From a virus, in the IMG/VR virus record IMGVR_UViG_3300021136_000003, positions 1-64,000 of that record: DNA of 64,000 nucleotides; one strand, given 5' to 3'. A program made the position numbers and the translations under genes. Below the pieces are notes generated by a model, which saw only the letters and a program-made list of their open reading frames with translations, ran no database searches and was not told the DNA's origin. Below are positions 1 to 64,000 of this stretch, in pieces. Positions within the stretch are counted from its first letter, which is position 1, and every line of letters begins with the position of its first letter.

Positions 1-80
1 CATGTTTCCGGATGTAATTTAAGTGATTCCAACACCCTATCGACATGTTTGGCATTAGGAAGATGTGACCATTCACTCAT
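1..80 (-). CDS. partial small phage protein (N-terminus only)
   Basis: The reading frame starts at an ATG at position 80 and runs off the left edge of the window, giving 26 residues beginning MSEWSHLPNAKHVDRV. Its ATG overlaps the TGA of the upstream gene (ATGA), like its neighbours, so it belongs to the same operon. I do not recognise a function. Confidence 0.6.
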   Translation of the reverse strand, partial: MSEWSHLPNAKHVDRVLESLKLHPET

Positions 81-304
81 CATTCAACTCCGAAGTGTTT
101 TTTAATCATAAACTTCATAAAATCTAGGTCACTGTCTTTGGCATATGAAAGACATTCTCGGATAATCAACTCGGCGAACTTTTCCAAGTCACGATTAGCA
201 CTCACAGGAAAGTCAATTGGGTTATTGGTATTGGTATAATGTGGAGGTTGTGCTTTCCACTTTAATCCAGCCTCAAAAGCAAGTTCTTTAATTCGTTCAT
301 TCAT
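80..304 (-). CDS. small phage protein, FAELI-REC/HFGVE paralogue family, copy 1
   Basis: A 74-residue protein starting MNERIKEL, with a central EKFAELIIREC segment and a C-terminal KKHFGVE. The same architecture recurs in the next two genes and in the gene at 31.9-32.2 kb, so this is a paralogous family within the phage. It overlaps its neighbours by ATGA junctions and is probably translationally coupled. No enzymatic motif is visible and the function is unknown. Confidence 0.75.
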   Translation of the reverse strand: MNERIKELAFEAGLKWKAQPPHYTNTNNPIDFPVSANRDLEKFAELIIRECLSYAKDSDLDFMKFMIKKHFGVE

Positions 305-507
305 TCTTCAACTCCGAAATGTTCACAGATCAGCCGATCACACGGTCCGGCGATCAAAAATGTATCTTCAGTGTTGATTGCCGCACGACAATCTCGGATG
401 ATCAACTTGGCGAACTTTTCCTTGTCAAATTCCTCACGGGAAGTCCAAGTAGAACCTTCAGATTGCGAGGTGCATTGCTTGATCAATTCCTTGATACGCT
501 CATTCAT
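301..507 (-). CDS. small phage protein, FAELI-REC/HFGVE paralogue family, copy 2
   Basis: A 68-residue protein with the same pattern as its neighbours: MNERIKEL at the N-terminus, KFAKLIIRDC in the middle and EHFGVEE at the end. The start and stop overlap the flanking genes by 4 nt. The middle between the two conserved blocks differs, so only the ends appear to be constrained. Function unknown. Confidence 0.75.
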   Translation of the reverse strand: MNERIKELIKQCTSQSEGSTWTSREEFDKEKFAKLIIRDCRAAINTEDTFLIAGPCDRLICEHFGVEE

Positions 508-752
508 TCTTCAACTCCGAAATGTTCTCTAATATTGTCACGTATGCTATAGGCAATATCCCTACCATCTTTATCCTGATATCCAGCAAGATGCACCCCG
601 AGATCATCAGCGACCCAAGCACATTCCCGAACAATCAACTCGGCGAACTTGTCGCGCAATCGCATCAACTGAACCGGGTTCAGTGTAGTCCATGTCTCGG
701 AAACAGCCGCATCAAGCGCCTGTTCAAATAAGTTTTCAATTCGTTTGTTCAT
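504..752 (-). CDS. small phage protein, FAELI-REC/HFGVE paralogue family, copy 3
   Basis: An 82-residue protein with MNKRIENL, KFAELIVREC and EHFGVEE. It is the first gene of the tandem array and lies just downstream of a consensus sigma70 promoter (777-805), so the array is probably an early-transcribed unit. Function unknown. Confidence 0.75.
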   Translation of the reverse strand: MNKRIENLFEQALDAAVSETWTTLNPVQLMRLRDKFAELIVRECAWVADDLGVHLAGYQDKDGRDIAYSIRDNIREHFGVEE

Positions 753-776
753 ACGTTGCTATCTGAGTAAGTATGT

Positions 777-805
777 ATTATAGCAGATTTTGGTATTATT
801 GTCAA
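777..805 (-). promoter_or_regulatory. consensus sigma70 promoter
   Basis: On the minus strand the sequence has TTGACA (800-805), a 17-nt spacer and TATAAT (777-782), a perfect match to consensus. The -35 box overlaps the stop codon of the gene at 802. It drives the three tandem paralogues. Confidence 0.85.
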
Positions 806-1038
806 TAGCACCCAAAACGACGATTTAGCACCTTGCTGTCCTCGTCGCCCCTGCTATCCATTTTGAGCGAGGTGCTCTTTCCATAGCACACATATTTGTT
901 GTCCTGAATGTAGCAGAATCCGGCACCAAGTACCGTTCCGCCGATTGCGCGGGCAACGTCATTGTGATTCAGTGTTTCAGAGAAAACGATGGGTTCAGGG
1001 AACCCTAGATCAGTGACGATATATTTGCATTGGGGCAT
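802..1038 (-). CDS. small phage protein of unknown function
   Basis: A 78-residue protein starting MPQCKYIVTDLG. It contains a short glycine-rich hydrophobic stretch (AIGGTVLGAGFCYI) in the middle and a polar C-terminus. It directly follows the gene at 1040 (1-nt gap) and probably shares its promoter at 1281-1309. I do not recognise a family. Confidence 0.65.
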   Translation of the reverse strand: MPQCKYIVTDLGFPEPIVFSETLNHNDVARAIGGTVLGAGFCYIQDNKYVCYGKSTSLKMDSRGDEDSKVLNRRFGCY

Positions 1039-1039
1039 A

Positions 1040-1249
1040 TTAAGCTGCCAGCCGATCTGCGAGTTGTTTGTGGTTAATGTTCATTTCCTCGTTGGAAATG
1101 TAGAAGTCAGAGCGAGGATCGTAATAGCGGCCTTCTTTGTTGTCATAATACAACACACGACCAGAGAACGAGAACGGGCCCTCAAGACCTTTGCGCGGCC
1201 CGTAGTTGTCGCGCATGTTATCCATGACGCTCAAAACTTTATAACCCAT
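1040..1249 (-). CDS. small phage protein of unknown function
   Basis: A 69-residue protein rich in aromatic and charged residues (MGYKVLSVMDNMRDNYGPRK). A GGAG ribosome site precedes the ATG and a consensus promoter lies about 30 nt upstream. No recognised domain. Confidence 0.65.
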   Translation of the reverse strand: MGYKVLSVMDNMRDNYGPRKGLEGPFSFSGRVLYYDNKEGRYYDPRSDFYISNEEMNINHKQLADRLAA

Positions 1250-1280
1250 TTATTGCTCCGTGTTGCGAGTTGATAAGTGT

Positions 1281-1309
1281 ATTATATACCCAAACTGATT
1301 TATTGTCAA
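1281..1309 (-). promoter_or_regulatory. consensus sigma70 promoter
   Basis: TTGACA (1304-1309), 17-nt spacer, TATAAT (1281-1286) on the minus strand. The AATAAAT-like spacer start recurs in several promoters of this genome. It drives the genes at 1040 and 802. Confidence 0.85.
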
Positions 1310-1315
1310 CCGTAT

Positions 1316-2086
1316 TTAGATGGCGCTCGTTGAACTGTTGGTCAGGTAATCTTCGATTTTAATGTTATGTCTAATCAGGCACTCTTTTTTATCAACCGTT
1401 GATATCTCGTCCCATTGTCTCATTTTTGTATTAAAATATTTATGGGGGTCGGGCACATCGTCAATACAATTTGGTCTTGTTATAGCCGCCCATGCCCAAG
1501 AAAGATTACATGCATTAATTCCTTCTGATTCGCATATTTGTTGTAATTCAACATGCGGACCGAATTCTGCAAGTAATATATATCGTTGACTTATTATATC
1601 ATGCACCTCGTTGGTCATCATAAAAAAGTGATCACCTAACCCTATGTGAAATTCGCTACTAAGGTCATATAGCATTTTTCGTTGGTTGTTAAAGTTAGTG
1701 GTATATAATGATCTGGGTTCCGGAGGTATTACCTCAAATCTTGCGTATGGTAAAATATCTGGACGAGTGTCGAACACTGCATCATACTTGATGTTGGCTT
1801 GTTTTTCTCTTTGTTTTTTATATGGAATAAGCAGATAATTGAAAAGGCCGGGCCCTATCCATCCGTTGTAATTAGTTTCGGTAACCGGCAATGTTAACAT
1901 TTTAATAAGATTTCGCCCGTTGAAATCTTGCACCACTGATTGTATAACGCCGGGGTTATAAGTGGCCCAGGTTGCAAAGTAATAATCTACATTATCTGCA
2001 ATTGAATCAAAAAAATCAAATGTTACCTGTTTAGTGAAGTTCCAAGTTCGAAGGTGACCTCTGATAATAACAGCGATGTGTCTCAT
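1316..2086 (-). CDS. putative glycosyltransferase-like protein
   Basis: A 256-residue protein that starts MRHIAVIIRGHLRTW, a beta-strand/loop opening seen in uncharacterised glycosyltransferase-like viral proteins. A DTRPD motif near residue 107 could be a DxD-like metal site. It is the last gene of a sugar-metabolism operon (5064 to 1316) and overlaps the SGNH-like gene by 4 nt. The assignment rests mainly on context. It could instead be another sugar-modifying enzyme. Confidence 0.45.
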   Translation of the reverse strand: MRHIAVIIRGHLRTWNFTKQVTFDFFDSIADNVDYYFATWATYNPGVIQSVVQDFNGRNLIKMLTLPVTETNYNGWIGPGLFNYLLIPYKKQREKQANIKYDAVFDTRPDILPYARFEVIPPEPRSLYTTNFNNQRKMLYDLSSEFHIGLGDHFFMMTNEVHDIISQRYILLAEFGPHVELQQICESEGINACNLSWAWAAITRPNCIDDVPDPHKYFNTKMRQWDEISTVDKKECLIRHNIKIEDYLTNSSTSAI

Positions 2087-2931
2087 AGTAATTTATTTTC
2101 CAGACAATACTTACCCATATATTCTCCCCAAATCGCATGGCCATGGGCATTGGGATGCCATGAGCCTATTACCGAGAGTGTGTTTCCGCCTGCGGCGGCC
2201 ACCATGAAGTTATGTGATGTTCCTATTTTTGATTGTGTCGCTTCCATAAATCGTATTGGATCAATACTCTGTAATAAGATTTTATCGCCGGGTGTTATCT
2301 CATTAATATAATCAGAGGTATATTTATTGTCATCCCACTGATGCGGATAATATCCGGAATAACTGTGATCATAAAACGCCTGATGCATAACATATTTTAT
2401 ATTAAATTTTTTCAATAACATTTCTGTTTGATAAATTTGAAATAGCCACTTATGAATAAACCCACCGGTGTTCAAAAAATACTTAAAGTATAATTTCATA
2501 AACTTGCTTACTTCACTGTTCTCATAAACCGCGGCGTTTGTAGACCAAGACCCAAATGGTAACCATGCCCCATCTACTCCTCCATACTCTTTGTTATAAA
2601 ACTCCACTCGCTCCGGAGAAGTCCATCCTATACTTACGAACAAGTCAGATGTGTCCCTGCCCGTAGTATATCCCTCCACTAGTAGCCATTCAGTAAGTCT
2701 GCGGATTATTGCTTCATTTGATATGCTGCACTGACTTAAATCTACTATTTCATCTGCTTGCACCATGTCAGCAAATACTTGGATATATTTATGCTTTAAA
2801 CGATAATGTTCGTGGAACGGGACGAAGTGTAGATGATGATTATCGGCGCCCTCTGTCCAAAAGGGCTCTTTTTTAGGATCTATTAATTCGGCTCCCCAGC
2901 ACCAACTATCTCCGCATGCTACTATTTTCAT
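2083..2931 (-). CDS. SGNH/GDSL-like hydrolase
   Basis: A 282-residue protein. The N-terminus has a GDSWCWG block (residues 7-13) matching block I of SGNH hydrolases with the nucleophile serine. Near the C-terminus HPNAHGH matches the block V histidine region. Such enzymes often remove or transfer O-acyl groups on glycans. It sits in the sugar operon, overlaps the GDPD-like gene upstream by 26 nt and has its own AAAGGAA ribosome site. The target glycan is not known. Confidence 0.6.
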   Translation of the reverse strand: MKIVACGDSWCWGAELIDPKKEPFWTEGADNHHLHFVPFHEHYRLKHKYIQVFADMVQADEIVDLSQCSISNEAIIRRLTEWLLVEGYTTGRDTSDLFVSIGWTSPERVEFYNKEYGGVDGAWLPFGSWSTNAAVYENSEVSKFMKLYFKYFLNTGGFIHKWLFQIYQTEMLLKKFNIKYVMHQAFYDHSYSGYYPHQWDDNKYTSDYINEITPGDKILLQSIDPIRFMEATQSKIGTSHNFMVAAAGGNTLSVIGSWHPNAHGHAIWGEYMGKYCLENKLL

Positions 2932-3370
2932 TTCTTTCCTTTATTTTGTTTATAAAGTCACTGCATATTGCATAGCACTTTACACTGCGTATATTTTCTA
3001 GTGTATGATCAGAATATTCAGGCATTACCATAATACTGCGGGGAGTTAATTCCTGCCCGGGATATGTCCAAATATATCCGTTACTAGTAAGAGTAAACCG
3101 ATCATTCTCATGCCAGAAAAAAGTATGGTTTGTAGAAGTTAACCACATAAGAGCTTCGATATTCTTTGCATGGATCCATAATTTATCATTGAGCCAAGAT
3201 TCATCAATACTATACTGAGCGCGATCATGCCCTAATTTAAGGCCGTGGTCTACCCATAGATCAACTTCACATTCATATCCGAGAGTGATAGCCTCTTCGA
3301 TTTGTCTAGGGTTGTTTTCTAATGATGAATCCGGCCCATCGAATAGCCCGCGGTGTGCTATGTATTTCAT
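2906..3370 (-). CDS. short GDPD-like phosphodiesterase
   Basis: A 154-residue protein whose first half matches the glycerophosphodiester phosphodiesterase signature: AHRG at residues 5-8, SLEN, then a CEVDLWVD strand and LGHD. GDPD enzymes are usually about 240 residues, so this is a minimal or truncated barrel. It lies between the HAD phosphatase and SGNH genes with overlapping ends, which suggests a role in polysaccharide or lipid-linked sugar modification. Activity is uncertain because of the short length. Confidence 0.6.
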   Translation of the reverse strand: MKYIAHRGLFDGPDSSLENNPRQIEEAITLGYECEVDLWVDHGLKLGHDRAQYSIDESWLNDKLWIHAKNIEALMWLTSTNHTFFWHENDRFTLTSNGYIWTYPGQELTPRSIMVMPEYSDHTLENIRSVKCYAICSDFINKIKERNENSSMRR

Positions 3371-4071
3371 AGTAATCTAAGAATGTTCCAGGTATCTTGA
3401 AACCCGTTAACCTCATATACCTTGTCCTGACCAAAACTACATGCACTTGCCAGAGGCTGATCGATCTGACCTTCTCCGCATTTGTCCCCGAAAAAGTATA
3501 CTGATTCTGGCCCGGGGTATGGAATTAAACCGCGGCATTGTCCTTTATTCGCACCACGCAAGCATATATCGATGCTAGTATTACCTCCTATATATGCGTC
3601 AAATCGAGGAAACTTATTAAGAAATTCCAGACGAATTTGCTCACGCTCTTGGTGAATATCATCCCATTGTTTATATTCTGCTCGTTGCTCTATCGAGGCA
3701 TTCCTACCCAATGTTGAAAAGTTTATGCTGCCGGGTCGTAGATCGAGGTGAAATCCCGTCTTGGCCGACCATGCACTATTTCGTAGGACGTTATCTAACC
3801 AATCTCGTTCATCCGAGTGTAGAGCTATTTGATTTATCCGCGTCTCTTTACCATACATCCAAATACTATTACCCAGACAATTAAAGCTTACGCAGGCCAT
3901 GTCAACAATTTCTTGACCTATTTGCTGGATTGTTTTTGCTCGTTGGCTGCCGGTAGCAAGGTATATTATTTTGCCCTGGCCCCATTCAATAAACCATTCT
4001 TTAAACTCCGGAGTGATGCTGCATCCTGTATCGCACAAAACTCCATCAACATCGAACATCCAACCTATCAT
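3367..4071 (-). CDS. HAD-superfamily phosphomannomutase-like enzyme
   Basis: A 234-residue protein. FDVDGV near residues 6-11 is the HAD catalytic DxD motif. ATGSQR is motif II. GSINFSTLGRNAS resembles the eukaryotic-type phosphomannomutase signature, and FFGDKCGEG is the acidic motif IV. This family interconverts mannose-6- and mannose-1-phosphate, which fits the adjacent sugar nucleotidyltransferase and cupin genes. A plain sugar phosphatase is an alternative. Confidence 0.7.
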   Translation of the reverse strand: MIGWMFDVDGVLCDTGCSITPEFKEWFIEWGQGKIIYLATGSQRAKTIQQIGQEIVDMACVSFNCLGNSIWMYGKETRINQIALHSDERDWLDNVLRNSAWSAKTGFHLDLRPGSINFSTLGRNASIEQRAEYKQWDDIHQEREQIRLEFLNKFPRFDAYIGGNTSIDICLRGANKGQCRGLIPYPGPESVYFFGDKCGEGQIDQPLASACSFGQDKVYEVNGFQDTWNILRLL

Positions 4072-4394
4072 GATTCAACCAAGTATTTGTCACCGGAAAT
4101 TCCGGGCACTTTGACGCACAGAATGGTGCAATCTTCGTGGAAAGCAGGTTCAGCAATTTCGCCGGGTGCAATGATGAAGGTGTCACCGGCCACCAATTCT
4201 TCCCCGCATACATTCATGCTACCTGATATCAGCAAATTGTATTCGGTGGCCACGCGGTGATAATGCGCCGGCCATATCTGCCCCTTTGGATGATGTAATA
4301 CAGCAACCTCAAACAATTCAGTTTTCAAAAGCGAAGGTTCAAAGTTTCCCATCATCCATCCGCGGGTCATTTCTGAAATCTTACCTACTTTCAT
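4068..4394 (-). CDS. cupin-domain sugar-metabolism protein
   Basis: A 108-residue single-cupin protein. HYHRVATEYNLLISGSM is cupin motif 1, with histidines and a glutamate as likely metal ligands, and GDTFIIAPGE leads to motif 2. I chose the ATG at 4394 (MKVGK) because GGAGG lies 5 nt upstream; the frame remains open to 4409. It overlaps the nucleotidyltransferase gene. By context it is a sugar isomerase/epimerase or sensor. Confidence 0.65.
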   Translation of the reverse strand: MKVGKISEMTRGWMMGNFEPSLLKTELFEVAVLHHPKGQIWPAHYHRVATEYNLLISGSMNVCGEELVAGDTFIIAPGEIAEPAFHEDCTILCVKVPGISGDKYLVES

Positions 4395-5064
4395 ATGCCT
4401 CCAGGTCACCCGGTGTGCCGATCGGGTAATATTCTTTGTCAGCGACCATGTATATTCCTATTCGTTTCTTCATATAGTTATAAGTGGGTGCAATGTAGAA
4501 TTCGTTTCTTGTTCGATTGTTTTCCGCAATCATCTGATCAGCAGATAAAATAAAATCTTGACCGTTTCCCCAATAATGGATTCCGGTTAATGCCGTGTTA
4601 CTGATTACTTTCTTTTCAGCGAACTCCTCTGCAAGTCCTTCCCCGTTTACTCTGACATAACTATGTTTCGGATCACTGCTATTTATTGTTACAACAGCAC
4701 CATCATATTTACGCATCTCAGTCAGCGCCTTTTCACTGTCCCAATTCATGATTTGGTCACAGTTAGCAATGATAAGTTCATCGTCATTGATATGTTCTCG
4801 TAGCAATAATGCAGACGATGCCGGGCCGGCAGTGAGGTGATCAATTTTTACTATTATCGGATCGACACATTGTTCAATCGCCCATGTTGTCTGCGCCAGA
4901 TATTCATCGTCCCTAACAACAAAATGATATACTCCGTCGAAGCCTAAACTTTCAACCGCTCGTTGTATCATCAATCGGCCGTCGACTGGTATTAGAGGCT
5001 TTGGCATTGAATGAGTTTTACTGAATCTGCTGCCGGCACCTGCCAATGGTATTATGATGTTCAT
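4381..5064 (-). CDS. sugar-phosphate nucleotidyltransferase
   Basis: A 227-residue GT-A fold nucleotidyltransferase. PLAGAGSRF (residues 6-14) is the GXGTR-type nucleotide-binding loop, MPKPLIPVDG carries the signature lysine region, and ANCDQI is the metal-binding Asp region. It probably activates a sugar-1-phosphate, plausibly mannose given the phosphomannomutase-like gene downstream. The start at 5064 is preferred to the upstream in-frame ATG at 5127. It follows directly after a late-promoter motif (GATAAATACTTGATG), leaving no room for a ribosome site. Confidence 0.75.
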   Translation of the reverse strand: MNIIIPLAGAGSRFSKTHSMPKPLIPVDGRLMIQRAVESLGFDGVYHFVVRDDEYLAQTTWAIEQCVDPIIVKIDHLTAGPASSALLLREHINDDELIIANCDQIMNWDSEKALTEMRKYDGAVVTINSSDPKHSYVRVNGEGLAEEFAEKKVISNTALTGIHYWGNGQDFILSADQMIAENNRTRNEFYIAPTYNYMKKRIGIYMVADKEYYPIGTPGDLEAYESR

Positions 5065-5068
5065 CAAG

Positions 5069-5076
5069 TATTTATC
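5069..5076 (-). promoter_or_regulatory. T4-type late promoter motif abutting a start codon
   Basis: GATAAATA on the minus strand, with the ATG of the nucleotidyltransferase 4 nt further on. In T4 the start point lies about 6 nt after this box, which would place it at the start codon. Confidence 0.55.
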
Positions 5077-5098
5077 TAGGGTAGGATTTAGCCGCGGA

Positions 5099-5120
5099 AA
5101 AAGGCTCCGAAGAGCCTTTT
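5099..5120 (-). terminator. intrinsic terminator after rIIB
   Basis: The minus strand reads GGCTC-TTCG-GAGCC followed by a run of T, flanked by complementary A/T runs, so it can act in both directions. It lies 14 nt past the rIIB stop and separates the rII operon from the sugar operon. Confidence 0.85.
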
Positions 5121-5133
5121 CGTTCAATTCGAC

Positions 5134-6198
5134 TTACTTAGTCGGGAAGGGCCACGCGCTTTGTGGAGTCAGCTTCACTGCCGGGGCAGCGTTGCCAAAA
5201 CGATAGCGTTCATCAGCACCGTTTTGCGAATCATCTGCGCCCTTATCAAAGCCTTCGTTGTATGCATCGCGCTCTTGCCAAGACAAGCCCGGCGCATTAA
5301 ACTCATCACCGGCGAATCCATCAGTGTAACCACGATAGAAAGCAGACGAACCCAACTTCGGACCTACCGGAGTCACAACATACGCCTGACGCGCTGCTGC
5401 CATAATCGCCTCGTTTGTACGGGTCCGACGATCCTGTTCACTGACCTCAGCGTCAGCACGATCATTGCTCATGCCTTGAACCGCGTCAGTGAATGCCTTG
5501 TCAGGGTCCACGTTCAGTTCGCCGATCACCTCGTAGCGACAAGTGCGACCCTTCGCATCATTGTAGTCGGATGGGATCGAAACCACATCACGCGGGTTGA
5601 TCTTCACGATCACCGTGCGCTCACCGCCGAAATGATTCAGGTAGCTCATAGAACAGAAGTGCAGACCGGTAGAACAAGTTTGATCCTTGTTGTCGTCCAC
5701 TTCGTTGCGTTCCATTTCCAGAACTTGACCGACAGAGTTATCCATCGTGCCACTGTGACAATCTAGATAGTTGTCGCGTACCTTCTTGTAAGCCAAGAAA
5801 TGACCATCGGGCGTGATCGGCAGATTGCTCTTTTCCAGAAAGCCGTATAGCTCCTGGACACTCCGCTTGCTTGGGTTGCTCATGAGATTTTCCATAAACA
5901 GAACCATCGGCTCAATCGGGAAGCCCTCTTGAAGCATTTGGATCATGCGAATTGCCAGTCCGGTGTTCAGTTCCTTGCCCTTCCAGAACAGGGTTTCACC
6001 TTCGATGCTGACGTTGCCCTTGCCGTAGCTGAGGACGACCTTCTTGGGTTCGATTGTATCGCGGACTGCATCCCAATCACCAGCCTTGATAGCGTCCAGA
6101 ACCTTTTGATAGGTGATGTGCGTTCGGCTGATGGTGTGCGACTTGTTGCCAATTACGACAACAACGTTTGCGCCTTGGATTAGATACGGGTGGCTCAT
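5134..6198 (-). CDS. rIIB: rIIB-like protein
   Basis: A 354-residue protein resembling T4-family rIIB. It has a helical N-terminal region on IEGETLFWKGKEL and a C-terminal half containing LAYKKVRDNYLDCHSG, DDNKDQTCSTGLHFCS and a domain shared by rIIB-like phage proteins. The start at 6198 (MSHPYLIQG) overlaps the rIIA stop by 4 nt and replaces a longer frame beginning at 6312. rIIB works with rIIA in membrane-associated exclusion phenotypes in T4; the biochemical role is not settled. A strong terminator follows. Confidence 0.85.
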   Translation of the reverse strand: MSHPYLIQGANVVVVIGNKSHTISRTHITYQKVLDAIKAGDWDAVRDTIEPKKVVLSYGKGNVSIEGETLFWKGKELNTGLAIRMIQMLQEGFPIEPMVLFMENLMSNPSKRSVQELYGFLEKSNLPITPDGHFLAYKKVRDNYLDCHSGTMDNSVGQVLEMERNEVDDNKDQTCSTGLHFCSMSYLNHFGGERTVIVKINPRDVVSIPSDYNDAKGRTCRYEVIGELNVDPDKAFTDAVQGMSNDRADAEVSEQDRRTRTNEAIMAAARQAYVVTPVGPKLGSSAFYRGYTDGFAGDEFNAPGLSWQERDAYNEGFDKGADDSQNGADERYRFGNAAPAVKLTPQSAWPFPTK

Positions 6199-8381
6199 TT
6201 GATTTCCTTTTTCGATGCGTTGATTAAATTGATGTATTCCGCTACACCTGCGTTGTTTTGTCCATACGACAAATTCTTGAAAAGAGGGTACGAATCGTAC
6301 ACCACTTGACATTCTTTCACTGTCGCTGCCTTGAGTGCCTGTGTGCTAATTTTAGCATTCGGGGCAAACTTTTGGCAGAGCCTGTTCAGATTGTATTCTG
6401 AATATGAAACCTCTTTCACATCCTTAAATTTCAGTGCAAACTTCACATATGGACTTTCTTTATCAGTGATTTCTTTTTCTAAAGATACATTATAACGTAC
6501 CATGTCGAACCTGTCAAGCTCCGACATGACCAAACCCATCAAAAACGAGTCATCAATTTTGGCGAGTTTACCCACAATGAACGTTTCGATGTTGATCCAG
6601 TTCTTTTGAGTCTTGATAAACTCAATGTCACCCTTACGAACACCGTACACAACCACATCCGCGATGCCCGGGACGCCTGACTTGGACATGTCTTCATGCA
6701 ATGTCTTTGCGTCTTGGTAACCGACAGTGCTTTCCATAGTGTAGCCGCTCAGAGGCATGTAGTAATACGTTGTCTTTTTGTCAAACGCATCGGCTTTGCC
6801 TGCATCACGCCACACCATGTCCTCGCCACCGTAGCGACGACGATAGCTGCGGGCATTGTCCTTGCGCTCCATACGCATGATGGTCACGTTCTTTGCGCGG
6901 TCAGTCACTGCCCGTTCTTTCTGGAGCATAGTAGATGCCAACATCGAACGATTTGCAGGAGGACTTGCGATAGCCTTCAGAAAAGCCGCGATATTCATCG
7001 CCATTTTCTTGTCAGCCTTTTCCATAACATGCACTTCTTCCGAGTATGCCTGAGAACGGGTGCTGTGCTTCCAGTGATACTTTGCACGAACCAGTGCGCC
7101 GACCTTTGTATCATTCTCAATAAAGAACGTATTCTCACCGACACTGAAACTCCACACAGGGGTAACAGTCTCTTTGCCGGCTGCATCACGACCATATTCA
7201 TTATGCGGCTTGCGATTTGACGCCGCCGAATAACTACGGTGCTTGGTGAACGCCCGCATGTTGATGTTGTACTTTGATGCCATGTCCTTTTCAGAGATGA
7301 CAAAATTCTTCAGGCGCAGCCGACCACCATCCATCACCATCAACGGGAATTTCGTGTCAGTCACATACTTGGTGACAGCAGCAGACCACAGTGATGAATC
7401 CTTTTTAGTGTTCAGGAAGAGTGCGCGATCCCACAGATTTGCGATCTTGTCAGCGTCAACTGCCAGACGAATCGGCAGCGCACCAGTAAGCACTTCCAAC
7501 TTTTTCCTGATCGCCACAACAGTTTCGGGAATGTAGCTCAGACCTTCCCGGCTTGCTTGAAAGTCAAGCTCACCGATATCGAAGTGCATTTCCAGACCGC
7601 AGTTGAGCATATTGCGGTACTCGCCAATATTTGTGTCACTAGAAGGAATGTCAATCGGGTAAGCAATGTTGCCCATGATTGCGATTGAGCGGTTATTGCC
7701 ACCGGTCGAGTGAACACCGGGAACGATGTCCTTGTCAGAGTATTTCAGATCAACAAATTGAAAACCAGACGAACCAGACACCACAGGGCGCAGCTTGAAA
7801 TAAGTGTACACTGTGCGGGCTTCCGACTTGAACTTGTCAAAGTCATACCGATCATTCACAGAGAACTTGACCTCGACACCAGACGGATCAGTAGATTCCT
7901 CTTCCATCATCAGAGCGATGCTCGGCACACCTTGCTCATTGATGAAAGCAGAGTAGATGCCGCGATGACCATTCTTGATTGCGGTCACAGTGAAGTTGTC
8001 AGTGTACGAGAACGGAGACTTGGAGCCGAGACCCAGAGCACCAATGAAAGCATTGGAGTCGGTTTTTGTACTCTCAAAATAAGTTGTGTAGATATTGGTG
8101 ACCTGCTCATGCGTCAGTCCAGTACCATAGTCACGGATGCTGAACCAAGGTTCCAGTGAGTTGGGTAGGTGAATGTCGAATGGAGTCTTGTCGTTGCCGG
8201 CGTCGATGTGACTGTCAACTGCATTTGTCGATAGCTCCCTAATGATGGCACGAATTTTATTCGCGTATAACCCACTTGACAAGATGTTGAAGGCTTTTGC
8301 TGAATTGCGAATACGAAATTCGCCAACAGCACTTACATTAGACAAAATGGCTTCATTTGAAGGAGCAGAATTTATGATCAT
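6195..8381 (-). CDS. rIIA: rIIA-like protein, GHKL ATPase domain
   Basis: A 728-residue protein close to the length of T4 rIIA (about 725). The N-terminal 200 residues form a GHKL (Hsp90/MutL-type) ATPase: E49/N53/D56 in the N box, DYGTG at 84-88 as G1, and GALGLGSKSPF as G2. The start has a GAGG ribosome site and the promoter at 8414-8442. It is co-transcribed with rIIB by an ATGA overlap. In T4 the pair blocks growth in some lambda lysogens; in this host the role is inferred. Confidence 0.9.
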   Translation of the reverse strand: MIINSAPSNEAILSNVSAVGEFRIRNSAKAFNILSSGLYANKIRAIIRELSTNAVDSHIDAGNDKTPFDIHLPNSLEPWFSIRDYGTGLTHEQVTNIYTTYFESTKTDSNAFIGALGLGSKSPFSYTDNFTVTAIKNGHRGIYSAFINEQGVPSIALMMEEESTDPSGVEVKFSVNDRYDFDKFKSEARTVYTYFKLRPVVSGSSGFQFVDLKYSDKDIVPGVHSTGGNNRSIAIMGNIAYPIDIPSSDTNIGEYRNMLNCGLEMHFDIGELDFQASREGLSYIPETVVAIRKKLEVLTGALPIRLAVDADKIANLWDRALFLNTKKDSSLWSAAVTKYVTDTKFPLMVMDGGRLRLKNFVISEKDMASKYNINMRAFTKHRSYSAASNRKPHNEYGRDAAGKETVTPVWSFSVGENTFFIENDTKVGALVRAKYHWKHSTRSQAYSEEVHVMEKADKKMAMNIAAFLKAIASPPANRSMLASTMLQKERAVTDRAKNVTIMRMERKDNARSYRRRYGGEDMVWRDAGKADAFDKKTTYYYMPLSGYTMESTVGYQDAKTLHEDMSKSGVPGIADVVVYGVRKGDIEFIKTQKNWINIETFIVGKLAKIDDSFLMGLVMSELDRFDMVRYNVSLEKEITDKESPYVKFALKFKDVKEVSYSEYNLNRLCQKFAPNAKISTQALKAATVKECQVVYDSYPLFKNLSYGQNNAGVAEYINLINASKKEIK

Positions 8382-8413
8382 TTAAACCTCTTAGTCATTG
8401 TTGAATAAATAGC

Positions 8414-8442
8414 ATTATAACATATTTCTGAATTAAAGTCAA
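8414..8442 (-). promoter_or_regulatory. sigma70 promoter of the rII operon
   Basis: TTGACT (8437-8442), 17-nt spacer, TATAAT (8414-8419) on the minus strand. The start codon of the plus-strand GIY-YIG gene begins at 8443, directly against the -35 box. Confidence 0.8.
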
Positions 8443-9153
8443 ATGCCGCAACCTTACGTCTATTTAATAACAAATTTCCTTACCGGTGAATTCTACTATG
8501 GATTGAGAGCCAAAAATGTTCAATTGGCAAGAACCCCTGAGGAAGATTTTTGGATTCACTATGAAACGTCATCAAAAAGAGTAAAGCAACTAATTCACCA
8601 ATATGGAAAGGATTCCTTTGACTTTGAAATCGTATTCCGGAATGATTCGTTCGACGCATGTTACCAAAAAGAACAGGAACTTATAGGGGCACATCTCAGT
8701 GATGAAAAATGCCTAAATATGTATTGTAGAGAAACCGGCAAATTCTCTACATATGGCAACAAACAATCTGATGCCACAAAAGAGAAAATCCGAGCCAAGG
8801 CTCTTGGCAGAGTTGTGTCACCTGATACGATAGCCAAAATAAAGCTATCGACAACTGGTGTTAAGAAGTCTTCCGAGTGGGTTTCTAACGCGGCGGCAGG
8901 GCGTACTGGCAAAAAGAATAAAAACCCTGCATGGAATAAAGGTCTCACTGGCCAACCAGGCCACCCGAACGCCCTTAAGGGCACCACTGGATTACGCCCA
9001 CACACTGAACAGTCAAGATCAGCCATTGGCAACGCTCTTCGGGGAATGAAACATGAGATTGTTACTTGTCCACATTGTGGCCAAACTGGTGGAAAACCCG
9101 CAATGCGTCAATGGCATTTTGATCATTGTAAATTCAAGAATTCCCAAAGGTGA
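8443..9153 (+). CDS. GIY-YIG homing endonuclease with NUMOD3-like repeats
   Basis: A 236-residue protein. The N-terminus has the GIY-YIG variant YVYLITN...FYYGLR, with a downstream GKDSFDFEIV segment. The middle carries repeats of the type SDATKEKIRAKALGR and SPDTIAKI that match NUMOD3 DNA-binding modules. The C-terminus ends in a CPHCGQ...HFDHC zinc finger. It sits on the strand opposite to rIIA, as a free-standing intergenic homing gene. It is AT-rich compared with flanking genes. The end overlaps the minus-strand gene at 9134. Confidence 0.85.
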   Translation: MPQPYVYLITNFLTGEFYYGLRAKNVQLARTPEEDFWIHYETSSKRVKQLIHQYGKDSFDFEIVFRNDSFDACYQKEQELIGAHLSDEKCLNMYCRETGKFSTYGNKQSDATKEKIRAKALGRVVSPDTIAKIKLSTTGVKKSSEWVSNAAAGRTGKKNKNPAWNKGLTGQPGHPNALKGTTGLRPHTEQSRSAIGNALRGMKHEIVTCPHCGQTGGKPAMRQWHFDHCKFKNSQR

Positions 9154-9334
9154 ACTCACGGACCCATTCAAACATCGTGGTCGCCGGAACCCATTTTACA
9201 TGTTGTTGGCGACGTTTCATTTGTTCAAAATCAGTGCAAACACAGACCCACCCGCGCACATCCGAGAAGCCAACTCGGTCGGCATATCGGACGATTTCAA
9301 CGATTTTCCCGTTCATCTTTCCTACTACCATCAT
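9134..9334 (-). CDS. small phage protein of unknown function
   Basis: A 66-residue protein (MMVVGKMNGKIVEIVRYADR) preceded by an AAGGAG ribosome site and a consensus promoter. Its 3' end overlaps the tail of the GIY-YIG gene on the other strand by 20 nt. No recognised domain. Confidence 0.6.
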   Translation of the reverse strand: MMVVGKMNGKIVEIVRYADRVGFSDVRGWVCVCTDFEQMKRRQQHVKWVPATTMFEWVREFTFGNS

Positions 9335-9362
9335 TGCTGACTCCTTACCTTATTGAAGTCAT

Positions 9363-9391
9363 ATTATAGCAGATTTCGGGTTTATTGTCAA
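9363..9391 (-). promoter_or_regulatory. consensus sigma70 promoter
   Basis: TTGACA (9386-9391), 17-nt spacer, TATAAT (9363-9368). The sequence around the -10 box (CTGCTATAATA) matches that of the promoter at 777-805. It overlaps the end of the gene at 9388 and drives the gene at 9134. Confidence 0.85.
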
Positions 9392-9732
9392 TGAAAAGTT
9401 TGATTGTGCAAAGTTTGGGCAGCAGATTTTTGTTTGCGAGGGTTGGGCAGCCTGCTAGTGCCCAGTTCAGCGTGGGAGTAGAACCCGTATAGTTTAAATA
9501 CCCTAGGATTTGAACCACTTAAAGTATAAACAAGACTGATATCCTGCGTCATCTTAGCATGACAGTATCCGCGAAAATGTCCTTCATTGGAAAAGGGATA
9601 GTCGCTATTACCAAATTTGGCCAGTGGATTTTCTAGTTTGCTTTTTCTGAATTCTTTAAGGATGGCGCCGCATTCGGGATGGTTTCCTAATGTTGTTTTG
9701 AATCCACTTCCCTCTAAGAAAACGGCATTCAT
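9388..9732 (-). CDS. putative RelE/YafQ-like toxin-fold protein
   Basis: A 114-residue protein. The central region (HFRGYCHAKMTQDISLVYTL...FKLYGFYSHAELG) resembles the end of RelE/ParE/YafQ-type ribonuclease toxins, where a conserved histidine/tyrosine strand pair is followed by a GSHxEL motif. It overlaps the upstream 63-residue gene by 4 nt, a toxin-antitoxin-like arrangement. However, the upstream partner carries a capsid-targeting-like N-terminus, so an ordinary TA pair is not assured. Confidence 0.45.
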   Translation of the reverse strand: MNAVFLEGSGFKTTLGNHPECGAILKEFRKSKLENPLAKFGNSDYPFSNEGHFRGYCHAKMTQDISLVYTLSGSNPRVFKLYGFYSHAELGTSRLPNPRKQKSAAQTLHNQTFH

Positions 9733-9920
9733 TGGGAATTAGTGATGGAATCGATGTACGCATTGAATGCGTCAGTATCATCTGGCATTTTCTTCCAGTG
9801 CCCTTGATCAGCGCGGACAATCTCGACTAGGTCCTCAGTGAGGAATCCAGTATCGTTGTCCTTGTCCAGCCTCTCGAAAAGGGCTTTAGAAGATTCGGTG
9901 AGTATTTCTTTGATTTGCAT
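9729..9920 (-). CDS. small protein with capsid-targeting-like N-terminus
   Basis: A 63-residue protein beginning MQIKEILTES, which matches the (I/L)-x-E cleavage pattern of T4 head-targeted internal proteins. The rest is acidic (DKDNDTGFLTEDLVEIVRADQG). It is coupled to the toxin-fold gene at 9388. The start codon is 4 nt after a GATAAATA late motif, and a sigma70 promoter lies further upstream. Antitoxin or virion protein are both possible. Confidence 0.5.
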   Translation of the reverse strand: MQIKEILTESSKALFERLDKDNDTGFLTEDLVEIVRADQGHWKKMPDDTDAFNAYIDSITNSQ

Positions 9921-9924
9921 GATG

Positions 9925-9932
9925 TATTTATC
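9925..9932 (-). promoter_or_regulatory. T4-type late promoter motif abutting a start codon
   Basis: GATAAATA on the minus strand followed by CATC and the ATG of the gene ending at 9729. Transcription from it would give an mRNA beginning at or next to the start codon. Confidence 0.55.
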
Positions 9933-9944
9933 TCAATTAAAAGC

Positions 9945-9973
9945 ATTATACACCCGAATCCATTTATTGTCAA
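9945..9973 (-). promoter_or_regulatory. consensus sigma70 promoter
   Basis: TTGACA (9968-9973), 17-nt spacer, TATAAT (9945-9950). It lies directly after the clpP stop and drives the two genes at 9729 and 9388. Confidence 0.8.
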
Positions 9974-9974
9974 C

Positions 9975-10562
9975 CTAGCGTTTGGTCATCACCTTGTCAG
10001 CCAGACCGTATTCCACGGCTTTCGCAGCAGACATAAAGTTGTCTCGCTCCATATCAGCGGCGAGTTCCTCGAAGCTCTTTCCGGCAGAATTGTGATCAAC
10101 ATAGATTTGGGTCAGAACCTTCTTCATCTCCAGAATCTCGTTGACTTGAATCAGCATATCAGTTGCCTTACCTTGTGCGCCACCACTGGGTTGGTGAATC
10201 ATATGACGGGCATTGGGCAGAATGAATCGCTTACCCTTCGCTCCTGCTTGAGCCAGAAGCGAACCCATTGAACATGCCTGACCCATAACGATTGTGGATA
10301 CATCTGGGCCGATAAACTGTATGGCATCGTAGATTGCCATACCGGCAGTGACAGAACCGCCGGGCGAGTTAATGTAAACAGAGATATCCTTTTTGTCATC
10401 TTCGGACTCAAGGAATAGAAGTTGGGCAACGACAAGGTTAGCCATTTGGTCGTGGACTTCACCCTCAAGGAGAATGACCCTATCTTTGAGGAGCCTACTA
10501 TAAATATCCAGGACCCGCTCTCCGCGACTCGACTGTTCTAATACCATTGGAACTAAATTCAT
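9975..10562 (-). CDS. clpP: ATP-dependent Clp protease proteolytic subunit ClpP
   Basis: A 195-residue ClpP. The triad is in place: Ser98 in GQACSMGS, His123 in MIHQPSGG and Asp174 in MERDNF. The length and the [13 protein letters not shown] strand fit bacterial ClpP, but no propeptide is evident. The start at 10562 ([10 protein letters not shown]) corresponds to the mature start of bacterial ClpP and follows an AAGAAAG ribosome site. clpS, hsp20 and clpX lie in the next 7 kb, so the phage may assemble its own ClpXP or feed subunits into the host protease. Confidence 0.92.
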
Positions 10563-10592
10563 AATACTCGCTTTCTTAATGTTAGTGTTGTA

Positions 10593-10600
10593 GATAAATA
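10593..10600 (+). promoter_or_regulatory. T4-type late promoter motif for homing gene
   Basis: GATAAATA on the plus strand, followed 14 nt later by an AAGGAG ribosome site and the ATG at 10623. Confidence 0.6.
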
Positions 10601-10622
10601 AGTATAACATAAGGAGAATACT

Positions 10623-11402
10623 ATGTCAAATGTTTCCGGAGTATATCAGATAACTTTAATTGAAGATGGGCGAATCTATATCGGCAGTGCGGCCAATATT
10701 ACTCATCGATGGAAATGGCATCGAAATAGTCAGGTACAATTAATAGGCAAAATGATTAAGAAATATGGTAAGGAAGCGTTCTCCTTCAAAGTATTGGAGG
10801 AAGTAGAGCCCATTAAAGAACGACTAGAAGAAAGAGAACAATACTATTTGGATATGTTGCAACCGTTTCCCTGGAATAATAACAGAGGGTTCAATCTTGC
10901 GCCCGTTGCATATACTCCTCTGGGCATAAAACGGTCAGAAGAAACTAGACAAAAAATGAGGGACAGTTGGCATAAAAATCGTGGGGAAGCGTATTACAAA
11001 CAATTAAGTGAGCGATCTACCGGCGATACTAATCCTGCCAAGAGGCCCGAGGTTAGGGAGAAGATATCAAAGGCCAGGACCGGTCAGACCTGGAAAGAAG
11101 ATGCTGACAGAGTTATTCGTCATAAAGAAGCTCGGCTAGGAAAATCTTTTTCCGCTGCGGCAAAGTTAAATATGTCAGTGGCACAGCAGAAGAACAATAC
11201 TCGCTCACCAGAAGCCAAAGAAGCATTTTATTTGGCGCAGCGAAAGTTATATGAAATTACTGCACCTGATGGAGAGGTATTTCAAATATATAGTAGAGAA
11301 TTAAAGTTATTCTGCAAGGAAAAGAAGCTAACCTATTCAAATTTAATTAGCTCCAACGGAAAACCGTATAAAGGTGGATGGTTAGCGCGAAAAATCGGTT
11401 AA
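10623..11402 (+). CDS. GIY-YIG homing endonuclease with NUMOD3-like repeats
   Basis: A 259-residue protein. The N-terminus reads [18 protein letters not shown], a clear GIY-YIG pair, followed by HRWKWHR and a KYGKEAFSF segment with the catalytic Glu in VLEEVE. The middle has NUMOD3-like repeats ([12 protein letters not shown]). The C-terminal [24 protein letters not shown] is a NUMOD1-like DNA-binding segment. It lies between clpP and the 518-residue gene on the opposite strand with a strong AAGGAG site. Confidence 0.88.
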
Positions 11403-11403
11403 G

Positions 11404-12960
11404 TCACCGTTTACGCATCGACCTGCCGACGCCCGCAGTCGGTTCAGCCGTGGCCTGCCGCGTGGCTGGTTTAGCTTTGCGAGGTGCGCTACCTGTTGCA
11501 ATTTCTTCAGCGCCAGCTGCGAAATCTTCTTCAGATTCTACATCATCTACCTCAGCAACCCCTGGATCACTGCTGACACTTCCGTCTGTCCGACCAAGTT
11601 TGAAGCACAATCCTCCCGCTTTAGGATCAACTGCACTGCACTTATTCTCACATGAAATATGTCCATCTAACTTAGCCGGCCATTGTGTTGCGAAATATAA
11701 TACTCCTCCCTTATAATCAGTGTATTGTTGGATGAAGTTCATTTCCAGAATCTCCAGAACTGCTTCTTGGAAACCGGGGATGGCTTCATTTTCATTAATT
11801 GCATTCGCCACATCCTTCTTGACAAGATAGACTAGCTTCCCGCCGTCGCTTGCATCCTTGCTGGAGATTTCACTGACCAGACTTTGAAATACTTTAGGCA
11901 ACGCAGATGGAAATCCGCCCTTCTTATTGCTGATGCTGTCATCACACATCTTTGCTATGTCAGGATAGTTGTCTGCCCACGGTAGAAATTTCAGATACTT
12001 CTTCGGCAGCACGGTTGGTTGGTTCTGAAATATCAGGTCCATAGCCTCGAATCCTTGTACGATTGTACCTGGCACGCCGCCCTTCGGTTTTGGCTTCTTA
12101 CAAATATCAATGAACTCAACGATCACTTCGTATTCGGGATCTGTCAACATCCTGTCAGGAACCTTCAAACCTGATATAGCGGGCGCAGCGCCGCCGCCGG
12201 TACCCTTGCTGGAGATATTTAATGTATGGTTGGTTGTTCCGTTAGTGATACTTGCGTAACTGTCTGCAATATTGTTGTTTGATCCTTCGGGGAAATTGAT
12301 AACTAATTCACCAATATCAGCACCTAGCCATTCAGTAAATTTTGCTTTGGCAGGAAACCGAGTCTGATTGTACAACAAGGCCAACACTCCGAGATACTCC
12401 CCGGCGTAGTCAACGATAGCTTTGCGTACTTTTTCTTTCTTCTGATACTCTTCCGGAAGCATAACAATTTCGCCGGCCCTGATGTATTCAGCTAGCTGGA
12501 TAACTACTTTGCCATATTCTGTGCTGTTCAACACAGGGTTGCTGACAATTTCATCATATAGTTCATGTGCTGCAATATTTCGGTTAACAATCTGAATATC
12601 TTTGGGCTTAACTACAAGTGCTTCTTTGCCGGCAGTGTCGGCTCCAGCGCCTGCTGTTATTGCACTGCCGCCGAAGTCAGAAGTCTTTGCAAACTTACTA
12701 AGCGGAATTTCAAGATCATCAGTTGTTCTGGCAGCAAGATTACCCTTGAAGTTGTTTGCAATTTTAAGATCCGTGAAGCGTTTAGCCTCGCGAGGATCGA
12801 TGGTAACTTCTCCGCCATCTAGCAGTGTAAAGGGTTGACGAGCCTTGATCTTTTCGATGAACTTTTCAAAGCGGCCCGGGCGACTATTGATTTCGCCGGC
12901 TGACAGTTTTCCCGGGGCTTCCGTGAGGGTTTGTATTAGATTGAGTAAATTTCGCATCAT
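11404..12960 (-). CDS. large phage protein of unknown function, tag-like N-terminus
   Basis: A 518-residue protein starting MMRNLLNLIQTLTEA. The LTE|A pattern resembles a prohead-protease site. The C-terminal third has a cysteine cluster (HISCENKC...GGLCFKLG), a GVAEVDD motif like those in the 700-residue protein at 59651, and a basic Ala/Pro tail ending RSMRKR. The start follows a late-promoter motif (GATAAATACATGATG). Large size and late motif suggest a virion protein, but I do not recognise the family. Confidence 0.6.
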   Translation of the reverse strand: MMRNLLNLIQTLTEAPGKLSAGEINSRPGRFEKFIEKIKARQPFTLLDGGEVTIDPREAKRFTDLKIANNFKGNLAARTTDDLEIPLSKFAKTSDFGGSAITAGAGADTAGKEALVVKPKDIQIVNRNIAAHELYDEIVSNPVLNSTEYGKVVIQLAEYIRAGEIVMLPEEYQKKEKVRKAIVDYAGEYLGVLALLYNQTRFPAKAKFTEWLGADIGELVINFPEGSNNNIADSYASITNGTTNHTLNISSKGTGGGAAPAISGLKVPDRMLTDPEYEVIVEFIDICKKPKPKGGVPGTIVQGFEAMDLIFQNQPTVLPKKYLKFLPWADNYPDIAKMCDDSISNKKGGFPSALPKVFQSLVSEISSKDASDGGKLVYLVKKDVANAINENEAIPGFQEAVLEILEMNFIQQYTDYKGGVLYFATQWPAKLDGHISCENKCSAVDPKAGGLCFKLGRTDGSVSSDPGVAEVDDVESEEDFAAGAEEIATGSAPRKAKPATRQATAEPTAGVGRSMRKR

Positions 12961-12961
12961 G

Positions 12962-12969
12962 TATTTATC
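12962..12969 (-). promoter_or_regulatory. T4-type late promoter motif abutting a start codon
   Basis: GATAAATA on the minus strand; the two possible ATG codons of the 518-residue gene follow within 1-4 nt. There is no space for a leader with a ribosome site. Confidence 0.55.
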
Positions 12970-13450
12970 TGAAACTCTGTGTTCTGAACCATTTATTCCT
13001 TCGATGCCACTTCTTCAACGAGATACCGTGTTCCGCTAGCTTATCTCTGTACTCAAAGAAGGACGGTCCATGTGTCATGATCCGGTCTTTACCTTGTTCC
13101 AGTCGTTTGACTCCGTCTAAATCCCATTGTGCTTGGTGGCACATTTCATGGGCAAGTATTGTGATGAACCACTGTTTACAATAGAACTTGTCCATCAGTT
13201 CAATCCAGCATAGAGTTTTGCGATACTTGATCTTCTCATGCTCACCGTGACACATTCCCCAATACTTACGACGATGTGACTTTACTATTATCTCTGGAAG
13301 AGACAGAGCATTGTCGAAAACTTCTTCATTGATTATTTTGAATATCTTTATTGCTTCGGATTTAGTAGTTCTGTATGCAAGTCTTTTCTGATGTGATAAC
13401 GGGGGCAGCGGTTCCTGCATCAAATTCCAAAGTTTAGATTCGTTCATCAT
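12965..13450 (-). CDS. SprT-like zinc metallopeptidase
   Basis: A 161-residue protein. LAHEMCHQAQWD contains the HExxH zinc site and THGPSFFEY supplies the third histidine in the SprT/Spartan arrangement. SHRRKYWGMCHG is the strand preceding the active site. SprT-family proteins act on DNA-protein crosslinks or as small DNA-associated proteases. The start follows CTAAATAGATGATG, a variant late motif with no ribosome site. The N-terminus (WNLMQEP) has an LMQ-E pattern like a head-protease site. Confidence 0.8.
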   Translation of the reverse strand: MMNESKLWNLMQEPLPPLSHQKRLAYRTTKSEAIKIFKIINEEVFDNALSLPEIIVKSHRRKYWGMCHGEHEKIKYRKTLCWIELMDKFYCKQWFITILAHEMCHQAQWDLDGVKRLEQGKDRIMTHGPSFFEYRDKLAEHGISLKKWHRRNKWFRTQSFR

Positions 13451-13483
13451 CTATTTAGTAAAAAGTTTTTAGATTGTTCCGAC

Positions 13484-13491
13484 GATAAATA
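13484..13491 (+). promoter_or_regulatory. T4-type late promoter motif
   Basis: GATAAATA on the plus strand, followed by AGGAGA and the ATG at 13512. It drives the two plus-strand phage genes at 13512 and 13839. Confidence 0.55.
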
Positions 13492-13511
13492 TAGTATTAG
13501 GAGACATTAAT

Positions 13512-13835
13512 ATGTGGGATTTTTTAAAACGTTTTATAGGTTATCCAACCCAAGCTCAACCAGTTGCACCGTACAAGGTTGAGGCAACCGTCGTTGAGGC
13601 AACCAAGTGTGGTTGCGGCCGCAGCCCTTCGGGTTACTGCACCGGACTGCACAAGTTAAGCGATGCAGAGTGGGAAGCAAAGCAGACTGCCGATAACCCA
13701 ATGACGCGCCTTGCGCCTGAAGTTGAAGCAAGAGTAATCGCGGCCGCAGGTCCTGCTCCTAAGGTCAAGAAGGTCGTTAAGGCTAAGCCAGCAGCAATGA
13801 AAGTTGCGAAACCAAAAGCACCAAAAGCTAAGTAA
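13512..13835 (+). CDS. CDGSH-like metal-binding protein with basic tail
   Basis: A 107-residue protein. Residues 33-47 read CGCGRSPSGYCTGLH, a C-x-C...C...H pattern like the CDGSH iron-sulfur motif but one residue shorter between cysteines. The C-terminal 30 residues are a Lys/Ala/Pro-rich, histone-H1-like tail. It has its own AGGAGA ribosome site. It is one of only two or three plus-strand genes in the window that are not homing endonucleases. Cofactor binding is inferred. Confidence 0.6.
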   Translation: MWDFLKRFIGYPTQAQPVAPYKVEATVVEATKCGCGRSPSGYCTGLHKLSDAEWEAKQTADNPMTRLAPEVEARVIAAAGPAPKVKKVVKAKPAAMKVAKPKAPKAK

Positions 13836-13838
13836 GTT

Positions 13839-14522
13839 ATGGAGGGAATCGGATTCGATGTAATAAGTGATCTTCACCTTACACCGACCGATCCATTTAG
13901 CTGGGAAGGCAAAGCAACCAGTCTGTATTGCATTGTGGCAGGCAACATCGGCAGCGATATACGAACTATATATCAGGTGCTGGATATATTGTCACATTTC
14001 TACCAAGGGGTATTCTATGTTCCCGGTTCTGCCGAGTACAAAGATGCGCCGAACATAGCATTACGCACACAGGAAATCACCGCGATATGTAAGCGTATCC
14101 GCAACGTGGCCCTGCTTCACAACAACGTTGTTATCATCGACGGAGTCGCAATCATGGGAGCGAATGGTTGGTATGGTCAACCTTTACCTGACAGTGAATT
14201 AAATGCAGTCAGACAGTTTGAAGATATTTCGTATCTTGGACAGAGTCTGGAGAAACTTCAATTGCACCAGGATGTGAAGAAGATTGTCATAGTGACTAAT
14301 TCCGTGCCAGACCCCGGGCTATACTTCGGTGAAGAAGATGATGAGATATACAATCAGTTGCCACCGAGTATCTGTCTTAGCAACGACACAGAGAAAAAAG
14401 TATCACACTGGGTGTTCGGCCATTATGGAAAAGTAGTTGACACCATGATAAATGATATCAACTACATTAACAATTCCTACTATAATCGCAACCCTTATTG
14501 GGCAAAGCGTATTTCTGTTTAG
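13839..14522 (+). CDS. metallophosphoesterase-fold protein with degraded active site
   Basis: A 227-residue protein. The first motif DVISDLHL (D-x-H) is intact. Motif II is AGNIGSD where GDxxD is normal, motif III is VPGSAEYKD where GNHE is normal, and the two histidine motifs are NSVPDPG and FGHYG. Several metal ligands are therefore replaced, so hydrolysis is doubtful. It follows the CDGSH-like gene by 3 nt on the plus strand. It may be a binding or regulatory protein with a calcineurin-like fold. Confidence 0.65.
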   Translation: MEGIGFDVISDLHLTPTDPFSWEGKATSLYCIVAGNIGSDIRTIYQVLDILSHFYQGVFYVPGSAEYKDAPNIALRTQEITAICKRIRNVALLHNNVVIIDGVAIMGANGWYGQPLPDSELNAVRQFEDISYLGQSLEKLQLHQDVKKIVIVTNSVPDPGLYFGEEDDEIYNQLPPSICLSNDTEKKVSHWVFGHYGKVVDTMINDINYINNSYYNRNPYWAKRISV

Positions 14523-14524
14523 GG

Positions 14525-14532
14525 GATAAATA
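14525..14532 (+). promoter_or_regulatory. T4-type late promoter motif
   Basis: GATAAATA directly after the stop of the metallophosphoesterase-like gene, upstream of a 31-codon frame at 14545. Confidence 0.4.
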
Positions 14533-14544
14533 GTAGGGTCAACA

Positions 14545-14640
14545 ATGGAGAAAGGAATGGTAGAATCAATAAAGAAACTACAATTCCAATCGGATGGGTG
14601 CCTGGCAGAATTAAACGTCAGCCTCTACCCTAACTTGTAG
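14545..14640 (+). CDS. possible 31-residue peptide
   Basis: A short plus-strand frame (MEKGMVESIKKLQFQ...) behind a late-promoter motif. An internal ATG has an AGAAAGGA ribosome site. The end overlaps the 3' end of clpS on the other strand by 30 nt. It may be a real small gene or a relic; length is too short to judge. Confidence 0.25.
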   Translation: MEKGMVESIKKLQFQSDGCLAELNVSLYPNL

Positions 14641-14916
14641 TGGGAAACTTTGTGCCCGCGCTGAAATAGTAACTTCAATACCACGCTGTTCTGCGATTTC
14701 ATACGGCAGAATAGCAACTACAGCACTGCCAGTTTCGTGAATACTCTTGGTAATCCCTGCGGCAGTGTCTTCGTTGTAGTTGAAGTAATCAATTAATGTT
14801 TCAACCACGAAGTTCATGGTCGTGACTTCATCATTAACGTAGATAACTTTGAACAGAGGCGGTTCAGCCAATGCCAGATTAGGTTTGATTTTTGTTTTGA
14901 TTTCTGTTTTAGCCAT
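14611..14916 (-). CDS. clpS: ClpS-like N-degron adaptor
   Basis: A 101-residue ClpS. The body LFKVIYVNDEVTTMNFVVETL matches the adaptor core. N28/D29/E30, M34 and H60 correspond in spacing to the N-degron pocket residues Asn34/Asp35/Asp36, Met40 and His66 of E. coli ClpS. The N-terminal extension (about 19 residues) is the part that engages the AAA+ partner. Bacterial ClpS delivers N-degron substrates to ClpA. No clpA is seen here, only clpX, so it may act on host ClpAP or redirect host ClpS function. Confidence 0.88.
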   Translation of the reverse strand: MAKTEIKTKIKPNLALAEPPLFKVIYVNDEVTTMNFVVETLIDYFNYNEDTAAGITKSIHETGSAVVAILPYEIAEQRGIEVTISARAQSFPLQVRVEADV

Positions 14917-14931
14917 GATGTTTCCTTAGTT

Positions 14932-14962
14932 AAAAATGTGAGCGACAGTGTTGCCGCTCACA
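14932..14962 (-). terminator. intrinsic terminator between hsp20 and clpS
   Basis: On the minus strand TGTGAGCG pairs with CGCTCACA over a 10-nt loop, followed by TTTTT. It lies just after the hsp20 stop and before clpS. Confidence 0.8.
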
Positions 14963-14970
14963 TCATTATA

Positions 14971-15426
14971 CTATTTAGTGTAGGTAATAGCAATACTCTT
15001 GGGCTTACTCTCTTCCGGAATCACACGTTCAAGACTGATTGTGAGAATACCGGCTTCGGTTGCAGCACCGCTGACTGAAACATGTTCAGCAAGAGTGAAT
15101 GTACGCTCAAACGAACGGGAACTGATTCCGTGAACTAAGTACACTGTTTCAGAATCTAAATCGCTGATTGTTTTTGCTTTGTTACCCTTAACGGATAGTT
15201 GATTTTTCTCAAGCACTACTTCGATATCGCCTTCTTTGAATCCGGCCACAGCCAATTCAATGCTAAAACTATTCTCGTTGTGTTTGACCACGTTGTATGG
15301 TGGATAAGAAGTGTTAGATTGAAGATCGTGTGATCGCATTAATTCATCGAACATGGAATCGAAACCGATACCGAATTTGTGAATTGAGGGAATGTCGAGG
15401 GACCTGAGGGATAAAGTGCGTGTCAT
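14971..15426 (-). CDS. small heat-shock protein (Hsp20/alpha-crystallin)
   Basis: A 151-residue IbpA-like chaperone. YPPYNVVKHNENSFSIELAVAGFKE starts the alpha-crystallin domain, LSVKGNK and FERTFTLAE continue it, and GILTISLERVIPE contains the I-x-L-like strand. The start at 15426 has AGGAGA 8 nt upstream; a longer frame begins at 15447. A terminator follows. Hsp20 genes occur in T4-like phages of cyanobacteria. Here it is grouped with clpP, clpS and clpX. Confidence 0.88.
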   Translation of the reverse strand: MTRTLSLRSLDIPSIHKFGIGFDSMFDELMRSHDLQSNTSYPPYNVVKHNENSFSIELAVAGFKEGDIEVVLEKNQLSVKGNKAKTISDLDSETVYLVHGISSRSFERTFTLAEHVSVSGAATEAGILTISLERVIPEESKPKSIAITYTK

Positions 15427-15538
15427 GTTATTTCTCCTATTAAGCAAGTTATGACTTGAGCAACCCGACTATCGGCATTGCTCATAAGTATTTATTATAA
15501 CAGAACCGTCTAAAATATTCTACTATTTAGGGCAAATA

Positions 15539-15546
15539 GATAAATA
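15539..15546 (+). promoter_or_regulatory. T4-type late promoter motif for homing gene
   Basis: GATAAATA on the plus strand, 5 nt upstream of the leader hairpin of the GIY-YIG gene at 15607. Confidence 0.6.
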
Positions 15547-15551
15547 AAAGT

Positions 15552-15583
15552 GAGAGCCACGGAAGTGAGATTCCCGCCCTCTC
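15552..15583 (+). promoter_or_regulatory. leader hairpin of homing gene (copy A)
   Basis: GAGAG (15552-15556) pairs with CTCTC (15579-15583), with an inner GGAA/TTCC stem. It is followed by CACAGGAGTATCAGC and the ATG. Related leaders with different stem sequences precede three other GIY-YIG genes. Confidence 0.6.
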
Positions 15584-15606
15584 TAATACTACACAGGAGT
15601 ATCAGC

Positions 15607-16104
15607 ATGATTATTTATCTATACAAAAAGACCCACTCTATTACTGGGCTAAGTTATTTGGGGAAAACAACTCGGGACCCAATGAAGTACAAAGGATCAG
15701 GTACTTATTGGTTACGACATTTAAAAACCCACGGTAATACCGTAACTACCGAGATACTGAGAGAATGTTCCACTACAGACGAGGTTACTAAATGGGGAAT
15801 TTATTATAGTAATCTGTGGGAAGTAGTATCCTCAAGTAGTTGGGCAAACCTAAAACCAGAGTCCGGTGATGGTGGTAGTGCTGGTGGTGTTAACAAAAAA
15901 ATAGAAACAAAACGTAAAATCTCTAAGTCTATGTTAGGTCGCACTGCCCATAACAAAGGAGAGAAACAGCCACATCGCCCTCACTCACCGCGCAGTGACC
16001 GCGGGGTATGTCGTGGTCCTAAACCAGTAAAACAATGCCCACATTGTGGCCGAATTATTGATGTTGCGAACTATTCTCGTTATCACGGAGATAAGTGTAA
16101 ATAG
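15607..16104 (+). CDS. GIY-YIG homing endonuclease
   Basis: A 165-residue SegA-like protein. IYLYKKTHSITGLSYLGKT is the GIY-YIG pair, followed by KYKGSGTYWLRH. The middle has one NUMOD3-like unit (KKIETKRKISKSMLGR) and the end is a CPHCGR...HGDKC zinc finger. I take the ATG at 15607 rather than 15550 because AGGAG lies 10 nt upstream and the upstream stretch is the leader hairpin. It is inserted between hsp20 and clpX on the opposite strand. Confidence 0.85.
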   Translation: MIIYLYKKTHSITGLSYLGKTTRDPMKYKGSGTYWLRHLKTHGNTVTTEILRECSTTDEVTKWGIYYSNLWEVVSSSSWANLKPESGDGGSAGGVNKKIETKRKISKSMLGRTAHNKGEKQPHRPHSPRSDRGVCRGPKPVKQCPHCGRIIDVANYSRYHGDKCK

Positions 16105-16112
16105 TAGACTAC

Positions 16113-17312
16113 TTAGGGTAAACCAACCACTTTAGGATTCAACACCTGATCACGATTGATGTTTAGTTCGGTGACATTGTTGTCCCGATATTTCTTTGTG
16201 TGATACATATGGGTCATCAGCACCTTCTCAATCTCAGTGTGAAGACCTCGGGCACCTGTGTTCAGCTTGATTGTGTTGTCAGCAAGTTGTTCAATCGCAT
16301 CTGGAGTGAATGTCAGTGCAATGTTATCAACGCCTAGCAGGTATGTGTATTGCTCAATGTAGTTGTTCTTGACCTTTGTCAGAACTTCAATCAATTCTTC
16401 TTTGTTCAGGTTAGATACACTTGTTGTTGTGGTGAATCGTCCGATGAACTCTGGAATCATTCCGAACTTTGTCAGATCGTCAGGGGTCACCTGGGTAAGA
16501 TCACCTTCTTTATGTTTGTCTTTGATCATAGCACCGAATCCGATGCTGGTGCCGTTCAATCTGCTGTCAACAATCTCCTTGAGTCCGACAAAAGCGCCGC
16601 CGCCGATAAAGAGAATGTTCTTTGTGTTGACTTCAACCATGTCACCGCCGGGATGCTTACGACCCCCCGTAGCTGGTACACGACACACTGTTCCTTCGAC
16701 AAGTTTCAACAGTGCTTGCTGAACGCCTTCACCTGATACATCGCGGGTGATGCTTGAACTTTCACTCTTACGTGCAATCTTATCGATTTCGTCAACGAAG
16801 ACAATGCCGCGTTCAGCTAGGGCTTTGTCACCACCTGCTGCGTTCAACAACATGCTGATCATCGATTCAACATCATCACCGACATAACCTGCTTCGGTCA
16901 ATGACGTAGCATCAGTGACAACGAATGGAACCTTCAGATATTTTGCAACTGTCTTGGCCAGTAGAGTCTTGCCAGAACCAGTAGGGCCGATCAGCAGCAC
17001 ATTACCTTTGGTGATATCAAGATGCTTCGGTGGGTGATTCACTCGCTTGTAGTGATTAGCAATCGCCACGCTTAGAACCATCTTGGCGTTGTCTTGCCCG
17101 ATGATGTGATCGTCAAGAAACGACTTGATCGATTCCGGATCGTATCGGACCTCTTCTTTGTCTGTAGATTCGACTGAGGTGTCGTCCAGGATAAGAGAAT
17201 CGCATAGTTCGACACAATCGCTACAGATAGCGACGGACTCACCTACGATTAATTTTTTAACGGAATCTTTATGATTGCCGCAGAATGAACAATGACTGAT
17301 TTTGTCTGACAT
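16113..17312 (-). CDS. clpX: ClpX AAA+ unfoldase
   Basis: A 399-residue ClpX, close to bacterial length (about 420). Zinc-binding cysteines C8/C11/C30/C33 form the N-terminal domain. GPTGSGKT (109-116) is Walker A, VFVDEIDK (171-178) is Walker B, GYVG (142-145) is the pore loop and IGF (257-259) is the ClpP-docking tripeptide. The sensor-2 region has GARGL. All parts needed to unfold substrates and dock ClpP are present. It has a sigma70-like promoter at 17346-17374 but no strong ribosome site. Confidence 0.95.
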
Positions 17313-17345
17313 GATATTACTTATCTCGGTTATTGTGCTGTTTAT

Positions 17346-17374
17346 ATTTTAACATAACTTCGATTTAATATCAA
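17346..17374 (-). promoter_or_regulatory. sigma70-like promoter of clpX
   Basis: TTGATA (17369-17374), 17-nt spacer, TAAAAT (17346-17351) on the minus strand. It overlaps the stop of the upstream membrane-protein gene. Confidence 0.65.
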
Positions 17375-18891
17375 GTGTTTTGGTTCGTCAGATATTCTTC
17401 TATTTGTTGCTTTTCATTTGCTGAAAGCAGTTGGACATCGTATTCGCCTTGATCGATTTTTGCGACGAGGTACTTGATGTATTCCTGATCGTAAAGATAA
17501 GTCGTAGTCTGATCCTTGTTCACCATGATCCACTTGTCACCGTTGAACTTGTACACGCGATTAGGCAGCACATCAACACGGACAAATACATCACCTGGAC
17601 GAGCGACTTCGGGGAAGTGTGTGCCGAAGTTAGTGGAACTCTTTCTGTCGCCGTCAACTTGCAGGAATAAGTCTGGTCTAAGGTCTCGCAGCACATCTCT
17701 GTTCATTTGTTTGCCATGATACGATACATACCCGCTAGACAGTTCTTTATACTCAGCTTCCTTAGTGACACCTTCAGTTTCGATAGGATGATCATCTAAT
17801 ACAACAAGCTCGGGTAACGGTTCGATTTCTGCCGGTTTCTCTACTTCAATTAACTCTAATTCCGGTTCAGGTTCAGGAGCCGGCCGGTGATAGACTTGAG
17901 GTGGCACCGTGCTGGTAGCAGTGCGGTCAGGAACCACATTTAAATACGGGTGAAGTTCAGCAAGTGTTTTCTGAAAAGCTTCCTCTTCGGGATCGGGCCT
18001 GTATAGCTCCATTGGAATAACAGATTCCTTGATTTGCTCAACTTGATCATCGGTGAGCGGGCCGTCATCTGGCTCGTATACTGTGCGTTCAATAGGTCCG
18101 GGTTCATCGGACTCAGGTTGTTCCAGGTCCCAATCCTTACTCTGATTAGCAGCAAGGATCAATGCGATAGCCAGAGGATCAAACACCAGAACCAGTAGAA
18201 TGATAACCCAGCGCACAGCTTTTTCCAGAATGTTCTGATCAGGATTGTCACCATAGATCATTGCAGCGATATACTTAATCGGGCCCACTTCCGCTTCAAC
18301 TTTACGCAACTGACTGGCAATCGGTGCCCGTTCTTCGTTCAGCTTACCTATGTTCGTGTTAGCCGCTTCGATTTCTTTTTGAAGCTTGCCGCGTTCTGAT
18401 GCCTGTTGGCGCCTGATTTGGACACTTCGTGCAGCACTCGTTTCTGTGTCACCCTTGATCATCACATTGTTAACTTGGAGATCCATTTGCGCCAGGGCTT
18501 CTCTGGACGACTTGATATTCTCTCGTTGCGTTTTTACCTTTTCGTCAATAAGCGCAACCTTAGCAGAAACATCACCGGTGCCAATGCCTTGATCCAAGTG
18601 ACTCTTACTAAGGAACCCGAAGATACCCATGCTAGTAATAAGTGCCAGAATGATAACGGACGGAACCAGATAGGATTTCATCAACAGACTACATCGTGCC
18701 CAGTATGTGCGAAGCCAGACAGTTGTGGTGATCTTTGAAATCTCCAGAATGATACCCATCACGACGATTGGGATCACTGCACCAGCAAAGATAGCGGTCA
18801 GCCCGATGATACTATAATAGGCAGCAACGGCGGATAGCGCCAAGGCAACTATCAGTGTAAGATTGGGGAGAGAAAGGAATTTAGGGCGCAT
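17371..18891 (-). CDS. multi-pass membrane protein with coiled coil
   Basis: A 506-residue protein. Two hydrophobic segments lie in residues 10-50, a third at about 72-95 and a fourth at about 224-246. Between the third and fourth lies a long charged coiled coil (residues about 105-205). The C-terminal 250 residues are hydrophilic, first acidic and proline-rich and then a folded-looking stretch (GDVFVRVDVLPNRVYKFNGDKW). The start follows CTAAATACTAGATG with no ribosome site. It may act at the host membrane; I do not recognise a named family. Confidence 0.65.
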   Translation of the reverse strand: MRPKFLSLPNLTLIVALALSAVAAYYSIIGLTAIFAGAVIPIVVMGIILEISKITTTVWLRTYWARCSLLMKSYLVPSVIILALITSMGIFGFLSKSHLDQGIGTGDVSAKVALIDEKVKTQRENIKSSREALAQMDLQVNNVMIKGDTETSAARSVQIRRQQASERGKLQKEIEAANTNIGKLNEERAPIASQLRKVEAEVGPIKYIAAMIYGDNPDQNILEKAVRWVIILLVLVFDPLAIALILAANQSKDWDLEQPESDEPGPIERTVYEPDDGPLTDDQVEQIKESVIPMELYRPDPEEEAFQKTLAELHPYLNVVPDRTATSTVPPQVYHRPAPEPEPELELIEVEKPAEIEPLPELVVLDDHPIETEGVTKEAEYKELSSGYVSYHGKQMNRDVLRDLRPDLFLQVDGDRKSSTNFGTHFPEVARPGDVFVRVDVLPNRVYKFNGDKWIMVNKDQTTTYLYDQEYIKYLVAKIDQGEYDVQLLSANEKQQIEEYLTNQNT

Positions 18892-18898
18892 CTAGTAT

Positions 18899-19132
18899 TT
18901 AGTCTTTTTCCTTCTTGGGTCTGAATAAATGTCCGAATGTGGACACAAACTCAACCATGGTCATGACTAACTTACGCGGAATACCCGGCCCTTGTTGTAC
19001 ATGATAGGTGACGAGTTGTTCACCCTCGTCCCTATCTTTGATCTGCATGACAGCTATTGAACTGCCATCTTCAAATACATGAATCTTGCCTACGAGGTTA
19101 TCCATATGCACCTGACATGTCGTAAACTTCAT
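18899..19132 (-). CDS. small phage protein of unknown function
   Basis: A 77-residue protein (MKFTTCQVHMDNLVGK) with mixed beta pattern and a basic C-terminus (FRPKKEKD). It lies 7 nt upstream of the membrane-protein gene, after the ligase. No recognised domain. Confidence 0.55.
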   Translation of the reverse strand: MKFTTCQVHMDNLVGKIHVFEDGSSIAVMQIKDRDEGEQLVTYHVQQGPGIPRKLVMTMVEFVSTFGHLFRPKKEKD

Positions 19133-19179
19133 TGATTTTCATATTGTTTCTCATTATTCTCATTTGTCAGAATGAGATA

Positions 19180-20499
19180 CTATTTATCGTCACGGAAGCG
19201 AACGAACCGCGGGAAACGCAGCGAGTACGAACCGTCTTCGGCTTGTGTCACAGCATCAGCCATCACCTCAGCAATTTGACCGATGACCTTCGTGCCGTTG
19301 ACCCAATAGTCATCCCGTTGTTCATCGCTCATACCAGAGCCACAGTTCACTCGGATGAACTTGCCATCGTCAGTGCCCTCGCAGACAAGCGCACCAGTGC
19401 GACCCAGATTGCGGCCGGTGCCTTCTTCAATGTCAACCACTTTCAGATCAAAAGTCTTTGTCGGCTTCCACTTCATCCAGAACAGAGTGCGCTTACATTC
19501 GTAAGGCGCATCATAATCCTTGATCATAATGCCTTCGAACTTTGCTTTGATCATGTCCTGAGCATATCGATCCATTTGATTGCGACCTGCAGCGGTGTCA
19601 AGATCAACGTCGAGGTGTGTAAGATATTCAACATTCGCCAGTTGATCAATGACGAAACGCAGCTTCTCCAGAAGAGCCAAACGCCTTGTCAGCTTCGCAT
19701 TCCAATGGCCTTCTTCAAACTCTGCCAGAGGGATAATGTCAAACACATTGAACACGGCATCCAGTGCATCAGCCTTCGTTTTACGACGAGCTTGTTTCAT
19801 CAGTTCTTGGAACGATGCGCTTGTCACTTCGCCGTCGAGAACGAACCCATCTTTCAATTCACTCATTGCCAGAAAGAAGCGGGCCTGTGCTGCGATTTGT
19901 TCTTCAATGTGACCGAAGTTTTCGTAAATCTTGCCGTTGCGACTAAACGCAATTGTCACTCCTTGAGCAGTGCAGACCAGCAACATTCGGACACCGTCAA
20001 GCTTTGGTTCCAGACGTTTCTTGCCCTTCATTTCAGGGCGTCCCTCGCTATTCGTGGCAAGCTGACAGGTGAACTTGGGAATCTGATAGACTGTCTTTTT
20101 ACAGACTTTGTTGATTGTTGTCTCGCTGAATCCAGCGCGAAGATCACGCCGCAGAACAGCGGCGCAGAATGTGTCCCATTCATCAGTGGTGAATCGCTTG
20201 CTCATGGCGATAATTTGATCACGCGCAGCATGACCTGAATACTTACGAGTGGAAAGATCCTCAAGCAGAGTGTTGAACTCTTGCCAAGGATTTTCTGCGG
20301 TGAGAATGTTGCCCGGAGAATGTGGAATCTGACGCACACCGAATGTCACATAAGGATTGTAACAGGCTTTCGCCAGACCCAAAAACATCTGTGCGTTGAT
20401 GCTGCCAAGAACGGCTGCTGCCAGGGCTTGCTTAACAACCTCCTCTTTATGGAGTTTGCTGTTCGATTCGTTTGCTTTATGAATCCAAGATGCGGTCAT
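19180..20499 (-). CDS. 30: ATP-dependent DNA ligase
   Basis: A 439-residue ligase, slightly shorter than T4 gp30 (487). EPKLDGVRM contains the adenylated lysine (motif I, K-x-D-G). FVLDGEV is motif III, DAVFNVFDI is motif IIIa, FEGIMIKDYD is motif IV, and FWMKWKPTKTFDLKVV is motif V. The OB-fold C-terminus is present. It seals nicks in replication and repair. A sigma70-like promoter lies at 20522-20550. Confidence 0.92.
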   Translation of the reverse strand: MTASWIHKANESNSKLHKEEVVKQALAAAVLGSINAQMFLGLAKACYNPYVTFGVRQIPHSPGNILTAENPWQEFNTLLEDLSTRKYSGHAARDQIIAMSKRFTTDEWDTFCAAVLRRDLRAGFSETTINKVCKKTVYQIPKFTCQLATNSEGRPEMKGKKRLEPKLDGVRMLLVCTAQGVTIAFSRNGKIYENFGHIEEQIAAQARFFLAMSELKDGFVLDGEVTSASFQELMKQARRKTKADALDAVFNVFDIIPLAEFEEGHWNAKLTRRLALLEKLRFVIDQLANVEYLTHLDVDLDTAAGRNQMDRYAQDMIKAKFEGIMIKDYDAPYECKRTLFWMKWKPTKTFDLKVVDIEEGTGRNLGRTGALVCEGTDDGKFIRVNCGSGMSDEQRDDYWVNGTKVIGQIAEVMADAVTQAEDGSYSLRFPRFVRFRDDK

Positions 20500-20521
20500 T
20501 TATTTCTTTCAGTAATTAGTT

Positions 20522-20550
20522 ATTTTAACACAGGTCTGAATAGTAATCAA
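20522..20550 (-). promoter_or_regulatory. sigma70-like promoter of DNA ligase
   Basis: TTGATT (20545-20550), 17-nt spacer, TAAAAT (20522-20527) on the minus strand. It lies at the end of the gene at 20547. Confidence 0.6.
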
Positions 20551-20891
20551 GCCTTAAGGGTTTTGATAATGTATTCTTTTTCCTTTTTGTCAGAGAACTG
20601 GGTCCGACGCTTTTCAACATCACGACACCAATTTTCAACAGCTTCATAACTGCCCCAGGATCCGTGTGGAGCCGAGTGTTGAATCCAATTTGCGATTCCC
20701 TGCATCCCCGGACCGTTTGCCTGATCACCGCTTGATGCAGCCCTGAATAGATCACCTGCTAACATCGCAGACATAAAGCCACCCGGGTGGTAACCAAACA
20801 TCAAATAGTTTTCAATGGATTCTTGGGCGTGTTCTGGAACGTGGTCTCGGCTGTATTCATAATCAGTGTCGAAGTCGATAAACTTACTCAT
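20547..20891 (-). CDS. conserved small phage protein
   Basis: A 114-residue protein with YHPGGFMSAMLAGDLFRAA, a pattern found in small uncharacterised phage proteins (HPGxFLxAVLxNDL, then a tryptophan-rich end WGSYEAVENW). The start at 20891 forms an ATGA overlap with the upstream gene, so the longer frame to 20933 is unlikely. Function unknown. Confidence 0.7.
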   Translation of the reverse strand: MSKFIDFDTDYEYSRDHVPEHAQESIENYLMFGYHPGGFMSAMLAGDLFRAASSGDQANGPGMQGIANWIQHSAPHGSWGSYEAVENWCRDVEKRRTQFSDKKEKEYIIKTLKA

Positions 20892-21133
20892 GTCAATAAT
20901 ACTTCCATCATATATTCTTTGCTGCTGATACATGGTCGCTTAGGTTCCGTAAACCCGTATTTCATGGTAGTCTGCGTCGATTGACGATTTGCCGCTTGAG
21001 CGCAAGGAAAGCAAACCCAACGACCTTCGGTCGTGTTGAAGTGAGTTGCCTTGGGCTTTAGTTTGCTGTACGAGCACCGAAGTGTGGTACACACTTCCTC
21101 ATACTTGCCAGCACCCGATGAGTGATGATACAT
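20888..21133 (-). CDS. small cysteine-containing phage protein
   Basis: An 81-residue protein with two cysteine pairs (CTTLRC and CFPC), possibly a zinc site. Its start overlaps the stop of the upstream gene at 21133. Not recognised. Confidence 0.55.
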   Translation of the reverse strand: MYHHSSGAGKYEEVCTTLRCSYSKLKPKATHFNTTEGRWVCFPCAQAANRQSTQTTMKYGFTEPKRPCISSKEYMMEVLLT

Positions 21134-21762
21134 CAGACCACCTTCACACGGTTGAGTTGCGTTTGATTGTCGCGGTGTGCTTTCACAGTGCCGAGAATGT
21201 CAACAGTGACATTATCAGCAGGCTTGTTTTTCATGGAGAAGAACAGGGCTTGATCGTCCGCGGTAATCGCAGTCACATAATAGACTGACCATTGCTGCGA
21301 GTAGAAGGAGCGAAGCACCTCGACTGTCAGCTTGACCTTGTCACCGATTTGACCGATGAATCCACCTGCGGCGAACTTCACGCGATTGTCAACGGTGTCA
21401 CGTGCCTTGCCGCGCAGAAAGCTTGACGGGAAACTGCACACCACTGCCAATTCATAGTTGGTGCTAAGTTCCTCACGATGGCTCAGGGACATAGCGTTAC
21501 TGTCAAATTCAGACAGAACCTTGCCGGACAGAACCTTGAAAGTCAGTGCTTGAAAGTAGCGACGAACCTCACGACCTTGTTCCAGATCGGCTTCGTCAAG
21601 TGGCGCACTGTCAGGAGACAGGAGTTGCGTCATCAGTTGACGATTGCTGGTCTTTGTCTCCGGAGTACGCACATCGGGCCACTGAACGCCTTTGACGTAT
21701 TCGCCATTGATACGTTGAGCAGCACAAGCAGCACCAAAAACCAGTTCAGCAGGGTAGTTCAT
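21133..21762 (-). CDS. phage protein of unknown function
   Basis: A 209-residue protein. It contains helical N-terminal segments (EADLEQGREVRRYFQALTFKVL) and a C-terminal beta-rich half (GDKVKLTVEVLRSFYSQQW). It heads an operon of three overlapping genes and has a consensus promoter 30 nt upstream. No family recognised. Confidence 0.65.
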   Translation of the reverse strand: MNYPAELVFGAACAAQRINGEYVKGVQWPDVRTPETKTSNRQLMTQLLSPDSAPLDEADLEQGREVRRYFQALTFKVLSGKVLSEFDSNAMSLSHREELSTNYELAVVCSFPSSFLRGKARDTVDNRVKFAAGGFIGQIGDKVKLTVEVLRSFYSQQWSVYYVTAITADDQALFFSMKNKPADNVTVDILGTVKAHRDNQTQLNRVKVV

Positions 21763-21791
21763 TCTTTATCCGTTTTGCGAGTTTATAGTGT

Positions 21792-21820
21792 ATTATATAC
21801 CCAAACCGATTTAATGTCAA
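21792..21820 (-). promoter_or_regulatory. consensus sigma70 promoter
   Basis: TTGACA (21815-21820), 17-nt spacer, TATAAT (21792-21797) on the minus strand. It drives the genes 21133, 20888 and 20547. Confidence 0.85.
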
Positions 21821-22029
21821 CCGACAAATAAACCAACCGCGTAGATGCCCAGAAGTACCCCATTAACAGCGACCAGATTCCACTCCTTAATCCGGAGCGC
21901 CCAGATCAAATAGAGAGCAGCACCCAGATTCAGGAACCAGATATTCATCGGATCAATCCGGAAACTGGTGAACAAAGCACCGGCGATAACAGACACCATT
22001 CCAGTCCATTTGAGTAATTTATTCAGCAT
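21817..22029 (-). CDS. small membrane protein
   Basis: A 70-residue protein with two or three hydrophobic segments (WTGMVSVIAGALFTSF, LGAALYLIWAL, VNGVLLGIYAVGLFV). The ATG at 22029 lies 7 nt after the TATAAT box of its promoter, so the mRNA should begin at the start codon. The longer frame to 22098 would run through the promoter and is unlikely. Confidence 0.7.
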   Translation of the reverse strand: MLNKLLKWTGMVSVIAGALFTSFRIDPMNIWFLNLGAALYLIWALRIKEWNLVAVNGVLLGIYAVGLFVG

Positions 22030-22035
22030 ACAAGT

Positions 22036-22064
22036 ATTATATACCCAAAGCGATTTAATGTCAA
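22036..22064 (-). promoter_or_regulatory. consensus sigma70 promoter, leaderless architecture
   Basis: TTGACA (22059-22064), 17-nt spacer, TATAAT (22036-22041), then ACTTGT and the ATG at 22029. Confidence 0.85.
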
Positions 22065-22381
22065 CCTTTGGGTTTGGTCGGCGCCTTGACGAGTCCAAGA
22101 ACCTTTCGTTCCTCGACAGTCAGACGTTCCCACGCAGCCATTTTGATCTGGTAGATGCGTTTCTTTTCTTCGAGGAGGTAGATTGCCTTTTGAGCAGTGG
22201 TGATCATCTTGTCCCACCATTTGGAAACAACATCGTCGCGCAACAGCAGAAAGTCGGCTCGTCCTGCTTTGACCAATTCAATCATCACTGTCTTGGCGAT
22301 CTTGTTGTCCACTGCGCCATATCCGTATGTGTTCTCACCCATTGAATGGGTCTCAATGTATTTTAGGATTTCTGGGTTCAT
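22061..22381 (-). CDS. phage protein with alpha-helical C-terminus
   Basis: A 106-residue protein, mainly helical and charged, ending ...LTVEERKVLGLVKAPTKPKG. It shares the shape of the next gene (a LT-EE-LGL-like end and WWDK/WWEE core), so the two may be distant paralogues. They overlap by 4 nt. Function unknown. Confidence 0.65.
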   Translation of the reverse strand: MNPEILKYIETHSMGENTYGYGAVDNKIAKTVMIELVKAGRADFLLLRDDVVSKWWDKMITTAQKAIYLLEEKKRIYQIKMAAWERLTVEERKVLGLVKAPTKPKG

Positions 22382-22716
22382 TTTTTGTTCCCGTTCTTGT
22401 GAAGACCAAACGCAGCGAGTTCCTCGTCAGTGAGTTTAGACGCGGCATCCTTTTTCGCTTTCGCCAGCGCCAACTTCTTTTCTTTGTCTTTTACGATCTT
22501 TAGAGCCTCTTTTGCGTCAGCCTTTTTGTGTTCCTCCCACCAATCAGCGACTTCCTTATCCTTAAGGAGTTCGGCAATCGGCATACCTGCTTCGTATGCT
22601 TTCATCACTGTACTAGCAATCCGGGCCAGACGATCTGCCTGACGTTTGAGAAGCATAGAAACGTCGGACGTTATTCTACCTGCGTAGTCATCGCTTTCAT
22701 AATCTCTACAGGGCAT
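22378..22716 (-). CDS. phage protein, possible distant paralogue of its neighbour
   Basis: A 112-residue helical protein (MPCRDYESDDYAGRI) with VADWWEEHKK and a lysine-rich helix, ending LTDEELAAFGLHKNGNKK. The start at 22716 has a GGAG site. A longer frame reaches 22797 but would overlap the next gene fully out of frame. Confidence 0.65.
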   Translation of the reverse strand: MPCRDYESDDYAGRITSDVSMLLKRQADRLARIASTVMKAYEAGMPIAELLKDKEVADWWEEHKKADAKEALKIVKDKEKKLALAKAKKDAASKLTDEELAAFGLHKNGNKK

Positions 22717-22727
22717 ATCAGGACTCC

Positions 22728-22994
22728 TTAACGACCGCGTTTCAACATCATCCCATGACGAGACAGACGACCAAGAAAGTCGCCACCGTCTGGGCACTTA
22801 CCATCAACCACAGCGTCAACACCCATCTTGCCGACATTCTCGACAGATTCAGATGCCATAGTGACGAAGCGCATTCCGTTGTTTCGCAGTTTATGCGCCA
22901 TAGACAGAGCCTCGTTCATATCCGAGAGCGGAGGGGAGGCGTGTGCCCCGCCGGGAACGTCTGTCCAATAGACGATGTATTCAGTTTTGTTCAT
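22728..22994 (-). CDS. small phage protein of unknown function
   Basis: An 88-residue protein (MNKTEYIVYWTDVPGGAHAS) with the pattern of a small alpha/beta domain in which a helix (MNEALSMAHKLRNNG) follows a strand. The ATG lies 7 nt after the TATAAT box of its promoter and has no ribosome site. Confidence 0.65.
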   Translation of the reverse strand: MNKTEYIVYWTDVPGGAHASPPLSDMNEALSMAHKLRNNGMRFVTMASESVENVGKMGVDAVVDGKCPDGGDFLGRLSRHGMMLKRGR

Positions 22995-23000
22995 ACAAGT

Positions 23001-23029
23001 ATTATATACCCATATGGATTAAATGTCAA
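23001..23029 (-). promoter_or_regulatory. consensus sigma70 promoter, leaderless architecture
   Basis: TTGACA (23024-23029), 17-nt spacer, TATAAT (23001-23006), then ACTTGT and the ATG at 22994, the same sequence as at 22036. Confidence 0.85.
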
Positions 23030-23048
23030 CCGAAGAGAGGGACAAGTA

Positions 23049-23453
23049 TTATTGCGGTAAAGGTCGGACCCAGCATACCGTTTCTGTGCTGGCCTTATCC
23101 GGATGCAGTTCATACTTGCCTGAGAGGTTGTCAAGGTCGCCGGACCATACTTTCAAGATGGCATAACCAAGCTTACGAGGTGATTCGGGAGTTTCTGGAA
23201 TTGGCTCATGCTGAACCGCCATCATCAGTTGATATTCACCTTGGTGAGAGGCAGTTTCCTTGATAAGCCTTTCCAGTCTATCTTCGTGATCAGCGTCAGT
23301 CATCAGCCGCAACCGTTCAGGGGAGCCAGGCTCCTGGGCATAGAATTTAGCATTGTCAATCCATTCTTGACGAGTTTTGCCACCCATAGAGAATTCACCT
23401 GTATGCGGAACCAGGCTTAATGCGGTTATTTGTTTAAGTAGTGTTTGTTTCAT
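23049..23453 (-). CDS. phage protein of unknown function
   Basis: A 134-residue protein (MKQTLLKQITALSLVPHTGEF) with a hydrophilic middle and a beta-rich end (KLGYAILKVWSGDL). The start codon lies 7 nt after a TATACT box. Not recognised. Confidence 0.6.
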   Translation of the reverse strand: MKQTLLKQITALSLVPHTGEFSMGGKTRQEWIDNAKFYAQEPGSPERLRLMTDADHEDRLERLIKETASHQGEYQLMMAVQHEPIPETPESPRKLGYAILKVWSGDLDNLSGKYELHPDKASTETVCWVRPLPQ

Positions 23454-23459
23454 TTTTTA

Positions 23460-23488
23460 AGTATATCAGCAATATAAGTCGGAGTCAA
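23460..23488 (-). promoter_or_regulatory. sigma70 promoter, leaderless architecture
   Basis: TTGACT (23483-23488), 17-nt spacer, TATACT (23460-23465), then the ATG at 23453. Confidence 0.65.
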
Positions 23489-23503
23489 TCTCTTTGGTTA
23501 ATG

Positions 23504-24982
23504 TCAACTAAAAAGAGGATTGGATATCGGTTCTTTAACGGGTTTTGTCTTTTTAACTTTAGGTACTTTGGGCGAGCCAAGACCAGTGAACCCTTGAGCC
23601 TGCCAGGCTAGTTCCTTATCGTCTATTACTTTAATGATCCGGTCCGACTGGTCATTATTATATCGATACTTGGTCCAATCTTGGTAGGTAATTTCATTTT
23701 TTATGAATTTTAAAAAATCAGACCATATTATGTTGTGTTTTAAACTACGAACATCAAGCCCGGTAAATTCGGACAACCGATCTAACATTTCTTCCACGTT
23801 ATCCTTCATATATTCGCAGATATATAGCTGATGTTGTAATATGTGGGCCCAGTCGTTCCGGCCGCAGTCCCTCATTTTACGCAATATAGACAATACTAAC
23901 TGGCCGTTTCCGGCCGCCGGCTCTAAAATTTTCATTGAAGGATCTGTGAAAATTTTAATATCCATTCTATCGATAAGTCTATCTGCTAATTCATCGCAAG
24001 TAAATATCTCAGCAGTTTGCCTGACTCTAGATTTGGACCTATCAGTTATCGTAACTAGAGTTTGTATGGTTTTTTTAGATTTTTTATTTGCCTTAAAATT
24101 TACCACATATGCGATCTCCTCGGCGGTCAATGAGAAATATTTAAAAATTTCGCTGTCAGTCATCCTTGTAAGTGGAATCACCGGTAAATTTTTAAAAACT
24201 AATTCATTACCGAACCCTGACCACTTCGCAGTATCAAAAATATACTTTATCAAAATTGAATTTAGATTGTGTGAAAGTGCCAAGCCTGATTGGTCGTCCG
24301 GTACCGACACATAATAACCCATATCAGTTGTACCATATACACCGTCATCATAGAAGGGTTTTGTATAGCCACTCCTGGTCCACATTACTTTTTTATCTCC
24401 GGCAAATGATTGTCTAATGCTGCTATACCAAATTTGGGGATTTGTATGGAAAATAGGAAATTGGTGCGCCGATGTCATAGTGCGCGAAATAGTAGAGTTA
24501 GCGTCCTTTAAAAGGACATTATGGCAGGTCACATAGTCGAACTTTACATTAAGTTTTGAGATATTAGGATTAAACATTACCTTTTTGTGTATGCTGGCAG
24601 CGATTGCACAAAAATCTGACGGCAGATAATAAATCGATTTATCTAGAAATAGCGAAGATAAACTTCCATCGCGCTCAATGAACGTGGTATTGATTCCGGA
24701 TTTTCCTTTTTTAATTACATAATCTGCAAACGTGCTATTAACGTTAAAAAACTTTTCCGTATCCAGTCCCAAATATTTTGTGTCATTATTTAATAGATAT
24801 GGCAATATTTTAGAGCTAGGGCTTAAAAAGCTATTGGGACTGATCTGACCCATTTCGCCGCCGACCTTTAACACCCGAAATATTTCGTGAGTAAAATCAA
24901 TCCACAATTTGTGAGGAGTTTTCTTTCTGTTTGTAATATCCTCAAAAGGAGGATTGGATATGCTTGCGTCGAACTCTATCAT
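23504..24982 (-). CDS. circularly permuted N6-adenine-type DNA methyltransferase
   Basis: A 492-residue protein. NPPF (residues 10-13) is catalytic motif IV. It is followed by LWIDFTHEIFRVLKVGGEMGQISPN, typical of Eco57I-type enzymes. The middle is probably the target-recognition region. FTCDELADRLIDRM is motif X and LEPAAGNGQLVLSI (about 353-366) is the AdoMet-binding motif I. The order IV-TRD-X-I means the chain is permuted, with the break between motifs III and IV. It overlaps the putative endonuclease gene by TAATG. The AT-rich composition is unlike the neighbouring ligase region. Confidence 0.82.
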   Translation of the reverse strand: MIEFDASISNPPFEDITNRKKTPHKLWIDFTHEIFRVLKVGGEMGQISPNSFLSPSSKILPYLLNNDTKYLGLDTEKFFNVNSTFADYVIKKGKSGINTTFIERDGSLSSLFLDKSIYYLPSDFCAIAASIHKKVMFNPNISKLNVKFDYVTCHNVLLKDANSTISRTMTSAHQFPIFHTNPQIWYSSIRQSFAGDKKVMWTRSGYTKPFYDDGVYGTTDMGYYVSVPDDQSGLALSHNLNSILIKYIFDTAKWSGFGNELVFKNLPVIPLTRMTDSEIFKYFSLTAEEIAYVVNFKANKKSKKTIQTLVTITDRSKSRVRQTAEIFTCDELADRLIDRMDIKIFTDPSMKILEPAAGNGQLVLSILRKMRDCGRNDWAHILQHQLYICEYMKDNVEEMLDRLSEFTGLDVRSLKHNIIWSDFLKFIKNEITYQDWTKYRYNNDQSDRIIKVIDDKELAWQAQGFTGLGSPKVPKVKKTKPVKEPISNPLFS

Positions 24983-26109
24983 TATTTAATTGCCTCTTTC
25001 AGGTATACATATGTGTTGATAGATGTATTTAGTTCTTTACATTTCTTGGGTCGCCGCTGATTATGCTGCACTATCATTTTATCTTTAGATTTATATTCCG
25101 GTGCGCCATCATGCCAGGCTCCGTTTTTATTTAAAGTGAATGGCACCATTACTTTTAAAATAATCCCTTCATCCTCAGCAGTCATACAAATACTTTTACC
25201 AGATGCTGAGAATTTAACCTGCATATTATCATTTTGTAATCGTTCGACCAGTTTTTTAAATTTCAAGTTTGTTATGCTATCAACAACCTGATCAGGGAAT
25301 AAACATAGCAATTCCCCTCCGTCAGAATCCATACCGGTCATTTTTAAAAAACGTTGTTTAATAACACTCGCCGGAAATGAACTCATCGCATCAATAGTGA
25401 GGGCAATCTGGTTATTACCATGGCTCTCGCAATCAGTTTTCCATTGATTTTCCACATCATCGGTGAACCACTCGGCGTAAGGTCCGACGGTGTATTTGAT
25501 TTTTACATCATCATTTATTTGTTTCGCCGATACAAACGCATTGACTAATTTAGTTTCGGAAATATTTTTATCTTTTGCCCACTCAGTGATGAACCTAATG
25601 CACTGGTCAGCTTTTTTAGTGCTGAATACCGTGCTGTTATATTCGCATTTACTGATGCTATGACTATCAAAGAGTAGATTTAATAAAAACGTTGTAAATG
25701 TGCCGGAACACACCTGTATATTTGCAAAGTCCTTGGAATAATTTTTCAACGAAATTTCTTTTTTACTGCCACCTGATAGTAAGAGTTCTATATCGCCCTT
25801 TTTTCGAGCAGCCCTACCCGCGACGGTCATATCGTATAAATCGAACGTTTGACCTGGATACTCCCTTGACCAACCCTCAATGATTGACTTGGCGTGTTTT
25901 TCCAGATTATTGTAATAAGGGCCGCTTTCCTTAAAGGTCTCGAAAGATGCAGGAATATTATTTAAATAGCGCAGAAAATCACTTTTTAAGATATTCGAAC
26001 GTCCTGTAGTTGTTGCTACATTTAGCTTTTCTGCTTCTTCCTGAAACCGATATGTTGCATATAGTTCGGCCGCAATTTGCGCCTTTTTTTGATTTAATTC
26101 TTTAGCCAT
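24982..26109 (-). CDS. putative restriction endonuclease (PD-(D/E)xK type)
   Basis: A 375-residue protein. KKGDIELLLSGG...KKEISLKNY carries D106, E118 and K122, a PD-(D/E)xK-like site with the variant S-L-K ending found in some type II enzymes. The rest has no recognised domain, as is usual for restriction enzymes. It is immediately upstream of, and coupled to, the methyltransferase. The start at 26109 lies downstream of the promoter at 26143-26171; the frame stays open to 26298. A conflicting role as an accessory or specificity protein cannot be excluded. Confidence 0.6.
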   Translation of the reverse strand: MAKELNQKKAQIAAELYATYRFQEEAEKLNVATTTGRSNILKSDFLRYLNNIPASFETFKESGPYYNNLEKHAKSIIEGWSREYPGQTFDLYDMTVAGRAARKKGDIELLLSGGSKKEISLKNYSKDFANIQVCSGTFTTFLLNLLFDSHSISKCEYNSTVFSTKKADQCIRFITEWAKDKNISETKLVNAFVSAKQINDDVKIKYTVGPYAEWFTDDVENQWKTDCESHGNNQIALTIDAMSSFPASVIKQRFLKMTGMDSDGGELLCLFPDQVVDSITNLKFKKLVERLQNDNMQVKFSASGKSICMTAEDEGIILKVMVPFTLNKNGAWHDGAPEYKSKDKMIVQHNQRRPKKCKELNTSINTYVYLKEAIK

Positions 26110-26142
26110 TACGCGCTTTTTAATGAGGTTAATAATTTGGTT

Positions 26143-26171
26143 AGTATAACACAATACGGATTTATTGTCAA
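26143..26171 (-). promoter_or_regulatory. sigma70 promoter of the RM-like operon
   Basis: TTGACA (26166-26171), 17-nt spacer, TATACT (26143-26148) on the minus strand, 34 nt before the endonuclease-like ATG. No stop or terminator separates it from the gene at 26178. Confidence 0.75.
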
Positions 26172-26177
26172 ATCCGA

Positions 26178-26348
26178 TTAGGCATCGTAATCGGCGCCGT
26201 CCATCTGGTCGTCCCAGAATTCCTGTGCTTCGGCTTCGTTGTCGAATGTTTCCAGAACGTTCATTCCGCCCAGAGGGTACGGGAACCAAACGAGCCATTC
26301 GTCACGATCCTCGTCGTAAGTACAAAATAGTTCAACTGGTTCGCTCAT
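26178..26348 (-). CDS. small acidic phage protein
   Basis: A 56-residue acidic protein (MSEPVELFCTYDEDRDEW, ending DDQMDGADYDA). It overlaps the upstream gene by an ATGA junction. An acidic, aromatic composition of this kind is common among DNA-mimic or inhibitor proteins of phages, but there is no direct evidence for that here. Confidence 0.6.
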   Translation of the reverse strand: MSEPVELFCTYDEDRDEWLVWFPYPLGGMNVLETFDNEAEAQEFWDDQMDGADYDA

Positions 26349-26692
26349 ACAGCCACCTTTGCCAGTTTTTCCCGGAGCGACTTGATATGGTCTTTGGCTT
26401 CGTGCAGCGCGTCTCCGATGCAGTCTTCCGCTGTGCCGTCAGTGAGTACCTCTTCGGCGTCCTCGTAGAGACAGCCGCCGAGATAGTGACTGCCCATTTC
26501 GTGACCGTCGAACATCACGCGCACTCGGAGCATGAACCAATCGTACTTGCACGATTCAATATCCGCGTACAGTTGTTTTTGGTCGTCAAAACATTCAGAA
26601 AGTTGGTACCACGGGTCACTGTCCTCGTAGGTCTTGTCAACGATGACCTGAAAGCCATCGCGCTCATATTGGGCAAGTTTTTCGTAATACAT
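26345..26692 (-). CDS. phage protein of unknown function
   Basis: A 115-residue protein (MYYEKLAQYERDGFQVIVDK) with mixed alpha/beta pattern and an acidic middle. It has an AAGGAC ribosome site and the promoter at 26719-26747. It is coupled to the 56-residue acidic gene. Confidence 0.6.
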   Translation of the reverse strand: MYYEKLAQYERDGFQVIVDKTYEDSDPWYQLSECFDDQKQLYADIESCKYDWFMLRVRVMFDGHEMGSHYLGGCLYEDAEEVLTDGTAEDCIGDALHEAKDHIKSLREKLAKVAV

Positions 26693-26718
26693 CCGAGTCC
26701 TTTTCGATTCAATACAGT

Positions 26719-26747
26719 ATTATAACACAATGACGATTTAATGTCAA
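26719..26747 (-). promoter_or_regulatory. consensus sigma70 promoter
   Basis: TTGACA (26742-26747), 17-nt spacer, TATAAT (26719-26724) on the minus strand. Confidence 0.85.
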
Positions 26748-26755
26748 CCGTAGGA

Positions 26756-26796
26756 AATCCGTCAAAAGACGGATTCGAATCCCCGATTAAGGGGCT
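26756..26796. terminator. pair of hairpins between operons
   Basis: AATCCGTC-AAAA-GACGGATT is a perfect 8-bp hairpin. CCCC-GATTAA-GGGG follows, then CTTTTGTTT on the plus strand. They lie past the end of the gene at 26802 and before the promoter at 26719. They probably separate two minus-strand transcripts, although the T-run favours plus-strand termination. Confidence 0.45.
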
Positions 26797-26801
26797 TTTG
26801 T

Positions 26802-27062
26802 TTACTTCTTGGAAGTCGATTGATTTACAAAAGCGTACATCTTTTCCGCAGTCTCAAGAATCTTTTCCAGACCTGGAAACTCGGGCATTGCTACAGTGGT
26901 AACAAGCTGTCCGTTTTTGTCTTTGGCAGCAGTCAATTCCCATCCTGCAAACTTTGCTTCAAAGTCTTTGGTAACGAGGCTCTTTGCCATGTCGAGGATT
27001 TCAGTGCGGATTTCGTATCCGTTTCGGTTGAATTTTACTTCTGGTAGTTTTGGTGTGTTCAT
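26802..27062 (-). CDS. conserved small T4-type phage protein
   Basis: An 86-residue protein. KLPEVKFNRNGYEIRTEILDMAK and a C-terminal EFPGLEKILETAEKMYAFVNQ form a pattern I associate with a conserved family of short phage proteins of unknown function. The ribosome site CACACAGGAAAATT before the ATG is repeated almost exactly before the gene at 27888. Confidence 0.65.
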   Translation of the reverse strand: MNTPKLPEVKFNRNGYEIRTEILDMAKSLVTKDFEAKFAGWELTAAKDKNGQLVTTVAMPEFPGLEKILETAEKMYAFVNQSTSKK

Positions 27063-27088
27063 AATTTTCCTGTGTGTGAATTGTACAT

Positions 27089-27667
27089 TTATTTCAAAAT
27101 GTTATCAAGCGTTTTGGACGCTAATGTCCAGGGCAGTTTTGCTCGTTTGCCCATGTAATCAAATGCCCCTAGGTTCTGTGACAGACTTTCATTAAAGTAA
27201 GTGTCGATACCAGGGGAGTCTAACTCAATGTCACCTAGTGTTTCGCCGTCTTCGGTGTGAATGTGTATCCCGTTCTTGATGCACAGACGCTTGATTGCTT
27301 TGTTATGAGCCAAGCAAACCATGCATCCTTTCAGAATCTTTCTGGTGCGACAATACTGAATACATCTTTTCATCAACTTGTTTCCGAGACCACGATGCTG
27401 ATATTCCTTCAGCACAGAGAACGCCAGTTCCATTTCATCACCTTTGGCAACATGGCCAATTGCAATGAAGTTTAACTCGTAATCCTCGATACAGAATAGA
27501 ACATGCTGCTTCGGGTTCTTTTCAAAACCTTCACATAGTCTAAGCAAAGTTTCATCTTTGACGTTGAAGCCGAATCGGAGATACCGGCTGTCTTCGTCAA
27601 GTGCAAGCAAGTGCTTGGTATACTTGGGATACTCGTTGGGCAGAACCCGACGAACTACGAATGTCAT
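27089..27667 (-). CDS. GNAT-family acetyltransferase
   Basis: A 192-residue protein. LAFSVLKEYQHRGLGNKLMKRCIQYC is the GNAT acetyl-CoA-binding motif A (RGLG-like loop). The N-terminal strand-helix (VRRVLPNEYPKYTKHL) begins the fold. It overlaps the downstream member of the operon by 4 nt. The acceptor is unknown; host proteins or polyamines are possible. Confidence 0.8.
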   Translation of the reverse strand: MTFVVRRVLPNEYPKYTKHLLALDEDSRYLRFGFNVKDETLLRLCEGFEKNPKQHVLFCIEDYELNFIAIGHVAKGDEMELAFSVLKEYQHRGLGNKLMKRCIQYCRTRKILKGCMVCLAHNKAIKRLCIKNGIHIHTEDGETLGDIELDSPGIDTYFNESLSQNLGAFDYMGKRAKLPWTLASKTLDNILK

Positions 27668-27888
27668 AACTGTGTAGGTTTGTACGTGCTAGGATTAACA
27701 AGTACCTCGGAGAATGAAGTGAGAGTGTCGATTGACAACGCCATTGCTGCTTTTGTATATTCAGCTTGGGTGTCAACAAATGTGTTCATAATCGTAGCGA
27801 TTGGTTCATTCTTGACGAATGTTGATACGAATTTCTTTTTGCCTTCTTGAACTTGGTCAATGGCGATGTTTGCGAATGTTTTAATCAT
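27664..27888 (-). CDS. small phasin-like helical protein
   Basis: A 74-residue protein (MIKTFANIAIDQVQEGKKKF, then AEYTKAAMALSIDTLTSFSEV), all helical and amphipathic, like a short phasin or helix-bundle segment. I chose the ATG at 27888 (AGGAAAA upstream), not the 166-residue frame to 28164. That longer frame would lie antisense-free but out of frame within the lipoprotein gene. Assignment as phasin-like is weak. Confidence 0.55.
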   Translation of the reverse strand: MIKTFANIAIDQVQEGKKKFVSTFVKNEPIATIMNTFVDTQAEYTKAAMALSIDTLTSFSEVLVNPSTYKPTQL

Positions 27889-27976
27889 AAATTTTCCTGT
27901 GTGTGTGATTTGAGGGTTTTGCAGTTCCCTCAACTGTTGTATATTTATCGCGACCGAAATCGGATAATAGTATACT

Positions 27977-28315
27977 TTACTGTCCGCCAGGTGTCGGGCA
28001 ACCGTCAGCCTTTGGATTTGCTTTGCAAGCAGCCAAGAAAGCAGCAAGTTCAGCACTGACTTCGGCGCGAGTTTTCGCAGTTCCGACAACCGGAAGCTTG
28101 TCGGCCGCATCGCTGCACCCCATAAGCTTAGGATCGGCCTTGCAAACAGCCTTGAACGCTGCAAGTTCGGCTAACACTTCGGCACGGGTTTTTGCAGGCC
28201 CATACGCGGTCACCGCTGGTACATCAGCTTCATTTTTTACGCCGGTGTTGTTGGCTTTATCGCCACATGCCGATAAAGCAACGATTGCTGCCACTACTAA
28301 TAGTAATTTTTTCAT
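27977..28315 (-). CDS. lipoprotein with two DUF4148-like repeats
   Basis: A 112-residue protein. Residues 1-16 are a signal peptide ending in the lipobox LSAC (MKKLLLVVAAIVALSACG). Two near-identical repeats of about 27 residues follow, each starting AKTRAEV-AELAAF and containing two cysteines. KTRAEVxAEL resembles the DUF4148 unit found in Burkholderiales periplasmic proteins. The start at 28315 has AAAGGAAA. It is likely exported to the host envelope, where the cysteines may pair. Confidence 0.7.
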   Translation of the reverse strand: MKKLLLVVAAIVALSACGDKANNTGVKNEADVPAVTAYGPAKTRAEVLAELAAFKAVCKADPKLMGCSDAADKLPVVGTAKTRAEVSAELAAFLAACKANPKADGCPTPGGQ

Positions 28316-28356
28316 ATATTTTCCTTTATTAATGCAGGGTGTCCTGCTAAATGTAT

Positions 28357-28521
28357 TTATCCCCATACTTCCGAATACTTATTTAAAGCGGCTAATCTAG
28401 CCATTTTCAATCGCATCTGTACGTAAGGAGATAATTGATGTTCTAGCTTGGGACGATTATATCCAACGTGAAAATCTGTGTCAACATCGTCAAATACATC
28501 GTCATCTGCCTCGAAATTACT
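28357..28521 (-). CDS. orphan reading frame without a visible start
   Basis: Residues from about 28521 to 28357 read SNFEADDDVFDDVDTDF, then HVGYNRPKLEHQLSPYVQM and a basic helix, ending KYSEVWG. The composition looks like a real protein C-terminus. No ATG, GTG or TTG lies in frame at its beginning. The frame continues upstream only through the Ala-rich protein gene in a different phase (+1). It may be reached by frameshifting from that gene, or start at an unusual codon. Confidence 0.35.
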   Translation of the reverse strand, partial: SNFEADDDVFDDVDTDFHVGYNRPKLEHQLSPYVQMRLKMARLAALNKYSEVWG

Positions 28522-28735
28522 TTGCCGGTGTTGCGACCGGAGCAGCAGGCGCTGCGACCTTGACATCAGCACTTTTGACAGGCTTAACTGCCTTAGCCTT
28601 CTTAGCAGCGGGAGCAGCTTCTGCCTTAGCAGGTGCAGCAACTACAGCAGCGGGTGCTGCAACTGGCTTAACTGTGTCGGCTGCGAAAGCGGAGACCATG
28701 CCGAGAGCGGCGATTAAAGAGAGAACTAGTTTCAT
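28517..28735 (-). CDS. small secreted Ala/Lys/Pro-rich protein
   Basis: A 72-residue protein. MKLVLSLIAALGMVSAFAAD is a signal peptide with a probable AFA|AD cleavage site. The remainder is a low-complexity chain of Ala, Pro, Lys and Val. The start at 28735 has AAGGAAAC upstream; a longer frame reaches 28816. It probably acts in the periplasm, but no function is visible. Confidence 0.6.
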   Translation of the reverse strand: MKLVLSLIAALGMVSAFAADTVKPVAAPAAVVAAPAKAEAAPAAKKAKAVKPVKSADVKVAAPAAPVATPAK

Positions 28736-28825
28736 TTGTGTTTCCTTATAAGTAAAAATGAATGACTTTTTAATGTCATATACTAATAACGCCGTAGCCA
28801 GTGTTTCCGTTGACATGTTTCGGGA

Positions 28826-29218
28826 CTATCGGCGTTTAACTGTGATTGATTCTAAATACTCTTGTAGATTGCCATATATGGTAAGCATCATGGCGATCTT
28901 ACTGTCGTAAATGCGAATGTAGGGTTCGCGCTTTTCTTCTTTAGTTGAGCCCAGATAATACGGGCATTTCATTTTTTTGTTTAACTCAATAAGAAAGTTA
29001 TACCAACTACCCGGCGGAAGCTTATCAGCAGGGCAGTTGAAGAACTCAATCTCTGCTAATCTAAATGCTGTGTCTCCCATTGCAGTAAGACGCAGACCAT
29101 CTTGGCGGCCGGTCATCCACCATTGGAAGATGATATCATCTACTGTAGAATCTTGCTCAGGCAGTTGGGCCAGCACCGCCTCAGTTATCAGTCGTTTAGC
29201 TGATTTTCGTTCAGGCAT
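28826..29218 (-). CDS. conserved phage protein of unknown function
   Basis: A 130-residue protein (MPERKSAKRLITEAVLAQ) with the pattern QWWMTGRQDGLRLTAMGDTAFRLAEI, then PPGSWYNFLIELNKKMKCPYYLG. This matches my memory of a conserved T4-type hypothetical protein. The start at 29218 overlaps the end of the upstream gene by 8 nt. A longer frame reaches 29284. Confidence 0.7.
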   Translation of the reverse strand: MPERKSAKRLITEAVLAQLPEQDSTVDDIIFQWWMTGRQDGLRLTAMGDTAFRLAEIEFFNCPADKLPPGSWYNFLIELNKKMKCPYYLGSTKEEKREPYIRIYDSKIAMMLTIYGNLQEYLESITVKRR

Positions 29219-29504
29219 CGGGATAGACTTGAGTTCCGCCGGACATGAAGACCACGGTGAACTTGTCTGTTTTAAACTGGACATTTAATTTCCTACAGAG
29301 GTTGCGGGCATGTCCTGGATTGGAGAAGCTGGTCTTCTTATATTTAGGTGTGTCCTCGGAGTCCAAGTAGTGTTGTGACTTCAGGTTGAAGGCAGCACCT
29401 TCATAGAACACTGCCCAGATACCCGAAGCTTCAACTATTTGATCACACTTATACGAAACTTTATCTACTATTTCAAGTAGAACTTTTGGTTGTGTCCTGC
29501 TCAA
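29211..29504 (-). CDS. phage protein of unknown function
   Basis: A 97-residue protein (MSRTQPKVLLEIVDKVSYKC) with a mixed pattern and a beta-rich end (FKTDKFTVVFMSGG). It overlaps both neighbours in the operon by 4-8 nt. No recognised domain. Confidence 0.6.
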   Translation of the reverse strand: MSRTQPKVLLEIVDKVSYKCDQIVEASGIWAVFYEGAAFNLKSQHYLDSEDTPKYKKTSFSNPGHARNLCRKLNVQFKTDKFTVVFMSGGTQVYPDA

Positions 29505-29710
29505 AATTTACCACCTATTATTTCAACCTGGATCGTTTGTTCTTGAGCCGGGGTGTTTAATTTACCTGACAACAGTTCATTATTATCTGCCAGCAACTTA
29601 CTCAATTCATCGCGGAGTCCGCGCGCCTCGGCGACCGGCAAAACAACGTCCTTCCCTTGCCGGCCCTCGATGTGTGACACCTTGTCGATGAATCGCTTAA
29701 TATGAATCAT
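29501..29710 (-). CDS. small phage protein of unknown function
   Basis: A 69-residue protein (MIHIKRFIDKVSHIEGRQGK), with a helix-rich middle (ARGLRDELSKLLADNNELL) that might be a coiled coil. Overlaps the next gene by 4 nt. Not recognised. Confidence 0.6.
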   Translation of the reverse strand: MIHIKRFIDKVSHIEGRQGKDVVLPVAEARGLRDELSKLLADNNELLSGKLNTPAQEQTIQVEIIGGKF

Positions 29711-29713
29711 CTG

Positions 29714-30157
29714 TTATTTATCGTGTGTTGCCTCAGCCTCTGTTTTATATGGGCCGGCGAAATCGTATCGTAGCACGAAAATATATTTGGGACAAAAGAT
29801 TGACTCAACTGTTGCTCCCTGCTTGATGTTAAACCATCCTGCTGCATAGAAGCATTTACTCTTCGCCGTCTTGGTGAACAGGTGTAGCTTACGCTTGATA
29901 TCAATCACAGAGTTGTGAACTTTGCCTGTAGTAGGGTACGCCACATACGGCAAGTCGATCTTGGCTCTTGTCTTCTTAACAGGCTGAAATTCAATTTGAA
30001 CTTGTCGTTTGATTTTACTGGTGTTCTCAAAGTGTGAGACGGCACCGTTAATCTTCACTTCATATCCGGATCCAGTCGCCATTACATTGCCGACCTTCTC
30101 TTTCCCATTCGTCACTACCCAATACTGATCTTTAATAATAGGTTTAGCTATTAGCAT
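29714..30157 (-). CDS. conserved T4-type phage protein
   Basis: A 147-residue protein from MLIAKPIIKDQYWVV, rich in beta strands and basic residues (VGNVMATGSGYEVKING). It ends FDVAGPY-like (YDFAGPYKTEAEATHDK). I chose 30157 because AAGGGAAA lies upstream; the frame is open to 30190. I associate it with a conserved hypothetical family in T4-like phages, function unknown. Confidence 0.65.
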   Translation of the reverse strand: MLIAKPIIKDQYWVVTNGKEKVGNVMATGSGYEVKINGAVSHFENTSKIKRQVQIEFQPVKKTRAKIDLPYVAYPTTGKVHNSVIDIKRKLHLFTKTAKSKCFYAAGWFNIKQGATVESIFCPKYIFVLRYDFAGPYKTEAEATHDK

Positions 30158-30220
30158 CGTGTTTCCCTTCATATTCTGCTCCATTAACATAGTATATTTA
30201 GCCCTACTTTTACCAGTGAT

Positions 30221-30412
30221 TTACCAACTGGCGTAATCTGATATATCAACGCGAACCTGTTCGCTATCAGAGTTGACATAATCTGCGTATAGATTGGGGC
30301 CGATGCCTGATTTGCTTTCTTTGTTCAGCATCACTTCTTCTACTTCTTTGTTATCTTTGAAGATTTTTCGAAGTTGCTTCATTTGGTTCCGGTTCAGCAG
30401 TATCATGTCCAC
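30221..30412 (-). CDS. small phage protein of unknown function
   Basis: A 63-residue protein (MDMILLNRNQMKQLRKIFKD) whose start overlaps the stop of the large upstream gene by 10 nt. N-terminal basic helix, acidic end. Not recognised. Confidence 0.6.
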   Translation of the reverse strand: MDMILLNRNQMKQLRKIFKDNKEVEEVMLNKESKSGIGPNLYADYVNSDSEQVRVDISDYASW

Positions 30413-31227
30413 ATTCCATTTCTGATTTTGACAAGACGGATCATCATGTCAGTATCTTCTTTGTCATACTCAGCTTCGATCTTGCCGACAAGTTTGAAAA
30501 GTCGGCTTGATTCTTTGCGTTCCGCTGCGGTGCGATCAGAGCGAAACAGTCTACGAGGTTTGTCACCGCGTTTAACATCTTGTGCATCGTTCCAGGCGCT
30601 CCACCCGCTAGCTTCGTACGGATCAGGACGAGCAGGACGAGTAATTTTCCACCAAGTGTAGATGTCCAGAATCTCTTGCGCGTGAATAGCTTGCCTAGTA
30701 GGTTTGCCGTAGTTTGGTGAATCTTTGTCAACTCCCATATCTTCGTCGCAGACAAGAGATGCAGTCCATTTAAGACGATCTACGCCTGCTTCGGGACAGC
30801 GCCATTCTTGCCACCAGAAACGACGAGTAGATTTGTACTTGGAATCATCCTCGCCCCAACCAACTTGCATCCATGCTTCTTCAATCTCAACATAGTCAAC
30901 TAGTGATTGGAATACACAATGCAGCAGGCGGTGTTCATATTCGTAATATTGGCCCTTTTTCAGTTTGCTGGTCAGGGCATGTGTCTTGCTGACATAACGG
31001 TTGGTGATGTAGTTTCGCATATCTCCGACTTTGCGTTTCGGCCAGGTCACAAAGTCTTGCACCTTGCCGAGTCCTTCTTCAACAATCCAATAACGGACAG
31101 GATGTGCGCCGGCGGCTTTTTCGTTCCACTCGTCCCATTCTTCTGATGTTCCGGATTTCAGTTTCGTTGTTCCGCGTATCCAATCTCCGAAAGGACTACA
31201 CGACCAATAATTGCGGTGCTGTGCTAT
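30403..31227 (-). CDS. conserved phage protein with probable AUA start codon
   Basis: A 274-residue protein if translation starts at ATA (31225-31227). The frame has no ATG before codon 72, and the first GTG is at codon 56 (31062), too late. Sense from the first codon reads AQHRNYWSCSPFGDWIRG, which looks like a real, conserved N-terminus. A GGAG site lies 7 nt upstream of ATA, and ATA overlaps the TAG stop of the previous gene in the way ATGA does elsewhere. The C-terminal half is Trp-rich. Function unknown. Confidence 0.6.
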   Translation of the reverse strand: MAQHRNYWSCSPFGDWIRGTTKLKSGTSEEWDEWNEKAAGAHPVRYWIVEEGLGKVQDFVTWPKRKVGDMRNYITNRYVSKTHALTSKLKKGQYYEYEHRLLHCVFQSLVDYVEIEEAWMQVGWGEDDSKYKSTRRFWWQEWRCPEAGVDRLKWTASLVCDEDMGVDKDSPNYGKPTRQAIHAQEILDIYTWWKITRPARPDPYEASGWSAWNDAQDVKRGDKPRRLFRSDRTAAERKESSRLFKLVGKIEAEYDKEDTDMMIRLVKIRNGMWT

Positions 31228-31400
31228 GATAGTTCTCCCTGTGCTTTTATTCCAAATTCCTCAAAGATATCTTTGGCTATTCTTCCATACCATTGAATGG
31301 CATCTTCCTCGTAGTCAAAGTGAGGACTGAGTTCAACATTTTCGTCATTGTCATCAACCCATACATATACACCATTCAGTTCATCGTTTAGCAATCTCAT
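31224..31400 (-). CDS. small acidic phage protein
   Basis: A 58-residue protein (MRLLNDELNGVYVWVDDNDE). The start at 31400 overlaps the stop of the previous gene (ATGA). The frame remains open to 31454. Function unknown. Confidence 0.6.
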   Translation of the reverse strand: MRLLNDELNGVYVWVDDNDENVELSPHFDYEEDAIQWYGRIAKDIFEEFGIKAQGELS

Positions 31401-31576
31401 TCTTTCACCATTTCTAGTTGTCCGTCGAACACATACCCGACGCCTCGCAGCCATTCTTCAAAGCGTGGCAGCAGTTCGACCCAGGTTTGTTCACCGGTGA
31501 TCGTATGCTCAATATGTCGAGCAGGTCCGTATTCGTTATTTTCATCGTCAATGGCGATAAACTTATATGTCATCAT
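31397..31576 (-). CDS. small phage protein
   Basis: A 59-residue protein (MMTYKFIAIDDENNEYGPAR, ending GQLEMVKE). An AAGGAAAA ribosome site precedes the start. The end overlaps the next ATG (ATGA). Function unknown. Confidence 0.6.
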   Translation of the reverse strand: MMTYKFIAIDDENNEYGPARHIEHTITGEQTWVELLPRFEEWLRGVGYVFDGQLEMVKE

Positions 31577-31721
31577 TTTCGTTTTCCTTTATTTCTGTCA
31601 CTGTAACAGAACTGGCACTAAAATTTAACTGCTCGTAAATAAACTCTTTGCAGGCAGCAGCCATTTCCTCTTCAGATTCATAACCGTCTAACCACAACTC
31701 AACTATGAATTTTGGCATCAT
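31563..31721 (-). CDS. small phage protein
   Basis: A 52-residue protein (MMPKFIVELWLDGYESEEEM), ending KENENDDI. It has AAAGGA upstream and overlaps both neighbours by 14-23 nt. The length and pattern (strand, acidic helix) suggest a small alpha/beta domain. Function unknown. Confidence 0.5.
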   Translation of the reverse strand: MMPKFIVELWLDGYESEEEMAAACKEFIYEQLNFSASSVTVTEIKENENDDI

Positions 31722-31911
31722 TTTGTATCCTTTGTAATATACAAATCAGTTGCGGAATTGCTTTGCGGTCCATATGAAACGCACTATTAAATGGCATCCC
31801 CAAGACTTGAAACTTTAATGTAGTATCCGATGCCCACACATCAGCATACCACGCCGGCTCAAACTTTCCCTGATGTGTGGTGTCATACTGAGTGATTGCG
31901 AATTTCATCAT
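31699..31911 (-). CDS. small phage protein of unknown function
   Basis: A 70-residue protein (MMKFAITQYDTTHQGKFEPA) with several aromatic residues. It overlaps the fourth member of the FAELI-REC family by 4 nt. Not recognised. Confidence 0.6.
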   Translation of the reverse strand: MMKFAITQYDTTHQGKFEPAWYADVWASDTTLKFQVLGMPFNSAFHMDRKAIPQLICILQRIQNDAKIHS

Positions 31912-32177
31912 TCAACTCCGAAATGTTCTTTAATTGTTTCTGATGCTTGAGATAGTCCGGCATCATACCCGTTGTCCCATTCATCGCGACCATGATCACC
32001 GGTGGTTACAGAATCAATCTCGTTGATACATTCCTTCACGATGAGTTCGGCAAAGCGTTTGTTATACAGTTGAAACCAAGTATGGTTGAATGTATACCAA
32101 TCTGCTACACCCTCTGAGGAAATAGCATTGATCGGTTCAAATGCTTGCAGGGCAAGTTTGTTAATAAGTTCGCTCAT
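31908..32177 (-). CDS. small phage protein, FAELI-REC/HFGVE paralogue family, copy 4
   Basis: An 89-residue protein from MSELINKLALQA with KRFAELIVKEC and IKEHFGVE, matching the three tandem genes at the left end. The middle is different and acidic. The start at 32177 overlaps the upstream stop. Function unknown. Confidence 0.72.
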   Translation of the reverse strand: MSELINKLALQAFEPINAISSEGVADWYTFNHTWFQLYNKRFAELIVKECINEIDSVTTGDHGRDEWDNGYDAGLSQASETIKEHFGVE

Positions 32178-32491
32178 TTTGTGTTCCACAGTTTAGCAAA
32201 TTTCAACACATTCGGGACCTGATCAGGTTCATACGGCAAGACAACAGCACATGCCTTGTCACCGTTCATTGTATGATTCTCATGCCCAAGATGCACATCA
32301 GGGAGTTGCTTAATTTTTTCAAACTCTTTCTTGTTAACCCGAAGGACACACTTGCGAAACGATTCGGTCAGCCACTTTTTATAACGGTCATTGTCGCAGA
32401 ATACCAAGTGAGCAGCCAATACTGAATGAGCCACTAGTGTGGGTGTCATGTAGTCTGGAAACTCGTCTAGCACAGCAATATACAGTTTCAT
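32174..32491 (-). CDS. PTH2-like small protein
   Basis: A 105-residue protein. The opening (MKLYIAVLDEFPDYMTPTLV, followed by AHSVLAAH) and the pattern NHTMNGDKACAVVLPY resemble the fold of peptidyl-tRNA hydrolase 2, where a strand is followed by a helix containing AH-A-A. Residue-level catalytic evidence is weak. It is coupled to the zinc-containing gene upstream. Confidence 0.45.
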   Translation of the reverse strand: MKLYIAVLDEFPDYMTPTLVAHSVLAAHLVFCDNDRYKKWLTESFRKCVLRVNKKEFEKIKQLPDVHLGHENHTMNGDKACAVVLPYEPDQVPNVLKFAKLWNTK

Positions 32492-33081
32492 GGTTCTACT
32501 GAGTTGTCCTCATCCTCTTCAAATGTGCCGCGTTCTTTCGCATGTTCCTCGCATAGAGTCCGTAGCCAACCGTTGTTATTAGTCCTACCTGGCTTGCCGC
32601 ATTCCTCGCAAGTCAGCCCAGACATGCTTTCAGCCATACGCACCATGCCATCAATCATTTCATCACCACCATGATAGTAGAATCTCAGTGTGCCAAACTT
32701 TTCCTTAACTTGATCGACCACTACTTGACAGACAGCATCGGGCACTTTGCGAAATTGTGGATTGGCAATTTCTTCTTCTATGCGCTTTAGCGTCCAGGGC
32801 GAAGGTCCATTTTCGCCGTAAGTGTTGTACCAGATCAACCCTGCTTTGTCACCGTTTATTGCCCTGCGCAAACAGCGGTTGTATTGAAGGGCTGAGGCTC
32901 GCTGTTTGCGAGACCAATCGATATGATGCTGGATGTTGGAGCACAGTGCCCTCAGAATATTACCCCATCCTGGACCGCAGGACAGCCCCCAACACATACA
33001 AGTTTGGGTCACTGGCGCGTGGCGATCCCGAAACAGTTTCGGAAACTTTTCGCATAGTTGTTTGTCAAGTTCTACTTTCAT
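32488..33081 (-). CDS. conserved phage protein with zinc-finger-like cysteines
   Basis: A 197-residue protein. CMCWGLSCGPGWGNIL lies near the N-terminus and VKEKFGTLRFYYHGGDE in the middle. CEECGKPGRTNNNGWLRTLCEEH is a C4-type zinc finger at the C-terminus. This arrangement is widespread among uncharacterised phage proteins. The gene overlaps the start of the previous one by 1 nt. Confidence 0.7.
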   Translation of the reverse strand: MKVELDKQLCEKFPKLFRDRHAPVTQTCMCWGLSCGPGWGNILRALCSNIQHHIDWSRKQRASALQYNRCLRRAINGDKAGLIWYNTYGENGPSPWTLKRIEEEIANPQFRKVPDAVCQVVVDQVKEKFGTLRFYYHGGDEMIDGMVRMAESMSGLTCEECGKPGRTNNNGWLRTLCEEHAKERGTFEEDEDNSVEP

Positions 33082-33305
33082 TATTCTTCTCCAAAGTGTT
33101 TGATAATCAAATTAAGTGCCTCTATTGCCCTAGTATTTTCGGCCACATCTTCCGGGTGCAACCAAATTCCATCTGGATTAGAATCTGTTTTCGGATTCTC
33201 TCTCCAAGTTTTAAGTTCTGCTTTGAGATACTTTCGATAATCCTTGAGATTTAGCAATGTAATTTTGTCTGCGGTCTCGCCATCCAATTCAATTTTCTTT
33301 GCCAT
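33081..33305 (-). CDS. small phage protein of unknown function
   Basis: A 74-residue protein (MAKKIELDGETADKITLLNL). It ends ALNLIIKHFGEE, faintly like the HFGVE tail of the paralogue family but without the FAELI-REC block. Probably helical. Function unknown. Confidence 0.6.
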   Translation of the reverse strand: MAKKIELDGETADKITLLNLKDYRKYLKAELKTWRENPKTDSNPDGIWLHPEDVAENTRAIEALNLIIKHFGEE

Positions 33306-33531
33306 TGTCTACCCCCATACCTAAAGTTTCCGGAGAGTGATCCAGGACCATTCGCCCATCTTCATGCTCATAAAAAGAAGCATCCTTGTCATCAATCTTC
33401 ACAAAAAGATCGGAATGATAAATGTCATAATCTTTGAATGACCCCTTGCCATACACACGAAAGTAAAACTTACCAGTGCCGTGTTCGTAAATCAAGCAAC
33501 CCTCTGTGCCGTTTGCGTTTTCAATCTTCAT
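33289..33531 (-). CDS. small phage protein of unknown function
   Basis: An 80-residue protein (MKIENANGTEGCLIYEHGTG) with a beta-rich pattern (KFYFRVYGKGSF). It overlaps both neighbours. Not recognised. Confidence 0.6.
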   Translation of the reverse strand: MKIENANGTEGCLIYEHGTGKFYFRVYGKGSFKDYDIYHSDLFVKIDDKDASFYEHEDGRMVLDHSPETLGMGVDNGKEN

Positions 33532-33721
33532 TTAATATCTCCCACATAAATTCATTTTCTTTCACATACGCAACTGGATTAAGCCAACCGCTTGCGATAC
33601 ATTCATTGATGATAAATTTGTATTCTTCTGGGCAACGACGATTAATCTCAAACCCTGCGCGTGGTGTTATCTTGATATTATCGTCACTGATAAACCATTT
33701 AGGATCACCTTTGCGTAGCAT
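33521..33721 (-). CDS. small phage protein of unknown function
   Basis: A 66-residue protein (MLRKGDPKWFISDDNIKITP). The start at 33721 overlaps the end of the exonuclease gene. Not recognised. Confidence 0.6.
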   Translation of the reverse strand: MLRKGDPKWFISDDNIKITPRAGFEINRRCPEEYKFIINECIASGWLNPVAYVKENEFMWEILNED

Positions 33722-33728
33722 TTTGATA

Positions 33729-34754
33729 CTACTTTTCTTCGCCAGGAATGCCACGCAATACCCCCTTGTATTCCTGATTTAACCATCTGACATACGTGTC
33801 GGCATATTCGGCAAGTTTTGTCAATTCGTATTTACTGGTAAATTTCAAAAAGTGCAGACCAACGTTCGGCACATGTGCTGTTCTGACACCTTCGATGATT
33901 GCTGCGTCAACAGCGTCCTTGATGTGCTGAGGCTGTGCTGTCAGGTCAACGAGAGTGACATTGCGCTGATAATCATCTTTGACACGATGTTCCACACCGT
34001 CGTGGTCTGACCAGCGTGCCAGCATCAAACAATTCCACGAAAATCCTTGCTTATCACGATCAGCATACGCCTCAGTCAGTCCCACTTTGTTCTTTGTGCC
34101 TTTCAGTCGCACACCCGGATACGCCGAGAATACATTGTCAGTGCCGTCGCCCCGCATACACTTCTGGAACAGAATGAATTGCGGATCTTCTAGTAGCTTC
34201 GGCTCTTTTGTTTTCTTGTCCACAATCAGATTATATTTGTGGTCGTGATAACCTTCAAGCGTAATGTACTGATCAGTGATTCCATTGTACTGGAACACAT
34301 TCGGCGCAATGCATTGTAGGTAGTCAGTGTCCGAAGAAATTATGTAGTGGGTGTCATCGGGATGCAGATGAATGAATCTGGCAATCAAGTCGTCCGCTTC
34401 GGCGTTCGGCTCACGCAAAACACTAGCGTTGGTCTTGTCTCTAAGGTAGGATACAAGCGACTCAAAAGTTTCCCAAAAGAGCCTCGATTCTTCGCGCTCG
34501 GATTCAGTAAGATCCTGATCATTTACTACTCGGTTCTTTTTGTAAGGTGCATAAAAATCTTTGCGCCAACTGCGCCCCTCCAAGAGGAACACCACGTGGA
34601 TGTCGGGTCCAAAACGTTTCGCGATCTTATTGACTGATGCAAAGACAAGATGCAGCGCGTAGCCGACCTTCTCCCAGCTGTCAGCGTTTTTAGATGCCAT
34701 ATGTCGCATCCGAAAGTAAAGATTAGCAGTGTCGATTAAGGCGTATTTATTCAT
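33729..34754 (-). CDS. rnh: 5'-3' exonuclease / RNase H (FEN-1 family)
   Basis: A 341-residue protein. YALIDTANLYFR starts the nuclease core and FLLEGRSWRKDFYAPYKKNR is the arch/gateway region. EPNAEADDLIARF, SSDTDYLQ and GDGTDNVFSAYPG carry the acidic metal ligands and the helix-hairpin region. It is a little longer than T4 RNase H (305). It removes RNA primers from lagging-strand fragments. It starts 12 nt after a consensus -10 box, so its mRNA has almost no leader. Confidence 0.85.
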   Translation of the reverse strand: MNKYALIDTANLYFRMRHMASKNADSWEKVGYALHLVFASVNKIAKRFGPDIHVVFLLEGRSWRKDFYAPYKKNRVVNDQDLTESEREESRLFWETFESLVSYLRDKTNASVLREPNAEADDLIARFIHLHPDDTHYIISSDTDYLQCIAPNVFQYNGITDQYITLEGYHDHKYNLIVDKKTKEPKLLEDPQFILFQKCMRGDGTDNVFSAYPGVRLKGTKNKVGLTEAYADRDKQGFSWNCLMLARWSDHDGVEHRVKDDYQRNVTLVDLTAQPQHIKDAVDAAIIEGVRTAHVPNVGLHFLKFTSKYELTKLAEYADTYVRWLNQEYKGVLRGIPGEEK

Positions 34755-34765
34755 AATATGCTACT

Positions 34766-34794
34766 ATTATAACACTGATCTACGTTGTTGTCAA
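34766..34794 (-). promoter_or_regulatory. consensus sigma70 promoter of exonuclease
   Basis: TTGACA (34789-34794), 17-nt spacer, TATAAT (34766-34771), with the ATG at 34754. Confidence 0.82.
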
Positions 34795-34810
34795 CGGGTG
34801 TTTACCCGTT
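34793..34810. terminator. hairpin between two genes
   Basis: AACGGGT (34793-34799) pairs with ACCCGTT (34804-34810) over a 4-nt loop, then TT on the plus strand. It sits at the end of the gene at 34811 and overlaps the -35 box of the next promoter. It is a weak terminator candidate on the minus strand because no T-run follows. Confidence 0.4.
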
Positions 34811-35302
34811 TTAACTTATTTCAGACCGGCCGTCGCCTAGTGGTTTACGATTGATCACCCGCTCGTCACCAGGTGTCAGTGGTTGCAGGTCGCGCTTCTC
34901 CGGATCTGCTTGCTCTTGCTCATACATTTCCATAACTACTCCGCGACAAACTTGCTGAAACCAACGGTCGACCATTTCAGCATCAGTGTCATCGTCTTTG
35001 ATTTTGTATCCAGACTTGATCAGATTGAGAATGAACTTGTCATTGTAGTCCAGTTCAAACGCACCGTTGTTAATATTGTTTGGGTCAATGTCGATTTTCA
35101 AAATAGCAACATATGGTTCTCCTGCTGAGGTTGCTTTCTCTTTATCAGTCAGAACAGTTTCCTTGACCTTCTTCGGGGCAGCGGGTACTCTCTTTGCACG
35201 AACTTTGGGCGCGACAACTTCAGGTACCTCAGGGATATTAGGAGCTACTTTCCAGTCAACTTCTGGTTTGGGTTTGAATAGATTTTTGAGTTTATTGAAC
35301 AT
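34811..35302 (-). CDS. conserved T4-type phage protein
   Basis: A 163-residue protein. The first 55 residues are a Pro/Val/Lys-rich linker (MFNKLKNLFKPKPEVDW). The second part contains AGEPYVAILKIDIDPNNINNG and FELDYNDKFILNLIKSGY, then VDRWFQQVCRGVV. This pattern is one I link with a conserved T4-like phage family of unknown role. The ATG lies 7 nt after TATAAT with no ribosome site. Confidence 0.7.
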   Translation of the reverse strand: MFNKLKNLFKPKPEVDWKVAPNIPEVPEVVAPKVRAKRVPAAPKKVKETVLTDKEKATSAGEPYVAILKIDIDPNNINNGAFELDYNDKFILNLIKSGYKIKDDDTDAEMVDRWFQQVCRGVVMEMYEQEQADPEKRDLQPLTPGDERVINRKPLGDGRSEIS

Positions 35303-35308
35303 AGGTTT

Positions 35309-35337
35309 ATTATAGCATACTATTTAGCACTTGTCAA
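35309..35337 (-). promoter_or_regulatory. consensus sigma70 promoter, leaderless architecture
   Basis: TTGACA (35332-35337), 17-nt spacer, TATAAT (35309-35314), then AAACCT and the ATG at 35302. Confidence 0.85.
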
Positions 35338-36160
35338 CCTTTAATAACTCTTCCATAGTGTAGAGCTTTTTCATATATAGTGACACCTCCTCAAGCACTG
35401 ACGAGGGCAGATCACCTGCTCTCCGCGGGCCATATTCAACATCAAAGTCAACGTCATTGACACGCTGAAACAGTCTGACCATCTCTGCTACAGTGTAACC
35501 TACCCCGTGTCCCAGACATTCAATCTGTCCGCTGGGTTTCTCTACCGCTGTACGAATCGCATTGCATATCTCCATGACATGGACATAGTCGCGCACACAG
35601 GTGCCGTCGTTACTACAGTCATAGTCGTTCCCGAAGATAGTGAACTCTCCTCGTTCCGGAGCCTTCATCAGATTGTACATCAGCCCATCGGGGTTAGTAG
35701 GCGCGATGCCATCTGAGCCTATCACATTATAGAATCGAAACATCGTGAATGGCATGCCACGCGATTCGCAGAACTCTCTGGTGCAATCTTCTGCTGCACG
35801 TTTACTGACACCATAGGGACTCGCACAACCATCTGCTGCTCCGGTGCTGGCCAGAATGAAGTTCTTTGTGCGGATATTTCGCAGCACATTCATGGTGCCA
35901 TTCAAGTTGGTGTCGTAATATTCATTAGGACGGAGAACACTTTCACCTACATTGACAAGAGCAGCCAGATGAATGACGGTGTCAAATTCTTCACCGTAGT
36001 AGGTAGGTGTCAATCGTCTGATATCCCAGCAGGTGTGATCATGGAGTTGAACCTGAGGTATCACAAGATCAATGCCATGTAGTTCATACTCATCCTTCAG
36101 CAACTTAGAAAGATGAGAGCCGATATATCCTGAGTTACCTGTTATCAATATTTTTTTCAT
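35324..36160 (-). CDS. NAD-dependent sugar-nucleotide epimerase (GalE-like SDR)
   Basis: A 278-residue extended short-chain dehydrogenase. GNSGYIGS (8-15) is the GxxGxxG cofactor loop and HLAALVNVGES follows the second strand. YGVSK carries the catalytic Tyr and Lys, with STG in front. It probably converts one UDP- or GDP-sugar into another. It is coupled to the glycosyltransferase gene upstream. Confidence 0.88.
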   Translation of the reverse strand: MKKILITGNSGYIGSHLSKLLKDEYELHGIDLVIPQVQLHDHTCWDIRRLTPTYYGEEFDTVIHLAALVNVGESVLRPNEYYDTNLNGTMNVLRNIRTKNFILASTGAADGCASPYGVSKRAAEDCTREFCESRGMPFTMFRFYNVIGSDGIAPTNPDGLMYNLMKAPERGEFTIFGNDYDCSNDGTCVRDYVHVMEICNAIRTAVEKPSGQIECLGHGVGYTVAEMVRLFQRVNDVDFDVEYGPRRAGDLPSSVLEEVSLYMKKLYTMEELLKVDKC

Positions 36161-37491
36161 AGTCCCTCGAATAATCCTGTTCCTGTGTTATTTTCTTCTG
36201 GCTCAAAGTCCGGATCTTTAGTCAGATAAGTATCCGTGTCCGTATAGATAATGCGGAACTTGTGCGCGTTAGTCAACACTGATTTAACATCATCAATACA
36301 AACGATTGAACGACCTAGCGCCTCGATGAAGTCACTATACTTCACCGTTTTCTCCAGACAAATCTTTGCGGTGTTGCTGTTAGATTGTTTACAGGTGAAT
36401 TCACTGAAACATTCATTCCATTTGCGAAACACCTTATTTTCTCGGGCCTGATGATATACCAGCGAACCGCCTTCATACCAAACCCACGCTTGAGTGGCAT
36501 GTTCATACCTATCCAGAATATCTTTAGCCATGTTCTTCTTGGTAGTGGTAAAGAAATACCCGTGATTGAAGTTTTGCGTCCAGCGTTGATTTTCTAAAGC
36601 ATAAGTCGGCATCTGAATCATCTGTTCCAGAAACGCAATTCCATAGCTTTCTACAGTGCTAGGATTGAACGCTACACGACAACTGGTGATGAAGTCAACT
36701 TTTTCTTGTCCGATGATACTGACAGCTATCTTGTAATCAGCACCCATCTTCTTCAGGCGTTCTTCAAACTTCTTTGCTCCGTTCGCATTAGTCATAACTC
36801 GCGCCGGCAACTTAGTCTGTTCAATCAAATCCAGATATAACTCGGGGTTCTTACCTTCTTCCCATCGTCCGATGAACAGCACACCCTCGCGAGGCGCGTG
36901 ATGTTCTTCTAGCAATCCCTTTTCCGGCAGCGGAATTGGCAGCACATACGCCTTGTCAATCTCCAGCGAGTTAAACTTACTCTGTGTGCCGATATAGATG
37001 TTGCTCATTTCCAGTTGCAGGCGCATCATTTCATTGACCCCGGGAAGAAACGGATTCTTTGTGTCTTTGAATATCTGACTTTCCAGATGAGTGTAGGCGA
37101 TGATCTGAATACAATCATCAAGTCCCATGGTTGATGCTACCTGAATGGTTTCGTATGTATTACATACTAGAGAGTCGTATATGTTCAGGCTAATCGCCTT
37201 GATAACTGAGTTGCGAAAGTTTGCCATCCGCTCGTAGCAAAAACTATCGCCGTACATGAAAATATTGCTATGTTCAGTATACGGCAACGATTCATCAGGA
37301 TATATAATAGTAGCATTTAATGATTTTACAAACTCGCTATCCTGTGGTTTCTTATCAGTTATGATATCGACCTTGATACCGTTAGCCGTCATCATTTCAA
37401 TAAAACTCTTGGCGAACTGTCCGATGCCACCGTGTGGCACCAGAGTCTGATAGCTTACCAGAAACCCAATCCGCTTAATGTATGTCCTCAT
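36157..37491 (-). CDS. GT-B fold glycosyltransferase (GT4-like)
   Basis: A 444-residue protein. The N-terminal domain has GFLVSYQTLVPHGGIGQFAK, a typical donor-side glycine loop. FIGRWEEGKNPELYLDLIEQ and FNPSTVESYGIAFLEQM (E-x7-E) form the nucleotide-sugar binding half. It probably transfers a sugar onto DNA, a glycan or a virion protein. It is coupled by overlap to the epimerase and QueE genes. Confidence 0.85.
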   Translation of the reverse strand: MRTYIKRIGFLVSYQTLVPHGGIGQFAKSFIEMMTANGIKVDIITDKKPQDSEFVKSLNATIIYPDESLPYTEHSNIFMYGDSFCYERMANFRNSVIKAISLNIYDSLVCNTYETIQVASTMGLDDCIQIIAYTHLESQIFKDTKNPFLPGVNEMMRLQLEMSNIYIGTQSKFNSLEIDKAYVLPIPLPEKGLLEEHHAPREGVLFIGRWEEGKNPELYLDLIEQTKLPARVMTNANGAKKFEERLKKMGADYKIAVSIIGQEKVDFITSCRVAFNPSTVESYGIAFLEQMIQMPTYALENQRWTQNFNHGYFFTTTKKNMAKDILDRYEHATQAWVWYEGGSLVYHQARENKVFRKWNECFSEFTCKQSNSNTAKICLEKTVKYSDFIEALGRSIVCIDDVKSVLTNAHKFRIIYTDTDTYLTKDPDFEPEENNTGTGLFEGL

Positions 37492-38396
37492 GCCATGCTC
37501 ACATATAAATGTTGTTGTAAGTTTAACTTAAATCCATGATTTAAGCAATAGTTTCCGGTATACTCATGGTTCGCTTGATTTTCAGCAAGATTGAGTAGAC
37601 CCGGTTCCCAGAATGAAACTTTTTCGTCAACGGTTGATCGTTCGGCCATGGTGATCTGACCCTTCTCGGCCCGTAATAGTTTGATCTTTTGTGGGAAGTC
37701 GTTATACACATTCATCGGCGAACAGTAGATTTCCTTGTTAGGATTATTCGCCTTCCATGTGTGTGCCCATTCAGGTACTGAACTATAAGGACTTTCCTTA
37801 TTGTTCGACATGACAAATTTCAGACAGTCTGCTCGTTCTAGAATGAACTTAGACGGTGCCAGATACTTGATAGCTTTCCCGTTCTTTTCTGAACACTTTG
37901 GAGAGCAAACAACTGTGACACCTGAGGATAGCGTTCGATCTATCGTTCCATTAGTCTCAACTTGCACTGCTTTGAAATGCGGAATCTGATTGTCCAGAAA
38001 CTTAGACAGATTAGATTGTAGCAGTGGCTCACCGCCTGTTACCACAAGAACAATGTTCGGGTATGGTCCTAGCCGGCCGGCCTCAACTGTACTAGGTAGA
38101 TTAGGAAGGGCCCAGCGCGGTACCATATCAAACGGGTTCTCCATGTTCCAGTGATTGCAAACAGTATGATACATACTTGATTCAATCTCGGTGTATGTCA
38201 TCCAATTACCATCATCAAAGAAGGTATCACAGAATGAACAGGCCAGATTGCACTTACCCAGTCTGATAAACATCGCTGGCATACCTGCATATGGTCCCTC
38301 ACCTTGTAGAGTGAAAAACATCGAGGTCACATACAGCGAATCTGCTGGCGCATCTTTAAAATACTTCTGACCGATTATTTCATTTGTTCCAAACAT
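37488..38396 (-). CDS. queE: QueE, 7-carboxy-7-deazaguanine synthase
   Basis: A 302-residue radical SAM enzyme. FFTLQGEGPYAG is the family opening. C49/C53/C56 (CNLACSFC) binds the 4Fe-4S cluster; GGEPLL follows, then VQVETNGT. It makes 7-carboxy-7-deazaguanine from carboxytetrahydropterin, step three of the preQ0 pathway. It is longer than many bacterial QueE (about 220), with an insert around residues 60-105 like other phage forms. Coupled to queD by TAATG overlap. Confidence 0.9.
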   Translation of the reverse strand: MFGTNEIIGQKYFKDAPADSLYVTSMFFTLQGEGPYAGMPAMFIRLGKCNLACSFCDTFFDDGNWMTYTEIESSMYHTVCNHWNMENPFDMVPRWALPNLPSTVEAGRLGPYPNIVLVVTGGEPLLQSNLSKFLDNQIPHFKAVQVETNGTIDRTLSSGVTVVCSPKCSEKNGKAIKYLAPSKFILERADCLKFVMSNNKESPYSSVPEWAHTWKANNPNKEIYCSPMNVYNDFPQKIKLLRAEKGQITMAERSTVDEKVSFWEPGLLNLAENQANHEYTGNYCLNHGFKLNLQQHLYVSMA

Positions 38397-38866
38397 TAAA
38401 ATTCCTTATCTTCACGGTGACCTTGACGCATTGCCATATTGCTAGGTGTCTCTCGTACTTCTACTTTGCAACACCAAACTCGTTCTGCTTCTGCTACGCC
38501 ACAGTTCGGCAAAAATTCATTGTTCACATACCAATATAAAAAGTCAGCAAGACCTTCGCATCCTGTCTTTTCAACTTCAGTGATCTTTGCCAGACCAAGT
38601 GTGCCAAGATTCTTGATGACCTCATAATGTGGGTCATCTTGCGCCAACAGCATACAGTGATCAAACTTATCCTCGAGGAAATCTTTCAGAGGTCGCAACC
38701 CGCCATAATCAAAACACCAGTTGCGGGCATCAAGTGTGTCACATTCAAATTCAAACTTGAAAGTAAGAGCATAACCGTGAATGAGGTTACAGTGAGAATC
38801 TGAGCGCCATTGACGGTACGCAATCGGGGCAAGATGTGAATATTCTTTTGTGCTTATATATTTCAT
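38396..38866 (-). CDS. queD: QueD, 6-carboxytetrahydropterin synthase
   Basis: A 156-residue protein of the PTPS/QueD family. SHCNLIHGYALTFKFEFE contains zinc histidines in the HGHxY-type motif. WCFDYGGLRPLKDFLEDKFDH provides the catalytic acid and a further metal histidine region. CEGLADFLYWYVN holds the substrate-binding glutamate. It converts dihydroneopterin triphosphate, the product of FolE, into carboxytetrahydropterin for QueE. Confidence 0.85.
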   Translation of the reverse strand: MKYISTKEYSHLAPIAYRQWRSDSHCNLIHGYALTFKFEFECDTLDARNWCFDYGGLRPLKDFLEDKFDHCMLLAQDDPHYEVIKNLGTLGLAKITEVEKTGCEGLADFLYWYVNNEFLPNCGVAEAERVWCCKVEVRETPSNMAMRQGHREDKEF

Positions 38867-38867
38867 A

Positions 38868-39269
38868 TTAGTCTTTGTATAGATGTGGTTTTTGACTGAT
38901 ACGCAGATTGATACGTTCCTGTACTAGGGCGTTATCGTCTGCTGAGGATTGCCAGTCGTTCCTGAACTCTGGATCAAAATTCCAAAATGCGGTACTACGA
39001 AGCACATCAGGTGAGTACCCTCTGCTTTTCATTTCCCTTACAAGGTTATGGAACCTGACGCGCAGAAACTCCTGCTTGTCATAGAAGAATCGCACATGTC
39101 CTGTTCCAAGAGTGAACTTTTCGGGAATGCTTGCTAGAATCGCGTCTTTAGTTTTAGTTCGCAGTGCCCGTTTCAGTGCAGCCGGAACCATAGTAATCTC
39201 TCGTAGTTCAGCAACCAGATGCCTACGATGTAGCGTAGCTGGATCGATATTGGCGTTAATGCGTGTCAT
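38868..39269 (-). CDS. denV: pyrimidine dimer DNA glycosylase (DenV/T4 endonuclease V)
   Basis: A 133-residue protein, near the 138 of T4 DenV. It starts MTRIN, supplying Thr2 as the nucleophile, and LVAELREI contains Glu24, aligned with T4 catalytic Glu23. TLGTGHVRFFYDKQEFLRVR matches the conserved core and RISQKPHLYKD the end. It cuts at UV-induced cyclobutane dimers. The ATG is 6 nt after TATAAT, so the mRNA should be leaderless. Confidence 0.9.
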   Translation of the reverse strand: MTRINANIDPATLHRRHLVAELREITMVPAALKRALRTKTKDAILASIPEKFTLGTGHVRFFYDKQEFLRVRFHNLVREMKSRGYSPDVLRSTAFWNFDPEFRNDWQSSADDNALVQERINLRISQKPHLYKD

Positions 39270-39274
39270 GCGCT

Positions 39275-39303
39275 ATTATAACATGAGTTGATGTTAAAGT
39301 CAA
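39275..39303 (-). promoter_or_regulatory. sigma70 promoter of denV, leaderless architecture
   Basis: TTGACT (39298-39303), 17-nt spacer, TATAAT (39275-39280), then AGCGC and the ATG at 39269. Confidence 0.8.
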
Positions 39304-39309
39304 CAGTTG

Positions 39310-39576
39310 TTATACCATTTCTTCAATGATACCCAAAATCTCTGCTACCGCAAAAAATATACCTGCTAGGAATAGGGTACCGAATGACAGATTATATGCT
39401 GCTATTATGCGTGGCCCGCTTTTGGCAAAGCTGATGTATTTGTGAAGTTTTGGGTCAGGATGTGCGGTTTTCAGCTGGACGTAGCCAACTCCGTCTTCCC
39501 ATTTCTTGCCTTCTACCGCATCTACTTTGTCCTTCAATGCTTTCATTATCTCTATTTGTTCTTCATATTCTTTCAT
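39310..39576 (-). CDS. small phage protein with one membrane segment
   Basis: An 88-residue protein. The N-terminal half is charged and helical (MKEYEEQIEIMKALKDKVDA). Near the C-terminus LSFGTLFLAGIFFAVAEIL is a likely membrane helix. It overlaps the cytidylyltransferase gene by 4 nt. Function unknown. Confidence 0.6.
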   Translation of the reverse strand: MKEYEEQIEIMKALKDKVDAVEGKKWEDGVGYVQLKTAHPDPKLHKYISFAKSGPRIIAAYNLSFGTLFLAGIFFAVAEILGIIEEMV

Positions 39577-40043
39577 TTGGTTTCCTTTGATAGTTCTGAT
39601 TGGTATACACGTTGGCGTAGATTACTGCTGCTGAAACTGTGGTCACGCCCATTAAAGACGATTTCGATGTTGCGGCGCATACAGATATCTCTTCCGGTAA
39701 ATGGAACGTCTTTATACTCTACACCCAAAATACGAACATCAACTGGCAGAATAAGAAGCAGGTCTTCGAGGTCCTTCTCAGTCTCATAGATAACAACTTC
39801 ATCCACATTACGATTCGTGCCCAGCTGTATCTGACGCTCAACAATGCTCTGCACCGGCTTGTTTTTAATACCCGGACGATCAATAGTCGGATCAGTTTGT
39901 AGTCCAGCGATTAGATAGTCACAGTGATTCTTTGCTTCAGCAAGCATTGCCACGTGACCTGCATGAAAAAGATCCCATGTACTGAAAGTTATTCCTATTA
40001 TTTTACCTTGCTTTTTTAATTTTTTCATTTCATTTAAAACCAT
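39573..40043 (-). CDS. cytidylyltransferase (TagD-like)
   Basis: A 156-residue protein. TFSTWDLFHAGHVAML holds the HxGH nucleotidyltransferase motif and RDHSFSSSNLRQRV is the ISTS-like end. It most resembles glycerol-3-phosphate cytidylyltransferase. I chose 40043 because GAGG lies 10 nt upstream; it overlaps the end of the homing gene by 10 nt. It would supply a CDP-activated unit for the glycan genes around it. Confidence 0.8.
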   Translation of the reverse strand: MVLNEMKKLKKQGKIIGITFSTWDLFHAGHVAMLAEAKNHCDYLIAGLQTDPTIDRPGIKNKPVQSIVERQIQLGTNRNVDEVVIYETEKDLEDLLLILPVDVRILGVEYKDVPFTGRDICMRRNIEIVFNGRDHSFSSSNLRQRVYQSELSKETK

Positions 40044-40750
40044 TTTTTTACCTCTTTGCTTAAACACTCTGATTTACCTGACATACATAACTTCGGTATA
40101 TATTTAAAATCCGTATTCATTTTTAAAATATTTTGTTCTCGTAGGAAACATTCATATAGAGATCCGTTGACTATCCAGCATACTTTACCACCATTATTTT
40201 TTATAAAATTATAATACCTGGACCGGAGATTTATCGTAATCCCCACTTTATAAAACTTAGTACCATCTATATCGTTTAGCTCCAGAAAATAAAGTACGGC
40301 CGGCTTACTTTTAAGTTCTGGTTGTTTGTCAAACACCTTATCACAATATTTTCCTGGGCCCGAACTGGCAGTACATATCTTACACCCTGCCCCATTTTTA
40401 TGAAGTTCTGGTTTTTGCCAAAACTCGCCATGCTTAGGACAAAACATCCTCATCTTTATACTGTTACGAATATAAGTTGCATCATCATAAAAATAGTATC
40501 CATTATGAGTTTGCAAAAACTGTTCCTTTATATTATCCCACTTACACGCAGCGTTGTCACCTTTGCATTTGGGACATCCGTGTCCTCCTAAATGATCTGA
40601 TGGCTTCTGTGAAAAATCACCATGTTCAGGGCAAGTTATATTTACCTTTTGTAACATTGCAATGTAAATAACATTTTCATATTCGTATTTTCCGGAATGA
40701 ATTTTAAAGGCTCGTTTAATAAATTCCTCTTTCGTTGTTCTTTTTGTCAC
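40034..40750 (-). CDS. homing endonuclease-like protein with zinc repeats and T5orf172 GIY-YIG domain
   Basis: A 238-residue protein with a GTG start. Two repeats with the pattern F...H-G-Y...CP-HG-F-QKP-HL-G-GC-KC (residues about 15-60 and 75-125) form zinc-binding DNA-recognition modules. The C-terminal region AVLYFLELNDIDGTKFYKVGITINL is a GIY-YIG-related domain. A late promoter and AAGGAG site precede it. It is strongly AT-rich and inserted in line with the cytidylyltransferase gene on the same strand. Confidence 0.8.
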   Translation of the reverse strand: MTKRTTKEEFIKRAFKIHSGKYEYENVIYIAMLQKVNITCPEHGDFSQKPSDHLGGHGCPKCKGDNAACKWDNIKEQFLQTHNGYYFYDDATYIRNSIKMRMFCPKHGEFWQKPELHKNGAGCKICTASSGPGKYCDKVFDKQPELKSKPAVLYFLELNDIDGTKFYKVGITINLRSRYYNFIKNNGGKVCWIVNGSLYECFLREQNILKMNTDFKYIPKLCMSGKSECLSKEVKKWF

Positions 40751-40768
40751 GGTGTTACTCCTTTTCAG

Positions 40769-40776
40769 TATTTATC
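40769..40776 (-). promoter_or_regulatory. T4-type late promoter motif for homing gene
   Basis: GATAAATA on the minus strand, then AAAAGGAG and the GTG start at 40750. Confidence 0.6.
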
Positions 40777-40806
40777 ACCGCCTGCGTGTTTTATGTCAAA
40801 AGTTCT

Positions 40807-41116
40807 TTACTCTTGTTGAATATCATCTATTATTTCCTCAATGATAGGTCGGTCTTCGATTCCCGAGGTGACGCTATATTTCTTCCCACATATCTGATAC
40901 TCGTCCGTCCAACTGTGTTGATTGTTACTTGAACTATCAGGTGTTGTCAACTCAAAAACAGTAGTAAGATGCTCATACTCGACACCCAGATATCTGGCGT
41001 CGCTCAGGCCCCATTATTGTACGAAGCCATGCACGACTTTGTTCTGGTGTCATCGCTGCATGTTTTTCTCTGATAGATTTCCAGTCAGCCTCATTGAGGT
41101 GTCGTGTGTTCATCAT
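40807..41116 (-). pseudogene. frameshifted small phage gene
   Basis: The first part (MMNTRHLNEADWKSIREKHA) runs from 41116 to a stop at 40973. The second part, in the +1 frame, reads LSDARYLGVEYEHLTTVFEL and continues to a stop at 40807. Joined across the GGGGCC run near 41008-41013 it would give one protein of about 102 residues. An extra G in the run (GGGG for GGG), or programmed +1 slippage, would explain it. The start has AAGGGGA upstream. Function unknown. Confidence 0.6.
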
Positions 41117-41261
41117 CTGTCCCCTTTTTGGTGCAGGTGCATCGGCGACCCTGGTCACAATCATGTGTACACGCAGACTCTCCGGCATACTTGTTTGCGT
41201 ACCATAGCAATCCCATTACGATAATATAAGACACACCAATGATACAAATTATTTCTGTCAT
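41091..41261 (-). CDS. small membrane-anchored cysteine-rich protein
   Basis: A 56-residue protein. MTEIICIIGVSYIIVMGLLW is a membrane helix. It is followed by a short Cys-rich tail (CTHDCDQGRRCTC). The start overlaps the folE stop (ATGA), and the end overlaps the frameshifted gene. It may be an envelope-associated peptide. Confidence 0.5.
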   Translation of the reverse strand: MTEIICIIGVSYIIVMGLLWYANKYAGESACTHDCDQGRRCTCTKKGTDDEHTTPQ

Positions 41262-41938
41262 ATACTACCTTGTCTGGCTATTTGATAGAACTCTGCCCGG
41301 GCAGCGGGATCAGTTTTGAATCCGCCACCAAGCTTGCTGGTCACTGTTGAACTACCGGTATCTTCAACACCGCGGGAAGCAACACATAGATGCTCTGCTT
41401 CAATCATAACCGCAATGTCATCTGTTTCCAAAATGAATTGCAGGGCATGATAAATCTGTTCAGTTAGTCGTTCCTGAATCTGAGGGCGCTTACTGAAATA
41501 TTCAACTACACGATTAATTTTACTCAGTCCAAGTACCTTTTCTTTAGGTACATACGCGACTGTCGCTTTTCCTACGATAGGAAGTATGTGGTGTTCGCAA
41601 GTAGAATACACAGCAACTCCGCGTTCGACGACCATTTCATCGTATTTCATTTTGTTCTGGACAGTGGTACATTTAGGGAATGCTTCAAAATCAAGCCCCC
41701 ATAGCACTTCGTTTACCGCCATTTTAGCCCAGCGCTTTGGAGTTTCGGCGAGGGAATCATCAGTGAGATCCATTCCGAGAACCATCATGATTTCAGTGAA
41801 GTATTTTTCAATAACATCAATCTTGTCTTTTCGATCAAACGGTGTTGGCAATGTGGGAGTTTCAACTCCACATTTGACCAGATGTTCGTGAACTTGTTGA
41901 CCCAATTCTGGATCCGTCTTCTGTTTATTGTATGACAT
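41258..41938 (-). CDS. folE: FolE, GTP cyclohydrolase I
   Basis: A 226-residue protein. STCEHHILPIVGKATVAYVP has the zinc Cys/His pair, GLSKINRVVEYFSKRPQIQERLT and EAEHLCVASRGVEDTGSSTVT complete the active site. It makes dihydroneopterin triphosphate from GTP, the first step of the preQ0 pathway. I chose the ATG at 41938 because AAGGAAGG lies just upstream; the frame is open to 41983. Confidence 0.92.
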   Translation of the reverse strand: MSYNKQKTDPELGQQVHEHLVKCGVETPTLPTPFDRKDKIDVIEKYFTEIMMVLGMDLTDDSLAETPKRWAKMAVNEVLWGLDFEAFPKCTTVQNKMKYDEMVVERGVAVYSTCEHHILPIVGKATVAYVPKEKVLGLSKINRVVEYFSKRPQIQERLTEQIYHALQFILETDDIAVMIEAEHLCVASRGVEDTGSSTVTSKLGGGFKTDPAARAEFYQIARQGSI

Positions 41939-42027
41939 ATGTACCTTCCTTTGTGATGGTATGTTTTTGATTTTTGAGACCATTGTGTCTCATACTTATT
42001 TATCTGTTGTATCGGCGTTTGTAATTT

Positions 42028-42264
42028 TTAGCAGTGTATTACTTCGCAGCAATAGTTGTTTAAGGCACACGCAGCCTTCGCCAGCCCTTCTACCTCTCCG
42101 ACTAATAACTCTGTCAGACAGGATATGTCCTTGTCAAAGTCTTTATCAACCGAAGAGATAACACCGATAACTGGTCGACCCGCTGAATGAAATGCTCTGG
42201 CCAGAACAAGACCAGAGTCACTTGTTACATTAACGAGAATGATTGGTTCAATACTTTGATTCAC
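42028..42264 (-). CDS. small phage protein of unknown function
   Basis: A 78-residue protein starting at GTG and overlapping the glycosyltransferase stop by 17 nt. The sequence IILVNVTSDSGLVLARAFHSAGR has an alternating strand/helix pattern like a nucleotide-binding alpha/beta start. No further motif. Confidence 0.5.
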   Translation of the reverse strand: MNQSIEPIILVNVTSDSGLVLARAFHSAGRPVIGVISSVDKDFDKDISCLTELLVGEVEGLAKAACALNNYCCEVIHC

Positions 42265-43420
42265 GGGTATACTTCCGATAATCTTTAGTCATTCGCAGGC
42301 CTGAGTTGTCGCCTTCAAAAATATCACAGATACGATCAATGGTTTTGTCATTGTAATCGCTGATCTTGCCCATGTTCTCATGCGGGTATGACAGCAGACC
42401 ATACAGCTTGTTCATCGCATCAGGGATGCTCCAGGGAACATATAGTCGTTCAAAGTCATTGGCGAATGTTTCTGGGAACGAACGATACGCAGGATACAGA
42501 ACGTTGCAGCCAAGAGTATCACCTTCACTTACGGTGTTGCTGACCCAATCTTGAAGCGCACAGTTGAATACTACGCGGGTATTGTTCAGCAGATCATAGT
42601 ATTGATTCTTTTCCAAGTCTTCGTATACAGTCAGCATACCACGCGCCTGCATGTCGCGGGTTCGTGCCATGTAAGATTCATTGTTAGACTTCAACTTGCC
42701 ACCGCTGAACACACAGAACTCAACTTTTGAGTTGGGCAACTCCTGATGCCATGCTTCGATCATGTCCATGTAGAAGTCAGGTTGCTTCTCCTGATCCCAT
42801 CGTGCTGAGAAAGCTACGCGAGGTAGACGTTCATCAAACGGGATAACTTCTTTCACTCGACTAAGCACTTCTGCCTTGCCGAATGCCAGACCACTGATAT
42901 TGTAGATAGGCGCTTCCCATCCCGCAATCTTCATATGGGCGACCATTTCTTCGTTGGTCGCAAGTACGCCATCTACAAACGAGTCCAACATCTTTTCATA
43001 ATGACCCATCCACTTAGACATACCCCATACATGAACAAAATCATCAGGATCAATGGACTGAGCAAGACAGCGAACATAAATCCGAGGGCGCTTTGATTGG
43101 TCGACCTGTTGAAGTATATAGGGTAAAGACTCCATGCCCGGTTGAAACATATCCTCAAAGTAGACCACATCATCGCTTGTCACCTCTCCTGCTTTCATCA
43201 GTTTGACCAGATTCATCAACTGACTCATGCCGAAATAACTACGACCATGCGCGTCCAGAACTTGTCCCGTTACAATAGCTTGATCGTTACTGAGAGTCTC
43301 CCCCGGCACCAGAATATAATCAATGTTACGACTCTTGAATACTGCTTCATTCCAGTCTTGGAGTTGAAAGGTGTATCTACTCTTATATTTTTCGAGTCCC
43401 ATATATATCAATTTTCGCAT
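42248..43420 (-). CDS. glycosyltransferase-like protein (GT-B type)
   Basis: A 390-residue protein. RVAFSARWDQEKQPDFYMDMIEAW is the hinge strand and donor-binding helix typical of GT4-like enzymes. Upstream VLATNEEMVAHMKIAG and downstream FNCALQDWVSNTVSEG complete the C-terminal Rossmann half. It overlaps the homing gene by 13 nt. By context it belongs with the epimerase and the other glycosyltransferase. Confidence 0.72.
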   Translation of the reverse strand: MRKLIYMGLEKYKSRYTFQLQDWNEAVFKSRNIDYILVPGETLSNDQAIVTGQVLDAHGRSYFGMSQLMNLVKLMKAGEVTSDDVVYFEDMFQPGMESLPYILQQVDQSKRPRIYVRCLAQSIDPDDFVHVWGMSKWMGHYEKMLDSFVDGVLATNEEMVAHMKIAGWEAPIYNISGLAFGKAEVLSRVKEVIPFDERLPRVAFSARWDQEKQPDFYMDMIEAWHQELPNSKVEFCVFSGGKLKSNNESYMARTRDMQARGMLTVYEDLEKNQYYDLLNNTRVVFNCALQDWVSNTVSEGDTLGCNVLYPAYRSFPETFANDFERLYVPWSIPDAMNKLYGLLSYPHENMGKISDYNDKTIDRICDIFEGDNSGLRMTKDYRKYTRESKY

Positions 43421-44190
43421 AGTTGTTCCTTAAATTCTTTAAACTTATTATACAGCATTTCTACTGTCATGTCACTCTTATTGGACTTCCTTCTATTGTC
43501 AATTCCATTAATAAGTCGCAGATTTATCACCGATCCTATAATCTCTGCGGGTATCTTATTCGCCCAGCCGTCAGTTATGGATACAATATGGTCCAAATGA
43601 ATGTCCTTGTTTCGTTGTTGACCGGCGAAATATTTATTAAAGCTTTGGTTTGTTTCTCGCCACACTGCTTTTCGGTATAACTCATGCTCACCTATCTCAC
43701 TGGGATCACGACATTGTCCATTCGCTATTTTAGTTAGCCAGGCCTTCTCGTATCCACATGTCCCGCATCCTGTTCCTGATAGTAAAGTGTTAGGTTTAAT
43801 CATAAATGGTCCATGATCCGGGCATACTACTTCTATTTTCGTATGAGCGTTTTTATATGGAGTTTTAAATTCATATTCAGGAAACAACTGGTGCATTTGT
43901 TCTAAAAATTCGTCGGGAGTCTTTTTGAGACTTCCGCCGCATTTGGGACATCCTCCACCCTTCATGTCATTTGGCCATTTAAAGAAATATCCATGCTCAC
44001 GGCAGCCAACTTCAATTTTAGTAGAACAGTTGACATATTGAACCCGATCCAACAAATACCTATCACCATGATAAGATTGTATTTCTGTGATTATCTGTTC
44101 AGTTGTTTTTCTAAATGGCGAAGGACCTTTTTTAACACCTCGGATTTTACTAATTCGTTTTTCAACATGATCCGGTGATTGTTTACTCAT
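43408..44190 (-). CDS. HNH homing endonuclease with zinc-binding repeats
   Basis: A 260-residue protein. Two repeats of CP-HG-F...GC-CG type (residues about 60-95 and 105-150) are DNA-recognition zinc modules. The C-terminal part DIHLDHIVSITDGWANK...NLRLINGIDNRRKSNKS is an HNH nuclease core. A late promoter and AGGAG site precede it. AT-rich; inserted in line with the glycosyltransferase genes. Confidence 0.82.
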   Translation of the reverse strand: MSKQSPDHVEKRISKIRGVKKGPSPFRKTTEQIITEIQSYHGDRYLLDRVQYVNCSTKIEVGCREHGYFFKWPNDMKGGGCPKCGGSLKKTPDEFLEQMHQLFPEYEFKTPYKNAHTKIEVVCPDHGPFMIKPNTLLSGTGCGTCGYEKAWLTKIANGQCRDPSEIGEHELYRKAVWRETNQSFNKYFAGQQRNKDIHLDHIVSITDGWANKIPAEIIGSVINLRLINGIDNRRKSNKSDMTVEMLYNKFKEFKEQLCEN

Positions 44191-44206
44191 ATATGCTCCT
44201 ATATAG

Positions 44207-44214
44207 TATTTATC
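44207..44214 (-). promoter_or_regulatory. T4-type late promoter motif for homing gene
   Basis: GATAAATA on the minus strand, then TATAGGAG and the ATG at 44190. Confidence 0.6.
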
Positions 44215-44279
44215 ACCGGTATTGTTTTTTATATAGTTCTAATACTAAGTAGGCCCCAGCCCCATGTAGAATAGTTTTC

Positions 44280-45041
44280 TCATTTTCTTTCTATGTCCTC
44301 TTCTATACATTCGGTGCCGTATTGAACTTCAAGGATATGAACATTAGTGTCAGTGTTATTCTGACCCTGATGCCATACTTCTTTGCCGATGTTGTAAGTT
44401 TCGTTTTCACGAATATTAATACGCTGGAACATATCTAAATATGTTGTACCAATGTCACATTCACCTTTAAGGATGTACCAATGTTCTTCACGCTTAAAGT
44501 GACGTTGCATCGACAACATCTTACCAGGTTCAATGACTAACTCTTTTACTTTGTATCCCGGTGCTTCATGTAGCACACGATAGTAACCCCATTGGCGGAA
44601 TGTTTTAGGGCTTTTCCATTCTTCAAGAATCCAGGACGAACTATTTATTTTGTTCTCACCGCCGATGCCAAACTTGAAGATGATATCCTTAATTCGCATT
44701 TCGGGAATGTTCACCGCTGTCCGGTCTCCGCCGTTTGCGAATATGATCGGAAAGCCGGGATAAAATGCTTTGACTTTTTCAAGCAAGTCACACGCCGACC
44801 CATCACTATCATCGAATGCCATTACTTCATCAACAGCTTTCATGTTGTTGACAATAGCAGAACGCTCGGACCAAGGCAAAAATGCTCTGCCCTTCTTACG
44901 CACCAGCCATTCATCGCTGTTGACTCCGACGATAAGATAGTTGCCGTAAGTCTTTGCAGAGTTAAGCAACAGAATATGTCCAGAGTGAACAGGATCGAAC
45001 CCCCCAGACACAACTACTATGCAGTCTTTATGGACGAGCAT
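44280..45041 (-). CDS. cytidylyltransferase-cupin fusion
   Basis: A 253-residue protein. GGFDPVHSGHILLL is the HxGH nucleotidyltransferase site, with VGVNSDEWLVRKKG and FANGGDRT as in HldE-type ADP-/CDP-sugar synthases. The C-terminal 110 residues begin FRQWGYYRVLHEAPGYKVKE. They continue with MQRHFKREEHWYILKGE, a mannose-6-phosphate isomerase/GMP-type cupin. The fusion couples sugar activation with isomerisation, probably for heptose- or mannose-type units. Confidence 0.85.
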   Translation of the reverse strand: MLVHKDCIVVVSGGFDPVHSGHILLLNSAKTYGNYLIVGVNSDEWLVRKKGRAFLPWSERSAIVNNMKAVDEVMAFDDSDGSACDLLEKVKAFYPGFPIIFANGGDRTAVNIPEMRIKDIIFKFGIGGENKINSSSWILEEWKSPKTFRQWGYYRVLHEAPGYKVKELVIEPGKMLSMQRHFKREEHWYILKGECDIGTTYLDMFQRINIRENETYNIGKEVWHQGQNNTDTNVHILEVQYGTECIEEDIERK

Positions 45042-45234
45042 TTTCTACCCAGCAGTCGCGCGGGAACTTGCCAGTCACCGCCTTCTGAAACTGACGATAC
45101 GCATAATCGCGCATATCATATAGGGTTGCCTCATCATACCGATACCCGAAGTCCTTACAGAACTCCAGATAGTTTTCCAAGTCCTCAAAGATTTGAGCGA
45201 CACGCGGGTTAGATTGATAAGCGATCTTTGCCAT
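45028..45234 (-). CDS. conserved small T4-type phage protein
   Basis: A 68-residue protein (MAKIAYQSNPRVAQIFEDLE) that is helical, with YCEFCKDFGYRYDE-like aromatic content. Similar small proteins are common in T4-like phages. It overlaps the cytidylyltransferase-cupin start by 14 nt. Confidence 0.65.
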   Translation of the reverse strand: MAKIAYQSNPRVAQIFEDLENYLEFCKDFGYRYDEATLYDMRDYAYRQFQKAVTGKFPRDCWVENARP

Positions 45235-45245
45235 TTTGTTTTCCT

Positions 45246-45683
45246 TTAAATAGCGAGTTGTTGAATAGGCCGAAACCTGTTATAAAAAATCGTGCTGCCG
45301 TTCTCGCCGTCTTCGGAGACTTCGATTTGAACATCACGGTCTGGGTAACGAATAGCGATTTGTTTATATAGATCATCGCTAATCATTTCACAGCTTTTGT
45401 AATCCAGTTCAAGTGCTTTTTCGCTGTAGAGCGATTCGCACCAACGTTTAAATTGGATGAATTCTATGTCCCTGTTGGAGTGTTCAACCTGAATGTCCAC
45501 ACGAAAATGAAAAATATGTCGATGTGGGGAGCCAAGAAAACTTACATCAGCAAGGTCGGGGTGAACCGCTGCTAACGGGTAGAAATGAATCCCCTCTTTC
45601 TGAAATGTCACAAAGATAGTGCGCGTTGCGGTGTCACTTACCTTGTTTATTTTGTCTACAAGTGCTTGAGTTCGCTGATCCAT
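45246..45683 (-). CDS. phage protein of unknown function
   Basis: A 145-residue protein from MDQRTQALVDKINKVSD, with a strand-rich core (HRHIFHFRVDIQVEHSNRDI, then FIQFKRW). I chose 45683 because AAGGAAT precedes it and the start forms a TAATG overlap with the upstream stop. I associate it loosely with a conserved T4-like family. Confidence 0.65.
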   Translation of the reverse strand: MDQRTQALVDKINKVSDTATRTIFVTFQKEGIHFYPLAAVHPDLADVSFLGSPHRHIFHFRVDIQVEHSNRDIEFIQFKRWCESLYSEKALELDYKSCEMISDDLYKQIAIRYPDRDVQIEVSEDGENGSTIFYNRFRPIQQLAI

Positions 45684-45883
45684 TAGTAATTCCTTGTTAG
45701 TGCAGCCCATGTGAGCCATTGATGGAAAGCATTATAAACATTCTCTGCTTCCCTCGCATCTTGTTCTACTCGGACGCCGCGAACATAAAACCCAGTTTTT
45801 GTCACGCGAAGCATCTCACCGGATGCTCCTGTAGTCATTGTTATCAGGTCCTCTTGATTGTCAATTTCCACTACATCGCCCAT
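45683..45883 (-). CDS. small conserved phage protein
   Basis: A 66-residue protein (MGDVVEIDNQEDLITMTTGA) ending in an aromatic helix (AFHQWLTWAALTRNY). It lies 1 nt after the DpdA stop and overlaps the next gene. Function unknown. Confidence 0.6.
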   Translation of the reverse strand: MGDVVEIDNQEDLITMTTGASGEMLRVTKTGFYVRGVRVEQDAREAENVYNAFHQWLTWAALTRNY

Positions 45884-45884
45884 G

Positions 45885-47429
45885 TTATTCTCCTAAAGCC
45901 TCTGTGATGGCATCATCAGCATCTTCAATAACTTCGTCAATTTCTGGTTCAGCTTCTTCGGTGAACAGAGCGTTGAATTGTGTCAGTGAGTTTACTGTCT
46001 TTTTACCGCTGAATCCTTGACCAGCTTTGAACTGCATCCAATACCTGGAATACTTCTCAACTAGATCAAGAGATTTTTGACGATCTTTCTGGGCAAAGAC
46101 TTCATCGATGATCTTCCCAATTTCAACGTGTTCGAAGGTGTTGTTCATCAACATACTTGGGATGACACCTGAATCATATTGACGATTTGCTTCTTGAACT
46201 GCGACCATATGCTGATAAACATTGTGACCCTGAATCAGCGTATAGCTGAGAGTGTCCCAAGATGTTTTTGTTTCTTTACCGTGTTGTCCTAGAAAGCCTT
46301 TGCCACGATAGCAAAGATCCTTAAGTAACATTTTATCAGTTATTGGACTGTCTGTAAAGGCTTTATGGATACCTTCAGCCAAAACAGCATCACGAAACTT
46401 CCGTGTATCTGTTGAGTAAGCCTTCTTCTCCGCGGTCTTTTCCATGGAGTAGGTCCATTTCTTGTCGTGCTTGAAAGAGTTATTGTTGTAAGCCAGACCC
46501 TTAGCAGCACCGAAGAACGGGCTGGCACAGTCGAAGCTGATAGTCAGATCAGGGTTGTGATACTTTCGGACAGCACGTTGAACATCACTGAATAACACAG
46601 CGTATTCTACTATGGATGTGCCCAGGCAGTGAATCCAGTCATGCTTACCTTGTTCTAACAATCCATCGTGGATAAAGTTAATCAGCCGGATAAGGAACAG
46701 ATGAATGTCAATCTTAGTCTGACCTCCCATAGCCCAACCGTTGAAGTGATTATCGGGATAGACCTTTGGGTCACAATACTTCTTCATCTCCTGATACCAT
46801 GACTCGCTTTGAGTGTGGTTCAGTCCCTGCATCACATTCAGAAACTTACACTTACCCGTTCTGTTTGCGATAAAGTATTCATTGTTGATGTGCGTGGCAG
46901 TGATAGCGTCTTGAATAGTCTTGATGCCATGTAGCGAGTTACCGTTCTTATCCTTCATCCCGTATGTGCGAAGCGATTGAGACGGAATATCAAGACACAT
47001 GCCGTAATCCGCAATATCTTCCATCCAGGCTAATACTTCCCGTCGTTTCTGCATGGCCTTAGGACAGTTAGGATCCTTCCAATCAGCCGGCCATTGCCCC
47101 TTAAGGATTTGAAACCCGCCGGAGTCAGCAAGAATAAAAGAACCCGGCTCTCGCTTAACGACAATACTCTCGGAAGGATTTGTTTTGTATGAAGTTAAAT
47201 CAGCATGGCCTGCACTATACAATGCCCATTTATATGGGAATAATGCCTGTTTACTATTGAGAAAGTTTAGAACTTCCGTATCCGGTATACCAATGGGAAG
47301 TCTTGCTTTCTCGAAATAGTTATTGCCCTCACGCTGTTTGCCTAATCCAGATATAAAAAATGAAGATAAGGCCGGCAAAAATAAGGCCCATTCTGGATTT
47401 TGTGTTGCGGTTAAGTTTACTTGAGTCAT
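45885..47429 (-). CDS. dpdA: DpdA, DNA transglycosylase for 7-deazaguanine modification
   Basis: A 514-residue member of the tRNA-guanine transglycosylase superfamily. FILADSGGFQILKG (about 98-111) is the TGT signature, and LDIPSQS and ISFDCASPFFGA supply active-site strands. It replaces guanine in DNA with preQ0 or a derivative. Length is much greater than bacterial TGT (about 375) and fits phage DpdA. Its start is 7 nt after the -10 box with no ribosome site. FolE, QueD and QueE in the same region make the base. Confidence 0.88.
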   Translation of the reverse strand: MTQVNLTATQNPEWALFLPALSSFFISGLGKQREGNNYFEKARLPIGIPDTEVLNFLNSKQALFPYKWALYSAGHADLTSYKTNPSESIVVKREPGSFILADSGGFQILKGQWPADWKDPNCPKAMQKRREVLAWMEDIADYGMCLDIPSQSLRTYGMKDKNGNSLHGIKTIQDAITATHINNEYFIANRTGKCKFLNVMQGLNHTQSESWYQEMKKYCDPKVYPDNHFNGWAMGGQTKIDIHLFLIRLINFIHDGLLEQGKHDWIHCLGTSIVEYAVLFSDVQRAVRKYHNPDLTISFDCASPFFGAAKGLAYNNNSFKHDKKWTYSMEKTAEKKAYSTDTRKFRDAVLAEGIHKAFTDSPITDKMLLKDLCYRGKGFLGQHGKETKTSWDTLSYTLIQGHNVYQHMVAVQEANRQYDSGVIPSMLMNNTFEHVEIGKIIDEVFAQKDRQKSLDLVEKYSRYWMQFKAGQGFSGKKTVNSLTQFNALFTEEAEPEIDEVIEDADDAITEALGE

Positions 47430-47435
47430 ATGAAT

Positions 47436-47464
47436 ATTATATAGGATTAATAGAAGATAGTCAA
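47436..47464 (-). promoter_or_regulatory. sigma70 promoter of dpdA, leaderless architecture
   Basis: TTGACT (47459-47464), 17-nt spacer, TATAAT (47436-47441), then ATTCAT and the ATG at 47429. Confidence 0.8.
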
Positions 47465-47478
47465 CATTATTAGCAAAG

Positions 47479-47565
47479 CCAACTATTATTTGCCCGCACT
47501 GCGGAAAAACAGGGAAAGGTAGCGGAATGATTGCCTATCATTTTGATAAGTGTAGATTCCGCTAA
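47479..47565 (+). pseudogene. fossil C-terminus of a homing endonuclease
   Basis: The plus strand reads PTIICPHCGKTGKGSGMIAY then HFDKCRFR and a stop. This matches the C-terminal zinc finger of the GIY-YIG genes at 8443 and 48839 (CPHC-K-G-GAM-WHFDKCKF). There is no start or nuclease domain upstream. It lies between the dpdA promoter and the gene at 47574, so it is probably the remnant of a deleted homing gene. Confidence 0.75.
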
Positions 47566-47573
47566 TCTCTCGA

Positions 47574-47939
47574 TCATACTTTTACTTCTGGTTTGACCAG
47601 TGCCACCACCATGTCTATTTTGTGTTTAATATCGTTTTGCTGATCAAGCAAGTATTTGACTGCGGGATATTCTTTAGACAATCCAAGAATATACGCCTCA
47701 TTTTCCATCTTCGTAATGGCCCATGTAATCGCTGCCTCAGCATCAGGACTTAATCCGATCATCGGGACGGCGCTGCTCTGTCCGCTCCAGCCAGCGCCGT
47801 CAAATACTTCGGTATTCTGATTGCTGGGATTAAACCGCACCATTCCTGTCATCGGATTATTGTTCATAGGGAAATACGGGTAACTAGGGTGCCCGCCGTT
47901 AACGATGATAGACCCGGTGCCGCATACAGCCTTGATCAT
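47574..47939 (-). CDS. conserved phage protein, possibly virion-associated
   Basis: A 121-residue protein. Short Gly/Pro/Asn-rich beta stretches (NGGHPSYPYFPMNNNPMTGM) are followed by helices (AEAAITWAITKMENEAYILG). It resembles proteins of T4-like phages with a fiber-like N-terminal segment. It overlaps the clamp gene by 4 nt. Function unknown. Confidence 0.55.
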   Translation of the reverse strand: MIKAVCGTGSIIVNGGHPSYPYFPMNNNPMTGMVRFNPSNQNTEVFDGAGWSGQSSAVPMIGLSPDAEAAITWAITKMENEAYILGLSKEYPAVKYLLDQQNDIKHKIDMVVALVKPEVKV

Positions 47940-48667
47940 TTTGCTTGTGCTGGTAGTAGATAAGTGTAAACTGCGACACCGCTGTCAACCGTGATTTTCA
48001 TTGCTCCAGCATCAGCGATATAGACCTTCTTGTCACCGACTAGGTCCATGATGCCAAGAAACTGCTTGACCGGCCACATCCAGGTGCGACTTAGTGATCC
48101 CTTAACAGTAGGCTGAAACACGAAGTTACCAGAGTGAGTGCTTGCGTCACCGAAGTAAATCTTCAGATCGCCATTCTCGACTTTGGTGACAAAGTTTGCT
48201 TCTTCTGAGTTAGCTGATGCTTGCTTTTTCAGACGCATGATACCAGCGATAGTTGGTTCAAACTCGACGTTCCAGGTTGCACCAGCAAAAGTGACTGCCT
48301 TGACCTTTTCGTCAACGATAGACTTCAACATCAGTCGATAATCGTTGATGAAGTCGCCGGTCTTCGTTTCAAAGTGAATACTACTTGGCACATCTGCTCC
48401 GTCTTTCTGTACACGGGTGACGTTAACGGTTGATGTATCATCGTAGTCATCAAAGCCCAAAATAGTTTTCAGCTTGCCCAGATTAGGCATGCCAAATACG
48501 CCGATAAAATCAGCGACTGGCTTGGCGAATGTTCCGCTGACGATAACAGACTTATCTTCTGCTACGGCGTTGATAGTTGTTTCCTTATCAGTTCCGGTAA
48601 CCTTGATAAGTTCTACGCAGCCCAGACCGTGCGTGTGTTCGATTAAATCTTTGAGGACATCCTTCAT
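47936..48667 (-). CDS. 45: gp45-like sliding clamp
   Basis: A 243-residue protein, near the 228 of T4 gp45. It begins MKDVLKDLIEHTHGLGCVEL and ends VAVYTYLLPAQAK. Repeated strand-helix units (DFIGVFGMPNLGKLKTIL; WPVKQFLGIMDLVGDKKVYI) fit the clamp topology. It tethers the polymerase to DNA and, in T4, activates late transcription. It sits next to the polymerase genes. An AAGGAAA site and a promoter lie upstream. Confidence 0.75.
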   Translation of the reverse strand: MKDVLKDLIEHTHGLGCVELIKVTGTDKETTINAVAEDKSVIVSGTFAKPVADFIGVFGMPNLGKLKTILGFDDYDDTSTVNVTRVQKDGADVPSSIHFETKTGDFINDYRLMLKSIVDEKVKAVTFAGATWNVEFEPTIAGIMRLKKQASANSEEANFVTKVENGDLKIYFGDASTHSGNFVFQPTVKGSLSRTWMWPVKQFLGIMDLVGDKKVYIADAGAMKITVDSGVAVYTYLLPAQAK

Positions 48668-48710
48668 ATTTTTTCCTTTATGTTAAACTATTTACATAGC
48701 GTTAACGTGT

Positions 48711-48739
48711 ATTATATAGGAATATTTTACACAAGTCAA
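48711..48739 (-). promoter_or_regulatory. sigma70 promoter of the clamp gene
   Basis: TTGACT (48734-48739), 17-nt spacer, TATAAT (48711-48716) on the minus strand, 44 nt before the ATG. Confidence 0.8.
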
Positions 48740-48768
48740 TGACTTAAATGCCCAAGTGATGATAAAGG

Positions 48769-48776
48769 GATAAATA
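48769..48776 (+). promoter_or_regulatory. T4-type late promoter motif for homing gene
   Basis: GATAAATA on the plus strand, 6 nt before the leader hairpin of the GIY-YIG gene at 48839. Confidence 0.6.
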
Positions 48777-48781
48777 AAAGT

Positions 48782-48814
48782 GAGAGCCACGGAACAACGA
48801 ATTCCTGCCCTCTC
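48782..48814 (+). promoter_or_regulatory. leader hairpin of homing gene (copy B)
   Basis: GAGAG (48782-48786) pairs with CTCTC (48810-48814), with an inner GGAA/TTCC stem. AAAGGAGCAATCAGC and the ATG follow. It has the same outer stem as copy A, but the loop between the inner strands differs. Confidence 0.6.
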
Positions 48815-48838
48815 TAACGCTACAAAGGAGCAATCAGC

Positions 48839-49564
48839 ATGACTATTTATTATCTCTATGTTAAGACCCATAAAATAACAGGTCTTAAATATCTCGGCTA
48901 CACAGGAAAAGCAGACCCATATAAATACCTCGGTTCCGGTGAGTATTGGAAAACACATCTCAAAAAACATGGAAAAGAAATCACGACGGAAATATTACAT
49001 GAATGCCAATCTAAAACAGAAATCAAAGATCGCGGGTTGTATTACAGCGAATTATGGAATGTAGTGGATGCCTGTGATGTCCTGGGCAAAAAGACTTGGG
49101 CCAACCTAAAACCTGAAGCCGGGGAAGGTGGTGATTGTGGTCCTAAAGGACGAGCGGAAATTTCACGCAAAGGTAAAGGACGGACACATTCTGATCTAAC
49201 TAAGCGTAAAATGAGCTATTCACATACTGGTACCATAATGTCTGGCATTACCAAGGAAAAGATAGGACTTAAAAACGCCGGCAAGAAACACACGGATGCC
49301 TTCTGTGATTTACATCGAGGGCCCAATAACAAGTTTTTTGGTACAGGCCCGTTTAACGGAAAAACTCACTCCATCGAGACTAAGGAGAAGATTAGTGCCA
49401 AAAATACAGGGAGAAAGCACACCGAGGAGGCCCGTCTAAACATAAGCAAAAAGATGGCCGGAATAAAAATGGCTGAAGTGACTTGTCCCCATTGCTCCAA
49501 AGTAGGAGCAGGAGGGGCAATGAAACAATGGCACTTTGATAAGTGTAAGTTTAACCGAAGGTGA
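48839..49564 (+). CDS. GIY-YIG homing endonuclease with NUMOD3-like repeats
   Basis: A 241-residue protein. IYYLYVKTHKITGLKYLGYT is the GIY-YIG pair, KYLGSGEYWKTHLKKHG follows. There are three NUMOD3-like repeats (SDLTKRKMSYSH, SIETKEKISAKN, TEEARLNISKKM). It ends in CPHCSK...HFDKC. It lies between the clamp and the polymerase C-terminal gene and shares its leader and C-terminus with three other homing genes. The stop region overlaps the polymerase gene by 14 nt. Confidence 0.87.
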   Translation: MTIYYLYVKTHKITGLKYLGYTGKADPYKYLGSGEYWKTHLKKHGKEITTEILHECQSKTEIKDRGLYYSELWNVVDACDVLGKKTWANLKPEAGEGGDCGPKGRAEISRKGKGRTHSDLTKRKMSYSHTGTIMSGITKEKIGLKNAGKKHTDAFCDLHRGPNNKFFGTGPFNGKTHSIETKEKISAKNTGRKHTEEARLNISKKMAGIKMAEVTCPHCSKVGAGGAMKQWHFDKCKFNRR

Positions 49565-50798
49565 ATAGAGAATCAACTGTAGAGTTGGTGTCTGTATTGG
49601 AACGTAAGTCCCAGTTCATAACACCGAGTAAGTTGTCGATCTTTTCATCAACTAACGTCTTTTCCATTAATAGATTGTCGAACGGAAGTTCTTTGAACCA
49701 TTCTGGCAATCTCATTTCATCAACTGGGTATGCAATGCTGGTGTAACCCAATGGGTTGTTTTTCAGCTTACATACCACAATCTTCATGCCATCCATGATC
49801 TTCATTGAGTAGTTGTCGTTATGGACTCGACGCAGCCAGTTCCAGTTGATAGCAGCCCGAACGTGACCAGGCATGTTTGCCCTGCCTGTTCGACTTTTCT
49901 CTTCCGCTTCACCATACATCGTCAGCTTGTTAACTGACTTAGGCGAACCCTTTGTCCATCCGTCTTGGTTGCCCAATTCAGTTTTGAACGTCTTGATAAC
50001 CTCAATGATATCCTGACGATCTTTACCATCAAGGACCATCTCCAACACTCGCATCAGGAACTCTTGAACATACTTAGGTGTGTCAGCGCGTTTCAGATCA
50101 AGACCCATAGCCTTGATTTGACCAATGCCGAATCTGACACCGTTCTTCTTAGCCTTGTCCATGTCATACTGATCCAGACGCTTGCCTTCTTTGTCGTAGA
50201 TGTTCAGAGCATACCGCTTCTTAGTGATAAACAACGACCGATCAGCAACCAGTTCTCGACCTGCTTTGATGATTTCGCCGTTCTTGCGTGGAGCATGAAA
50301 CGACTTCTCCATAAAGCCAGCGAACCCGTCATTGATCTGATCAGCGATATTGTCGTACAACTGAATAGCAACGTCTTTGCTCCAAGTCATTGTGCTAGCA
50401 GCAACTTCATCCTTCATCAGAGGCCATGCAGAGAAATAACAAGAGTCAGTGTCACCGTATACGATTGCTTGCCCGGTGTAGTCATACTCTCCGGTGACGA
50501 TTTCATTGATGTGTGCGCTCATGTGCTTCACAATCTGCCTGCCTGATAGAGTAACCGATTGACCGATACGCTTATCGTAGAAACGACAGTGTTCATTCAA
50601 CAGGGCACCGTAAGCTGAGTTCAACAAAATCTTTCTGACCAGTTGTCGCTTGTCCCAATAATCTGTAAATTCCTTTATTTTCTCCTGTGAAGCGACTATC
50701 TTCCCATTTTTAATCACAAGGTTATGCAACTTCATATATTGTCGCAATTCCGATACATTTCTGGTTTTTACCAAGTGTTTAATATGTTCTACATCCAT
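49551..50798 (-). CDS. 43: DNA polymerase gp43, C-terminal part
   Basis: A 415-residue fragment of a family B polymerase. KILLNSAYGALLNEH (about 56-70) is motif B with K56, N60, Y63 and G64. YGDTDSCYFS (about 112-121) is motif C with the two catalytic aspartates. The C-terminus ends SLFTFG, like the clamp-binding tail SLDFLFG of T4 gp43. It has no exonuclease domain or motif A; these are encoded at 51526-53217. The start MDVEHIKH has no good ribosome site. Confidence 0.9.
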   Translation of the reverse strand: MDVEHIKHLVKTRNVSELRQYMKLHNLVIKNGKIVASQEKIKEFTDYWDKRQLVRKILLNSAYGALLNEHCRFYDKRIGQSVTLSGRQIVKHMSAHINEIVTGEYDYTGQAIVYGDTDSCYFSAWPLMKDEVAASTMTWSKDVAIQLYDNIADQINDGFAGFMEKSFHAPRKNGEIIKAGRELVADRSLFITKKRYALNIYDKEGKRLDQYDMDKAKKNGVRFGIGQIKAMGLDLKRADTPKYVQEFLMRVLEMVLDGKDRQDIIEVIKTFKTELGNQDGWTKGSPKSVNKLTMYGEAEEKSRTGRANMPGHVRAAINWNWLRRVHNDNYSMKIMDGMKIVVCKLKNNPLGYTSIAYPVDEMRLPEWFKELPFDNLLMEKTLVDEKIDNLLGVMNWDLRSNTDTNSTVDSLFTFG

Positions 50799-50821
50799 TT
50801 TTGCATAATCTTTCTGTCAAT

Positions 50822-50829
50822 GATAAATA
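50822..50829 (+). promoter_or_regulatory. T4-type late promoter motif for homing gene
   Basis: GATAAATA on the plus strand, then TATTTATAGGAG and the ATG at 50848. Confidence 0.6.
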
Positions 50830-50847
50830 GTATTTATAGGAGATAAT

Positions 50848-51546
50848 ATGGGGTTAAATAAAAAATACAATGAAAGCACTTACTCTGCTGCCGTAAAAAA
50901 ACTCGGTTACACCGCGTTGGAACCTTATAATGGTATCACCTTTAAAATAAATCATATGTGTCATACCTGTAACAATATTTGGAATACGCAACCCAGGCAA
51001 GTCTTGAATGGAATAGGTTGTCGTCATTGTTTCCAGTTGAGAGTTCGCAAACCGATTGACTTGGTAAAGACGAGTTTATTGCCCGGTCAATGGGAAATAG
51101 TTGACGATAACGAATACAAAAACTCATATTTACCGCTGCATTTTAAACACCATTGTGGTCATATAGTAAAGTCTTCCCTCGAGGTAATATTACGCACTGA
51201 CGAACACCGCAAACGTTGTCCGGTTTGCACCCCACATAAAATAAGAGAAGGAACGTGGTCAAAACCAGTCGAACATGATGGCCGTAAATATTCATCAACC
51301 TTGGAGGCAACGTGCTGTGAATATCTTATTGGTAAGTTTGGATTATCGGATATCATATTACAAAAAGAATATTCGGTTGATGATAGAAGAACAGCGGATG
51401 CATATATTAAAAGTTTGGATACTTATGTAGAAGTTAGCAGTATAGGAAAAGAATGGTATTTAGAAAGGATTTACAGAAAACGGGATCTTGTAAAAAACTT
51501 CATCTTCGTGTCATCCCTTTCTCAACTACGGACTATGATTAAGTAA
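50848..51546 (+). CDS. putative homing endonuclease, VSR/PD-(D/E)xK-like
   Basis: A 232-residue protein. The N-terminal half has zinc-knuckle pairs (CHTCNNIW...GCRHC and CGH...CPVC). The C-terminal third has EYSVDDRRTADAYIKSLDTYVEVSS. Its D...E-V-S pattern resembles the core of very-short-patch-repair/PD-(D/E)xK nucleases, where Lys is replaced by Ser. AGGAG lies upstream. The gene occupies the interval that splits the DNA polymerase and lies on the opposite strand. The end overlaps the N-terminal polymerase gene by 21 nt. Confidence 0.7.
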   Translation: MGLNKKYNESTYSAAVKKLGYTALEPYNGITFKINHMCHTCNNIWNTQPRQVLNGIGCRHCFQLRVRKPIDLVKTSLLPGQWEIVDDNEYKNSYLPLHFKHHCGHIVKSSLEVILRTDEHRKRCPVCTPHKIREGTWSKPVEHDGRKYSSTLEATCCEYLIGKFGLSDIILQKEYSVDDRRTADAYIKSLDTYVEVSSIGKEWYLERIYRKRDLVKNFIFVSSLSQLRTMIK

Positions 51547-53217
51547 AGCTACCATTTCATCGTCTACATCTATCCCCGCGGCAAGTTCAGAACAGAGTTT
51601 CATTTTCCGTTGTTGAGCCTTACGATCACTGTACCACTTACCAAGTAGTCCCGGGATGATACCTTGATTAGCATACGAGAAGATCGTGCCGTTCGCACTG
51701 ATCATCCATGGATTGTGACTGTCAAAGATCATCTTCCAGATTTCAGCAGCACTTTTCTCCTCAGTGCGTCCATCTTCGTAGTCAATCGTCAGCAGAGTGC
51801 CGCGTTCTTGGTTCATGATCGAGGTGTATTCTAACGACCCGAACAAACCTTCCCAGAGGACACTTCCCGTCACATCATCGTCGCCATCTTTGTGGCGTTT
51901 CTTCTCACGTGCCAGTCTCATGCCCTTTTCGTGCATGAACTGATCTGTCAGTGTTTGTCTGACCTGAGCAATGATGGTTTCTGGCGCCATGTTAAGCGCC
52001 CGGATCGTTGAGGGATAGAGCGAGTTAATGTCAACTGCTCCGACCCATTCGTGAATTCCCTTTTTGGGAGTAGCAACATAGGCACCTGCCGCTTGTTGTT
52101 GGATATCATCATTTTCAACCCTTCGTTTTTTATCAGGAACTACCAGACCATGATCATGAGCTTCGTTCATGATCGCCATTTCAACCATTGCCACTGTACC
52201 CATGACAACCGGAATCAACACGGTGTTTTCGTGTGCCAGTTGATTTGCCAGTTCAAGAAAGTGAACTTTAGCATGGATCTTATATACCAACTTCGTATCT
52301 TGTCTGTTGTATTCAATGAACTTTTTGAAGTCTTTGTTATACAACTGATCCAGAGTACCCTCGTATGAAGTCTTGTTTTCGTGAACTTCTAACTCGCCAA
52401 TAGCATCTAGTTTGTAGCTGTGGCGACTCTCGTAGTTGTACTTTTTGTAGAGTTGAAGATAGTCAAGATGAATACGACCGATCAAGTCGTAAGTTGTTTC
52501 TTCTTTGCCGAAGCGTTCGTATGTGCGAGCCTTAGGTAGCTGACCTAGTAAACAGAACTTTCGTGTGTCGTTCTTGCTCATAACTCGGGTGACACGATTA
52601 ACCATGTAGGGTATGTCGTATCCTTCAGAGTTCCAACCAGTTAACACATCGGCATCGTCAATCAACTGAAAGAACACATCGAACATGTCCTTCTCACTGG
52701 TGAACAGCATGGTGTCCTCGAACGAATCGCAGATTTCTTGTGCTGTCTCCGGCGTCATGTGCTTAGGAGCAATGACAAGAGTGACAAGACGATCAAGCCA
52801 GTCAAGATACATTGAGATAGCAGTGATCTTGTTCATCGCTTCTGATGCAGGGGAGAAGCCTTTGTCAGGATCGAAGTCAGTTTCAATGTCGAAGAAGCAA
52901 GTGTGAAGTTTGGGAGCATCAATGTTGCGATAGTTCTCACTAAGGCATCTGCCCACAACGCCAATATCACTCTCAAACATTTTCTTGCCGGAGTTTATTC
53001 GTCGTTCTTTTTCAAACTCTGTTCGCTTTCGGCAGGAGAATCGACTGACCGGGAGTGCGGTGCCCGCACTCAGCCCGCGATACTTGCCTTTGGGATCCGC
53101 GTAGTAAAATGTATAGTTTGCCTGATACTCTTTATACTGACGCTTACCGTCCTTGTCCCGTTCTACAACAACGATCTGCTCAGAGTCTTTATTGTGGATT
53201 GCGTCAACAAATGACAT
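51526..53217 (-). CDS. 43: DNA polymerase gp43, N-terminal part
   Basis: A 563-residue fragment of a T4-type polymerase. FFDIETDFD (about 108-116) is exonuclease motif I, GWNSEGYDIPYM is Exo II and YNRQDTKL is Exo III. DINSLYPS is polymerase motif A. The chain stops after the helix KWYSDRKAQQRKMKL (fingers) and LLNHSP. Motifs B and C are on the downstream gene. Together the two parts give about 978 residues versus 898 in T4 gp43. They must associate in trans or be spliced. Confidence 0.92.
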   Translation of the reverse strand: MSFVDAIHNKDSEQIVVVERDKDGKRQYKEYQANYTFYYADPKGKYRGLSAGTALPVSRFSCRKRTEFEKERRINSGKKMFESDIGVVGRCLSENYRNIDAPKLHTCFFDIETDFDPDKGFSPASEAMNKITAISMYLDWLDRLVTLVIAPKHMTPETAQEICDSFEDTMLFTSEKDMFDVFFQLIDDADVLTGWNSEGYDIPYMVNRVTRVMSKNDTRKFCLLGQLPKARTYERFGKEETTYDLIGRIHLDYLQLYKKYNYESRHSYKLDAIGELEVHENKTSYEGTLDQLYNKDFKKFIEYNRQDTKLVYKIHAKVHFLELANQLAHENTVLIPVVMGTVAMVEMAIMNEAHDHGLVVPDKKRRVENDDIQQQAAGAYVATPKKGIHEWVGAVDINSLYPSTIRALNMAPETIIAQVRQTLTDQFMHEKGMRLAREKKRHKDGDDDVTGSVLWEGLFGSLEYTSIMNQERGTLLTIDYEDGRTEEKSAAEIWKMIFDSHNPWMISANGTIFSYANQGIIPGLLGKWYSDRKAQQRKMKLCSELAAGIDVDDEMVALLNHSP

Positions 53218-53474
53218 TAGAGAGTTTTCCCGACTGCTTCCAGTACGGTATTTAGCGCGTCATGGTCAACATTAGTCTGACCAAGTGAGGCTTTATGAGC
53301 GATTTTCATTGCCCGTTTTAATATACTGGGTTTGATTTCTAACTCCTCACCTACTGCTTTGATAGTATCAGTTAATCCCCCGCTGAGAGTTTCGATTTCG
53401 GTCATGACCGGAAGACACTCGTTAAAGAGCGCGTTTAACTTTAATTTTTGGTCGCCACTAAAAATTGTATCCAT
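53217..53474 (-). CDS. DsbA-like double-stranded DNA-binding protein
   Basis: An 85-residue helical protein (MDTIFSGDQKLKLNALF). The C-terminal half (IKAVGEELEIKPSILKRAMK, followed by IAHKASLG) resembles T4 DsbA (89 residues), which binds late promoters. It overlaps the polymerase start by 1 nt. I chose 53474 because AAAGGAA lies before it. Alternative: unrelated helical protein. Confidence 0.55.
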   Translation of the reverse strand: MDTIFSGDQKLKLNALFNECLPVMTEIETLSGGLTDTIKAVGEELEIKPSILKRAMKIAHKASLGQTNVDHDALNTVLEAVGKTL

Positions 53475-53495
53475 GATAAATTCCTTTAAAGATTC

Positions 53496-53524
53496 ATTAT
53501 ATAACGAATAAATCATAAAAGCAA
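53496..53524 (-). promoter_or_regulatory. sigma70-like promoter of the polymerase operon
   Basis: TTGCTT (53519-53524), 17-nt spacer, TATAAT (53496-53501) on the minus strand, before the DsbA-like gene. Confidence 0.6.
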
Positions 53525-53533
53525 GTAGTTTGG

Positions 53534-53541
53534 TATAAATA
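53534..53541 (+). promoter_or_regulatory. T4-type late promoter, exact TATAAATA
   Basis: TATAAATA on the plus strand, the exact T4 late consensus, 6 nt before the leader hairpin of the homing gene at 53604. Confidence 0.7.
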
Positions 53542-53547
53542 GATAGT

Positions 53548-53577
53548 GCGGTTCGCTGGTGATCAGACCCTAACCGC
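53548..53577 (+). promoter_or_regulatory. leader hairpin of homing gene (copy C)
   Basis: GCGGTT (53548-53553) pairs with AACCGC (53572-53577), flanked by UAG/CUA after one U-U mismatch. The stem sequence is unlike copies A and B, but pairing is kept. TTGAGGAGCAATCAGC and the ATG follow. Confidence 0.65.
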
Positions 53578-53603
53578 TCTAACGCTTTTGAGGAGCAATC
53601 AGC

Positions 53604-54251
53604 ATGACTATTTATTCATACAAAAATCCACCCGATGGATTTTATACATACGCATATTTGCGTGATGATAACACCCCGTATTACATTGGTAAGGGACAGG
53701 ACAAGCGAGCATGGAAACACGCAAAAACGGAAGTATTCAGAACACCCAAAGATCATTCCAGAATAATTATTTTAGAGGCCAACTTATCAGAGGTCGGCGC
53801 GCTTGCTTTAGAAAGATTTTATATTCGTTGGTACGGTCGCAAAAATGAAAACACCGGTATACTTCGCAATAAAACAGCGGGCGGTGAGGGAATTTCTGGT
53901 TTTAAACATTCCCAAGACACTAAGGATAAGATCAGAGAAAAACGCCTCGGCTCCATTCCATCATCAGAGGCGCGTCTTAAACAAAGTCGGGCATTGAAGG
54001 GTGTAAAGAGGGGACCACATTCCTTGGAACGCAGAGCGGCTATTAGCAAAAGTAGAAAGGGATATACATATTCTACAGATCGTAATGCTAAGGTAGCTGC
54101 CGCCCATACAGGAAAGAAGCGAGTTGAGCATGGAATAAATATGACCGGGGCTAATAATCCGTCATTTGGTAAACACTGGTTTAATAACGGGGAAGTTTCT
54201 ATTTTAACCTTTGATTGCCCCGAGGGGTTTGCACCTGGAATGCTGAGATAA
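53604..54251 (+). CDS. GIY-YIG homing endonuclease with NUMOD3-like repeats
   Basis: A 215-residue protein. FYTYAYLRDDNTPYYIGKGQ is the GIY-YIG pair. SQDTKDKIREKRLGS and SLERRAAISKSR are NUMOD3-like repeats, and the end (GKHWFNNGEVS) differs from the zinc-finger type. It lies between the DsbA-like gene and the tagged-protein cassette on the opposite strand. Confidence 0.87.
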   Translation: MTIYSYKNPPDGFYTYAYLRDDNTPYYIGKGQDKRAWKHAKTEVFRTPKDHSRIIILEANLSEVGALALERFYIRWYGRKNENTGILRNKTAGGEGISGFKHSQDTKDKIREKRLGSIPSSEARLKQSRALKGVKRGPHSLERRAAISKSRKGYTYSTDRNAKVAAAHTGKKRVEHGINMTGANNPSFGKHWFNNGEVSILTFDCPEGFAPGMLR

Positions 54252-54253
54252 CT

Positions 54254-54331
54254 TTATTTTAGCTTAGGTTTACCGAATACAGTTTCGCGGATAGTCTGTC
54301 CGGTCTGTAGTTTGCGCTCGTATAATCTCAT
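54254..54331 (-). CDS. 25-residue reading frame, possibly truncated gene
   Basis: A short frame (MRLYERKLQTGQTIRETVFG) whose ATG overlaps the stop of the upstream gene (ATGA). It ends 2 nt after the homing gene. It may be the start of a gene truncated when that element inserted, or a real micro-protein. Confidence 0.35.
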   Translation of the reverse strand: MRLYERKLQTGQTIRETVFGKPKLK

Positions 54332-55179
54332 TTTCCTGTCCAGACGGCGTATAGTCCGGAGTTATATTCACCACTATATACAGTGCTTAACTTAGTTTTT
54401 ACAGCGGCTTCTAATTCTTTCCCGGTGTCATTGGGCTGCACATCAAATGCAAAGTATAAGGAACCATACCCGCCCTTACCAATATACTGTCCGCCTAATT
54501 GTCCCATGATGATGTCAATCGTCTGATCAGCCTTTTTATTACGTTTTTCATCATACTGTTTATCGCCTCTCCGGGCGTAGGGATCTATTTTTATGGTAGT
54601 TAAATTATCATCATGGACAGACACATACCCTTTCATATCCACGCCCGGGATTCCTGATATGCTAACCCAGTTCTTGCGGCCGCCAGGTGTTTGACTTGTC
54701 CCGGCTAGTAATGGTAACTTCAATATAGTCAGCACAATGCCGTATAATGCTTTGGCCAGACCTATGCCACGATAGTCCTCGTCAACTGTGATTGTTCCAA
54801 CTTTAACAGCATTCTTCAGGGGAAAAGATTTTGCCTTATCCACAGTAAGTTCACCGATTAATTGACCCGGTGCTTTTAGTTTTTGTTGTTCTCGTTCCCA
54901 GTCGCGTACTCTACCATGGAATCGACGGCGTTGAATAACTGGCTTTGATTCTGCACCTCTTCGTTTAGCCTGAATAAAGTCTTCTCCGTTCGGATCCCAA
55001 ATTCTAATAGCGGTGCTTCCCCAGTTACCACTCCCTATACTGTACAAAAGACCGCTGCCACCTGGTAAGGCAGATACTTTCTTGCCGGAGTCTGTGCCAC
55101 CTAAATAGCCCTTACCACCTTCGTAATCGTCAGGTCGTAGTCGTTCAATCCCCTCATTGATAAATTCATTTGCTCTCAT
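54328..55179 (-). CDS. tagged GNAT-like acetyltransferase, candidate head-packaged protein
   Basis: A 283-residue protein. The N-terminus MRANEFINEG fits the pattern of T4 capsid-targeting peptides, with a predicted cut after INE. Residues about 150-190 (VGTITVDEDYRGIGLAKALY) form a GNAT acetyl-CoA loop. The rest is basic, with a Gly-rich section (GGQYIGKGGYGSLYFA). It overlaps the metallopeptidase gene upstream by 4 nt and has a CCGGAG ribosome site. The acceptor is unknown. Confidence 0.7.
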   Translation of the reverse strand: MRANEFINEGIERLRPDDYEGGKGYLGGTDSGKKVSALPGGSGLLYSIGSGNWGSTAIRIWDPNGEDFIQAKRRGAESKPVIQRRRFHGRVRDWEREQQKLKAPGQLIGELTVDKAKSFPLKNAVKVGTITVDEDYRGIGLAKALYGIVLTILKLPLLAGTSQTPGGRKNWVSISGIPGVDMKGYVSVHDDNLTTIKIDPYARRGDKQYDEKRNKKADQTIDIIMGQLGGQYIGKGGYGSLYFAFDVQPNDTGKELEAAVKTKLSTVYSGEYNSGLYAVWTGK

Positions 55180-55751
55180 TGGAATATCTCCGGATGTTCC
55201 TTGCCGTATATCTTGATATACTTTCCGGCCATGGCATCAGCCAGTACTTCGATGGGGCTGCCGGGATAACTGTCGCCGTCTTTGACCATGCCCATCTGAT
55301 ATTGTCTGGTATGGGTGAGTTCGTGGAAAACAGTACGGAGAATGTCAATAAGGTTTCTGTTCCCGACATAAATCCAGATCGTGTTGGCAGCAGGAGTGTT
55401 CAATCCAGTGTGGTGACCTTCTCTGGCTGCGTCTGAGTCTTTGCTTAGAGTGATCTTGGGATATGGTTGTTGAATATGCAGCACTTCTATAGCCCACTTG
55501 ATGAAGTCTCTGGTTTGTTCGTCTGAATTATCATCACCTTCTTCGTGTAGTTTGTCTTTGATCAGATCATGTGGCGACTTAAGGTGCTTTCGTTTGAACA
55601 TATCATGTAGTGCATCGTCTGTAAGATTATGTCTACGGGCAATTTTGTGCATAAGATTGTCAAGGGCACTGTGACCGTGAGTAAGGTGGCTTGGTAGTTG
55701 ACGCTCTAGGTCATTTAAAGCTGATTCTGTGATAAATTGATTGGCGCGCAT
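55176..55751 (-). CDS. tagged zinc metallopeptidase-like protein, candidate head-packaged protein
   Basis: A 191-residue protein. The tag is MRANQFITES. FHELTHTRQYQ contains HExxH, and about 20 residues later GSPIEVLADAMAG provides the glutamate ligand, as in gluzincin-type peptidases. A long His-rich helical stretch separates tag and catalytic part. The start lies 4 nt after a CATAAATA late motif. It is probably a protease delivered with or acting on the head. Confidence 0.72.
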   Translation of the reverse strand: MRANQFITESALNDLERQLPSHLTHGHSALDNLMHKIARRHNLTDDALHDMFKRKHLKSPHDLIKDKLHEEGDDNSDEQTRDFIKWAIEVLHIQQPYPKITLSKDSDAAREGHHTGLNTPAANTIWIYVGNRNLIDILRTVFHELTHTRQYQMGMVKDGDSYPGSPIEVLADAMAGKYIKIYGKEHPEIFQ

Positions 55752-55755
55752 AGTG

Positions 55756-55763
55756 TATTTATG
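55756..55763 (-). promoter_or_regulatory. late promoter motif (CATAAATA) near a start codon
   Basis: CATAAATA on the minus strand, then CACT and the ATG at 55751. It is a one-base variant of the GATAAATA box. Confidence 0.45.
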
Positions 55764-55872
55764 CTAGGGAGAATAAAGTGTCGCTCTTTAAATAAACCCG
55801 GGCACGACTCCATTGTTATTAGGGTGAGCGACGACCCCACACACGCAACTAAGTTGCGGTCCTAAGGTGTGT
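55764..55872. other. non-coding interval with inverted repeats
   Basis: No reading frame is evident. CGCAAC-TAA-GTTGCG (plus strand, about 55845-55859) is a perfect 6-bp hairpin. It is enclosed by ACACAC and GTGTGT on its two sides, giving a nested stem. The element lies directly after the stop of the 521-residue gene and could be a terminator-like or processed RNA structure. Confidence 0.45.
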
Positions 55873-57438
55873 TCAGGTAAAATACGGATCAACGATAACA
55901 ATGGTGCCGTCTCGCCGCATCATTGCATTCTCGGTATGAAGGTCCCAACCGAGTCCAGATTTGAGTCCAGCATGATACAACCTGGACATTGTCAAATATA
56001 ATATTCCGAATTGTTTGCTGACTACCGGGTCAGCGAATCTCTCAGCAATCAACTGAGGCATCTCCTGCCAACTAGGAGGCCAAGTACCCGGCTTCTTCAA
56101 CATGCTGACTACATTGCTCCAGGGCGCTCTGATCTTTGCTAGATCACTCAGCAACCACACTATGCGTTGCTCAAAGCTTTTGTCTGGAATCGGCAACAGT
56201 CGTTCCATTGCGATTTGTCTATACGGCGTCCCGTTAATTTCAAACACAGTAGTTCCTTGCCCACCAATATCAATAAATCGCGGCAGATTAGGTAACTCCG
56301 GATGCTTTTTACAGAATTCATAAAAGGTCATAAAGCCTTTTTCAGCATTGGTGACATCACTTGGCAAAGTGCGTCTGGGCATCAGAATCTTGATGACATG
56401 ATTATCATCCTTCGCCCACACTGTGGCGTCAGCACCGTGACCTAACTTCTTGTATCCGAGCCCTTCTAACTTGGAGAAGATTTGTCTGCTGTTGGGAGTA
56501 TCACGCTCGTATTCATCTAATTTATCCGGCATAAGTTTAACCACTCGAGGCTTGAACAACTGTATGTCACCTTTATTTGTCCGCAAGGTTGGCTGGTTAT
56601 GTTTGTCCTTACCGAAGCCTTTAATCTCAGCAGGACTGTTCTTAAATTTTCCCTTCAAAATTTTGTCACCGGTGTGTAGTGTTGGCGGACTATAGGAATC
56701 CTCAGCGACGAGATGTTTATCATCACCTGACTTTTGCCATGCGTCCCACATTCCTCTACCCGCTGTAGTTCGTTGAAAACTAGGTCTTATATCATTGCCC
56801 AACATCTTCGCATACGCATACATAGTGGATGCTACACCTTTATTTCTATATTTTGGATCAACTTCAGTGCCGCCACTTTCCATGTATCCATCGTTCGTAT
56901 CATCTTCCCAGTCAAATATTTGAAACAATATTTGACCTATTTCTTTATTACCATCATATGCTTTAATGTTCAACAATGGTTCATCCATAAATATCTCAAC
57001 TGACGCTTTGTAAGTATAATCACCAATCTCTTGAGTATGATTGAATTTTTTATTAAGAATATCAGGATTTATTGTTTCGTCTAACTTCTTTGACGCATAC
57101 GCCACGGGAACTGTCTTCATTCCGGCGAGCCAGAACGCAACCATACGATGGCGACCTTCCATGACGAATAGATCAGGATCGCCCTGCTCCACATACATTG
57201 GCATCGGAGTGGCACCTTGTTTCAACAGACGAAGAATCTTGTTTGTTCGCCGTTCGTCTTTGGGAAACTCATTGAAGGTTCCGTGCATCTCTTTGATCTG
57301 ACCCAGGAACTTGTCAATAGGTTCATGCTTGATATGAACTTCAATCTGATCAGGTTCGGCGTGTAGCCATTGAGCCACGCTGACCAGATCCTCTCTTGTA
57401 GGATCTATTGTTTCGTATAGAAATATATGGGCTCTCAT
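55873..57438 (-). CDS. tagged ParB-like/GNAT-like/kinase-like multidomain protein
   Basis: A 521-residue protein with tag MRAHIFLYET. Residues about 35-115 end in FVMEGRHRMVAFWLAGMKTV, a ParB/sulfiredoxin-like motif. Residues about 190-225 (KYRNKGVASTMYAYAKML) resemble a GNAT loop. Residues about 325-521 form a kinase-like domain. It has LGHGADATVWAKDDNHVIKIL as the Gly loop and lysine, GWDLHTENAMM as the catalytic loop and IVDPYF in place of DFG. It is probably injected to modify host proteins, but activity is untested. Confidence 0.7.
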   Translation of the reverse strand: MRAHIFLYETIDPTREDLVSVAQWLHAEPDQIEVHIKHEPIDKFLGQIKEMHGTFNEFPKDERRTNKILRLLKQGATPMPMYVEQGDPDLFVMEGRHRMVAFWLAGMKTVPVAYASKKLDETINPDILNKKFNHTQEIGDYTYKASVEIFMDEPLLNIKAYDGNKEIGQILFQIFDWEDDTNDGYMESGGTEVDPKYRNKGVASTMYAYAKMLGNDIRPSFQRTTAGRGMWDAWQKSGDDKHLVAEDSYSPPTLHTGDKILKGKFKNSPAEIKGFGKDKHNQPTLRTNKGDIQLFKPRVVKLMPDKLDEYERDTPNSRQIFSKLEGLGYKKLGHGADATVWAKDDNHVIKILMPRRTLPSDVTNAEKGFMTFYEFCKKHPELPNLPRFIDIGGQGTTVFEINGTPYRQIAMERLLPIPDKSFEQRIVWLLSDLAKIRAPWSNVVSMLKKPGTWPPSWQEMPQLIAERFADPVVSKQFGILYLTMSRLYHAGLKSGLGWDLHTENAMMRRDGTIVIVDPYFT

Positions 57439-57821
57439 TGTAGTTCTGATAGATCAATGTATTTAATCGAAGTGCCTTTATATGCTGCTGCCAACGCACG
57501 ATGATTGCCGTCGATGATCCTATGCTCAGATATCACAATAACTTTGTCAGCTAATGTTGGATCATTCATGTAGCGTTCAAGAATTTCTTTCTGATCCGGG
57601 GCCATCATGTCAACAATTTCATCAAGGTGCTCGACCCGGTATTGACCAAGCAACATGATTTCTATTTTGTATCGGGGCATCGTATGAATCATCAACGGCG
57701 TGTCAAGATCCATTGTTCCTATCTCATCCCATAGAGATTCATCGCGCCCCGGAAGATCACTGTCGTATAAATCATTCAGCGTTGTTTGCTGACTCTCGGA
57801 TAGAAACTCTGTGGCTCTCAT
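57435..57821 (-). CDS. tagged ParB-like protein
   Basis: A 128-residue protein with tag MRATEFLSES. The C-terminal part IIDGNHRALAAAYKGTSIKY is the DGNHR-type motif of ParB/sulfiredoxin-fold nucleases and NTPases. It overlaps the previous gene by 4 nt. The role is unknown; the same fold is repeated in the neighbouring 521- and 700-residue proteins. Confidence 0.72.
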   Translation of the reverse strand: MRATEFLSESQQTTLNDLYDSDLPGRDESLWDEIGTMDLDTPLMIHTMPRYKIEIMLLGQYRVEHLDEIVDMMAPDQKEILERYMNDPTLADKVIVISEHRIIDGNHRALAAAYKGTSIKYIDLSELQ

Positions 57822-57822
57822 A

Positions 57823-59646
57823 TTAGTCTGCCGGTTGAACGATGAGTTCCCGTCGTTGCTCCGGTGTTAGTCCCATTTGATTTACTATCTCAATCGCTCG
57901 GTCATATGCGCCGGCGTTTACGGCGCCCGGTGGCGCCATAAATGGTTCGCCAATGTGTTCACCGGTATTACGATTAACAAGCGCCCACGGGACCATACCA
58001 GGCGTAGTGCCGGGTTGAGTTGTTTCAGGTTCCCAATCTTGATTAGGAGTCAGATAACCGGAGCGTGTTCTGATGCTAGCAGCCGGCGCTGCTACTTCGG
58101 GGCCCTGTTTCTTAATATTTCTTTGTAGCTGTACCTGCTTGATGAAGCTTTTTAGGGCGGCTGCTGGCATATCACCGGCGACATACTTGGCGAAGATACC
58201 AATCGGATCGCCTTCACCCTTTGGGGCCAGGATCTTGTACAGCTTCTTCAGATATTCTTTGCGATACTTCTGTGGATCACTTGCGGCGTCAAGCGCAACT
58301 ACAGTTCTCAACAACGTATTTTCAATCTTGTCGAAGTTATCATCTAACCAATCGCCGCCGGGCGATCTGAACTCAATGTAGTCACCTTTGTTGTTGATGC
58401 TGATGTATTTGTCTGTGTTGCCACTGTGAATTGCTTTTGACGCAAACTTGTCAAGACCTGAACGCATCTTTTCCAGAACTGCTTTGGCATCTGCATCACG
58501 TGTCATTGCGTATTGCTTTACTTTGGCCAGTGCTGACTTACAGAATGTGTTTGCTTCACGCCCGAATTGTTCAAGTATGTAATCATCTCCGAGCAACAGA
58601 GCAAGTTTAACATAGTCTCTGTCGGCACCTTGAGGCACGCTGACATTGATGTGAAGACCGGTTGATTCGTTTGTGTAGCAACCGGTCTCATCTGCCCATG
58701 CTTTAACTTTCTTCAGATCAGCGATGATATCAGGGATAGACATCGGCGGACTGATGAATTCCAGACCACCATCTTCAGGTTCATTCGGTGAGTCAAGACT
58801 TCCGTCCGGTTCAAGTGAGTATGCAGTTGGAGAACGACCGGCACGATGATATCCACCGGTTATGACTTTCTTACCCATTGCTTTGCTGAACATCTCACCG
58901 ACTGAATCCATGTCAAGCTCACCGGCTTCAGGCGCGGTGCGATACGGCCATGTAATAGTGTAGTTATTTTCCACATCACTCATGCGACGGAGGTTGTTAT
59001 CACGTAGGAAGTCACGTTGATCAGGACATTCCCAATCATTTTCCCATTCTTCACGGGCCTTGTCATATAACCTGCCTTGAGAGTCCCATTCTTCTTCTAC
59101 TTTTTCATCAAATGCTTCTTCAGCAACGGTAACGGCTCGGACCCAGTTATGATACGCCGGCGTATCAGGTAACTCTTTACTTGTCTGTATGCCTTTTGCA
59201 GAGTCTCCACCGTCTTTGGCTTCGTCTTTTTCTTCTGCGGTGAATCCAAGATCATTCATTGCTTGATCGATTGCTTCGTCGGCGTCCCAATCATTTTCTT
59301 CCATGTATGTTTTCAGCAGTTCTTTACCTTCTTGGTGCCACTGTTCAGATTGTTGCTCCATGCCCCATTCAGAGTAAGCATCTTCAAGTTCGTCACGCAG
59401 CATTGCTAAATCTCTACGATCATTGTAGCCATCGCCGCCGTTAAAGAAGCGGATGATATAGTCTATATCATTGGCCTGCTCATCCATACTATAGTCAGGC
59501 ACAGATTCGTAGTCATTGTCTGGCCCACCTGCGTTCGGGACATACATCTCAAACTCCATGCCTGCCATGGCGTTGATCTTCTCGGCGTCCCTTCTCAGGG
59601 AGTTCGGATTCATTGCTATTTCGTTTAAAAACTCTAATGCTCTCAT
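57823..59646 (-). CDS. tagged amidoligase-like protein
   Basis: A 607-residue protein with tag MRALEFLNEI. GMEFEMYVPNAGG (about 29-41) and GLEFISPPMSIPDIIADLKK with STGLHINVSVP are the hallmarks of amidoligase/glutamine-synthetase-like enzymes. A long acidic coiled region lies between them. Such enzymes form amide bonds between amino groups and carboxylates. The start lies near an ACTAAATA motif (59652-59659). It is the largest enzyme of the tagged cassette. Confidence 0.7.
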   Translation of the reverse strand: MRALEFLNEIAMNPNSLRRDAEKINAMAGMEFEMYVPNAGGPDNDYESVPDYSMDEQANDIDYIIRFFNGGDGYNDRRDLAMLRDELEDAYSEWGMEQQSEQWHQEGKELLKTYMEENDWDADEAIDQAMNDLGFTAEEKDEAKDGGDSAKGIQTSKELPDTPAYHNWVRAVTVAEEAFDEKVEEEWDSQGRLYDKAREEWENDWECPDQRDFLRDNNLRRMSDVENNYTITWPYRTAPEAGELDMDSVGEMFSKAMGKKVITGGYHRAGRSPTAYSLEPDGSLDSPNEPEDGGLEFISPPMSIPDIIADLKKVKAWADETGCYTNESTGLHINVSVPQGADRDYVKLALLLGDDYILEQFGREANTFCKSALAKVKQYAMTRDADAKAVLEKMRSGLDKFASKAIHSGNTDKYISINNKGDYIEFRSPGGDWLDDNFDKIENTLLRTVVALDAASDPQKYRKEYLKKLYKILAPKGEGDPIGIFAKYVAGDMPAAALKSFIKQVQLQRNIKKQGPEVAAPAASIRTRSGYLTPNQDWEPETTQPGTTPGMVPWALVNRNTGEHIGEPFMAPPGAVNAGAYDRAIEIVNQMGLTPEQRRELIVQPAD

Positions 59647-59650
59647 ACGA

Positions 59651-61753
59651 TTATTTAGTCAGTGGTTTATTTGTCCCAGCTAACCTGCTAATCGCACGTT
59701 TCATACCAGAATTACGATCTTTCTTACCTGTGAGTGTATCAGTCATTGCTTTGCCAAGATAACTCTTTACTGCGGGATCACTGATTTCATCCATCTCTTG
59801 ATTGAACTTGCCTTCGAAGTCCTCCTGTTCATCTGGGCCAGGTGCTTCTGGTGTTGAAGGGACAAGACTATCATAGTCTTTCATTGTCAGAGTTCTGCCA
59901 CGTTGGCAACCTGCTACTAGCTTTTCAGCAAGATCATGTAGAGCCATATCGTCAGCCGCATCTTCCTTGGCAAACTCAAGCAGTCTGATCAGCAATGGAA
60001 CGTCAAGCTTCACCACATCAGCGGGGTTCATCGCCTGCTCTGGTTTAGATAGCAGTCCTGATTTAGGGCGACGACGGTCAGCAGATAGAACTACATCATC
60101 TTCTGTGATTTCACCTTCAGCAACGTTAGATGCTCCGGTTGCCGCCGGGTGCAGGTTATTAATGATACGTTTAAGGCCGGCTATTTCTTTCATCAGTTTG
60201 GCAATCTCTGCGTCGTGGCGCTTATCGTTCTTTTCAGTAATGTCTAGTCCTCGCTGCATCCACTTGTTCATGGCTTCATCAGGGCTTAGAGTAGCACCGT
60301 AGTGTCGCTGCGCCCACTCAGATTTGCGTCTTAATTCCGGGTCATTAGATTGTGCCACAGAAGGATTAGCACTAACATCTACGTGCTTGTTCTTATCAGG
60401 GCCCACCATGTTTATCGGGCCAGACTTCTTACCTGCTTGAGGTTGTGCTGCAACAGCCTGTCCTGCTGGTAGTGTATTTGCTTCCGCCACACCTTGCCTA
60501 GATTTAACGTGTCTATATCCAGTTTTATAATCTTCTGCATCCTGTTCGCTGTTGTGGATATTGTTATATGACTTTTTTCTGTGGGCATCTAATCTGCCTT
60601 GCTCATATGGGGTCGGGGTGCTACCAGAATGTTTTGTTTTGCGTGGTGCTGAATGGTCGTTAAATTTTGGAGATGTAGGATCCTTGTTCAACAAATCAGA
60701 TATGGAGCCTTCCGCCACACCTTGCTCTTTGTCGGCTGCGCCAGTATCTTTAGTAGTATGTCTCGTAGAGAAATACTTTTCAGTTTTTCCTAACTGTTTT
60801 GGTTTAGCATTTTGTTTTTGCCATTCTTTTTTATCGTCTGCTTCCGCCACACCTTGCTGACCTTTAATGCCAACATAGGCTTTAATAGTAGAGATCCCTA
60901 ATGCTTTTGCTACATTGGCTCTGTGATAGCCATCTAATATATTACCATCACTACCAACTACTATAGGGGGAGCCTTGCTAAAGTCCATCTTTTTGTATTG
61001 CTCTACTTTTGTTCTATCTAATCCTGACAATTCAGTTCTGATGGAATTTAGTGGGATATTTTTTAGCACAAACTTGCTGTTCGTATTAGTAAGATGATTT
61101 AGATAATCGGGGTGTAGATTCTCATCGTGGTGCTGTCTTAGATACGCAATCATATCTTCTGTAGACATATCATTAGAGAAGCCTTCCGCCACCTTCTTAT
61201 TCTTGTTATCAAGCATACCACGCTTGTTGGCGGTTGCCCAGGCGATATTTTCTGCTTCTTTCGAGGACTTGCCAAGTTTCTTCTCGCTTGATTTGACATG
61301 ACCGACCATGCGATCTACCTTGGCGCCTTCTTCGACTGACTCATACTGGTATGTACCAAACGCATTAGCATAATTGCGGCCATCTTCTGTGTCGGTATGC
61401 TCCTTATCACCGGTACCGTTGCAAGTTGGGCATATAACTTTAGTGGCACCTTTCTTATTGTCTGGGTATAGTTTGCCACCGAGTTTATACTGCACCTTGC
61501 GACCATGACAAGCAGTGCAGTTTGTATTCTGGTGTTTGATAGTTTGACCGGGCATGTGATCTACATCATGCGGGAAACCCTCGCCTTCGTGTAGGCTGTT
61601 AGCATACTTCGCTGAAGTTTTGATACCTTTGAGTAGATTGCTACCTTTAAGTTTCTTCTCCGGAGTGCGCTTTTGAACGGTTTCAAATGGTTGAGCGAAT
61701 GTTGCTACAGCGCCTGCAGTTGTTGAACATTCTTCGAGGTGTTTGATTTGCAT
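59651..61753 (-). CDS. modular 700-residue protein with repeated GVAE sites
   Basis: A 700-residue protein starting MQIKHLEECS, a tag-like end. VAEG/VAEA motifs recur about every 60-200 residues (NKKVAEGF, QGVAEADD, QGVAEGSI, QGVAEANT, SNVAEGEI). Between them lie unlike modules: two DnaJ-like CxxCxG sites (CTACHG and CPTCNGTG), a ParB-like ILDGYHRANVAKALG, and helical parts. At DNA level CTTCCGCCACACCTTGC repeats three times. This looks like a head-internal protein built from cassettes, perhaps cut at each VAE. Confidence 0.65.
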   Translation of the reverse strand: MQIKHLEECSTTAGAVATFAQPFETVQKRTPEKKLKGSNLLKGIKTSAKYANSLHEGEGFPHDVDHMPGQTIKHQNTNCTACHGRKVQYKLGGKLYPDNKKGATKVICPTCNGTGDKEHTDTEDGRNYANAFGTYQYESVEEGAKVDRMVGHVKSSEKKLGKSSKEAENIAWATANKRGMLDNKNKKVAEGFSNDMSTEDMIAYLRQHHDENLHPDYLNHLTNTNSKFVLKNIPLNSIRTELSGLDRTKVEQYKKMDFSKAPPIVVGSDGNILDGYHRANVAKALGISTIKAYVGIKGQQGVAEADDKKEWQKQNAKPKQLGKTEKYFSTRHTTKDTGAADKEQGVAEGSISDLLNKDPTSPKFNDHSAPRKTKHSGSTPTPYEQGRLDAHRKKSYNNIHNSEQDAEDYKTGYRHVKSRQGVAEANTLPAGQAVAAQPQAGKKSGPINMVGPDKNKHVDVSANPSVAQSNDPELRRKSEWAQRHYGATLSPDEAMNKWMQRGLDITEKNDKRHDAEIAKLMKEIAGLKRIINNLHPAATGASNVAEGEITEDDVVLSADRRRPKSGLLSKPEQAMNPADVVKLDVPLLIRLLEFAKEDAADDMALHDLAEKLVAGCQRGRTLTMKDYDSLVPSTPEAPGPDEQEDFEGKFNQEMDEISDPAVKSYLGKAMTDTLTGKKDRNSGMKRAISRLAGTNKPLTK
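60481..60497. repeat. direct repeat in the modular gene (copy 1)
   Basis: CTTCCGCCACACCTTGC, which on the minus strand encodes QGVAE. Identical copies lie at 60709-60725 and 60841-60857, with a shorter copy at 61183-61195. Confidence 0.85.
60709..60725. repeat. direct repeat in the modular gene (copy 2)
   Basis: Identical 17-nt unit CTTCCGCCACACCTTGC at a module boundary of the 700-residue protein. Confidence 0.85.
60841..60857. repeat. direct repeat in the modular gene (copy 3)
   Basis: Identical 17-nt unit CTTCCGCCACACCTTGC; spacing to copy 2 is 132 nt, an in-frame module of 44 residues. Confidence 0.85.
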
Positions 61754-61784
61754 AGTATATTTCCACTTATATACTATTTATCAA

Positions 61785-61792
61785 AATTGGTT
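61785..61792 (-). promoter_or_regulatory. T4-type late promoter motif
   Basis: GATAAATA on the minus strand, then TATATAAGTGG and the ATG at 61753. It is the likely late promoter for the modular protein and following genes. Confidence 0.6.
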
Positions 61793-61830
61793 TAAAGAGA
61801 GTTTATTTTCGAAGCAAGGGCGGATTATGG

Positions 61831-62502
61831 TTATGCTATCGTCCAGCCTTTGTGTATTCGTCTTTTATTACGGACAACTGAATTTAAATTTGGCTGACAT
61901 AGATCATATTTCCTAATTAGGTCGTATTGAGTTAACGTTTCTATAATCCCTGTAGTGTGGATGAAGGTGTAAATTGTATGATCGTATTTGTAACTATTTT
62001 TGCCACTCAACTTTTCTTTAACTTCGGGTCTATTTTGTACTTCTTTTTGAAGTACGCTATTCCGAGTGCGATAATCTATGGATTGGTGGGCATCTATTTG
62101 CTTTTTAATATATTCTTTATTTTTCCATAACATTTTGTGGGAATCTGAATTTTTAAGTTTTGTAGCCGGCCTATTTTGAATTTCAGTGGCTAGCGCCGAA
62201 GTCATACCTTCGCCCCCGCCGTTTTCTTTAATCCGGTTAGCCCATATTTTATTGCCGAAATCATCCTGGCCGGTTACTACCCTCCATAGGCTACTATAAT
62301 ACATTCCCCAATAGTACAGTTCCTGTCTGCTCTGACAGGCAATAATAATTTCAGTTGAATGTTCTTTTCCGTGACGCATGAGATGGATCAACCAATCTTT
62401 ACCGGATCCGAGATATTTGTGTGGGTCTTTGCGTTTTGTCTGACAAAGATATTTTAAACCGGTAATATTATGGGTCTTAACCATAAGATAATAAATAGTC
62501 AT
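61831..62502 (-). CDS. GIY-YIG homing endonuclease
   Basis: A 223-residue protein. IYYLMVKTHNITGLKYLCQT is the GIY-YIG region, with Cys replacing Gly in YLG. KYLGSGKDWLIHLMRHG follows, as in the gene at 48839. The end carries a NUMOD1-like segment (TQYDLIRKYDLCQPNLNSVV). It is inserted between the NTase-ART gene and the modular protein on the same strand, with the shared leader upstream. The missing glycine may weaken activity. Confidence 0.8.
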   Translation of the reverse strand: MTIYYLMVKTHNITGLKYLCQTKRKDPHKYLGSGKDWLIHLMRHGKEHSTEIIIACQSRQELYYWGMYYSSLWRVVTGQDDFGNKIWANRIKENGGGEGMTSALATEIQNRPATKLKNSDSHKMLWKNKEYIKKQIDAHQSIDYRTRNSVLQKEVQNRPEVKEKLSGKNSYKYDHTIYTFIHTTGIIETLTQYDLIRKYDLCQPNLNSVVRNKRRIHKGWTIA

Positions 62503-62526
62503 GCTGATTGCTCCTTGGGCATTAGA

Positions 62527-62556
62527 GTAGTTGGGAATTCCACTTCCGCGAACTAC
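62527..62556 (-). promoter_or_regulatory. leader hairpin of homing gene (copy D)
   Basis: On the minus strand GTAGTT (62551-62556) pairs with AACTAC (62527-62532), with UAG/CUA outside and GGAA/TTCC inside. The stem differs from copies A-C, but pairing is retained. AAGGAGCAATCAGC and the ATG follow. Confidence 0.65.
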
Positions 62557-62561
62557 ACTAC

Positions 62562-62569
62562 TATTTATC
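62562..62569 (-). promoter_or_regulatory. T4-type late promoter motif for homing gene
   Basis: GATAAATA on the minus strand, ahead of leader hairpin D. It overlaps the stop of the gene at 62565. Confidence 0.6.
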
Positions 62570-63824
62570 TTTTTGTTTTGCCATCGGCCCGGGCAAACTG
62601 AGGAATTCCTGATCTTTTTATTCCACCTAACCCTAATTTTTTAGCATTTACTTGGATCGTATCCGGCTTGATATCTACAGTTAACGCTGTTTTGTATCTT
62701 GGATCATTCTTTTGAGCGTTGCTTGGGATGTAACCTGATGCTGATTCAAACATCGCGTCTACATCTTTTGATGCGACACTTATATTACTGACTGGGACCG
62801 GAGAAGTAATCACAACTTCATATTCTGCACCAGGAGTATATTTACCTTGTAGTCCTGTCGAATCTATAGCCAGTAGTGCCAGAGTTTCATTCTCATCGAA
62901 CTGATCACCTAACCAATTCATCAGCGCATCTTCGACTGATACCTTATCGGGGAAACAGAATATACCAGATTGTTCGTTGTATATTTGTGCTGATCTACTT
63001 CCTACTTTCGGTATCAACCCTTTACTCATTATGCCAGGCAGATTCTTCGCCGGAGTCACATGATACAATACTTTAGGAAGAGTAGACGTTGATTCTTCCA
63101 ATTGAGAATACTGTCCCTCGATACTCAATCTTCTGGAATGAAGTTTATCTCGCAGAGCATACAGCTTAGTGATCTGGCCAGTTGTTCGTATTGCTTTGTA
63201 TGCAAGATTCTCTGGTCCGAACTCGCCGCCTTGGTCAAGCCCTGCTTGTCTGTAGCGATGTATTGTTTTGATCAGATGATTTATCTTATTCAGGTCAGAT
63301 GTTTTCAACGCTCTGTCTATCAACTTCGACAGTTTTTCATACTTCGCAGCCGTTGCTGTTTGATCGAAGTTTGCTCTACGCTTACTTGGGATTCTGATCC
63401 ACTCATCACGCAGAATACTATACTCACCGACGCTTGTAACCTGATGATTTGAATCCTGAATGTACAACTCAACTGGAATGTGTCTGATTGTTATGTCGTG
63501 TGTGTCGTTATAGATTGTCTTTTTCGCATCAAACAACTCCAGATACATTGCGTCATTATTTAACTTCGACATATCCACAAGTAGATGTAAATCTAGATCA
63601 GAGTGTTTCGTATAACTGTATGCTGCGTTTGAACCGGAGATTGTGATATCAACCACGTTAATATCAGACAGACCCATTTCTTCAATGAAATCTTCAGCGA
63701 TGATTTTCAGTTGCTTTTCAACTTCAGGATGTAGGTGACGACCTCTGAAAAGTTTAGGGTTCAGTTCCGTGTGAAAAGTCACTGCGTCTGCCAGTTTAAA
63801 TGAGTCGAGTTCTTTGAGATCCAT
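62565..63824 (-). CDS. nucleotidyltransferase - ADP-ribosyltransferase-like fusion
   Basis: A 419-residue protein from MDLKELDSFKLADAV. ISGSNAAYSYTKHSDLDLHLLVD has the GS...DxD site of MNT-type nucleotidyltransferases. About residue 255 onward, LYHVTPAKNLPGIMSKGLIPK resembles the opening of ADP-ribosyltransferase folds (H-x-T, then a helix ending in GL), with ASGYIP in the ART core. T4 Alt is an injected ART, so an effector role is attractive. The start follows GATAAATACTTG; a longer frame reaches 63857 through that motif. Confidence 0.6.
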   Translation of the reverse strand: MDLKELDSFKLADAVTFHTELNPKLFRGRHLHPEVEKQLKIIAEDFIEEMGLSDINVVDITISGSNAAYSYTKHSDLDLHLLVDMSKLNNDAMYLELFDAKKTIYNDTHDITIRHIPVELYIQDSNHQVTSVGEYSILRDEWIRIPSKRRANFDQTATAAKYEKLSKLIDRALKTSDLNKINHLIKTIHRYRQAGLDQGGEFGPENLAYKAIRTTGQITKLYALRDKLHSRRLSIEGQYSQLEESTSTLPKVLYHVTPAKNLPGIMSKGLIPKVGSRSAQIYNEQSGIFCFPDKVSVEDALMNWLGDQFDENETLALLAIDSTGLQGKYTPGAEYEVVITSPVPVSNISVASKDVDAMFESASGYIPSNAQKNDPRYKTALTVDIKPDTIQVNAKKLGLGGIKRSGIPQFARADGKTKR

Positions 63825-63828
63825 CAAG

Positions 63829-63836
63829 TATTTATC
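63829..63836 (-). promoter_or_regulatory. T4-type late promoter motif abutting a start codon
   Basis: GATAAATA on the minus strand, then CTTG and the ATG at 63824, identical to the arrangement at 5064. Confidence 0.55.
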
Positions 63837-64000
63837 GGATAGATTTACAATGGTCAAAGTGGTGCCTCTTCATAACTACGCACCCGCCGGATTTGCCACA
63901 ATGTGGACAAGTTATCACCTCTTGCTTTCGCCCTCTTAGTTGCGCTGATCGGTTTTCAATAACTTCAGGTCGTTGTTTTCTGCCAGTTACCGTAGCAGTT
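63832..64000 (-). CDS. partial homing endonuclease, C-terminus only
   Basis: The frame enters from the right edge. It ends with a NUMOD3-like stretch (RPEVIENRSAQLRGRK) and the zinc finger CPHCGKSGGCVVMKRHHFDHC. This matches the C-termini of the GIY-YIG genes at 8443 and 48839. Its stop codon lies inside the late motif of the next gene. The nuclease domain must lie beyond 64000. Confidence 0.75.
   Translation of the reverse strand, partial: TATVTGRKQRPEVIENRSAQLRGRKQEVITCPHCGKSGGCVVMKRHHFDHCKSIR

Follow-up and report, generated by a model that had tools for sequence, protein, structure and literature searches.

Exchangeable cassettes of a phage polyprotein are shuffled at a 16-nt repeat that most likely doubles as a head-protease site

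The gene at positions 59651 to 61753 of the window, the 64,000-nucleotide stretch analyzed here (positions 1 to 64,000 of IMG/VR virus record IMGVR_UViG_3300021136_000003), encodes a 700-aa protein composed of unlike cassettes joined at VAE sites. Such cassettes are shuffled at the repeat encoding QGVAE, and the break points lie there. Many T4-related phages encode such long cassette chains, in which the 16-nt repeat CAAGGTGTGGCGGAAG is the swap site and most likely also the site of the head protease. The complete model, which we consider quite probable, describes internal head proteins that are exchangeable and joined in one capsid-targeted polyprotein, which the head protease would cleave at VAE|. 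An N-terminal targeting peptide would take the chain into the prohead core, a head maturation protease of the T4 gp21 type, specific for hydrophobic-x-Glu|, would cut after every VAE, and about six small proteins would be released, packaged, and injected. The proposed cut site is encoded by nearly the same sequence, CAAGGTGTGGCGGAAG, at most junctions, within and between phages and in one frame. Because of this near identity in a single frame, recombination between any pair of copies would join cassettes in frame and restore the cut site, so that phages could swap, gain, or lose cassettes. We infer that the chain is cut, packaged, and injected. A broader reading appears moderately likely, namely, that T4-related and jumbo phages draw on a large, open pool of injected effector cassettes by means of this dual-role 16-nt sequence and that almost any swap gives a functional cargo chain that separates itself. 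The parts of the gene are as follows.

59651..61753, minus strand: cassette polyprotein gene, an ORF of 700 aa with an identical copy in IMG/VR record G015
61730..61753, minus strand: N-terminal capsid-targeting-like peptide MQIKHLEE, then CSTTAGAVATFAQPF; like N-termini in other polyproteins
61184..61753, minus strand: cassette 1 (residues 1-190), with the targeting peptide, CxxCxG zinc-finger-like pairs, and a 45-residue EGAKVDRM...KNKK sub-module
61184..61192, minus strand: junction 1, KK-VAE|G, AAGGTGGCGGAAGGC, a decayed repeat
60842..61183, minus strand: cassette 2 (residues 191-304), a ParB/sulfiredoxin-fold domain with the LDGYHR signature
60841..60857, minus strand: 17-nt repeat copy 1 (QGVAE|A)
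60710..60841, minus strand: cassette 3 (residues 305-348), short and hydrophilic, with QGVAE at both borders
60709..60725, minus strand: 17-nt repeat copy 2 (QGVAE|G)
60482..60709, minus strand: cassette 4 (residues 349-424), GSISDLLNKD...HVKSR, with homologues L273, L274, and L276
60481..60497, minus strand: 17-nt repeat copy 3 (QGVAE|A)
60116..60481, minus strand: cassette 5 (residues 425-546), helical-looking, with the weak homologue L057 (36% over 74 aa)
60116..60124, minus strand: junction 5, SN-VAE|G, AACGTTGCTGAAGG, not the repeat
59651..60115, minus strand: cassette 6 (residues 547-700 and stop), helical-looking, with homologues L063 (55%) and L024 (53%)

The original prediction of at least five VAE motifs and three identical in-frame 17-nt copies is confirmed by translation of the ORF and by residue shuffling. 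VAE occurs at residues 188, 302, 346, 422, and 544; after shuffling of its residues, the protein contains 0.21 VAE on average, and neither five VAE nor three QGVAE ever arise in 20,000 shuffles. That all sites read QGVAE(G/A) holds for three of the five (QGVAEA, QGVAEG, and QGVAEA), the remaining two being KKVAEG and SNVAEG. The 17-mer GCAAGGTGTGGCGGAAG (minus strand) is identical in the three QGVAE copies, with spacings of 132 and 228 nt, each a multiple of three, which keeps the copies in frame. Random choice among synonymous codons of this gene would make the three copies identical with a probability of 8.5e-5. No further copy of the 17-nt repeat is found elsewhere in the 121-kb virus record. 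The sequences between the sites differ, as predicted, and the cassettes are not duplicates of each other. A suggested relative, the 518-aa protein at position 11404 with the motif GVAEVDD, is ruled out as a further member at the DNA level: the motif is spelled GGGGTTGCTGAG, is not the DNA repeat, and sits in an acidic tail, and it was not counted as a junction.

Cassette 2 has a predicted ParB/sulfiredoxin fold, and the other cassettes of the protein have no assigned domain. The AlphaFold2 model of cassette 2 has a pLDDT of 90, and its Foldseek matches in the PDB are ParB-N and sulfiredoxin (probability of 1.00, best E value of 7e-4, TMq of ∼0.5). A Pfam search with the 700-aa protein gave no match, a PHROGs scan was almost empty, tblastn with the full-length protein gave no match in cultured phages, and an AlphaFold model of the entire chain made without an alignment is uninformative (pLDDT of 41). 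No homologue of cassette 3 was found in the local ORF set. Pfam-type matches in related polyproteins comprise GNAT acetyltransferase, cytidine deaminase, ParB/ParB_N, GP88, and DUF5872.

An exact scan of IMG/VR for the 16-mer CAAGGTGTGGCGGAAG finds it in at least 120 loci. All matches listed lie in frame as QGVAE inside an ORF, mostly a large one, and among them the ORFs often contain two to five copies of GVAE or QGVAE; the records reach sizes of up to 525 kb. The synonymous control word CAAGGAGTAGCAGAAG has 30 matches, in unrelated proteins and never with more than one GVAE per ORF. Inexact GVAE copies in repeat-bearing ORFs favor the codons GGT (93%), GTG (74%), GCG (69%), and GAA (81%), and the conservation around them stops at each edge of the repeat. 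Before counting, several GVAE hits in sliding-clamp-like proteins (INAVAEDKSV) were removed from the ORF scan. A VAE that is merely a common linker motif arising by chance, or the product of a recent tandem duplication in one protein, would suit the shortness of the motif and the partly low-complexity, hydrophilic cassettes. This explanation is extremely improbable given the shuffling statistics, the unrelated cassettes between the repeats, and the lack of mutual duplication among the protein's own cassettes; the in-frame occurrence in at least 120 loci, together with the break points at the repeat described below, rules it out.

The prediction that modules recombine at the DNA repeats was followed up by comparison of homologues, with a clearly positive outcome that includes the cassettes of this protein. 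Loci of a 62-aa cassette were retrieved by protein sequence alone (53 loci) so as not to select by the repeat; in most nonidentical loci, both neighbors of the cassette differ, with the borders at (Q)GVAE. The ParB-like cassette 2 has unlike neighbors in its homologues. The three homologues of cassette 4 also differ in their neighbors, with the repeat marking their borders, and 44 distinct upstream contexts are found for the EGAKVDRM sub-module within cassette 1. Break-point pairs were defined by at least 85% DNA identity on one side of the junction and an unrelated sequence on the other (86 left shared and 130 right shared). In these 216 pairs, DNA identity persists as far as the repeat or extends into it, and it drops to ∼0.3 beyond it. 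Shuffling at the repeat is shown because homologous cassettes change neighbors and DNA similarity ends at the repeat edges. The 170 distinct complete cassettes sampled with GVAE at both ends fall into 126 families with a median length of 75 aa.

The EGAKVDRMVKHIEKSEKKLGKSSKEAENIAWATANKRGMLDNKNKK module (L279-L332) forms the end of many otherwise unlike phage proteins, with a Glu directly before it in all 44 distinct contexts.

The identity at fourfold-degenerate sites in the 62-aa cassette sample is 0.73 and 0.66 in the junction codons, compared to 0.49 in the cassette body and 0.31 in the flanks. A DNA word conserved past the need of the protein, with break points at it, might be the target of a dedicated site-specific recombinase or homing endonuclease, leading to integron-like exchange or targeted gene conversion, and GIY-YIG-like ORFs flank the polyprotein gene (61831-62502). 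This possibility is doubtful: in the unbiased sample, the repeat shows a silent-site drift incompatible with strict site recognition, no repeat-linked recombinase stood out among the genes read in an unsystematic look, and a crossover at a 16-nt repeat requires no special enzyme. Since the junction DNA is alike beyond the coding need and yet drifts, homogenization by repeated crossovers fits better than a strict enzyme site. Ordinary homologous or annealing recombination without a dedicated enzyme presumably makes the crossovers.

Homing-endonuclease-like ORFs of the GIY-YIG or NUMOD type are numerous and scattered in the genome, e.g., at 8443-9153, 48839-49564, and 53604-54251, and the GIY-YIG-like ORF at 61831-62502 adjoins the polyprotein gene. 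The family-B DNA polymerase is split between 49551-50798 and 51526-53217 of the window, with an ORF on the opposite strand (50848-51546) in between.

The protease reading of the junctions was assessed with cassette starts that were aligned to homologues solely by the sequence after the junction. Among 281 homologous non-GVAE junctions, P1 is Glu in 60%, compared to 5 to 10% at P6 to P12, and is missing in 40%, some of these being offset alignments or junctions of another type. P3 is V, I, L, or M in 55%, compared to ∼20% at positions more distant from the junction, and P2 is unconstrained. An exactly placed [VILM]xE is present in 138 of the 281 junctions, compared to 6 to 11 in controls that place the motif 3 to 8 residues away. 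In front of the EGAKVDRM sub-module, P1 is Glu in 44 of 44 contexts and P3 is V, I, L, or M in 66%, with the limitation that this Glu could belong to the module. A hydrophobic-x-Glu constraint at the junctions is evident from these alignments. Some observations count against the model: P3 at the repeat sites is Val, compared to Ile, Leu, or similar residues in the T4 substrates considered, P1 Glu is missing in the 40% of non-GVAE junctions given above, two of the five sites in this protein are not QGVAE, and cultured cyanophages keep related small modules in one protein that lacks the repeat.

If the repeat were only a recombination seam, the shuffled cassettes would be fused into multidomain proteins that act whole and uncut, comparable to uncut polyvalent proteins. 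Such a seam would fit the observed shuffling, its break points, and the junction DNA kept beyond coding needs, and some polyvalent proteins are reported to be packaged uncut (PMC5512222). We regard such a pure seam as unlikely, because decayed repeats retain the P1 Glu and a hydrophobic P3 while P2 drifts, the sub-module is invariably preceded by Glu, and some cassettes stand alone behind targeting peptides with an equal site. Cutting of the chain after VAE by the head protease, by contrast, receives strong support from the sequences and would account for the constraint.

In T4, capsid-targeting peptides guide proteins to the core of the prohead, and gp21 cleaves these peptides off (PMC5694885, PMC9958956, PMC3012670). 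The translated T4 starts are MKTYQEFIAE for ipII and ipIII, MAKINELLRE for gp24, and MELITELFDE for alt. Peptides of this T4 form, as in ipII and ipIII, also precede some single cassettes, which are then genes of their own and begin immediately behind MRATEFITE|, MRASEFITE|, or MKANEFITE|. Polyproteins with at least two GVAE contain [ILVMF]xE at residues 7 to 15 in 50 of 79 cases, compared to 332 of 1,315 other ORFs (p = 1e-11), and comparable polyprotein N-termini are MRFNQIVE|NTTAGSVATVAQPM and MKIKQITE|TTTAGAIATVNSPLGG. The start of the 700-aa protein, MQIKHLEE|, fits the hydrophobic-x-Glu form but lacks the stricter MR-x-x-EFIxE pattern found in four neighbors. The strict targeting motif is present in at least 8 of the 252 predicted genes of this phage and at 0 of 1,294 internal Met residues, and four of the genes with it belong to the cluster of the 700-aa gene, on its downstream side. 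The neighboring genes are as follows.

57823..59646, minus strand: neighbor gene starting with MRALEFLNE|, capsid-targeting peptide
57435..57821, minus strand: neighbor gene starting with MRATEFLSE|
55873..57438, minus strand: neighbor gene starting with MRAHIFLYE|, with matches to GNAT and kinase-like families
55176..55751, minus strand: neighbor gene starting with MRANQFITE|
54328..55179, minus strand: neighbor gene starting with MRANEFINE|

Of 22 repeat-bearing records, 7 encode a Peptidase_S77 protein, a member of the T4 gp21 family. These 7 records show the T4-like gene order portal-like, 67/68-like, 21, 22-like, 23, and their gp23 contains an LxE just before a conserved (T/S)AGxT segment, near the expected cut; this LxE is consistent with a protease specificity equal to hydrophobic-x-Glu. 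Neither an S77/gp21 protease nor a full gp23 was found in the two records that represent this phage, which overlap and are incomplete fragments, or in several large repeat-bearing records (G007 and G009), which are incomplete or of unknown completeness. The predicted cutting inside the head is thus favored by the retained [VILM]xE, the cassettes behind targeting peptides, and the gp21-type protease in some relatives, whereas the incomplete records of this phage contribute no protease.

The 121-kb record represents a myovirus according to its genes for the tail sheath, tail tube, rIIA/rIIB, and family-B polymerase. IMG/VR record G015 (142 kb) overlaps it, is identical in the overlap compared, and contains the large terminase of this phage. 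A 99-aa gene of G015 (L194:17548-17847) has a 26-residue stretch that matches the C-terminal part of gp23 (PF07068, E value of 3e-4) and resembles a capsid-gene fragment or chimera. A search of 84,980 genomes of bacteria and archaea with a 19-mer from the repeat gave 7 matches; because none of them lies in a multicopy polyprotein, no host is named. G015 also contains a Gram-negative porin gene (L194:5674-6552; Pfam Porin_4, E value of 5e-27) whose start resembles a signal peptide. Phages do not usually encode porins, and the gene might point to the host.

Capsid-targeting peptides, gp21 sites, and polyvalent proteins are each already known. IPI, IPII, IPIII, and Alt of T4 resemble the polyprotein in the form of the N-terminal targeting peptide, the hydrophobic-x-Glu site, the presumed packaging and injection, and the diverse cargo. 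In contrast to these internal proteins, with one cargo per gene and one cut, the polyprotein would fuse several cargos, and its cut sites would double as crossover sites. Viral polyproteins and T4 gp22, gp67, and gp68 share with the proposed chain several cuts by one viral protease; the T4 core proteins are cut to waste peptides, whereas the fragments of the proposed polyprotein would be the products and are exchanged between phages. Integron cassettes and exon shuffling are similar in having interchangeable units between short common sites. Unlike integron cassettes, the units of the polyproteins are in-frame protein pieces without their own start, and we know of no integrase for them.

Polyvalent proteins (PMC5512222) are likewise multidomain proteins thought to be injected and share the domain types ParB/Srx, GNAT, ART, and deaminase; the ParB/sulfiredoxin superfamily of cassette 2 also occurs there. 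The passages of PMC5512222 considered mention no uniform interdomain repeat, in contrast to the repeated linker of the polyproteins. Release in polyvalent proteins is attributed there to embedded peptidases, whereas a separate head protease is proposed for the polyproteins. A zincin-like metallopeptidase hub, common but not universal, is given in PMC5512222 for ∼36% of polyvalent proteins; the 700-aa protein has no Pfam match to such a hub, and the related polyproteins scanned have no peptidase match.

The gp114 proteins of the cyanophages Syn9 and S-RIM8 (Kyanoviridae; L262:3149-4480 and L260:1750-3525, respectively) share modules with the polyproteins, combining the DUF5872-like KDACYxKVKSRYKVWPSAYASGALVKC, CWxGYK, and NPGSxLKxPSKK in one protein, and the module is found in 365 phage records. 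They differ in having no QGVAE repeat between the modules, and the module order is similar in the two proteins compared. As these cyanophages are cultured, gp114 offers a system in which cutting could be tested.

No description of an equivalent system was found in the literature searched, which misses most subscription journals and preprints; within the same scope, QGVAEG, or GVAEG together with "phage," is absent. The combination not found described there is an in-frame cassette pool with one DNA word as crossover site and, very probably, as protease site. If the cutting is true, the polyproteins represent a modular phage delivery system with a common targeting peptide, cut site, and swap site, which would account for the diversification of injected proteins in uncultured T4-like phages. 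A simple rule, cutting at VAE| or hydrophobic-x-Glu, would then split unannotated chimeric phage proteins into functional units and provide many candidate anti-defense or host-takeover proteins, and the specificity of head proteases could be tested on natural multisite substrates.

Outside the window, the same virus record encodes an 805-aa protein (65507-67924; L124:2507-4924) comprised of nucleotidyltransferase-like, HD hydrolase, and ART-PolyVal domains. A QGVTE|D site lies between the HD hydrolase and ART-PolyVal, and the protein is probably another polyprotein with a decayed junction.
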